Source: a virus. From it: 31,673 nt of DNA. Positions 1-31,673 of the stretch are shown piece after piece. Where the stretch lies: the IMG/VR virus record IMGVR_UViG_3300044940_000097, positions 1-31,673 of that record. One strand, given 5' to 3'. The translations under genes and the position numbers were made by a program. Position 1 is the first letter of the stretch, and every line of letters starts with the position of its first letter. A model generated the notes under the pieces. The model saw nothing but the letters and a program-made list of their open reading frames with translations, searched no databases and had not been told where the DNA came from.

Positions 1-696
1 CTTGCGAGCAACCTTGTTATACTCTTCAATACGCTCTTCAATCCTCTCAAGAAGATCGGAGTCATTGTTTGTCATGCAATGCCATCGAGCCTTGATCTTG
101 ACATCTGGCATGGCAGGATGACTAAACTCATCCTCGAAGAATCTAACCTGGCCTTCAGGCGTGGAGAGCGGCACATCAATATTAAGCTCGCTAATGCGCT
201 GCGAAATCTGATTGGCAGCGCGACATCTTGCATTCTGACATTCATCAGGAACATTATAATTGTCGCCAACGGTTAGCTGGCGCATCTTCATGACAATATA
301 CTCATAATCTACAAGCAGCATGTCCGAGCCATAGATCGCCTCAATGTCTGACTTGGACTCAAACGACCCCATACTGACCGTATGCGTCACCAGCGCCTTG
401 CGCAGCTTCTTTGAGTCGATCAAGCGCATATCGCCCATAATCAGCATGTCTCCAGCGCCACTCAGCTCCCGGATTGTCACCGTATCAACGCGCACATCCT
501 TGTAGATCACACCGCCACAAGGCAGCTTGAAGGTCGTCTCCAAGTGATCGCCCTTGAGCAAGGTGCCAGTCGGATCAATCGGATTGACCTTCTGCGACTG
601 TTGCCCTTCCCCAGCGGCGCGCATCTTGGCAAGCGCCTTCTCGCGCTCTTCTTGTGTCATCATGCTTGGATACGACTTGTTCCCATTGCCGCTCAT
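1..696 (-). CDS. Putative tail-assembly/baseplate (gp26-like) protein, 3' end cut by window edge
   Basis: The frame is open from an ATG at 696 to the left edge (232 codons, no stop), so the C-terminus is missing. An AAGAGAG purine stretch lies upstream of the ATG. The N-terminus is polar. A beta-rich block at about residues 56-90 contains LPCGGVIYKDV and VTIRELSGAGDML, a pattern I associate with T4-type baseplate/tail chaperone proteins of the gp26 family. Cysteines 152 and 158 (CQNARC) sit just before NQISQRISELNIDV. The position just downstream of the sheath and tube genes, where tail chaperones or baseplate genes are expected, supports this. The family call is from motif memory and remains tentative; that it is a real gene is much firmer. 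Confidence 0.6.
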   Translation of the reverse strand, partial: MSGNGNKSYPSMMTQEEREKALAKMRAAGEGQQSQKVNPIDPTGTLLKGDHLETTFKLPCGGVIYKDVRVDTVTIRELSGAGDMLIMGDMRLIDSKKLRKALVTHTVSMGSFESKSDIEAIYGSDMLLVDYEYIVMKMRQLTVGDNYNVPDECQNARCRAANQISQRISELNIDVPLSTPEGQVRFFEDEFSHPAMPDVKIKARWHCMTNNDSDLLERIEERIEEYNKVARK

Positions 697-774
697 CTAC
701 TACTCTCTTGGTGGTGTGTTAGGTGGCGCCATATTGGCGCGCTCCATGCCACTAAAGACTGTTCGCAGACCTCA

Positions 775-780
775 TGTCAA
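775..780 (-). promoter_or_regulatory. Sigma70-like -35 hexamer with weak -10, upstream of the gene at 696
   Basis: The minus strand reads TTGACA, a perfect -35 hexamer, at 780-775. After an 18-base spacer comes TTTAGT (4 of 6 matches to TATAAT). It lies in the 215-base gap before the gene starting at 696, downstream of the 18-bp hairpin. The hexamer is seen directly; promoter activity is inferred, and the -10 is poor. Confidence 0.35.
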
Positions 781-794
781 TAGCAAAAGCCATC

Positions 795-854
795 ACAAAG
801 CAAAGCGAGCTGACCTTCCGACTTTGCCAGCTCGCTTTGCTTTGTTTTATTTTT
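795..854. terminator. 18-bp perfect stem-loop with T-rich flank
   Basis: Arms 795-812 and 828-845 are perfect reverse complements (core CAAAGCAAAGCGAGCTG), with a 15-base loop. The T-rich flank TTTTATTTTT at 845-854 is on the plus-strand 3' side, so it reads best as a terminator of rightward, antisense transcription. On the minus-strand transcript, where the genes are, the stem is preceded by A-rich sequence and followed by only a weak U-rich stretch. It could still end or slow transcription out of the tube-like gene, or fold as a leader for the gene at 696. Confidence 0.6.
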
Positions 855-881
855 CGATATGTTTATAAAATAATTAAATTT

Positions 882-889
882 TATTTATA
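882..889 (-). promoter_or_regulatory. Candidate T4-type late promoter box TATAAATA
   Basis: The minus strand reads TATAAATA at 889-882, an exact match to the T4 late promoter -10 box. It sits in a strongly AT-rich patch (about 842-895) in the gap between the tube-like gene (stop at 912) and the gene starting at 696. The only other exact copy I found on this strand is inside a coding region (6702-6709). Whether this phage uses a gp55-like sigma factor is unknown, because no such gene is in the window. Confidence 0.4.
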
Positions 890-911
890 TCTTGAATCGT
901 GAGCATAAAGA

Positions 912-1622
912 TTAACCAGTCACCACACCAGCAAGAGCATTAAGAGTTGGCGGAAGACCTAATGAGTATTCTTCAAAGTATTCATAGTCAATCTCAAGCT
1001 CAGTCTTGGCAATTTCGCCTGAGTTTGCATCAAAGTCACTCTGTGATTTGTATCGTATCGGCACACATGAATGCAGAAGCCATAGACGAGTAGCGATTAC
1101 ATAGTTCTCATTGCCCACATTGCCCAACAGCGTCGCCACATCCGCAAGACCTCCAGCGATGGCGCCGCCCAGCGGTCCTCCCAGTGACTCACCAGCCTTC
1201 TGCGCCAGCGCCGCCGTCGCTTGACCAAAGACCGACGCATAACGGATGAACGACCCATCGGTCCCTGGCATGAGCGAGTGAATCGCCATCAGCGCAAGCG
1301 TGCGCCTATACACGCCGCGCCCATATACTGCTTGCTGTATCCACCTGTAAAACTCTTGGTCGCCAACCCTGACACCCTTGGAGAGCGTGAGCGATGACAC
1401 GCTGGCGCCCTTGATCACATGAATTGGAAAAGGAAACACACCAGACCTGATCTCTTGCACATCGGCGCTGATCTCAGGAGCCGTAGCAGACTCAAACGAT
1501 ATTTGAGGAGCCAACACCTGAAATGGAGATGGTATGATGTCTTGAATTATTGTCGATGGCGTCACATCAAATAGATGAAACCTGTGAACTTGATAAAAAT
1601 CCTGACTTCTACTTCTTGCCAT
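912..1622 (-). CDS. Tail tube-like paralogue with an Ala/Gly-rich insertion
   Basis: This 236-aa protein starts MARSRSQDFYQVHRFHL, close to the start of the tube protein encoded at 1892-2419. It ends with a block (KSQSDFDANSGEIAKTELEI) matching the tube's KPQSDVDASAGDIATAEIEF. The paralogy implies a gp19-type tube fold. Between the two conserved halves is an insertion at about residues 118-172, rich in Ala and Gly and hydrophobic (for example GGPLGGAIAGGLADVATLLG). In T4-like phages, gp19-fold relatives include baseplate-tube junction proteins such as gp54, so a tube initiator or terminator role is plausible but not shown. The start at 1622 follows the paralogue; it overlaps the preceding gene by 14 bases, and upstream GTGGTG is a weak ribosome site. 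Confidence 0.75.
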   Translation of the reverse strand: MARSRSQDFYQVHRFHLFDVTPSTIIQDIIPSPFQVLAPQISFESATAPEISADVQEIRSGVFPFPIHVIKGASVSSLTLSKGVRVGDQEFYRWIQQAVYGRGVYRRTLALMAIHSLMPGTDGSFIRYASVFGQATAALAQKAGESLGGPLGGAIAGGLADVATLLGNVGNENYVIATRLWLLHSCVPIRYKSQSDFDANSGEIAKTELEIDYEYFEEYSLGLPPTLNALAGVVTG

Positions 1623-1803
1623 GAGGCACACCACTAAACAAGAATGCGTCGATCTCTTTGATGAGCTGGCTCTTCTTGTTTATCCTGAATATGTCGTCGC
1701 GCTTGAGAGGCTTTGTGATGAGAGGAATGGTGAACGTAGCGATCCCGCTTGTCGTCGTGCCAGCCTCAATGACCTCTATTTCAACCAACGTGCGCCGCTT
1801 CAT
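1609..1803 (-). CDS. Small conserved-looking tail-region protein (64 aa)
   Basis: This 64-aa protein is not recognised. It begins MKRRTLVEIEVIEAG, is beta-prone in the first half and ends with a basic, helical segment (FRINKKSQLIKEIDAF). I place the start at 1803 because GTGGAG lies about 7 bases upstream; a longer reading to 1851 would run into the 14-bp hairpin at 1826-1860 and has no ATG. It lies between two tube-like genes and overlaps the next gene by 14 bases, so it is probably co-translated with it. A role in tube assembly is possible from position only. Confidence 0.6.
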   Translation of the reverse strand: MKRRTLVEIEVIEAGTTTSGIATFTIPLITKPLKRDDIFRINKKSQLIKEIDAFLFSGVPHGKK

Positions 1804-1825
1804 GCCATCTCCACTGCATAAGACA

Positions 1826-1860
1826 GCGCAGGACTTGCCAATAAAAGGCAAGCCCTGCGC
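1826..1860 (-). other. Intercistronic RNA hairpin between tube gene and 64-aa gene
   Basis: Arms 1826-1839 and 1847-1860 form a 14-bp stem with a 7-base loop. On the minus-strand RNA the only non-Watson-Crick position is a G-U pair; on the plus strand it would be an A-C mismatch. No T-run follows, so it is not a normal terminator. It may stabilise or process the tube mRNA, or tune expression of the downstream gene. Confidence 0.65.
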
Positions 1861-1891
1861 TTACAAGCGTCGTCAGACTCCTGACATCAGA

Positions 1892-2419
1892 TCAGGGTAT
1901 GACCAGCTCAAACGTCTCATACTCAAACTCAATCTCCGCCGTAGCGATGTCGCCCGCCGAAGCATCCACATCCGACTGCGGCTTGACGCGCAGCGGGAAG
2001 GCATTGAAGATTTTGTATCGACGAGAGAGCGACGGATCAAAGCCGCCCAAGAAGCCCTGCACCGCTGGCTTGTTCCAGACGTACAGAGACAGGTCAGCGC
2101 GGTATGTGCGGCCATCAAACACACGCAGCAGCCAGTCAAGGAAGCGCGTGTCGTTCATGACCACACCGCGCGAGAAGGTCAGCGCCGCAACCGTAGGGTA
2201 CGTGGGCTGCTTCATGGTGATGTTGGTCAGGCCATCGCGGTATTCTACGGCCTCTGTGTTCATTTCAGGTACGGTGCCGTTCATGAACCCCGCCTCTGCC
2301 TGATAACGATCTGTCGCAGGCAGCGACAGCGGATCGAAGCCAGGCTGGCCGTCGAAGTCATCCACCGCGAGGTGGAAACGGAAGTTTTGCAGAAAGTCAT
2401 TGGCTTGTGATCTTGCCAT
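1892..2419 (-). CDS. Tail tube protein (gp19-like)
   Basis: This 175-aa protein has the expected size and layout for the gp19 family of contractile tail tube proteins. It has an N-terminal beta strand FLQNFRFHLAVDDFDG, a central EAVEYRDGLTNITMKQPTY segment typical of this family, then TFSRGVVMNDTRFLDWLLRVFDG and RRYKIFNAFPLRVKPQSDVDA before a C-terminal strand. It polymerises inside the sheath to form the DNA channel. AAGAGG lies upstream of the ATG at 2419. It sits two genes after the sheath in the direction of transcription, as usual for sheath-tube pairs. A paralogue follows at 912-1622. Confidence 0.88.
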   Translation of the reverse strand: MARSQANDFLQNFRFHLAVDDFDGQPGFDPLSLPATDRYQAEAGFMNGTVPEMNTEAVEYRDGLTNITMKQPTYPTVAALTFSRGVVMNDTRFLDWLLRVFDGRTYRADLSLYVWNKPAVQGFLGGFDPSLSRRYKIFNAFPLRVKPQSDVDASAGDIATAEIEFEYETFELVIP

Positions 2420-2432
2420 TTCTTATACCTCT

Positions 2433-3161
2433 TCAGATGAGTGAGAAGTCTCCAGGTGGAGGTGTCGTCGGCGTATTCGCCTTGGATTGATGCGACCTGC
2501 GACCTGAGCCTGATGTCGTGAAGTCTTCCAAGTACTGGCGTAGCATCATGAGCGCCTGATCTATGTTGATGAAGCGCGGCTGTCGGAACACAGCACCCAT
2601 CTCAGGGAAGTGACACAGATCGTCCAGCAGGCTAACAAGTTCGTCAAACTTATCCTGAGCCTTTGGAAACTTGTGGCGCCACGCACGACCATAGCGACCG
2701 TTTCGACACAAGTTGCGGACCTCTTTTGTGCTTTCAGCTCCACTATATCCAGACTTCGCACCACTGTCTTGCTGCTTATTGTAGTGGTCAGGCAGCACAA
2801 CCTGCCGGCAATGAGCTGTCCAAAGAGTGTCCATCAAGTGATTGAACTCTTCGTCGCTCAAGGCGGTGTGGCCGATCAGTCTGACCGTGACAGGGCCAGA
2901 CAGATACTTTGTAGAGGTGCCACGCTCGGCAGCGTTGACTGCCCTTGGCGCTGGCCCTGAGTCTGACTCGCCATATGCTATCTGCACCTCCCAGCCACCA
3001 GGTTGTATCTTGGCGTCTGGATTGTAGTCAGCGGTGAGCTGATCAAATAGCGAGTATTCCAAAGGGCCAGCAGATGGTGTGCCGAGCTGCTGGCGCCGAT
3101 CCCGCGTTGCCCCCTTGAAGCCAAGCAACGCTTCATCGATCTGTGTCAGCAGTTCGCGCAT
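2433..3161 (-). CDS. Unknown tail-region protein between sheath and tube
   Basis: This 242-aa protein is not recognised. Its ATG overlaps the sheath stop codon (TGATG at 3161), so the two are probably translationally coupled. The sequence is mixed alpha/beta with a helical first 20 residues. A middle segment reads GGWEVQIAYGESDSG then TVRLIGHTALSDEEFNHLMDT, and the C-terminus is disordered and Pro/Ser/Thr-rich (TPTTPPPG). The early part has the look of small phage tail or head-tail proteins, but I cannot name a family. Position suggests a structural or assembly role in the tail. Confidence 0.65.
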   Translation of the reverse strand: MRELLTQIDEALLGFKGATRDRRQQLGTPSAGPLEYSLFDQLTADYNPDAKIQPGGWEVQIAYGESDSGPAPRAVNAAERGTSTKYLSGPVTVRLIGHTALSDEEFNHLMDTLWTAHCRQVVLPDHYNKQQDSGAKSGYSGAESTKEVRNLCRNGRYGRAWRHKFPKAQDKFDELVSLLDDLCHFPEMGAVFRQPRFINIDQALMMLRQYLEDFTTSGSGRRSHQSKANTPTTPPPGDFSLI

Positions 3162-5797
3162 CAGGTGCCTCCATCGCGGAGCTGGCGATGCTGGAGAATG
3201 ATGAACTCGGCAGGCTTGAAGGTCGCCACGCCATAATCCACGATCAGCTCGCCCGCCTCCACAACTGCTGTGGGGTTATTGCGCCCGTCGATCTGCACAA
3301 AGAACGCCTCGTCCTCCGAGTTACCCTTGTACAAGCCCTCGATGTAGCCACGGCGCAGGAATTGGCGAATCTGCTCCGAGAGACGCGCCCACAGGACAGG
3401 TCCGTTATTCTCAAAGACCGCCCACCAGACCGACCGTTGCACGCTGACAGAGGTGTAGTCAATCGTGCGGCGATTGGACAGGTAGCGATACGACCCGCCG
3501 ACCTGCAACGTGCGCCCGCCCCAGACGCAGCGCGGCTGGTTAGGCGGCTGCCAAAGCGCGTTGATGTTGACGCCCGTGAGGCGGCCAACCTCTTCCTTTG
3601 ACAGATTGCGCTCGTAGTCAAGGATACCGTTGAGCAGGCCATAGGTGATGCCCGCTGGCGTCTGCCCGACATTCTTGAGCGCATCAGTACGAGCGATCAC
3701 ACCTGCGACATGACCATGCGGCGGGATCGTGATCGCGCGACCGTTGAGGGGGTTTGTGACCTTGACCCAAGGATAGTACATCGCCCCACGATCCGAGATC
3801 GATGCCAACGTGCGCTGCTTGTAGTTGATCGCCTGAGAGACGCTTGCGCCTTGAGGCGGCGACACAAGCACGATGCTGTTTTGGCGCGCCTCCGCATAGG
3901 CAATAGTCGCTGCCTCAGCGAGCCTATCCCCAGCAAAGTCCGGCACCGCGAAGATCAGCAGATCGTCAATGTCCTCAAACGCATAGATGCCGCGCTTGCT
4001 ACCCTTGAGCGCAATGTCAGTCACGTTGGAGCGCGTCACTGCCGCGCCATCGTTACCGCCAGTGAGGCTGCTGACGACGCTGCTCTCCTTTGTGGAGTGA
4101 AACGCAGCCAAGTTGATCTCATTGAGGTTGTCAGGAGCAACGCTCGGCGTAAAGATCAACCGACCCGTCCTATAGTCCACCGTCGCAGTCGAGCCAACGT
4201 CCACATCGCCAATCAACTGACCAGATCCGTCGTCAGTGATCGTGCGCGGGATGCCGCCCGACGAGTATGTGATCTTAATGCTCGTCGGCACAACAGGGCC
4301 GAAGTAGCCAGGGATCTGCGCAACCGTCTGGCGCACCGTACCGTTACCCACATCCAGCAGGACGAACGAGGATGCCTTGCCAGCCAGCGCCGTTGGCAGA
4401 CCAGCGGATGAAGGCGCGGACATCTCAATCAGCGCCGACCCGGTGTATTGATCGTTCAGAACCGCCGCGATGTGGCGCGTGTCCGCCACATCGTCCAGCG
4501 TGATATTCTCAAACGCCTCGACCACCACAGGCTTGCCCTGCGAGTCCTTCTCGCGCACGAACACGTTGTAGCGAGTGTAGTTACCAGTCTTCGCATCCAA
4601 GTAGTTTGGATCAGGCACGATCTCAAGCGACAGGTCGTCGCCGCTGACACCCTCATTGCGCGCGACATGCTTCTGCACGCGCGCATCAAAGGCCACATAG
4701 ATCGGATTACCAGCCGTCGTCACCGCCACAGATGTGAAGTTCAGGATACCCGCTTTAGCATCAAGCGTGCCTGTACCAGCAGGGCCAGTGATCACACCGT
4801 CCTCATCCGAGGTGGATACCAAGAATGTCTTGTAGGCGTATGCGATGCTAATAGAGGCATCTGCAACTGGCGGATTGGCCGTGATGACCAGCTCAAACTC
4901 GCCAGTGACAATGTTGAGGTTGCCAGTAGCGTCGCCAGTGAAGGCGTTACCCACGTCCAGCGTGGCAGTGCGCGGCGTCGCCGTGGCATCCACCCACGAC
5001 ACCTGAACGGAGGGATTGACGATATGCTTGTTTGCCAAACGCCCAGCATACACACGCTGGCCAGACACGCCAGTCGCCATAACCTCCGCAGCCACGAAGG
5101 TAGCAGGCTCGTAGTCGTAGGTCATCGTGACGTTGCCCGCCGTCACATCCGCCAAGCCCCAAGAGATGGAGATTGCGCCAGTGTAGTAGTTAATCGTACC
5201 AGTGGCAGTACCAAGACCCGTCAGGTTGCCGCTACCATCATCAGTCAACGTCTGCGGCGTGGCGATACCATCCACATAGTTGATGGTGACGCTGCCCGGC
5301 ACAATACTTACCTTATCAGCGGTAAACGCCTGCGTGCCGGATGCCGGCACAGCGGCGCCAAGTATCTCACCTACCACTGCGATGTCGTCTGTGAAGTACA
5401 GGCTAAACGTATCAGCAACGATGTCCTCCACGCCCAAGTCAACACCCGTGAGCGTATTCACACCGGCCACGGTGTTCCCTTGGGAATCGTCCACAGTCTT
5501 ACTGGCGAAGTAGCCCTCAGACTTGGCAGCACCCGCGCCGACGACGCGCACGATGTAGGCGTTACCGCCATCGTTTGCGTAGTATTGGCGCAGCGTGAGA
5601 GGACCAAAGCTCAGATCTGTATCCTCACCGAAGACCTTGAAGGCATCACCAAGCGACGACACAAGCACTGGTGTGTTCACTGGACCCTTCTTGAACGAGC
5701 TGACCAGCGCCAAGTTTGCTGTGGAGACACCAGCCGTAAAGCGCGGCGCCTCATCGATCTCACGGCGATATACGCCAGGGTAAGTATAGCCAGGCAT
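3161..5797 (-). CDS. Contractile tail sheath protein with beta-domain insertions (gp18-like)
   Basis: This 878-aa protein has the sheath N-terminus (MPGYTYPGVYRREIDEAPR, then DAFKVFGEDTDLSFGPLTLRQYYANDGGNAYIVRV at residues 51-85). The conserved sheath C-terminal half spans about 640-875: SPPQGASV, YYPWVKVTNPLNG, PPHGHVAGVIARTD, NALWQPPNQPRCVWGGRTL, and VFENNGPVLWARLSEQIRQFL. It forms the contracting outer tail layer. It is longer than T4 gp18 (659 aa). The extra length lies in beta-rich inserts at about residues 155-235, 255-325, 330-372 and 495-570, which share a DDGSG-x-L-x-G then TG-x-I-x-Y-x-TG pattern. AGGAGG precedes the ATG closely. Confidence 0.93.
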   Translation of the reverse strand: MPGYTYPGVYRREIDEAPRFTAGVSTANLALVSSFKKGPVNTPVLVSSLGDAFKVFGEDTDLSFGPLTLRQYYANDGGNAYIVRVVGAGAAKSEGYFASKTVDDSQGNTVAGVNTLTGVDLGVEDIVADTFSLYFTDDIAVVGEILGAAVPASGTQAFTADKVSIVPGSVTINYVDGIATPQTLTDDGSGNLTGLGTATGTINYYTGAISISWGLADVTAGNVTMTYDYEPATFVAAEVMATGVSGQRVYAGRLANKHIVNPSVQVSWVDATATPRTATLDVGNAFTGDATGNLNIVTGEFELVITANPPVADASISIAYAYKTFLVSTSDEDGVITGPAGTGTLDAKAGILNFTSVAVTTAGNPIYVAFDARVQKHVARNEGVSGDDLSLEIVPDPNYLDAKTGNYTRYNVFVREKDSQGKPVVVEAFENITLDDVADTRHIAAVLNDQYTGSALIEMSAPSSAGLPTALAGKASSFVLLDVGNGTVRQTVAQIPGYFGPVVPTSIKITYSSGGIPRTITDDGSGQLIGDVDVGSTATVDYRTGRLIFTPSVAPDNLNEINLAAFHSTKESSVVSSLTGGNDGAAVTRSNVTDIALKGSKRGIYAFEDIDDLLIFAVPDFAGDRLAEAATIAYAEARQNSIVLVSPPQGASVSQAINYKQRTLASISDRGAMYYPWVKVTNPLNGRAITIPPHGHVAGVIARTDALKNVGQTPAGITYGLLNGILDYERNLSKEEVGRLTGVNINALWQPPNQPRCVWGGRTLQVGGSYRYLSNRRTIDYTSVSVQRSVWWAVFENNGPVLWARLSEQIRQFLRRGYIEGLYKGNSEDEAFFVQIDGRNNPTAVVEAGELIVDYGVATFKPAEFIILQHRQLRDGGT

Positions 5798-5807
5798 CGT
5801 GCCTCCT

Positions 5808-6260
5808 CTATTTCGTCAGGTAGTCCCTAGCAACCTTTGCGACCTTTCCAGCATGTGTTTTGGTTACACCGCATAGCGCCGCGATGTCTTCCACACTAAG
5901 GTCTAATAGTTGCTTAACAGTCTTCACGTCGTTATCTATGAGGCTCGCTTTGTTGCGGTCGCTCAAGTCAAGCCGTTCAATGGAGTCGTCTTCCTTTTGG
6001 ATGAGCGACTGTTCGTGGTTTACCTCAATCTCAGCTACACCTTCCATTTCTTTTGTTTCAGTGGCGATTGGCGCATCGCTCGCAGGCGTGGGCGTGGGCT
6101 TGCTCTTTACGGCCTGCAAGACGCCGCGCTTGATAAGGTCCACCACCTGAGCTGTCATGCGTATGACAACAGGCTCATCCTTTGGCCGCAGGATCAGCAC
6201 CTCTCCGTTCAATAGAGTAACCTGAACGGGCTGCTGCGTTGTTCTATACTTCGTAGTCAT
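5808..6260 (-). CDS. Unknown protein with C-terminal alpha-CTD-like helix-hairpin-helix domain
   Basis: This 150-aa protein has two parts. Residues 1-50 form a small beta-rich region (VTLLNGEVLILRPKDEPVVI). A Pro/Thr and acidic linker follows. Residues 92-150 (IERLDLSDRNKASLIDNDV, then TVKQLLDLSVEDIAALCGV) line up by eye with the RNA polymerase alpha-subunit C-terminal domain (LELTVRSANCLK ... GKKSL), a helix-hairpin-helix fold. Arg102 falls where alpha Arg265 would be. It lies directly upstream of the sheath gene with 10 bases between. It could bind nucleic acid or polymerase, or be a structural connector using the same small fold. Function is open. Confidence 0.7.
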   Translation of the reverse strand: MTTKYRTTQQPVQVTLLNGEVLILRPKDEPVVIRMTAQVVDLIKRGVLQAVKSKPTPTPASDAPIATETKEMEGVAEIEVNHEQSLIQKEDDSIERLDLSDRNKASLIDNDVKTVKQLLDLSVEDIAALCGVTKTHAGKVAKVARDYLTK

Positions 6261-6264
6261 TACT

Positions 6265-7002
6265 CTACCTTGAGTTTAGCCTTGTTATCGGCATTTTTAT
6301 GACAGACGACTCTTCATATTCCTCATAGTCGTCCTGCTCCGCCTCAACTCTGTAAGTTAACATATATCCATGATACCTGTTCAGGCTATCTATGATGCTC
6401 TTTATGTCGCTATCGCCCTCTCTGAATATGGTGAAGTAAGATGGTTCGTCTATTGTATCAAACACCTTCAGAAACTCTTTGTCAGGCAAACATCTCCTGA
6501 CATACTTACGCATCAACTGAGCTTCTTTCTCGTACCTGCTTCTTATCTCAATATCATAAGTCAATGTTATGGGTATGGCATGGTTTCGCATGACATACTT
6601 ACTATATCCAACCTTGCCCCCATAAGTAACCTCAGTAGCACTATCTGCTGGAACTCTGTACTTACGACCTGCGCGTATGGGCGTGCGGCGCTGATCATCA
6701 ATATTTATACTCTCGCTCCTCTTGATCCTTATACCTGGCAGCAAATACCTTACATAAGGGTCTTCTGGATAGTCAAAGACGACAGGCACCCGCGTTGCTG
6801 TATCATCAGCTTCCATGATGCCTGGCCCAGTAACGCCCTTTATGTGCGCCTGTCTTATAGGTGAGCCAAGCACAGCAACATTGTTAGGGTTTGGAAATGG
6901 CAGAAAGTCAGCCTTGAGCGCTTCAAATATGGCTCGATCAAAATGCTCAAGATCAAGCTCACCCCTTGGGTTGGTTACGATACCTTGAATATCCTGCTGC
7001 AT
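6265..7002 (-). CDS. Unknown neck/tail-completion region protein
   Basis: This 245-aa protein is not recognised with certainty. I choose the ATG at 7002 with GAGGGATGAT upstream; a TTG four codons earlier is less likely. The protein contains KADFLPFPNPNNVAVLGSP, a beta-rich core with IPITLTYDIEIRSRYEKEAQ, and KFLKV-like charged helices near the C-terminus (exact text CLPDKEFLKVFD), ending with the acidic run DDYEEYEESS. That core pattern resembles phage tail-terminator or neck proteins, which also have a conserved IEI-x-x strand. Placement between the head and sheath genes supports a connector role, but this is inference. Confidence 0.65.
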   Translation of the reverse strand: MQQDIQGIVTNPRGELDLEHFDRAIFEALKADFLPFPNPNNVAVLGSPIRQAHIKGVTGPGIMEADDTATRVPVVFDYPEDPYVRYLLPGIRIKRSESINIDDQRRTPIRAGRKYRVPADSATEVTYGGKVGYSKYVMRNHAIPITLTYDIEIRSRYEKEAQLMRKYVRRCLPDKEFLKVFDTIDEPSYFTIFREGDSDIKSIIDSLNRYHGYMLTYRVEAEQDDYEEYEESSVIKMPITRLNSR

Positions 7003-7003
7003 A

Positions 7004-7720
7004 TCATCCCTCAAACATGTTTATTAGTGGAGAGTTTGCCCAATCCTTCAAGATTCTCATATCCCTCTCTTCAAACTCTGGCATACTATCTTTGGATATT
7101 CTTCCATTCACCATATCATCCACCGTCTTATTTAAGACAGTTTGCCATATGCCATTCTTCATCCTATTAAACCCCTCTCGCCAACCTGGCTTGCTACCAT
7201 GCTCATCACCGAGCGCAAATTCTTTCCTTGCATGATTATAAGCAACATCATCTTGCAGGTCATATGTATCATCTGGAGATGATATTGTTGCCCCTTTATA
7301 AAATGTTCTATTTTCGTCCATGACACTTTCATACTCAAAAAGAGAACACTCTCTTGCTAAAATAAAAGCCAACTCAGCATCAAACCTTGGAAGTGTATAT
7401 GGCGTATACGGCTCCATCTCTATGATGTCTTTTAACTTGATATGCGACATCTCATCTTTGGGTACAATGTATAAAATCCTTTGACCGATTTCGCTTATCT
7501 TCGTCGGCACCTTATCAGGCTCTACGGACACTCCATAAAAAATCTTATTATCATCCCCCTTAAAATAAACAAGGTGGAGATATTTCTTCTCCACCTTTAG
7601 CAGATCACCAAAGGCGACAGCAGCTCGCTTCGCCGCCATCTCTTGTATCTTCGGCCAATGCTTTCTGATCCAAGAGATGCGCTTACGAGCCGCCGCCATG
7701 CCTTTGATTTTCAGCCGCAT
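7004..7720 (-). CDS. Unknown protein of the connector region
   Basis: This 238-aa protein is not recognised. It starts with a basic amphipathic helix (MRLKIKGMAAARKRISWIRKHW). A beta-rich middle follows (KKYLHLVYFKGDDNKIFYG), then an acidic C-terminal half with FNRMKNGIWQTVLNKTVDDM. The start is uncertain. A TTG at 7756 would overlap the upstream gene, the ATG at 7720 begins just after that gene's stop (7729), and another ATG is at 7699. None has a strong ribosome site; AAGAAG lies 11 bases before 7720. It ends 1 base before the next gene's start, so the two are likely co-translated. Confidence 0.6.
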   Translation of the reverse strand: MRLKIKGMAAARKRISWIRKHWPKIQEMAAKRAAVAFGDLLKVEKKYLHLVYFKGDDNKIFYGVSVEPDKVPTKISEIGQRILYIVPKDEMSHIKLKDIIEMEPYTPYTLPRFDAELAFILARECSLFEYESVMDENRTFYKGATISSPDDTYDLQDDVAYNHARKEFALGDEHGSKPGWREGFNRMKNGIWQTVLNKTVDDMVNGRISKDSMPEFEERDMRILKDWANSPLINMFEG

Positions 7721-7728
7721 GCCGCATA

Positions 7729-9459
7729 CTACTTCTTGGGGACATGAGCAGCGCAAAGGCTGCTCACGAGCCGACGTGTAGTGTCGTTGGCAAACAAGTT
7801 CATCGGATCAGTAATCACAGCACGAGACGACGGCGCGCTCTCATTGAGGCTGTTCCCAGATGCAGGCGCAGCACTCTCAAGCAGATCAAAGTCAGCCTTG
7901 TAAGACTCAACCATTGACTTGAACTCGCTCGTCGTCTTGAACTGGCTCGGATTGGGCAGGCTATCAAGGAAGCGCGACTTGGCATCAGCATCCATACCAG
8001 CCGTCGCCTCAGACAGCACGAGCGCAAAGCCCGCCTTCTTCAGCACGCCCTTGAGCTGCGCATTCTCCTGACGAAGCTCAAGCGTATCCTCCACGCTCTC
8101 ACGACGCATGTTCTTGCGTGCCTTGCGCGCGCCAGCGCTGCGCAGCGCGAGATCACGCATCTTGCGCTTGCGCTTGTGACGAGAGTGCAGCGCCTTGGCA
8201 GCCATAGCGACCGCAGCAAGGCCCGCAGCCTTACGCAGATTGCTCTCAATCATCTCCTCGCTCATACTGGCCGCCTCACGCTCAAGCGCTTCTATGCGAC
8301 GCTTGGAGGTGGAGCGCTTGCGAGCGTTCCAGCGCTGACGCGCCTTACCGCCCAGCTTTGTAGCAGCATATGTCGCGGCAGCCACGCCAGCATACTTGCC
8401 GACACGCCTGGCAGCCTTCTTTGCTGCAGCAGCATATATCCGACGAGTCAACGCATCCTCGCTGATCTCCAGATCCTCACCCTCTAGCAAATCCTCTTCA
8501 AAGAGAGTCATATCTCGCTCCTGTTGGCTCTCTGTCTTACTACGGCTGAACCAGCCTTTTTTCTTTGCCTCAGCACGCTTCTTTTCAGCCTCGCGCTGCT
8601 TTCTTTCTCGCTCGGCCTCACGGCGCAGCAGCTCTTTCTTCTTTCGTTCACGTCGAATATCGAGCCGATCCTTGAGGCTATTACCGATCACGTCAACGGT
8701 GCCTTTTGCCAACCGAGCGCCAGCATAGGTTGCACCAGCGGTTGCCGCACTCTTTATACCCGCTTTTAAAGCACGCACGCCTGTTTTCTTTAACCAAGAC
8801 TTCGTGATGCTCGCCTCATCCAGCTCATCACTCTCTGACATGAGACGACCTCGCCTGAAATTCTTTGCAGTCAGACGCGCTGGCTTTCCCTTGATCTGCT
8901 TACGATTCTTGACGTGCTTGTAGGCAGCAATAGCACTTGCTGCTATTGCCGCCTTTGCAACCTTTCGAGCCAACCGCTTCTTGAACTCGGCATCAAGCGC
9001 CTCAAGCTGAACGCGCATCCCTGTATCTTCATTTGCAGCATCCCATGCTTTCATAATTTTTCTCTCCTGAGCTGGCGAGGGCGCGATCTTCTTTGCGCCT
9101 TTTCCGCGCTTCATTGCTATGAGTGAAGCAGCTATCTTTGCAGATTTTTTGTCGGCATGATCAGCAGTATGCGTAAGAACCTTTGACGCACGCGCTCTCA
9201 TGGATTTGAACTGGTCGCGGAACAGACTATTGCGTGTTGCCTTTGGTAGATCTATTCCAATCTTATCTCCAACGATGCGCTTCCATCGCCTTGATATAAG
9301 GTGATAGTTAGGTCTAGCCTTTCCCTTCACATTTATAATAGCATCACCAGCAGCAATGCTATCCTCAACAGCCTGCCACCAATACTTATAGGACAGGTCT
9401 GCATCTCTTATCCACTTTGGAGGTGGAAAGATTTTAAGAGCCTTTGATGCGTCACTCAT
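7729..9459 (-). CDS. Large very basic Ala/Lys/Arg-rich protein, possible internal head/core protein
   Basis: This 576-aa protein starts with an ATGA overlap with the preceding gene. It has at least four Ala-rich helical stretches, each next to basic clusters: about 164-186 (KVAKAAIAASAIAAYKHVK), 228-252, 340-372 (YAAAAKKAARRVGKYAG) and 408-433. Acidic Ser-Glu sites come before the later stretches: LMSE 206-209, EISE 331-334, SMSE 398-401. Residues 265-300 are a charged coiled coil. The last 110 residues are different: VLSEATAGMDADAKSRFLDSL then FKSMVESY weakly recalls the C-terminal motif of prohead core scaffolds. The basic composition fits a DNA-associated head protein. No enzyme motif is visible, and function is inferred. 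Confidence 0.7.
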   Translation of the reverse strand: MSDASKALKIFPPPKWIRDADLSYKYWWQAVEDSIAAGDAIINVKGKARPNYHLISRRWKRIVGDKIGIDLPKATRNSLFRDQFKSMRARASKVLTHTADHADKKSAKIAASLIAMKRGKGAKKIAPSPAQERKIMKAWDAANEDTGMRVQLEALDAEFKKRLARKVAKAAIAASAIAAYKHVKNRKQIKGKPARLTAKNFRRGRLMSESDELDEASITKSWLKKTGVRALKAGIKSAATAGATYAGARLAKGTVDVIGNSLKDRLDIRRERKKKELLRREAERERKQREAEKKRAEAKKKGWFSRSKTESQQERDMTLFEEDLLEGEDLEISEDALTRRIYAAAAKKAARRVGKYAGVAAATYAATKLGGKARQRWNARKRSTSKRRIEALEREAASMSEEMIESNLRKAAGLAAVAMAAKALHSRHKRKRKMRDLALRSAGARKARKNMRRESVEDTLELRQENAQLKGVLKKAGFALVLSEATAGMDADAKSRFLDSLPNPSQFKTTSEFKSMVESYKADFDLLESAAPASGNSLNESAPSSRAVITDPMNLFANDTTRRLVSSLCAAHVPKK

Positions 9460-9818
9460 GGCGCAGCCGCTACGATAGCGCTCAGTTTCTCATAGTGAGA
9501 TTCAAAGTGCTGGTGTGCTGCGCACAGGCCGAGATGCACTCCGAAGCCTGAGATCCAAGAGCTGTGCTGGGCCTCTTGCCCACAGACCCAGCACAGCTTG
9601 CCGAAATACTCGCGCTCAAGAGGTCCAGCATATTGCACAAAGGCACTGGCTGGCGTGCTGATGGGCGTGCCGCAATAAACCTGCCCGCAGGTTGACGAGC
9701 CTTTATCGTTTGCAACCTGCATGTGTGTACATGACGCACACGCAAAGATCACGCCCGACCTGAACAGATCAATCGTCTTCTTTACCTGCGCAGATGGCTT
9801 TGGGGTCACGCCTATCAT
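9456..9818 (-). CDS. Cys-rich small protein, likely zinc-binding
   Basis: This 120-aa protein starts at the ATG at 9818, which follows GAGG about 9 bases upstream and lies 4 bases after the previous stop. A longer frame to 9905 would overlap the previous gene without reason. Cysteines come in pairs: CASC, CGQVYC, CWVCG, and a later LCAAH with His (exact text HLGLCAAHQHF). The spacing suggests one or two zinc-binding sites, though I do not recognise the family. It overlaps the next gene by 4 bases. Neighbours are basic head-region proteins, so it may be structural or DNA-binding. Confidence 0.65.
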   Translation of the reverse strand: MIGVTPKPSAQVKKTIDLFRSGVIFACASCTHMQVANDKGSSTCGQVYCGTPISTPASAFVQYAGPLEREYFGKLCWVCGQEAQHSSWISGFGVHLGLCAAHQHFESHYEKLSAIVAAAP

Positions 9819-9822
9819 CTCG

Positions 9823-10128
9823 TCAATCCTCGTCGCCGTCCTCAACACCTTCAAAGAAGGTTTCAAAGTCTGCCGAGCCAGAACCCTGCTCCGCACGACT
9901 CTCAATCAGTGCGTCCACACCCTCATTGAAGAACAGCTCAAACTCCTCGCGCATACCACGCGCCGAGCGAAACGCCTTGCGGGCGCTCTTGACAGCCGCC
10001 TTGCCGCTGCGCTTGACGTTACCAGGCTGCACGTTCCAAACAGCCTTGACGGTATTCTTCGCGGAACGGGCCGCATTCTTGGCGTGACGCATTGCGCGCT
10101 CACGGCTGGACAGTGTTTTCTTCGGCAT
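9823..10128 (-). CDS. Small basic-then-acidic head-region protein (101 aa)
   Basis: The first 65 residues are highly basic and Ala/Lys/Arg-rich (AMRHAKNAARSAKNTVKAVW). The last 35 are acidic (DFETFFEGVEDGDED). The ribosome site AGGAGAAGTCAA before the ATG is strong. No family is recognised. The layout resembles small DNA-condensing or internal head proteins in which the acidic tail is removed or neutralises the basic part, and it stands beside the large basic protein at 7729-9459. Function is inferred only from composition and place. Confidence 0.65.
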   Translation of the reverse strand: MPKKTLSSRERAMRHAKNAARSAKNTVKAVWNVQPGNVKRSGKAAVKSARKAFRSARGMREEFELFFNEGVDALIESRAEQGSGSADFETFFEGVEDGDED

Positions 10129-10140
10129 TTGACTTCTCCT

Positions 10141-10791
10141 TTATCGTTGACCCATCAGCCTGCGCTCCGGCAAGAACTCTTCATTGCGCGCAAGCGTAAG
10201 CAGCCATTCAGTATGATACACAGATGAGTGAATACGACCCTTTTTTTCTACTTTGGTCACATTGTAGAACACACCAAAATCGCGCCGAGAGTCTGACCAA
10301 AATTCTAGCAGATCCCCTTCTACTGGCTCAGGCAGCTCATTAATGATATGGTAAAACACTGGAATCCTTGCTGTTGCTGTGAATGTAAATTGCTGACCAT
10401 ACTCCATCGTTTGAACTTGCTTGTCGCTGCTTTCATCAAACTTCACAGAAGCTAATGTTTCAAATGGAGGTATGGTAAACTCTTTACCTACACCTGGATA
10501 TGGTTGACCATAAACATCATCCACCCTCTTTAGAGATGCGCGCCAATATCTAATCTGAAAAGAAACTATTGGCAATATGCCAATGCCAACATTTCTATCA
10601 GACCTTGCATTGCCATTTGACATTGTGCCTGGAGGTGTGATCGCCTGACCAGGCTGTATCTGAGATGCTGCACTCAAGGCTTGGCCGTGATATATCTCCT
10701 CATATGAAAGCCTCATCAAAAACAAAACCTCATATGGATACACTTGCAGAAGTCTTGGCTCAAAGTCATGGAGCGGAGTATTCCAACCCAT
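10141..10791 (-). CDS. Putative neck or head-tail joining protein
   Basis: This 216-aa protein has a good GGAGGG site overlapping the previous stop. The middle is beta-rich (SFQIRYWRASLKRVDDVYG, then FTATARIPVFYHIINELPEP), followed by a C-terminal segment SSVYHTEWLLTLARNEEF. The N-terminal 70 residues are low in charge and Pro/Gln-rich (IQPGQAITPPGTMS). I do not recognise a named family with certainty. A small beta-barrel protein between capsid and sheath genes would fit neck or tail-completion proteins such as T4 gp14/gp15 by position, but sequence support is weak. Confidence 0.6.
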   Translation of the reverse strand: MGWNTPLHDFEPRLLQVYPYEVLFLMRLSYEEIYHGQALSAASQIQPGQAITPPGTMSNGNARSDRNVGIGILPIVSFQIRYWRASLKRVDDVYGQPYPGVGKEFTIPPFETLASVKFDESSDKQVQTMEYGQQFTFTATARIPVFYHIINELPEPVEGDLLEFWSDSRRDFGVFYNVTKVEKKGRIHSSVYHTEWLLTLARNEEFLPERRLMGQR

Positions 10792-11295
10792 CTAACCCTC
10801 CAAATCTATTCGTTCTGGTTTGGATCTTCCAAACACTATGTAGACCGACCTTACATAGAGACTTGCTCGCTCTCTCTTCATGCCCCCCAGCTTTGCCTTA
10901 CTTTCATCCACATAGCCTAAAGTCATGTGAGGCACAAATCCATATGCACCACTTTGTACCAATCCATCAGCCTTCAGGATCTCATACATTTCATTCTGAA
11001 GCTCATCCATCTCAATAGATGTGAACAGCAGCACCTTTACATATTTATCACCCTTCACATCAGGGTAAAATGTTCCATCACCCGTCAACTCAATATAAAA
11101 AGGCTTTCTTTTTCTTATTGATGAAACAAGAGCATTCCTTGCTTGTTCGCTCATCTCACCAAGTTTACTTGAGTAGAACAGCGTCAGATGAAGATCTGAC
11201 GCGTCATATTCGCTATCGCAAAACTTTGATAGTCTATCCACAAACTCAATGTTTGGGTAGATTGCTATCATTCCATTGTGGCTTCCTATCTTCAT
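10792..11295 (-). CDS. 2H phosphoesterase superfamily protein
   Basis: This 167-aa protein carries the two H-x-T motifs that define 2H phosphoesterases: HLTLF at residues 36-40 (His36, Thr38) and PHMTLGYVD at 122-130 (His123, Thr125). They are about 85 residues apart, as in the 2'-5' RNA ligase-like group. Such enzymes open cyclic phosphodiesters or cut 2'-5' bonds. One phage member, T4 Acb1, destroys cyclic nucleotide signals of CBASS defence; another group repairs RNA ends. The start at 11295 has GGAGG 6 bases upstream; an ATG at 11301 sits too close to it. It lies among neck genes, an odd place for an enzyme. The substrate is not known. Confidence 0.82.
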   Translation of the reverse strand: MKIGSHNGMIAIYPNIEFVDRLSKFCDSEYDASDLHLTLFYSSKLGEMSEQARNALVSSIRKRKPFYIELTGDGTFYPDVKGDKYVKVLLFTSIEMDELQNEMYEILKADGLVQSGAYGFVPHMTLGYVDESKAKLGGMKRERASLYVRSVYIVFGRSKPERIDLEG

Positions 11296-11309
11296 CCTCA
11301 TCCTCCACT

Positions 11310-12161
11310 TTACATGTCAAAAAAGCCACCTGCACCCGGATCACGCCCCTTTACTGGAGGCGCAGGATCTCCCACCTCACCAAAATTAAAGTCGCTCTCA
11401 TCTTCAAATCCACCTTCATCTTCAAAACCCTCTTCATCAAACCCGTCCATCTCATCTTCCATGCCACCTCGTCTTGGGGACTTTTTCTTGGTGAGGTTTT
11501 TCAAATAGTCTGAAAAGTGAGTATCAAACTCTTTCTTCTTTGGAAAGTCAGCAAAGTCTCTAGGTACGCGCATGAATACCTTTGAGTCTAGCTTCTTCTT
11601 CTGATCATTCTTTTTCTTTTTACTCTTTTCATCTTCCGAATTGTCAGCCTTAACGGCCTCATTTGACTTTGTTCCTATTGGCCCAACAAGCGTCACATTC
11701 TTCTCAACCTCCGTGGACCATTCGTCAAAAGAAACCACGGCGGTCCTATCAGCAAATATACCATCAAGCACTGATAGGTAATAAACCCTCATATCAGATG
11801 ATCCATTAACCTGAAACATCTCACCCTTCTCAAGTATGATAGGCTCTGCCGACTCATACTCATATTCGCTTCTCATTCTCACCCTATTCTTAACAACGAA
11901 CACAAAGCCAACGATTTTATTTATCTCATCAAACATGGATGCTTCAATAAGGCTAGCAACAGCATCAGTGCGCACATCCTCATCAAACGATATAACAACA
12001 CACCCCCTCCCATTAACTACTCGCTTTGCTACTTTTGCAACACGAAAGCCTGCATCTTCAACGAGTCTGAATATGTCAGACTCGCTTTCATTCCATAGCT
12101 CAGTGCTAGTGAAATTCACAGACCTTGTGATTGATGGTGTGTAGTGTATGCGTCTCTTCAT
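11310..12161 (-). CDS. Unknown protein with highly charged C-terminal half
   Basis: This 283-aa protein is not recognised. The first 160 residues look folded and mixed alpha/beta (RLVEDAGFRVAKVAKRVVNG, then INKIVGFVFVVKNRVRM). From about residue 170 it becomes low-complexity: a lysine run (KSKKKKNDQKKK), then acidic Gly/Phe-rich repeats (DEMDGFDEEGFEDEGGFEDE), ending in a Pro/Gly tail. It starts 3 bases after the neck-like gene's stop. The bipolar tail suggests an assembly or virion-interior protein that may be processed, but no motif fixes a role. Confidence 0.65.
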   Translation of the reverse strand: MKRRIHYTPSITRSVNFTSTELWNESESDIFRLVEDAGFRVAKVAKRVVNGRGCVVISFDEDVRTDAVASLIEASMFDEINKIVGFVFVVKNRVRMRSEYEYESAEPIILEKGEMFQVNGSSDMRVYYLSVLDGIFADRTAVVSFDEWSTEVEKNVTLVGPIGTKSNEAVKADNSEDEKSKKKKNDQKKKLDSKVFMRVPRDFADFPKKKEFDTHFSDYLKNLTKKKSPRRGGMEDEMDGFDEEGFEDEGGFEDESDFNFGEVGDPAPPVKGRDPGAGGFFDM

Positions 12162-12164
12162 TTT

Positions 12165-13226
12165 TTAACCAACCATAAAGCCGCCAGGATAGGCGTGATC
12201 CATGAGTCGCTCTGTCAGCTCGCGCTTCGCTTCTGCCGCTTCTGCCAACAGCGTATCGCCGTCTAGCGTGCGCTCACCCTCTGCCGTAGGATAGCCGCCA
12301 AACTTGTTACGAATACGCCCAAGCGTCTCTTTTGCACAAGCCAATGCGTACTCGCGCACAAACATCATATCAGACGGTAGCATATTGCTAAAGTCAATTA
12401 CGTTGCTGATGTAAGACACAAGCATGGTTGCGGGGCGCCGAGGTCGAGGGAGCAGGCGAACCGTGCGCGTCGCAGCGTTCCACTCCCATTCAGGCTCCGC
12501 GCCCAACACTCGTCGCCCCACCTCTGCGTGCTGCATGGATTGAATCAGGCTTGAGTATGGCGACTGTGCCATACCACCACCATAAAGATCCTCTACTGGG
12601 ACCGCTCCAATGCCAAGCTGGCTCATACCAAAGACACCAAACGCGCCCAAGAACTCCTCTGCTCGGTATAGATCGTCAGGCAGCGCCACCTTGAACACAT
12701 AGTAGCAGTCACTTGGAACCTGATAGTCAATCTGATTTGGCAGCACGTTGATCGTGACCTCTTTGGGTTGACCCTTCCACGTCGCAAACCAGAGAGTTGC
12801 TTCCTCCAGAGCAAAGTCAAGTGAGCCGTCTGGCAGCTCCACAAACAACACGCCGGCGCCCAACTTCGCCTTGATATAGTCCTTAACGCGCTGCACAGCA
12901 GGCGTGTCGCTTGTGGTATTGTACTGAAATGAGACAGTGAATGAGAACGCCGTCACCCCTACCGTATAAGTCCAGCGCAGCTTGTAGTCGCCTGCCACTG
13001 TCCTCGCCACATCGGCCACTGTGTATTGACCCGCTGCTGGATTCAGGATGTCTGGCGGCAGGTATGTGGCAACCTCAACATTCGACGGATCAAATACCCT
13101 CAAGCTATCCACGCTCGTAGGTATAACGGGCAGACCTGTAATGTCGTCAGTAAATCGGATGCCATAAGTAGAGGCTACGCCCGTCAACCCATAGCTCGGC
13201 GGCAGTGATTCTACCATGAGCGCCAT
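12165..13226 (-). CDS. Putative neck/adaptor protein with N-terminal Ig-like domain
   Basis: This 353-aa protein has an N-terminal beta domain (about 1-105; GDYKLRWTYTVGVTAFSFTV). A helical/adaptor-like region follows, with AVQRVKDYIKAKLGAG, YQVPSDCYYVFKVALPDD and PEWEWNAATRTVRLLPRPRR, then C-terminal helices (FVREYALACAKETLGRIRN). The EWEWN...TRTVRLLP strand and the preceding Gly-rich FGVFGMSQLGIGA stretch are like phage head-tail adaptor or gp13-type neck proteins that I recall. It sits shortly after the capsid gene, the normal place for neck proteins. The assignment is moderate, from pattern and place. Confidence 0.65.
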   Translation of the reverse strand: MALMVESLPPSYGLTGVASTYGIRFTDDITGLPVIPTSVDSLRVFDPSNVEVATYLPPDILNPAAGQYTVADVARTVAGDYKLRWTYTVGVTAFSFTVSFQYNTTSDTPAVQRVKDYIKAKLGAGVLFVELPDGSLDFALEEATLWFATWKGQPKEVTINVLPNQIDYQVPSDCYYVFKVALPDDLYRAEEFLGAFGVFGMSQLGIGAVPVEDLYGGGMAQSPYSSLIQSMQHAEVGRRVLGAEPEWEWNAATRTVRLLPRPRRPATMLVSYISNVIDFSNMLPSDMMFVREYALACAKETLGRIRNKFGGYPTAEGERTLDGDTLLAEAAEAKRELTERLMDHAYPGGFMVG

Positions 13227-13252
13227 GCTTTACCTCCATACTTGACGTGTCT

Positions 13253-13858
13253 TCACACGTCCTCATCCGTTGACTCGTCGTCTTCGTCGCTCTCATCCTC
13301 CAGCTCCTCAAGCGCGGGCGGCTCAGGAAGCGTTGCATAGTAGGATTCAAGCACTTTGATCAAATCGCTCTTGAGCGGCGTTCCTGCGGCGCCAGTCGGG
13401 ATGATCTTCTCCACGAGGCCGAGCCGTTCGACGATGGACATCAGCGCCGCCTTGGGCTGCGACGATAGAGTCTCCAGCGGCGGCAGCAAGAACTCTGGCT
13501 CTTCCTTCATGATCACCTCTGGCGTAGGAGCCACAGGCACAGGCGCGGCCTCTACAACCATCACAAGCTCAGGCTCATCCGCTTCCAAATCAGTCGTGTC
13601 AGCAGCGACCTCCTCAACCACTGGCCGCGCGGACTGGATCAGCTTGCGCAACCCCTCCTTTGCCTTGGAACCAACGCTGGTCCCAACACGCCGCAGAATC
13701 GTCCCTTCATATTTGGCGTAAGCCTCGCCCTCAACGAATGGACTTTTTGCGCTCAACGCTACGCGCTTGCCTTCACCTGGGCGGTATCCACCCACATAAA
13801 CAACCATCTTGGGATCTTTGCGATATTCTGGAAGCAGCTCCCATCTCGTCTGTGACAT
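13253..13858 (-). CDS. Unknown head-region protein with acidic tail
   Basis: This 201-aa protein follows the capsid terminator and has AGGAGCAAGAAAG before its ATG. Residues 1-75 look folded, with a YVGGYRPGEGKRVALSA segment. Residues 80-120 are Pro/Val/Glu-rich linker. Residues 125-175 form a small helical domain (ALMSIVERLGLVEKIIPTGA, then KSDLIKVLESYYA) similar in feel to SAP-like or E3-binding helical modules. The end is strongly acidic (ESDEDDESTDEDV). A 7-bp hairpin (13244-13261) spans its stop codon. The family is not recognised; a head-decoration or neck role is possible from location. Confidence 0.6.
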   Translation of the reverse strand: MSQTRWELLPEYRKDPKMVVYVGGYRPGEGKRVALSAKSPFVEGEAYAKYEGTILRRVGTSVGSKAKEGLRKLIQSARPVVEEVAADTTDLEADEPELVMVVEAAPVPVAPTPEVIMKEEPEFLLPPLETLSSQPKAALMSIVERLGLVEKIIPTGAAGTPLKSDLIKVLESYYATLPEPPALEELEDESDEDDESTDEDV

Positions 13859-13912
13859 CTTTCTTGCTCCTGCTGTGATCGATCCGCTTCAGCGCAGACC
13901 TGATCGGACTAT

Positions 13913-13950
13913 ACAAAAAAAAGACCAGAAGGGCTATCCTTTCTGGTCTT
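13913..13950 (-). terminator. Factor-independent terminator downstream of the capsid gene
   Basis: On the minus strand AAGACCAGAA (13950-13941) pairs with TTCTGGTCTT (13930-13921) around a 10-base loop. A long T-run follows (complement of the A-run 13915-13922). It is placed about 50 bases after the capsid stop codon and is textbook in form. Confidence 0.88.
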
Positions 13951-13960
13951 CTTCAGGCTC

Positions 13961-13990
13961 ACAGGCGCGCGCTGATACGCGCGCGCCTGT
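13961..13990 (-). other. GC-rich hairpin just after the capsid stop codon
   Basis: ACAGGCGCGCG (13961-13971) pairs perfectly with CGCGCGCCTGT (13980-13990). It lies between the capsid stop (13998) and the terminator at 13913-13950, giving two tandem stem-loops at the 3' end. Such a stem could protect the abundant capsid mRNA from 3' exonucleases; that is inference. Confidence 0.7.
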
Positions 13991-13997
13991 ACGTCTG

Positions 13998-15506
13998 TCA
14001 GACGTTGAGAACCTTGATGCGCCCGTAGTATTCGGGGCGGAGCATACGCTTCGCATAGCGCGTGCGCAGACCCTTCTTGTTCGTATGATCCTCTGGATCA
14101 AGGAACGTCTGCGTCATCTGGAGCGGGATGTACGGGGCATACACATAGCCCGCATCCAGATAGTTGCGACCCTTGTAGCCAACGATGATCTCGTCAGTGC
14201 GCATATACGGGTCCACAAACACCTGGAAGCGATTGTAGAGCAGACCCATGCGATAGATGCCCATATCCGAGGTCTGCTGACCGTAGGTGATGGGGCGCTC
14301 AACCTGCGCGCCAAGCATCGAGAAGTCCGCGTGACCTTGGAACTGCACGAGAATCGAGCTGATCTCAGGCGAGACAACAAGCCAATTAGCCAGCGCTCGC
14401 TTGGACTTGCGCAGGATCTTCGACGACACGTCTTGGATCTTTGTCACCAGCTCGCGGTAATAGTCCATCTGGGCCATACCTGCCGGAGCGCCACCGCGAT
14501 CCCAGGTATCCACGGTCTGCGCACGGTTGCGGATGTCGCGCAGGATCTCGCGGTCGATCTCCAGACCGATCTCGTTCGACACGCCGCTCAAAAGCTGCGT
14601 CTCGCCCTCCACGCCATGCAGCGCACGCAGATCGTCCGCAGCCTCAGCCGTCCAGGTGATATTGATCTTGCGCGTCTTGGCGCGGATCTCATCGACGGTG
14701 ATCTGCAAGGCGATCTCAGGCAGGTTGAGGTTGCCTTCCTGATCGTAGAAGTAGTTGACGACGACGCGGTTGCCAGTCGCGGGCGGGTTCGTGAAGCGGA
14801 AGTTGGTGAGCTGACCAGTGATGTAGTCAAACGCAGCCGTGCCTACCACATCACCCGTAAAGCTACCAGCGCCGTTATCCACAGCCGACTGCACGACGTT
14901 ACCCGCGCCATCCACCTCACTGATCGTGACCTTATAGGTCGGATCGGACACTGTGGTGTTGTTCGGGAACACTGGCGAATAGTCGAACGTCACCGCCAGC
15001 GCAGCGCCAGCGCCGCCGAAGCGCACACCATCACCCGTCGCCAGCAGCTCCTCGTCAATCTCCTCCGAGCTGTACGTCTCATTGAACGTCTCAGTCAGGA
15101 TTGATCCCTGCGGAACCGTACCCTTGCGCTTGTTGTGCTTGTAGTCGAGATAAAAAATCGCGCCCACAGGACCGCTGAGAGGCTGAATCTCCACCAGATC
15201 GTGAGCGATCAGATTGGGGAAGACGCGCATCAGGACCGGGAAGATCGTGGACTGATAGTCCGCGATGTTGGCGGTGGCTGTGCCAGCGCTCTCGCTCACC
15301 AGCGTGCGCGGCGCCTTGTCGCGGCCAGTCATCTCGTTCAGCGTGGACTCAAGCACCATCGCCGTTGCGGCGCGGCGCATATCGCCTTCAACCTTCGGAG
15401 CGGGGATGTGTTGCAGGTATTGCGACCACTTGCTCTCCACCATCTCAGCATAGTCTCTGTTGTGGATATTGCGCTGGTCGTTTGCGAAACTTGTGTTCGT
15501 GGACAT
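13998..15506 (-). CDS. Major capsid protein (gp23-like) with inserted beta-domain
   Basis: This 502-aa protein sits right after the protease-scaffold gene. The N-terminal 60 residues are helical and likely removed on maturation: STLNE at 54-58 gives an L-x-E site as in T4 gp21 cleavage. HK97-type capsid features follow, such as RVFPNLIAHDLVEIQPLSGP at 94-113 and GAIFYLDYKHNKRKG. C-terminal blocks include KRALANWLVVSPEISSILVQ and VFVDPYMRTDEIIVGYKGRN, typical of T4-type capsids. A beta-rich insertion at about 165-255 (DNGAGSFTGDVVGTAAFDYI) resembles the sheath insertions. The start at 15506 has GGAG about 7 bases upstream; an ATG at 15539 lacks a ribosome site and overlaps the protease gene. 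Confidence 0.93.
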   Translation of the reverse strand: MSTNTSFANDQRNIHNRDYAEMVESKWSQYLQHIPAPKVEGDMRRAATAMVLESTLNEMTGRDKAPRTLVSESAGTATANIADYQSTIFPVLMRVFPNLIAHDLVEIQPLSGPVGAIFYLDYKHNKRKGTVPQGSILTETFNETYSSEEIDEELLATGDGVRFGGAGAALAVTFDYSPVFPNNTTVSDPTYKVTISEVDGAGNVVQSAVDNGAGSFTGDVVGTAAFDYITGQLTNFRFTNPPATGNRVVVNYFYDQEGNLNLPEIALQITVDEIRAKTRKINITWTAEAADDLRALHGVEGETQLLSGVSNEIGLEIDREILRDIRNRAQTVDTWDRGGAPAGMAQMDYYRELVTKIQDVSSKILRKSKRALANWLVVSPEISSILVQFQGHADFSMLGAQVERPITYGQQTSDMGIYRMGLLYNRFQVFVDPYMRTDEIIVGYKGRNYLDAGYVYAPYIPLQMTQTFLDPEDHTNKKGLRTRYAKRMLRPEYYGRIKVLNV

Positions 15507-15535
15507 ATCTAACTCCAATCCAGGGAGTACGCCCA

Positions 15536-17587
15536 TCACTTGTGGGCGAACATTTGATTGTATCTGTCTAGCGTAAAGCCAGGCAACAGCGGCGAACCGC
15601 CATTGTTTGCTGACTCACGCAGATTACCGTGCAGGTTTTCTTTTCTCTCTTCCACTTTTTCTTGTGTCTTACCAGAAGCCACGTCGCGTATTCTCTGTTG
15701 AGTGGATTCAGAGAGCAGCGTTGAGTTGGAGTCCTTCTTTGTAGGTCCAGCAACAGGCTTTCGGTATGTCTTGTTATAAGACTCAATCAGTGGACCGATC
15801 TCACGCTCACTCTTTGCCATCTTCAGATGCTCCAAGAGAGCATTTGGGTTGGCAGAGCCAATGACAGCCTTGTAGCGCGCAAGGTCAAGATGCAGATCCT
15901 CAACAGTCTCATTCAGACGAGCAAGCTCATTGCGGCTCTCCATCACAACAGCTTTTGCCTTCTGATAGCCAATCGCCTGCTGTTCAGCTTCGGTCAGTTG
16001 AGCCTTCAGCATCTTTATCTGATCACGACTCTCTCTTATCAGATCCCTTGCAGCGTCTTCTCTCTGCTTGCTCTCCTCTAGCTCTTGACGGAGCGCTCGC
16101 AGAAGATTTTTTGCCTCTTGCAGTTCAGCATGTGCGCCATTCAATCGCTTGATCTTTATGCTGGCCGCATTAAGTCTCTCATTGCAATCACTCAGCTTAC
16201 CTTTAAGATCCTCAATAAAGCCCTCATATACAGAGGGCTCATCGTAGAGCCTGCCATTAGAGGCAAACTCATTCATGACCACTTCAACGCGCTTTCTATA
16301 CTCATCAAGCGTGTCGTAGTTTTTATAAGGTCCAACCATAGACAGGAAGTGGTCAGTATGCTCCTTCCGCACTCTATGCACATTGCTTGCGAGAATGTAT
16401 GCGACAGACACCTTGCGCAAGTCTTCCTTCAATGCAGCTTTGCGCTCTTCCAGCTTGAAGATGTCAGCGTTAGCTGCCTCAAGCTGCTCTTTCCAACCCG
16501 CACGCTCCGCCTCCGAAAGATCCGAGGGAGTCATTCCCTCCGCCAACGGGGCGATCTGACGCAGGAGCGACTTGTAAACGAGGCGCATATCGCCCTCAGC
16601 CTCCAACTCCTCCATCACACGCTCACGCTCTTCCTGCGTTGCAGTGTACAGCACGCGCTCAAGGTTCTCTGCAACCTTGGCTTGCTCATTCTCCACAGCA
16701 ACGCGCAGCTTCTCCTCATAAACACGGTTGAGCTTGATCGTAACATTGCGCTCCGCCTCTGCCACGAGACTTGCGTGAATGTCAGGATAAAGCGCAGCCA
16801 GCGCGGCGAGCGAGTGAGGGATCACCCCTTCCGTCTTGACAGGTTCAGGCATGACAGGCTTGAGCGGAACGATGTGTGATGCAGGCGGCGCCACAGTGGC
16901 ATTGGGCTCACTGCTTGAGCTATCACCGCTGGACTTGTCATCACCCTGCGTCTCTTCACTGTCCTTCACATCAGCACCTTCCTCGCCTTCTCCCTCCTCC
17001 TCGCCCTTACCCTTGCCATCTGTATTGACGTTGACCTCCACATCAACCTCAACTTCAACCTCAGACTCGGCAAAGTGCGTACCTTCGCCATGATAACTAA
17101 AGTCTGGCAACGCGCTAGACATCGCGGGGTCAGCCACAACGTCATAGGTCAGCAACTTAAAGTCCTCTTGGACGACGTGATAACCTTGCTGATTTTTCTG
17201 CACAGATCCGAGGCCGCGAGATGACACACCCAGCTTTACGCCAGAGTCAACCAGCGCTTGCAGCTCTCGACCATTGCGCGTCTTCAAGACCTCCAAATGA
17301 CCCATCACGCGCCCATCAGACTCAATGGTCATCTTTGTGATGATGTGAGACACACGACCGAGCATGGTGCGGCCATCGTCAGGATGATCCAGCTCACCAA
17401 AGAGCTGACGGTGCATCATAGCCCGCTCCAAGCGCTTGATCTCGCGCTCCAAGATGCGCCTGGGATAGATGCGGCCATTAGCGGTCGGCACATCTACACG
17501 GCCAAACTCGCCAACAGCGACGATCCGACCGTCTTGAGACTCGCTCAGTGTAAGCGTGAGCGGATGATATTCTCTCATATACTGCAT
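15536..17587 (-). CDS. Prohead protease fused to a long coiled-coil scaffold
   Basis: This 683-aa protein has an N-terminal serine protease domain of the T4 gp21 type. His68 lies in FGELDHPDDG, Ser122 or Ser123 in LGVSSRGLGSV, and an acid in DVVADPAMSS near 149-157. After an acidic linker (about 165-240) the remaining 440 residues are almost entirely charged coiled coil (for example ELEESKQREDAARDLIRESR), as expected of the internal scaffold, gp22 in T4. One gene thus does the work of two T4 genes. The protein should build the prohead core and then digest it. AGGAGTTAATC precedes the ATG, and a terminator lies upstream at 17621-17672, so this gene probably starts its own transcript. Confidence 0.9.
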   Translation of the reverse strand: MQYMREYHPLTLTLSESQDGRIVAVGEFGRVDVPTANGRIYPRRILEREIKRLERAMMHRQLFGELDHPDDGRTMLGRVSHIITKMTIESDGRVMGHLEVLKTRNGRELQALVDSGVKLGVSSRGLGSVQKNQQGYHVVQEDFKLLTYDVVADPAMSSALPDFSYHGEGTHFAESEVEVEVDVEVNVNTDGKGKGEEEGEGEEGADVKDSEETQGDDKSSGDSSSSEPNATVAPPASHIVPLKPVMPEPVKTEGVIPHSLAALAALYPDIHASLVAEAERNVTIKLNRVYEEKLRVAVENEQAKVAENLERVLYTATQEERERVMEELEAEGDMRLVYKSLLRQIAPLAEGMTPSDLSEAERAGWKEQLEAANADIFKLEERKAALKEDLRKVSVAYILASNVHRVRKEHTDHFLSMVGPYKNYDTLDEYRKRVEVVMNEFASNGRLYDEPSVYEGFIEDLKGKLSDCNERLNAASIKIKRLNGAHAELQEAKNLLRALRQELEESKQREDAARDLIRESRDQIKMLKAQLTEAEQQAIGYQKAKAVVMESRNELARLNETVEDLHLDLARYKAVIGSANPNALLEHLKMAKSEREIGPLIESYNKTYRKPVAGPTKKDSNSTLLSESTQQRIRDVASGKTQEKVEERKENLHGNLRESANNGGSPLLPGFTLDRYNQMFAHK

Positions 17588-17620
17588 GATTAACTCCTGA
17601 ATGCGAGGCGAAGGTCTTAT

Positions 17621-17672
17621 AAAAAAGCCCCGATTCTTTATCGGCCTTTATGCCTCTAAATCATCGGGGCTT
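17621..17672 (-). terminator. Factor-independent terminator upstream of the protease-capsid unit
   Basis: On the minus strand AAGCCCCGAT (672-663 of the 17 kb block) pairs with ATCGGGGCTT (634-625), followed by TTTT (complement of the A-run 17621-17626). The loop is 28 bases, longer than usual. It sits 20 bases after the stop of the 75-aa gene and 34 bases before the protease ATG. Confidence 0.82.
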
Positions 17673-17691
17673 CCTGTTTCATCGCGCCTGC

Positions 17692-17919
17692 TCAATAGGT
17701 CTTCCATCTGAACTTTCCAGAGTAGCCCGTATTGGCCAAGACACGTCTCTTCTGGCGCTTCCGGCCAAGCGCATTATTGATGTCTCGCTTGAGCTGCTTA
17801 CCGAGACTTGGACCGAAGCCTATTATCTCGCGGCGACCAGATTTGTAGGCTGACCGCCGCTTGCGCTTGCCGCCGCCCTTGCGGGCTTGCTCTCCTCGAA
17901 ATGCCTCTTGCAAGGTCAT
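17692..17919 (-). CDS. Small very basic protein (75 aa), head region
   Basis: This 75-aa protein has a Lys/Arg-rich N-terminal half (KGGGKRKRRSAYKSGRRE), then GFGPSLGKQLKRDINNALGR and an aromatic, basic end (GYSGKFRWKTY). No family is recognised. It follows the acidic/basic 273-aa gene by 13 bases and is followed by a terminator. The position next to prohead genes and the composition suggest a DNA- or scaffold-binding internal head protein. The ribosome site is weak (TCGGA), so translation may be coupled to the upstream gene. Confidence 0.6.
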   Translation of the reverse strand: MTLQEAFRGEQARKGGGKRKRRSAYKSGRREIIGFGPSLGKQLKRDINNALGRKRQKRRVLANTGYSGKFRWKTY

Positions 17920-17932
17920 TCCGAGGAACGCA

Positions 17933-18754
17933 TCAGGCCAGAAGGTGCTGATAGCGACGAAACGAAGACTTCATGACACCCTTCGCCCGCGTTGCCAACT
18001 TCGCCGCTGCGATCTCGTCGAAGTCGCCCCGATTAACCGCCTCAGCCACCTGCTTGCAGCGGTTGGCGAACTTCACCAGCGCCTTCTTGTCCTCAGCAGA
18101 CTCACAAACGTTGTGGATCGCCTTGGCAGCACGCACAGAACGATTGAGGTCAGCCACAACAGCATCCACGTTGATGCGGTAGGCGCCAGCATCCTTGCTC
18201 TCCTCAAGCATGGAGTCCAGACGAGTCTCCAGAGACTCGCGCTGCTGCCAGCGCCTCTTCATCAACTCACGACGCTTGTACTCAGGATCGCGCTCCCTCA
18301 TCTGACGCTGCTTCTTAACCTTGGCCTTGTTCTTCTGATACCACTTGCGACGCGCAGCACGCTCGGCAGAAGTCATGGGCTTGACACGAATCTTCTTGGG
18401 AGTGCCGCCTGCATACGACGTGATCACACGCGACTCGTCCAAGTCGTAATCAGACGCCAGATCGTCCAGTTCATCGTCGGCATAGTCGTCTTCATCATCA
18501 AAGACATCATCATCGCCGCCCATCAGCTCGTCGTCCAGCTCGTCATACTCCTCCTCATCTGCGGCTTCAAACGGGTCTTCGTCGACGTCTTCGTCGTCGT
18601 AGTAGTCTTCGTCGTCAAAGACATCATCATCGCCGCCCATCAGCTCGTCTTCAAACTCATCATAGCCGTCGTCCTCCTCATCCATTGACCAGCTCTCAGC
18701 CAGATCGCCAACCTTGGACTCTTGGAGGTACTTTTCAATCGAGTTCTTCATCAC
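17933..18754 (-). CDS. Bipolar acidic/basic head-region protein with internal duplication
   Basis: This 273-aa protein has an intensely acidic stretch at about residues 24-105 with two copies of DELMGGDDDVFDDED. A strongly basic stretch at about 115-165 follows (RKWYQKNKAKVKKQRQMRER). A helical C-terminal third carries SVRAAKAIHNVCESAEDKKA. The two repeat copies come from an exact 35-base direct repeat (18498-18532 and 18615-18649). L-x-E sites near the N-terminus (YLQE, DLAE) and at DLDE could be prohead protease targets. It lies among portal and protease genes, so a core or internal head protein is likely, but I recognise no named family. Confidence 0.7.
   Translation of the reverse strand: MMKNSIEKYLQESKVGDLAESWSMDEEDDGYDEFEDELMGGDDDVFDDEDYYDDEDVDEDPFEAADEEEYDELDDELMGGDDDVFDDEDDYADDELDDLASDYDLDESRVITSYAGGTPKKIRVKPMTSAERAARRKWYQKNKAKVKKQRQMRERDPEYKRRELMKRRWQQRESLETRLDSMLEESKDAGAYRINVDAVVADLNRSVRAAKAIHNVCESAEDKKALVKFANRCKQVAEAVNRGDFDEIAAAKLATRAKGVMKSSFRRYQHLLA
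18498..18649. repeat. 35-base direct repeat within the acidic protein gene
   Basis: The same 35 bases occur at 18498-18532 and 18615-18649, 117 bases apart, in frame. Both encode the same Gly-Gly-Asp-rich acidic segment. The intervening sequence is also acidic but diverged, which suggests unequal duplication of a disordered region or recent repair by recombination. Confidence 0.85.
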
Positions 18755-18798
18755 CGTCTCCTAATTGCTTGAGCTGTCTGTGACAGATCCTTTACTAC

Positions 18799-19551
18799 TC
18801 AGCCTTGCGAAATAAGGCAGGCTGCACACAGGCAAGCTGCCTCTACAAAGTCAGCGCATCTATCGCGCGCTTGTCTTGCTACCTGTCCGCTGGGTTGTAA
18901 GCCTCCAAGGCGTTGCAACAGTTCCAGCGTGTTCCTGACATCCGCCAGCAAGTCTTTACTGATGACTTGCAGGTTGACATCCTTTGAAAGAGAAGCACGT
19001 TGCATCTTTGATTGCAAAAATTCTAAAACTTGGACAGCTTGACCCACCCATTGCTCACTTGTTCGCAGACCTACTATCTGTACGCCCTCTGGCATATCCC
19101 CCAACAAGCTCAAGTAAGCAGACCCCTGTGCGCTCGGTATTAGCTCTCTACACCGCAAATACCATAGTGACGCAGAAGGCGATGGGATGACGCGCTTGTA
19201 TTTTTCATCAAAGTCTTTTAGCACATCCGAAGTGCTTATCTTATGCGCGGCCATCTTACTCGCCAAGCCAACCTCACCACGCACAATCCTCGCCGCCATG
19301 TCATTGTAAAAACCTTTTACATCTGCGGCGCGCATTGATCTGAATGGACCTTCATAACGCTCATCGCCCATCACAAGATCGCCATTGAGCGCGACATGAT
19401 AAGGTTTGCTAAATAAACCATCATCCCTCTTGAAATAAAAACAATCACTGCATGTACAGATGTATGTTACACCTGCACGCCCGCAAAAGGTTTTTATTTC
19501 TTCCAAGAGGCGATCATAACTATTATTCAGCATATGGATTATCATTGACAT
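18799..19551 (-). CDS. Unknown protein between portal and core genes (250 aa)
   Basis: This 250-aa protein is not recognised. An N-terminal segment has a tight cysteine cluster (YICTCSDCFYFKRDDG, Cys near residues 32-37) followed by YHVALNGDLVMGDERYEGPF, suggesting a small metal-binding or disulfide module. The middle and end are helical (VLEFLQSKMQRASLSKDVNL), ending with a Cys/Ala-rich tail (EAACLCAACLISQG). It starts 2 bases after the portal stop. Position suggests a head or packaging role; there is no direct evidence. Confidence 0.65.
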   Translation of the reverse strand: MSMIIHMLNNSYDRLLEEIKTFCGRAGVTYICTCSDCFYFKRDDGLFSKPYHVALNGDLVMGDERYEGPFRSMRAADVKGFYNDMAARIVRGEVGLASKMAAHKISTSDVLKDFDEKYKRVIPSPSASLWYLRCRELIPSAQGSAYLSLLGDMPEGVQIVGLRTSEQWVGQAVQVLEFLQSKMQRASLSKDVNLQVISKDLLADVRNTLELLQRLGGLQPSGQVARQARDRCADFVEAACLCAACLISQG

Positions 19552-19553
19552 GT

Positions 19554-22361
19554 TCAGCCAGACCTTCTCTTTCTTTCCTTCACATCACCAAAGTCAAACC
19601 TTGCTCTTGGCGCCGACTTGAAAGCTGAGTTTTTTTGAATGTTTGTGAGCAGATCCCTTACGCCATCCAGCTTCTTAAATAGCGCACTATGACTCTTGCG
19701 CATCTCAAGAATAACCTGCTCAGGGTTCATATCGCTGCGACCTCTTGTATAATCGCGCTCGGACACTCCCCATGCACCTGATTTGATCTTCTTGGCGATG
19801 CGACGCTCCCGCGCGGCGCGCGCGACCTTTGGATTGCGCACCTCATTGAGTACGGGCCGCCCCTCCGCCTGCTCCAGGCTTTCGTTTTGCGCTTTTGTGG
19901 TCAAGACATCACGGCGGATCTCGCGCTCAATCTCAGCCGTAGAGAGCATGTCTAGCTCCTCTTGGCGCAGGACCATAAGATTGACAGCCTCCTCCTCGCT
20001 GAATCCAAACAGGTTGACCATAAGCCACCGAACACTCACCTCTTCCTTGAGGCGGTCCATGATGTCTGCCTTGGCAGATAAGATCTCAATCCTAGCCAGC
20101 TCCAAGATGGCAGATGGGACAGTCATAAGAATGTTGTAGTAGAAGTCATCAGGGTTTCTATTGGTTGCTAACATATGCACATCAGCTATATGTGAGAAAC
20201 CATGTCTGATGCCTTGCTGCACACGCATGATGCTTGATGCAAACCTGATGTCCTCTTGAGACAACGGCCTCTCCTGAACATCATCATCCTTGCCGAGCAT
20301 CGGAATCTTAATCGCCCTGCCCAGCTTCTTTCTGAAATAGTCAATATCATCCACGGCCTGATAGTCTGGACCCTGGATGCTATCAATCCTGACCGCCTCG
20401 CCACGCTGTCTATTAACAGGCACAAAAAAGTCTTCATCAATCGACAGGGGATCAAACGCAGTGTCAAGCTGCCCCGTTGAAGGATTTATTATCCTGCGAC
20501 GCTTGTACATATTGCGAACTCGCTTCGCCTCTTCCCATGCCTGCTGTGGCGGCAGATTTCCTGTATCCACATAAAAAGCATATCGAGAAGGCGCGCGAGT
20601 GTTATGCACAACAACGCCGTCAGCAACAAAGTTATGAGTCTCCGCATCAACACCTATATCCCAAATCTCGCCCTCAAAAGACTTCTTGACCTTTAGTATT
20701 GGCGAATGAAGGCCGAACCTCTTTCCAGACACGGTGAGTTTTGCAGTGCCATTTGACACCACTATATTTCCACAATCAAACCCAAAGAACATCAGCTTTG
20801 ACTTGAGTATTCTCGCTTGAGCAATCGCCCTTGTCTTGAAGATGCCATCATGCTTGTTAAGTATAACGGAAACCATAGCATCAAGCATTGCATAGCGATG
20901 CTCAAAAGCCATGCTATCAAACCAGTGTGGCAATAGAGCGTTCTTTCGCTCTGAAATTGCGATAATATCATTAACGAAAAGATACTCATGTATAAACAGG
21001 CTCTTTATTGACTTGCTATCATCGTAAATGGCAAGAGATATATCACCACACCCGCTCAAGAATGCTTTAACAAATGACCAAGACTCATCATCAGTATCAA
21101 ACGATACGATACCTTTCTTCATGATTGAAGCAGACATCAAGTAGATGCCAGCAAACCTGGCCAAGTCTGTCGTCATGACAGATGGGTAGTTGTCAGCATC
21201 CAAGCACACGAGCGGCTTCTGCTCGGCGCTCACAACGCGCTGCGCCATCGGCAACAGCTTATAGCTACCTTCCTCCACGAACGGAGTCACGAAGCAATGG
21301 TGGCCAGGCTCAATATCCTTGACCTCCACATAGCTGTACTTCCATTGGCCATCTTCCAGGTGAGCGCAGAGAACAGGGTGTGTGGCGTTCGCATAGAGGC
21401 GGCGCGTATCCGACGACACCTCATAAATCCAATCTGTTCCGTTGCACTTCTTGTAAGTGATATGTGTCTCTTTCAGCCTCGCGTCGTGATCAAACGTATA
21501 GATCGCATCACCAACGTTTACATCACTAATAGGCACGTCGCCGTTCTTGGTCCAGACGCGGGAGTCTTTGTAGAGACACAGCTTATGGATAACAGCCGCA
21601 TCTTCCATCATGACCAAGCGCTTGTACGCCCAGCGCGCGCCATCAAAGATGCCATCACCATAAAGCGACGAGCGGTTCTTTGCGGATAGCTTAAAGTTGG
21701 CGACCTCCCAAGGCTCAAAGCCTATCGTGTTGAACGAAGAGGCCGACATCTGAGGCAGCGGGTGCATGTGATGCCCATTGCCGCGCAACATCATGGCTCG
21801 GAATTGACTCGGCGTCATGGGCGCCAGGCCACTGGGGCTGACCACGAATCCCATCAACTGCCCGTATTCGTCAGGCACCTTGCGCGTCCACGGCGTATGG
21901 AGCGGCTGCGTATCAATGACGCCATGTTCGTTTACAAACAGGCGCTCGTAGGCATCCCCATACTTGCAGGCGTAGCGCACCAGCTCCCAGAGGAACGACT
22001 GCACCTTGAGCTGTCTGTGAAAAAGGAAGTTCAGGTCGGCGGCGAGGTTGTCGTTGTCACTCTCAACCCAGAGCTGACTCTTGCGCAAAAAGTCGGGCTG
22101 CGTTGCCTCATCAGCATAGTTATCAAGAGACGATGTTAGCTCTGGATAGTTGTCCATCTCTTCATAGTCTCTATATTTTTGAATCAAATCCTGATGTATC
22201 GCAACATGCATTGTATAGAAGTCATAGAAAGACATGCCTTCTACGGCTACTGGCGGCAGACCTTGCTGCGCGTAGCGCGCACGCTCAATGCGCGCGATTT
22301 CGTCGTTGTCGCGCTCCCACGCTTGACGCACGGTATCCCAAATGTCTCTCAAACCAGCCAT
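19554..22361 (-). CDS. Portal protein (gp20-like) interrupted by an intein
   Basis: This 935-aa precursor has two portal extein halves of 261 and 348 residues, giving a spliced portal of 609 aa. T4-type portal features include DNYADEATQPD near 80-90, SLYGDGIFDGARWAYKRLVMMEDAAVIHKL at about 232-261 and, right after the intein, TRAPSRYAFYVDTGNLPP. Later blocks include IDYFRKKLGRAIKIPMLGKDD and SQEDIRFASSIMRVQQGI. Residues 262-587 are the intein. The C-terminal 100 residues are charged and basic. The portal dodecamer is the DNA entry channel and docks the terminase encoded just upstream. AGAGGT precedes the ATG at 22361. Confidence 0.92.
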   Translation of the reverse strand: MAGLRDIWDTVRQAWERDNDEIARIERARYAQQGLPPVAVEGMSFYDFYTMHVAIHQDLIQKYRDYEEMDNYPELTSSLDNYADEATQPDFLRKSQLWVESDNDNLAADLNFLFHRQLKVQSFLWELVRYACKYGDAYERLFVNEHGVIDTQPLHTPWTRKVPDEYGQLMGFVVSPSGLAPMTPSQFRAMMLRGNGHHMHPLPQMSASSFNTIGFEPWEVANFKLSAKNRSSLYGDGIFDGARWAYKRLVMMEDAAVIHKLCLYKDSRVWTKNGDVPISDVNVGDAIYTFDHDARLKETHITYKKCNGTDWIYEVSSDTRRLYANATHPVLCAHLEDGQWKYSYVEVKDIEPGHHCFVTPFVEEGSYKLLPMAQRVVSAEQKPLVCLDADNYPSVMTTDLARFAGIYLMSASIMKKGIVSFDTDDESWSFVKAFLSGCGDISLAIYDDSKSIKSLFIHEYLFVNDIIAISERKNALLPHWFDSMAFEHRYAMLDAMVSVILNKHDGIFKTRAIAQARILKSKLMFFGFDCGNIVVSNGTAKLTVSGKRFGLHSPILKVKKSFEGEIWDIGVDAETHNFVADGVVVHNTRAPSRYAFYVDTGNLPPQQAWEEAKRVRNMYKRRRIINPSTGQLDTAFDPLSIDEDFFVPVNRQRGEAVRIDSIQGPDYQAVDDIDYFRKKLGRAIKIPMLGKDDDVQERPLSQEDIRFASSIMRVQQGIRHGFSHIADVHMLATNRNPDDFYYNILMTVPSAILELARIEILSAKADIMDRLKEEVSVRWLMVNLFGFSEEEAVNLMVLRQEELDMLSTAEIEREIRRDVLTTKAQNESLEQAEGRPVLNEVRNPKVARAARERRIAKKIKSGAWGVSERDYTRGRSDMNPEQVILEMRKSHSALFKKLDGVRDLLTNIQKNSAFKSAPRARFDFGDVKERKRRSG
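20601..21578 (-). other. Intein (326 aa) in the portal protein, endonuclease decayed
   Basis: The intein starts at Cys262 (CLYKDSRVWTKNGDVPI) and ends VVVHN at Asn587, with Thr588 as the +1 residue. Splicing blocks are present: block A at the N-terminus, block B NATHPVL at 325-331 (Thr-x-x-His), block F ETHNFVADG at 574-582, and block G VVVHN. The central 170 residues look like a LAGLIDADG endonuclease that has lost its acids: FAGIYLMSAS stands where a G-D-G is expected, and MLDAMVSV where L-D-A-D-G-S-V is expected. It sits in the most conserved segment of the portal, as inteins often do. Removing it restores a continuous portal motif. Confidence 0.9.
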
Positions 22362-22383
22362 ATCTATTACCTCTTTGCGGCAC

Positions 22384-24333
22384 TCAGCCTATAAGGTCAT
22401 GCCATGTATCTAGCGGATGTTCAATTCTTCCTTCCCGCTCAAACGGATCACTAGGAAGCCCCACTCCGCGCGAGCTATTTCTGGATAGTGTATACACCAC
22501 ACCCGCCAAAGAATCGCTCAAGTCCTTTGACTCGCCTGGTATGTGATCAACCTTGCCAGTCAGGTTATCTTTCTTGAGAAGCGACAGCTCACGCTCAAGA
22601 ATCTCATTCTTCACGACAGACACACGGCGCTCATACATTGCCTCTTTAAGTGTGTCGTAACCATCAGGTTTCGTATCAAGACTGAATCGCTCAGTGGTGA
22701 ATCCATTATCCTCCAACACCTGCAATGTGTCTGCTGACTGATAGGTGTCAGATGTGACGAGAGTGATTGTGTAGCCATGCTTCCGAAGCTCATAGATGAG
22801 GTGACGTATGTTGGAGAAACGGATCTCATCGTTGGGCGGGGCGACGATTTGCAGAAGCAGATCAATCTTGATGAACGGTCGCTGCTCTCTGTACTCAACA
22901 CCCGTCTCAGGGTCGCGCACCGTCACTTCAACCCACTTGGCCACATGCCCCATACAAAACCCCGTCGCATCTGTGGTGAGTGACGGGTCAATGTGGATAT
23001 GCCGAGGAGCGTCAGGGTTCAGAATAGGCTTGTGCTTGACCTCTATCAAACCACCAAGCGTCTTGGTGTTGTAGCTGCGCACCATGAGATTCCAGTTGAT
23101 CCTGAGTGTCGATCCACTCTCCCAAGAGAGTGATGGCAGCGGGTGCGGCCCATCTTGGCGATCATCGCTCATCCACTTGATAGCATCTGGCTTGTTTAGA
23201 TAAGGCATGACTCGCGGCACTGCCTTACCTGCGATGTCACGAATGGCAGTCTCAATGTCATTCTCAAACTCACCTCTATACTCAATGGGAATGACCAACA
23301 CCTCTGCCATCTCGTCATCTGTATTTGGCGGCGCCTCCCCTTCTGCCAAGATCCTTGATGGGAGCGTTCGACCTCCAAAAAAGACTCTAAATTTTTCTCC
23401 GCTATACTTGTCTTGTGGCTTCACATCCCATTCAGCATAATCCATAACGTACATGCCAGGATCATCCTTGCCATCTTGAATGCGCTTGGCCGTAAAGTCA
23501 AGATCGGTATTCTTGGATGAGATCACGAAGAGTACGCCAGGCACAGAACCGTGACGCATGAAACGGCTCTTGATACGCTTCGTGATGGATTGGTGAACCT
23601 TCTCAATGCGCGTCACTGGCTTTGAGTTAAGCGTCTTATCCTGCTTGAACTGCTTATTGTTAGCACCAAAGTTAACCTCGTCCATAATCGCGCCAAAGAC
23701 GTTCAAACCGATCAACCCCTCAGATGTAGAAGCAGCACAGACAATGCGTATTGAGTCTGTAATCTTGGCTTCGTACTTGCCAAAATCTGGCCTGGGCGAC
23801 AGCTCTTGAAAATAGGGGCTTGATTGCACGCGGTTCATCAAGTCTTGATAGATAGAGCGAGATGCCTGCACCTGTGTCGTAGACATAAGCGCAAAGTAGA
23901 TCGGCGTGCCTGCTGCCAACCCATATGTCTCTTGCGGGTCAGCCAAGCATGTCAGCTTATACAGAGAATAAAGCATCCCAGTTATGGAGAAGAATGATTT
24001 TCCATAACCAATTGAACCAGTCAAGATGACTTCAAAGTAATTCCCATTTATAACCTCAATAATATCTTCCTTGAGCTTTGGATAGAGATTTCTTGATGAT
24101 GGGCCAGAATAGTATTCATCCTCAATAAACTCTTCAATGGATACTGGCGGTCGTCTGTAATGACTTTTTCGCAGCCTTGCTGCCTCCTTATTGATCTGCT
24201 CATCTCCAGACAGCAGCCTTATGATGTACTTCTGCTCGGCAGCAGACAGTGATGCCCAGTCACGCTGCATAGCCTTGATCTCCTCTTCAATCGTCCTTAC
24301 GACCTTGGCACGTCCATTCTCCTCGTAGATCAT
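22384..24333 (-). CDS. Terminase large subunit
   Basis: This 649-aa protein is the ATP-driven packaging motor and nuclease. The ATPase half has Walker A GSIGYGKS at 106-113 and Walker B FGAIMDEV with Asp218 and Glu219. The RNase H-like nuclease half has the three expected acids: Asp449 in IHIDPSLTTDATG, Asp529 in LVTSDTYQSAD, and Asp607 in SKDLSDSLAG. The length is close to T4 gp17 (610 aa). Its ATG overlaps the stop of the preceding putative small terminase (ATGA), and the portal gene follows 22 bases later, the usual order of packaging genes. Confidence 0.94.
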   Translation of the reverse strand: MIYEENGRAKVVRTIEEEIKAMQRDWASLSAAEQKYIIRLLSGDEQINKEAARLRKSHYRRPPVSIEEFIEDEYYSGPSSRNLYPKLKEDIIEVINGNYFEVILTGSIGYGKSFFSITGMLYSLYKLTCLADPQETYGLAAGTPIYFALMSTTQVQASRSIYQDLMNRVQSSPYFQELSPRPDFGKYEAKITDSIRIVCAASTSEGLIGLNVFGAIMDEVNFGANNKQFKQDKTLNSKPVTRIEKVHQSITKRIKSRFMRHGSVPGVLFVISSKNTDLDFTAKRIQDGKDDPGMYVMDYAEWDVKPQDKYSGEKFRVFFGGRTLPSRILAEGEAPPNTDDEMAEVLVIPIEYRGEFENDIETAIRDIAGKAVPRVMPYLNKPDAIKWMSDDRQDGPHPLPSLSWESGSTLRINWNLMVRSYNTKTLGGLIEVKHKPILNPDAPRHIHIDPSLTTDATGFCMGHVAKWVEVTVRDPETGVEYREQRPFIKIDLLLQIVAPPNDEIRFSNIRHLIYELRKHGYTITLVTSDTYQSADTLQVLEDNGFTTERFSLDTKPDGYDTLKEAMYERRVSVVKNEILERELSLLKKDNLTGKVDHIPGESKDLSDSLAGVVYTLSRNSSRGVGLPSDPFEREGRIEHPLDTWHDLIG

Positions 24334-25175
24334 TCGTCGTTATCCTCCAAGCTGCTTATATCGCCCAGCGGCCCGCCTTCGCCGTCAATCTCGGCATCCT
24401 CAATAACCTGCCCCTTGATGCGCTTGTCTGCAACGACGATGCGCTGCGCCAAGCCTGCATCAAGGTTTGCCAAGCGCTCGGCCATCTCCAGCACAGCTCC
24501 GCGCCTGCTCGGATTGTCCATGAGGCTGCGCGTGACAGGCGATAGCGACTCATCAGAATCAGATGATGGCAATAGGTTGGTTTTATTAAGGTTAAGGTCT
24601 TCCCTTACATTGTGAATCTTGCTCAGGATGTCTGTTGCAACCTTAATCTCTGTACCGATAGACCTGTTCATATTGCCCGTCTTCGCACCCTTTTGAGACT
24701 CGGCAGAATAAGCAGTGATGATGCGCGCCTTTTGTATGTTGTATAAAGACTCCAGCTCTTGCAATACATTAATCCTCTCAACCCTATCCACAGCAATAGC
24801 GTGATGAGGATGTTGGGATGAAATAAGCTCAGGCTCCATCGTATTAGGTGCAGATTCGCCATCAACATCAAGGGCTGTTCTATATTTTGGAAACTCGTTT
24901 GTAATAAAATCTCTCACCATTCTCGTGATGGTATCAATAGATATTAGATTATAAAACTTAGCCTCCCTTCTAATGAAGTCGGCAATCTCTTTAGGCTTAA
25001 CATTATTGTTACACATCGCAAGTATGTCTGGAAAGCACTCAAGAGCCTTGAGCCTTACAAACTTATCAGCCGAGCTTAGATTGGCGCTCGTCGCGCGTGG
25101 GCGTTTCACGCGCGCCAGCTTGGCACTCTCAAGAAGCTGACGCTGCTTTGCGTTCAAGTCGTTGCCGGATGACAT
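24330..25175 (-). CDS. Possible terminase small subunit (DNA-binding)
   Basis: This 281-aa protein starts at the ATG at 25175 with GAGGGTTGAA as ribosome site; the TTG four codons upstream is unlikely. A basic N-terminus is followed by a likely helix-turn-helix region (KPKEIADFIRREAKFYNLIS) at about residues 60-90. Next comes a helical central part (RINVLQELESLYNIQKARII) and an acidic tail ending DISSLEDNDE. Overlap by 4 bases with the large terminase and a DNA-binding-like N-terminus support a small-terminase role. No family signature confirms it, so it could be another DNA-binding regulator. Confidence 0.6.
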   Translation of the reverse strand: MSSGNDLNAKQRQLLESAKLARVKRPRATSANLSSADKFVRLKALECFPDILAMCNNNVKPKEIADFIRREAKFYNLISIDTITRMVRDFITNEFPKYRTALDVDGESAPNTMEPELISSQHPHHAIAVDRVERINVLQELESLYNIQKARIITAYSAESQKGAKTGNMNRSIGTEIKVATDILSKIHNVREDLNLNKTNLLPSSDSDESLSPVTRSLMDNPSRRGAVLEMAERLANLDAGLAQRIVVADKRIKGQVIEDAEIDGEGGPLGDISSLEDNDE

Positions 25176-25176
25176 T

Positions 25177-25977
25177 TCAACCCTCAAGGCTATTCAAGAT
25201 GTCGTCACCTGTGATGACAGTCTCTTGATCCTCTGTAAACGCAATGATCTTGATGCGGTATCGAGACTCTACACTCTTGAGCATCCGCTTGAGCGCGTCA
25301 TAGTCTGACGCGCTCGGTTGCTGCTTGTGCTGCGCCCTGAAGTCATGGCAGATACGCCCTAGCACAGCAGCAGGGTCAGCCACAGCCTCCCCATAGACGA
25401 CACGCCCCACGTTCACCGCCTCCTCAATAACCTGGATCAAGTCATCAGGGCCGCGCAGCTTCAAAATGCGCCCCTCCTCTACGTCATGCTCTATTGCGCG
25501 ACTTGGACCAGCCTGACCTGTCACCTGCTCCTTTAGCTGCTTGAGGGTCAGCTTTTGCGCAATGGCAATCCAGTCGTCCACGTTATCCACAGTGGCAACG
25601 TTCACGAGCAGCACCATCTTGGACCAAGATATACCAGCCAGCTCAAACCTCTTAAAAAACTCTTTTCCGTTCTTTATGTAAAACCAATCCCACACCTTGC
25701 ACATATCAAGCGCGGCCTTTGGCGCATAGTCAGTCTCGTAGCTCACAAACTCCTTAAACGTCTTATACGGCCTGTCAGGCTCAAGCCTGTGCTGTATAAA
25801 CATATAAAGGGCGCTATTCTGTATGTGGTAAAAAGTTTCAGCGACAATATAACTATTTGTCCTGTCCTTTGACAGCAGCTCCCTTAGCTTTGTCATCCGC
25901 CTCTTGGCTTCTAATCTAAGCTCTTTGCTGTCCTCAATTGATACAAATTCTTCGTCGTTTAACTCATTGTGGCTCAT
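25177..25977 (-). CDS. Unknown helical protein at the head of the terminase operon
   Basis: This 266-aa protein has the ribosome site GAGGAAGG before its ATG and the promoter at 26012-26039. It is largely helical. The stretch SWSKMVLLVNVATVDNVDDW then AQKLTLKQLKEQV follows a pattern I know from helical modules preceding HNH or ParB-like domains in phage and bacterial proteins (W-x-K...V-A-T...W...A...L...V), but no nuclease motif is present. A perfect 10-bp hairpin lies inside its coding sequence (25291-25315). It ends 1 base before the next gene's start, so they are co-translated. The role is unknown; a regulatory or packaging-accessory function is possible. Confidence 0.65.
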   Translation of the reverse strand: MSHNELNDEEFVSIEDSKELRLEAKRRMTKLRELLSKDRTNSYIVAETFYHIQNSALYMFIQHRLEPDRPYKTFKEFVSYETDYAPKAALDMCKVWDWFYIKNGKEFFKRFELAGISWSKMVLLVNVATVDNVDDWIAIAQKLTLKQLKEQVTGQAGPSRAIEHDVEEGRILKLRGPDDLIQVIEEAVNVGRVVYGEAVADPAAVLGRICHDFRAQHKQQPSASDYDALKRMLKSVESRYRIKIIAFTEDQETVITGDDILNSLEG

Positions 25978-26011
25978 TTAGCCTTCCTCTCTTTAATTTA
26001 CCCCAAGTCTT

Positions 26012-26039
26012 ATTATTGTCATTTGATATTTCATGTCAA
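26012..26039 (-). promoter_or_regulatory. Sigma70-like promoter for the terminase operon
   Basis: On the minus strand TTGACA (26039-26034, perfect -35) and AATAAT (26017-26012, 5 of 6 to -10) are spaced by 16 bases. It lies in a short AT-rich gap between a stop codon (26041) and the ATG at 25977. It suggests the terminase operon can be read by unmodified host RNA polymerase. Confidence 0.7.
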
Positions 26040-26040
26040 G

Positions 26041-26493
26041 CTACTTTGACCTGTCTCTTATCAAGCCATAGATAATCAGCCTGTTCCTTGACTGATGCGC
26101 TCTTTCTTTGGCATTGTGTAGACCCATGTTTGCTTCCCAAAGCGTGCGCGGAGGACCATTGAATCCATCGCCGTCGCCAGACTTCTTGTAAGACATACAC
26201 TCCCTATAAAGATCAACCCAAGCGACTATCTCACATAGTGCAATGTATACCTCATCATACCACTTCACGTTATCAATCAAGCAAGACATGCTGAATGCCC
26301 ATAAGACATCAAGGGATCTAATGACGCCAGCGCCCTCCATACTTTCAAGGCATTGTCTTATCATGTTCAAAATATCAGACCTTGAAGGTTTTTCTAGCCT
26401 GCTTGCAACCCATTGATGAAAGTCAATGAGCTTATCATCTATGATGTGCTGCTGACTCAGCAGCGCGCGCTCTGTCCAATTGCAGAAAAGCAT
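26041..26493 (-). CDS. Unknown small protein (150 aa) with hairpin-masked start
   Basis: This 150-aa protein is not recognised. It is helical, with LIDFHQWVASRLEKPSRSDI, then a hydrophobic middle (LDVLWAFSMSCLIDNVKWYD, EVYIALCEIVAWVDLYRECM) and a basic end (SRNRLIIYGLIRDRSK). The start at 26493 has GGAGG about 6 bases upstream; a longer frame to 26613 would overlap the preceding gene. The GGAGG itself is locked in a 12-bp stem (26494-26534), so translation is probably regulated. The neighbour upstream is a membrane-anchored coiled-coil protein; any link is unproven. Confidence 0.6.
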   Translation of the reverse strand: MLFCNWTERALLSQQHIIDDKLIDFHQWVASRLEKPSRSDILNMIRQCLESMEGAGVIRSLDVLWAFSMSCLIDNVKWYDEVYIALCEIVAWVDLYRECMSYKKSGDGDGFNGPPRTLWEANMGLHNAKERAHQSRNRLIIYGLIRDRSK

Positions 26494-26534
26494 GAGTCCT
26501 CCAATTCTGCGCCAAGTGCAGCATTGGAGGACTC
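26494..26534 (-). promoter_or_regulatory. Stem-loop that hides the ribosome binding site of the 150-aa gene
   Basis: On the minus-strand RNA GAGTCCTCCAAT pairs perfectly over 12 bp with ATTGGAGGACTC, whose last base abuts the ATG at 26493. An inner CTGC/GCAG stem closes the loop to 7 bases. The GGAGG ribosome site is entirely within the 3' arm, so the folded form should block translation. No T-run follows, which argues against a terminator. Confidence 0.85.
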
Positions 26535-26578
26535 CAGCGCGCGTGTCAAGCGCATTCTTATTTCGCACTGGCGCACAC

Positions 26579-26968
26579 TCAAGCGCCTGAGAACACCTTG
26601 AAGACCAGAGCAATCACCGCAACCAGCAGGCCACCCCCTACTGCCGATGCGATCTTCATCTGCGTCCTTAGCTCCACAACAGACCCAGACAGACCTTGCG
26701 TGTGCTGACGCAGCTCACACACTTCGCGTTCCATCTTGTTAAACTCATTCTCAACGCGCGCAACAGAGTCCTTGCCCGAACCTAAGCGCTCATTGAGGAG
26801 CTTAATATCTCCCTTCATCTCACTCATCTCGCTTTTAACTTCTGACTGAAATGAGTTGAATTTTTGATTTAGATCCGCTTGACTCGTCTTTAAAGCATCC
26901 TCAATGCGTTGGAAAGATGTCTCACCCCGCCTTATGAAGTCTCTGATGTTTATGTCTGTCTCTGACAT
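26579..26968 (-). CDS. Coiled-coil protein with C-terminal membrane anchor (holin-accessory-like architecture)
   Basis: This 129-aa protein begins MSETDINIRDFIRRGETSF. The next 80 residues are heptad-like coiled coil (VKSEMSEMKGDIKLLNERLG). It ends with one hydrophobic segment of about 20 residues (IASAVGGGLLVAVIALVFKV) and a short tail, SGA. This tail-anchored layout is like XhlA-type holin-accessory or phage membrane proteins; sequence identity to that family is not shown. The start at 26968 has AGAGGA about 9 bases upstream. A GTG at 26998 and an ATG at 26989 lie in a long-range stem and are less likely. Confidence 0.65.
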   Translation of the reverse strand: MSETDINIRDFIRRGETSFQRIEDALKTSQADLNQKFNSFQSEVKSEMSEMKGDIKLLNERLGSGKDSVARVENEFNKMEREVCELRQHTQGLSGSVVELRTQMKIASAVGGGLLVAVIALVFKVFSGA

Positions 26969-26984
26969 CTCTTCTAATCCTCTG

Positions 26985-27064
26985 CTCATAGCTGCCACCG
27001 TTGGCTAGGTACTCAAATAAATCCCCGCACTCTCCCCCATTGTATAACGAGTGACAGCTATGAG
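26985..27064 (-). other. Long-loop RNA pairing upstream of the membrane-anchored coiled-coil gene
   Basis: On the minus-strand RNA CTCATAGCTGTCAC (27064-27051) can pair over 14 positions, one of them G-U, with GTGGCAGCTATGAG (26998-26985), enclosing 52 bases. The 3' arm holds two alternative start codons of the coiled-coil gene. The loop contains TTATACAAT, a possible -10, in which case an mRNA starting there would lack the 5' arm. Function is not proven. Confidence 0.55.
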
Positions 27065-27072
27065 TTCACATT

Positions 27073-28422
27073 TTACAAATGTGACGTAATTTTTTCTCTC
27101 TCAATAACTTCTTGAGGCAGTTTTTGCGCAAGCAATTCAAGTATCCTTGTGTTCTGAGCCTTGTACTCCCAATGTGCGTTGGACGTGGAGGCGCGCAGCT
27201 CGGCCTTGTAGACCAAGTTCGGCAAGTCAGCCTGATACTCCAAGCGTAACAAAGCGCAGAAGGGTAGCGCATGAAGCGCCTGCCACTTTGCAGCCTTTGT
27301 GGTAGCTTCATGCCATAGCTCAAAGAACAGCTCGCTCGTCAATGCAGCCAAGTCAGCAGGCACCTCAAATGGCGTCCACGGCGCAAACACCACTGCATCG
27401 CCATTGACCACAGGCGACATGTCGAAAGGCATCAGCGGGCGATGCCTGTGTTCATCGCGCGCTGTGCCGACTGACACATACTGCACCACATCCAATTGCG
27501 GTGTGCGCGCATAAAGCGGGTCAAGATAGCTGCGCGGCCCCTTGCGCGGCTCCGCATAGGCAAGAGCATGAGCATATGCGCCTGCACCTTGAACACTGGA
27601 GAAGTGCGCAAGCTGGAGCCGCACACCCTCTTGAGCGCTCACCATGCCAACCGCATGACCGTCCCAATCGGCAGCGCCGCCAAGGTCGTGCAAGCGCACG
27701 TTCCAATGACCCATCGCATCATCGCGGGCGCCGCGACGCAAAGACTTGGATGTAGCAGGCGCATAGGCTGCAACACCCTCAAGATATTGGTCTGCCCAAT
27801 CCTTCACCCAGCCGCTCAGATGCTCCATGCGCTCCAAGTGGCGCACCACATCGCGCGCAGGTGCGCCAAAGTAACCGACGCCTGTACGCATCGTCCCTGG
27901 CAGCGCAAACCGCCTGTCATCAAACTTGTACGCCCTTGACTTGCCTGATGCACCATCCACCTTCTCTGATGGTAGGCCATCATAGAACGCCATCCACGCA
28001 TCATGGAGGCGCTGCAAGCGCGGATCTGCGCCTTCACAAATGTTCAGGCGCTCAGGCACATGGTGCTGGTCAATGACGCGCGAGCTGTTTTCCTGACAAA
28101 TCACGCGCGGGAAATCAAGCAGAAGCCATGCGAGCGGCCATCCCATCCCCTCCGCATATACCCAGACAGGCGCCATCTCGCCAATGCTGGCATGGCTGTA
28201 TCCTGCCAAATTAAGCGCCAAGAAGTCCTCAACAGCCTTGGGCGGCTGCTGCCAATCCCATTGCTCAGGCTCGCATCCTGCGGCGGCCACCAACTCCTCA
28301 AACCTCTTCGGCAAATGCGCGGCGCGCGATGACTTCGCCGCCATCACCGCACCAACATCCGGCCCCATATCTGGAGACAAGATCCAGACATTCTTTGACA
28401 CATTCAACATGCCGCTCTTCAT
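27073..28422 (-). CDS. Tandem ThyX-like (flavin-dependent thymidylate synthase fold) protein
   Basis: This 449-aa protein appears to hold two divergent ThyX-like units. Unit 1 (about 70-215) has YSHASIGEMAPVWVYAEGM, the place of ThyX's E-H-x-x-F segment, then FPRVICQENSSRV where RHR-x-x-S...R is expected, and FALPGTMRT...ARDVVRHLERM like the ThyX L-P...N-R-x-L-x-H-F-L block. Unit 2 (about 290-440) has VSVGTARDEHRHRPL with a true R-H-R, then HALPFCALLRLEYQADLPNLVYKAELR and AHWEY, like the ThyX C-terminal A-Q-W-E. ThyX makes dTMP from dUMP with FAD. The incomplete signatures mean the reaction may differ. The start at 28422 has GAGGTG upstream. Confidence 0.7.
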   Translation of the reverse strand: MKSGMLNVSKNVWILSPDMGPDVGAVMAAKSSRAAHLPKRFEELVAAAGCEPEQWDWQQPPKAVEDFLALNLAGYSHASIGEMAPVWVYAEGMGWPLAWLLLDFPRVICQENSSRVIDQHHVPERLNICEGADPRLQRLHDAWMAFYDGLPSEKVDGASGKSRAYKFDDRRFALPGTMRTGVGYFGAPARDVVRHLERMEHLSGWVKDWADQYLEGVAAYAPATSKSLRRGARDDAMGHWNVRLHDLGGAADWDGHAVGMVSAQEGVRLQLAHFSSVQGAGAYAHALAYAEPRKGPRSYLDPLYARTPQLDVVQYVSVGTARDEHRHRPLMPFDMSPVVNGDAVVFAPWTPFEVPADLAALTSELFFELWHEATTKAAKWQALHALPFCALLRLEYQADLPNLVYKAELRASTSNAHWEYKAQNTRILELLAQKLPQEVIEREKITSHL

Positions 28423-28423
28423 A

Positions 28424-28978
28424 TCACACCTCTTCGATGATTCTTTCTTTGGGCAGGAAGAACACAGCGCCTTCCTCGTCACCCGTCAATTGAAAGCCGA
28501 GAAGGCTGCCATACAAACTTGATTCCTCGACAACCTTACACCTGTATACATCACCAACAAAGTCTTTCACTGAAACTTCTCGGTTGATATATTCCTTCTG
28601 AACCGTGGCAAGTATATCAGCAGCCCCGATCACTCTCAGCTCATCATCGTAGCTGCAGCTTACATTGATCGGATTAAACCTTCCGCCGAATTGATAGCCA
28701 TACTTGTGATCAAACATGACCTCTAATCCTGGTTCAAGGTCAACATCCTCGCCAGACGCTATAACAACGCCAAAACGAATCCATAGCTTTGACATACCAA
28801 GACCTTTCTGCTTGATCGTATGAATAACAGTCCTCCTGAAAAAATCTGGCATCACTTGGATATGAACCTTACCAAGAGGACATAACCAAGAGGACTTGCC
28901 AACATTTTGCGCACACCCGTTCTTAAAAATCTTGATGCCGAGTAATTCAGCATCAGTAAAAGAATAACCGACAGGCAT
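28424..28978 (-). CDS. Unknown protein upstream of the ThyX-like gene
   Basis: This 184-aa protein is not recognised. I place the start at 28978, where GGAG lies about 8 bases upstream; an ATG at 29041 has no ribosome site. The protein is beta-rich (LCPLGKVHIQVMPDFFRRTV, then VVIASGEDVDLEPGLEVMFD, and a C-terminal LGFQLTGDEEGAVFFLPKER). It resembles small single-domain beta-barrel proteins such as co-chaperonin-like or OB-like phage proteins only in general strand pattern. It ends 1 base before the ThyX-like gene start, so the two are coupled. Confidence 0.65.
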   Translation of the reverse strand: MPVGYSFTDAELLGIKIFKNGCAQNVGKSSWLCPLGKVHIQVMPDFFRRTVIHTIKQKGLGMSKLWIRFGVVIASGEDVDLEPGLEVMFDHKYGYQFGGRFNPINVSCSYDDELRVIGAADILATVQKEYINREVSVKDFVGDVYRCKVVEESSLYGSLLGFQLTGDEEGAVFFLPKERIIEEV

Positions 28979-29061
28979 ATTATCATCTCCATGCTTTTGT
29001 TTATCATGCCCACCCATGCCATTTGTTACACTTGAAATCATGAATGTTCAACGCCGTTTTT

Positions 29062-30276
29062 TCAAAAAACATAGAAAGGCTCGTATGGCGCCAAGTTCTG
29101 CCGCAGGTATTCAATCGGTAGCGAACCTGCGTCCTCACCCTTTGGGCAGTAGAAGACCTGCACACGCATCAGATGCTCACGCCCAGCAAAGAGAGATTGG
29201 ATGGAGGATGCCCATTGATACCCAGCATCGTCACCATCGCACACCAAGATCACGCGCTTGCACAGGCGCGTAAGAAGGTGCATCTGCTCACCTGGCTTAC
29301 CTTTGGTTGGATCGGGCCAAGCCATGCCGACCTTTGAACCAAAGGTCGCCAAGACGTTTCGGAAGCCAGCCTCATAGAGACGCACCGCGTCAAGCTGCCC
29401 CTCTACCAAGAGGGCCACAGGCTCGCTGCGTTCAAAAAAATAAGCTCCGTACAGGTGAAAGTTTCTATTAAAGCCCTTTCCATGCTCGTACTTGGACCAA
29501 ACATCTTCATTGCAGTTGGGGCATGGCTTGCCCCATTTCACGTCCTCAGCGCCACAGTGCTGACAGGTGGCTCGATTCCATGTCACTCGTCGGGAGATGG
29601 CTAACAGGTTTCCATCCATATCTCTCACAGGAAAGGCAACTCTTGCATGGATGCCATTGACTACTGTGCCTATCTCCCATGTCTTCAATACATCTCGGCT
29701 AAATCCTCTATTGAGGAGGTAGGCGGGTGGCTCTTTCTTTACATGTTTCAGATAACTTTCTGGAAGGGTCTTGATGTATTTTTCACTTATACCACCCTCC
29801 ACATCAACGATTGTGTTACCACCTACACCAATCGCAGAAAGCTGCGTCTCCTGTGCTATCCTCTGAACGCTCTCCATAATCGACGCGCTTATGCGCGGCT
29901 CCTTTCTTTTGGCAATCTGGAAAGTGCGGTTGCCTGTGGAGCGCTCAACTAACCCCTTGAACTTATCGGAGTCAGGCTCACTTGCTTTCACAAAAGCCAT
30001 AAGCTCACGATTATCTTGATATGACGGATCATACTCTTTTAATTTGTAGAGAAGAAAATGAACATTGCCGCCAGACATACCACATGAAAAACATGTGAAG
30101 CGAGACTGATTGTCATCATCCTCTACCTTGATGCCAAATGACGGATTATCATCATGCCCGCCCTTGTGCCGCCATCGAGCAAATGGACATGATGCGCCAA
30201 CCCATCCATTTGTCTGCTCGCGCACATTCTCAGCCCCAATGAGCGTTAGAAACGTTCTTATGTTTGTGATGTTCAT
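29062..30276 (-). CDS. DNA primase (DnaG-type) with extra zinc ribbon
   Basis: This 404-aa protein has a CHC2-type zinc finger (Cys30-Pro, His38 or His41, then FTCFSCGMSGG with Cys62 and Cys65, and NPSFGI between). A DnaG core and a Toprim domain follow: Glu292 in LLVEGQLDAV, Asp347 and Asp349 in VCDGDDAGYQ. It should synthesise RNA primers for lagging-strand replication. Between core and Toprim is a second metal site, CQHC (238-241) with CPNC (252-255), not part of the standard core. There is no helicase domain. The start at 30276 has only an A-rich leader and no clear ribosome site; it is probably coupled to the upstream stop. Confidence 0.9.
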   Translation of the reverse strand: MNITNIRTFLTLIGAENVREQTNGWVGASCPFARWRHKGGHDDNPSFGIKVEDDDNQSRFTCFSCGMSGGNVHFLLYKLKEYDPSYQDNRELMAFVKASEPDSDKFKGLVERSTGNRTFQIAKRKEPRISASIMESVQRIAQETQLSAIGVGGNTIVDVEGGISEKYIKTLPESYLKHVKKEPPAYLLNRGFSRDVLKTWEIGTVVNGIHARVAFPVRDMDGNLLAISRRVTWNRATCQHCGAEDVKWGKPCPNCNEDVWSKYEHGKGFNRNFHLYGAYFFERSEPVALLVEGQLDAVRLYEAGFRNVLATFGSKVGMAWPDPTKGKPGEQMHLLTRLCKRVILVCDGDDAGYQWASSIQSLFAGREHLMRVQVFYCPKGEDAGSLPIEYLRQNLAPYEPFYVF

Positions 30277-30280
30277 TTTT

Positions 30281-30703
30281 TCATTTTATGTCAAAACCAC
30301 CCTTTGATGTGACATCAAAAGAAACGCGCGCACCCTTATCAATCATGCGTTGCTGAACAGCGTGGAGCATACACACATGCTCGCGCATAAGCCGCACATG
30401 GGACGGCGATTGACGCCCAAACTCATACAGGTCCATGATTGACTTGTACAGCGCCAGCTCTTTAATGCGCAGCTCAAAGACATCATCAGACTCAGTATCC
30501 TCAACTCTTACAACAAGACGCTCCTGATATTTCTCCTTGCTCAACAACGAAAGATGCAATGGCTCTCGACCAAAGAAGGTGATACGCCAGCCGTCGCGCT
30601 GGCGTATCACCTCATCTACCTTGCCCAAATTGCTCGGCAGAAAGCCTCGCTCCTGCACAATGACGATAAGATCGCCAGCTCGCCAGAAGTCCTCGCTCTC
30701 CAT
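30281..30703 (-). CDS. Unknown small protein containing a perfect hairpin in its coding sequence
   Basis: This 140-aa protein is not recognised. The first 60 residues look like a small SH3-like or KOW-like beta-barrel (AGDLIVIVQERGFLPSNLGK, then GWRITFFGREPLHLSLLS). The second half is helical (ALYKSIMDLYEFGRQSPSHV). The ATG overlaps no gene but directly follows the dCTP-deaminase-like stop (TAG-ATG). Its coding sequence includes a perfect 14-bp inverted repeat at 30577-30612. It may be a replication accessory protein, judged only by its primase neighbour. Confidence 0.65.
   Translation of the reverse strand: MESEDFWRAGDLIVIVQERGFLPSNLGKVDEVIRQRDGWRITFFGREPLHLSLLSKEKYQERLVVRVEDTESDDVFELRIKELALYKSIMDLYEFGRQSPSHVRLMREHVCMLHAVQQRMIDKGARVSFDVTSKGGFDIK
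30577..30612 (-). other. Perfect 14-bp hairpin inside a coding sequence
   Basis: AGGTGATACGCCAG (30577-30590) and CTGGCGTATCACCT (30599-30612) are exact reverse complements around an 8-base loop. The minus-strand RNA would form the same stem with loop CGCGACGG. It lies about 90 bases into the 140-aa gene and codes for VIRQ and WRIT on its arms. It has no T-run. Confidence 0.85.
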
Positions 30704-31360
30704 CTACGCGCCATGCCATTCACGGTAAAGCATCGAGGCGGTGGGATCATCCTGCGTGGCGTACTTGGAGGCGGCACGCTCTTCATAAGATGTGATCTCA
30801 CCAACAGTTGTCTCAAACGAGACTTGGGCGATGCGCATATTGGGATAGATCAGCGTTGGGTAAAGCGCCACGATCTCAAGCGTCCAACGGCGCTTGAAGC
30901 CCGTATCACCAAACCCTGCTGTATAGTGAGGCGACAGAAATATGCGGCCCCATGATGAGCGCCCATGCAAGACAGGCACAAAAGTGTCGCTCCCCACGAC
31001 CTCCACTGTCGCGCCAAGATATGGATACCCTGGCTTCAGTATGTAGCCATCCTCTGGGATCTTTACCCGCTTCAACGGTGGAGGTGGCGACTTGGAGTCG
31101 ATCAAGACATCCTTTAGCCGCTCTCTATGCTGCCTGCGACCTTCCAAGTCCTCCAATGTGTTGTACACATCCATGTCAACGATGTGTTCACGACTGAGAA
31201 ACCCGCTATCAACAGGATGAAACATATCGTAGAACGCCAGCTCATCCGACAGCCGCACATCAACAGAGTTTGGCCCAATACAGCTCTCATCAAAAGGCCG
31301 GAGTATAATCTTGCCCGCCTCAACCTGCTTGACGATCTCTTTGCCTGTGAGAATGCTCAT
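30704..31360 (-). CDS. dcd: dCTP deaminase / dUTPase-family protein
   Basis: This 218-aa protein belongs to the dCTP deaminase-dUTPase family. It has IGPNSVDVRLS near 28-38 (family Q-P-x-S-x-D-x-R), HGRSSWGRIF with Ser and Arg at 132-141 (family G-R-S-S-x-x-R), AGFGDTGFKRRWTLEIV with the expected Glu162, and PNMRIAQVSF near 173-182. The usual length is about 190 aa; the extra residues are a 60-100 insertion. It converts dCTP to dUTP or to dUMP, supplying dUMP for thymidylate synthesis, and may act with the ThyX-like protein. The ATG overlaps the preceding stop. Bifunctional or dUTPase-only activity cannot be excluded. Confidence 0.85.
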   Translation of the reverse strand: MSILTGKEIVKQVEAGKIILRPFDESCIGPNSVDVRLSDELAFYDMFHPVDSGFLSREHIVDMDVYNTLEDLEGRRQHRERLKDVLIDSKSPPPPLKRVKIPEDGYILKPGYPYLGATVEVVGSDTFVPVLHGRSSWGRIFLSPHYTAGFGDTGFKRRWTLEIVALYPTLIYPNMRIAQVSFETTVGEITSYEERAASKYATQDDPTASMLYREWHGA

Positions 31361-31662
31361 TTGCCACCCATGGACTTGGCGCGGTCATTGGCGCGAGAGA
31401 TAGTGCGCAGCGAGCGTTGACGCACATCAATGCCCTTGATGATCTTGGCGACGCCCACAGGCATCTTTACCTCGTCATTCAAGATGACGTTGAGCTTGCC
31501 CGCCATATACTGATTGATCTGATGATTGATCGCATCAACAGTAGGCTGCAACCCCTGCTCCTCATCATCGCCAGTTATATGAGCTGTGATGATCTTATGG
31601 CCAGCACTTGTCTTGAATGTCAAGTTTCGGCCCGCTTGCTCAATAACCCAGTCGCCTGACAT
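31357..31662 (-). CDS. Unknown small protein at window edge (101 aa)
   Basis: This 101-aa protein is not recognised. The first part is beta-like (DWVIEQAGRNLTFKTSAGHK), followed by a helical segment (VDAINHQINQYMAGKLNVIL) and a basic C-terminus (RQRSLRTISRANDRAKSMGG). AAGG lies upstream of the ATG. It overlaps the dCTP-deaminase-like gene by 4 bases, so translation is coupled. The N-terminus is complete in this window. Any function in nucleotide metabolism is by association only. Confidence 0.65.
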   Translation of the reverse strand: MSGDWVIEQAGRNLTFKTSAGHKIITAHITGDDEEQGLQPTVDAINHQINQYMAGKLNVILNDEVKMPVGVAKIIKGIDVRQRSLRTISRANDRAKSMGGK

Positions 31663-31673
31663 TGCAGCCTTGA

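Follow-up and report, generated by a model that had tools for sequence, protein, structure and literature searches.

The window analyzed here, the whole 31,673-base stretch of a viral record, contained a portal gene on the minus strand whose neighbors were consistent with a module for a T4-like head and tail (Table 1). The portal open reading frame (ORF), 22361..19554(-), encoded 935 amino acids (aa), and these comprised a T4-type portal protein with a 326-aa class-1 intein inside. Both flanks of the insert matched T4-type portals, and the extein matched the Pfam domain Portal_T4 with an E value of 7.5e-48 and the portal family PHROG 213 with an E value of 5e-39. The Portal_T4 domain and the T4-like head gene neighborhood both identified the protein as a gp20-type portal.

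Several other genes in the window had unusual features. The S77 prohead protease was 683 aa overall, with a long additional C-terminal region. A 2H phosphoesterase (PF13563, 3.8e-12) was found at 10792-11301 (-), within the structural module; such enzymes in some phages act against host cyclic-nucleotide defence. The product of 5808-6260 (-) weakly resembled the C-terminal domain of RNA polymerase alpha (PF03118, 1.8e-4, slightly below the cut-off). A 469-aa protein encoded at 27073-28482 (-) had a ThyX-like C-terminal part (22.4 bits, slightly below the cut-off) and was about twice the usual length of ThyX; no intein was found in it by profile, and the related-intein profile described below detected no further inteins in the window.

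Table 1. Positions of the portal intein, its parts, and neighboring genes in the window
Feature	Position	Strand	Basis
Gp19-like tube	912-1634		
Tail sheath	3161-5797		
Gp23 capsid	13998-15539		Match 7.6e-68
S77 protease	15536-17587	(-)	
Portal C-extein, residues 588-935	19557..20600	(-)	Portal_T4 match 584-794
Thr+1, first C-extein residue	20598..20600	(-)	Sequence
Intein, residues 262-587, 326 aa	20601..21578	(-)	One open frame; TIGR01443, Pfam, related-intein profile; between portal-profile columns 276 and 277
Hint-C splicing half, block F (WDIGVDAETHNF) and block G (VVVHN)	20601..20717	(-)	TIGR01443; profile match
Putative LAGLIDADG endonuclease relic, intein residues 101-287	20718..21278	(-)	Position and order in family alignment; endonuclease/Hint identity ratio; predicted fold
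Decayed motif 2, ALLPHWFDSMAFEHRYAMLDAMVSVILN; SVIL in place of DADG	20856..20939	(-)	Family alignment; shuffling
Decayed motif 1, DLARFAGIYLMSASI; MSA in place of GDG	21123..21167	(-)	Family alignment; shuffling
Hint-N splicing half, intein residues 1-100	21279..21578	(-)	106-bit profile match; pLDDT mostly >90
Block B, NATH (Asn-x-x-His67 of intein)	21378..21389	(-)	Alignment with L179, L187, L154, L200
Cys1 of intein	21576-21578	(-)	
Portal N-extein, residues 1-261 (T4 gp20-type)	21579..22361	(-)	Alignment to uninterrupted T4-type portals; portal tree
Terminase	22384-24333		

An earlier note, made from the letters of the window, had placed an intein at residues 262 to 587 of the portal, and these coordinates proved exact. 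The NCBIfam model of the intein C-terminal region, TIGR01443, matched the insert at 8e-6 (25.9 bits versus a cut-off of 15.6), which covers blocks F and G. The window ORF scored 150 bits (E = 1e-45) against a profile of 44 related inteins from which the window had been left out. The Pfam models Intein_splicing (6.8e-5) and Hint_2 (1e-3) matched the intein under their curated cut-offs, as might be expected if the insert were an ordinary portal domain, or some other inserted domain, and not an intein. We regard that reading as exceedingly improbable, given the two stronger profile matches, the Hint fold predicted with pLDDT values above 90, and the empty sites in other portals. The insert was not found as an ordinary domain of homologous portals, as the sequence continued across the site without a break in the roughly 60 portals sampled. 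Thus, the insert had the hallmark of a class-1 intein, namely an in-frame Hint fold that is present in the host protein and absent from its homologues. A search of PDB sequences with the intein yielded no convincing match.

Cys1, blocks A, B, F, and G, the His-Asn end, and Thr+1 were all present in the portal ORF. The C-terminal end of the intein read WDIGVDAETHNFVADGVVVHN and was followed by Thr+1, and the terminal residues in portal numbering were C262, N587, and then T588, so the Cys262 and VVVHN-Thr junctions in the earlier note were correct. The same note had described block B as Thr-x-x-His; the sequence is NATH, in which the His is present and an Asn stands in place of the usual Thr. 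NATH or NKTH was also found in L179, L187, L154, and L200 (locus ids of viral contigs), all of which carry an intact endonuclease, and the Asn is a trait of this whole subgroup. Splicing of the window intein is predicted from its sequence, and the block B Asn could be taken to mean that splicing has been lost, with the portal working unspliced or the gene broken. This is very unlikely: relatives whose endonuclease is intact share the block B Asn, none of Cys1, His, Asn, or Thr+1 is missing, and the portal has an open frame within a T4-like head module. Splicing was most likely retained and would proceed via the Cys1 acyl shift, transfer to Thr+1, and cyclization of Asn326.

Removal of the intein restored a portal, as the note had proposed: the resulting 609-aa form aligned seamlessly with about 60 T4-type portals, taken from deposited phages and viral contigs, that have no insert at the site. 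In these portals, the empty site had the form ED......R(I/L)-xRAPE(R/K)R, with the hyphen marking the junction, and the site in RB69 read DAVVIYRI-TRAPDRR. The residue after the junction was variable in empty portals (M, V, T, S, Q, or A), and Thr occurred there naturally in RB69, L035, L054, and L081. In the inteins found at this site, the next residue was always Thr or Ser. The window insert lay between portal-profile columns 276 and 277, a position referred to here as site C, exactly as in about 30 other contigs. In RB69 gp20, site C follows residue 276. In T4 gp20, the stem spans residues 255 to 278 and the clip, which is the docking site of the packaging ATPase, spans residues 279 to 358 (PMC4493910). 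The insert would therefore lie at about the stem/clip boundary, although RB69 residue numbers carry over to T4 only approximately. An unspliced portal would have 326 extra residues beside the packaging-motor docking surface, which argues that splicing is likely.

Intact site-C inteins were 416 to 442 aa in length and contained the motifs LxGDG and LxGxxDADG, versus 326 aa in the window intein. In the family alignment, DLARFAGIYLMSASI of the window was found under DFARWFGFMLGDGWV, and ALLPHWFDSMAFEHRYAMLDAMVSVI was found under KRIPQWVF...IKRAFIRGLLDAD. For motif 2, the conserved P-x-W served as the anchor in aligning the window to intact relatives; the resulting register placed LDAMVSVI under LxGxxDAD and put the catalytic Asp position at Ile239 of the intein. 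Since the window segments align under the intact motifs, both catalytic Asp residues have been replaced, by Ser and Ile. In this register GDG is MSA and DAD is SVI, and the motifs of an active LAGLIDADG endonuclease are thus missing. These results agreed with the proposal that the catalytic acids had been lost, and with MSA for GDG in motif 1, in which LMSA aligned under LGDG. The pairing of MLDAMVSV with LDADGSV was out of register, a chance look-alike slightly upstream of the real motif 2 position.

The middle part of the intein also differed from the Hint parts in its rate of change. Identity between the window and intact site-C inteins was 29 to 50% in the Hint parts and 13 to 19% in the middle part. 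When identity in the middle part was divided by that in the Hint parts, the ratio had a mean of 0.42 and a maximum of 0.59 for the window versus 18 intact site-C inteins; for 147 pairs of intact inteins, the mean was 0.80, the 5th percentile 0.62, and the lowest value 0.48. Judging from these identities, the endonuclease part of the window intein diverges faster than its Hint part. When the relic alone was used, it was not recognized by the related-intein family profile, and its match to the endonuclease profile was marginal, as 42 of 2,000 shuffled sequences scored equally well. The best placements of motifs 1 and 2 within the segment were the expected positions, with equally good placements in 38 and 11 of 2,000 shuffles, respectively. 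Because the family profile missed the relic alone, its identification draws on position, motif order, and the alignment-driven model. The endonucleases of L216, L219, L221, L180, and L100 were also decayed, yet still recognizable. Among members that kept their length, the window endonuclease appears to be the most eroded of the set, with its own lineage represented by one sequence only.

An AlphaFold model from the single sequence had a pLDDT of 36.6 and was replaced by an AlphaFold2 model from a 25-row alignment, which had a mean pLDDT of 79.2. In the latter, the Hint halves were mostly above 90 and parts of the middle were below 50. Helices were predicted at residues 137 to 149 and 225 to 242, where LAGLIDADG helices belong. 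The top ranks in Foldseek and VIA-align comparisons were whole endonuclease-bearing inteins (PhoVMA 7qst, TliVMA, and PI-PfuI). The best match, to PhoVMA 7qst, had a Z score of 23.2 over 287 residues at 17% identity, and I-DmoI was a lower-ranked match to part of the model. Because the model was built on relatives with intact endonucleases, it is compatible with an endonuclease fold and does not prove one.

When the window intein or portal was used as a direct query against viral contigs, no close relatives were found, because the window is very divergent. Relatives were instead gathered via intein C-terminal ends, full portal inteins, and the junction motif HN-[TS]RAP. About 100 portal ORFs with inserts were collected from viral contigs, and the inserts fell at about 10 positions on the portal profile: columns ~111-117, 148-156, 251 (site A), 265 (site B), 276/277 (site C), 279, 316, 329, 348-356, and 379-395. 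Single portal ORFs of 1,852 to 2,600 aa showed three to four gaps on the profile (L180, L191, L130, L169, and L159), and the L191 portal contained four inteins when read by eye. The portals of several intact site-C relatives (L179, L187, L154, L191, L200, and others) had two to four inteins each. Metagenomic T4-type portals are thus an unexpected hotspot for inteins, with about 10 sites and several inserts per gene. The insert counts are not frequencies, since loci were chosen by intein motifs and several contigs were duplicated under different locus ids; none of 80 loci fetched by portal similarity alone carried an insert. A junction scan of cellular genomes yielded no match. In 50,697 deposited phage records, intein queries recognized portal inteins only in the huge phage LR756508, where three inteins interrupt one T4-type portal (L002 7749-11909) in an unannotated record. 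Three queries of the same 50,697 records for full-length portal LAGLIDADG inteins recognized none; one unannotated match, MT835482, was set aside. The huge-phage record LR756511 had an intein at another portal site.

A few inserts in this collection departed from the common pattern. The site-C intein of L182 (and L184) ended at ORF residue 802 with His-Gln, not His-Asn, before Thr+1. The second and third portal inserts of L159 had seeming starts near HKDSPIPLLDGR and RKDSFIPLLDGR, not at Cys, and HNH-like middles; they are possibly inteins of another class. L102 (797-3640) and L103 (538-3381) had an intact-LAGLIDADG intein in a portal-like protein that was not T4-type (HK97-like by eye).

In a tree of splicing domains, the site-C inteins formed one group of 26 (support 94/84) and the site-B inteins formed another (82/67). 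The window fell within a seven-member group with L187, L179, L200, L180, L154, and L191 (99/91), and the same seven portals formed one group in the portal tree (100/99). Because they are grouped in both trees, intein and portal appear to have traveled together in these seven. Outside the group, filled and empty portals were intermixed on the portal tree (five changes forced), and the L220 intein grouped with inteins from another portal lineage, a mismatch that indicates transfer. The window branch lengths were 1.08 for the splicing domain and 1.33 for the portal, compared with about 0.4 and 0.65 for neighbors. Relaxed splicing was considered as a cause of the long splicing-domain branch and was rejected, as the portal branch is equally long.

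Taken together, it is very probable that the insert is a site-C family class-1 intein in a T4-type portal that has lost its endonuclease, most likely splices, and is passively carried. A mobile class-1 intein would have entered the portal gene at the stem/clip boundary, and its endonuclease, presumably no longer able to cleave, would have been lost through substitution of both catalytic Asp residues and deletion of about 100 residues. The intein could then no longer initiate homing by itself and would be carried passively with the phage. In the homing cycle, the endonuclease is under selection only while empty sites remain, and splicing always is (PMC1654191). Among the roughly 30 viral contigs with a site-C intein, most endonucleases were intact and others were mutated or deleted, a series that the homing-cycle model predicts without any host benefit.

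The earlier note had held that such an intein would be fixed in place unless it brought a benefit. This was incomplete, because an intein can be lost precisely only by recombining with an empty allele, so that a dead one can persist passively; it also fits poorly with same-site relatives in all three endonuclease states, repeated decay, and the L220 transfer. A benefit from the window intein is possible. For example, the intein may have been domesticated, with its endonuclease part lost or reshaped since the timing of splicing regulates portal assembly. The retained splicing residues are in keeping with this, as are the seven-member group, which retains the site-C intein although its portals are about 36 to 48% identical where compared, and the 187-aa middle segment, which remains in the window whereas L219, L221, and L180 deleted most of theirs. 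However, decay was on scattered branches with intact neighbors (nine changes for nine decayed rows on the splicing-domain tree), no conserved new motif was present, most members kept the endonuclease, and the residual length matches that of L216 and L100, which are plainly decaying. We therefore consider domestication very unlikely, and we find it very unlikely that the diverged 187-residue middle domain was kept and reshaped for timed or conditional portal splicing as a head-assembly switch. The ordinary homing cycle of invasion, fixation, and decay explains the pattern, and neither a benefit nor a role in portal timing is needed.

The window provides a clear example of an intein after endonuclease loss in an essential phage gene. 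Across many phages, the endonuclease at this one site of one gene is found intact, altered by point mutation, or deleted in part or for the most part; together with the empty sites and one apparent transfer, this range of states could allow a quantitative study of the homing cycle in viruses. Portal inteins also matter for annotation and for surveys that use g20 as a marker, as the interrupted genes look broken or far too long.

Portal inteins as such were already known, and of more interest is the hotspot in portals, which came to light as a by-product of this work. Other phage genes, terminase among them, commonly carry inteins (PMC7886860, PMC3322345), and portal inteins (PORT) are known in cluster C1 mycobacteriophages (PMC5050341), where they likewise lie in the portal gene of a different phage group. 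A literature search that covered mostly open-access papers found no description of inteins in T4-type portals. The inteins of LR756508 are likewise in a T4-type portal, but they occupy sites A, B, and a third, which are neighboring sites and not site C, and two of these inteins lack an endonuclease and are mini-inteins. The site-C inteins of L179, L187, L154, L191, L200, and others share with the window the identical insertion point, a Hint identity of up to 50%, and a NATH or NKTH block B, but their GDG and DADG motifs are intact. The PhoVMA intein of Pyrococcus horikoshii (PDB 7qst) has the same overall fold as the window intein and a LAGLIDADG domain without the catalytic Asp in both motifs, which its authors read as homing-cycle decay (PMC8966425). 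In contrast to the window intein, PhoVMA resides in an archaeal VMA ATPase gene and shows milder decay, and both a crystal structure and assays exist for it.
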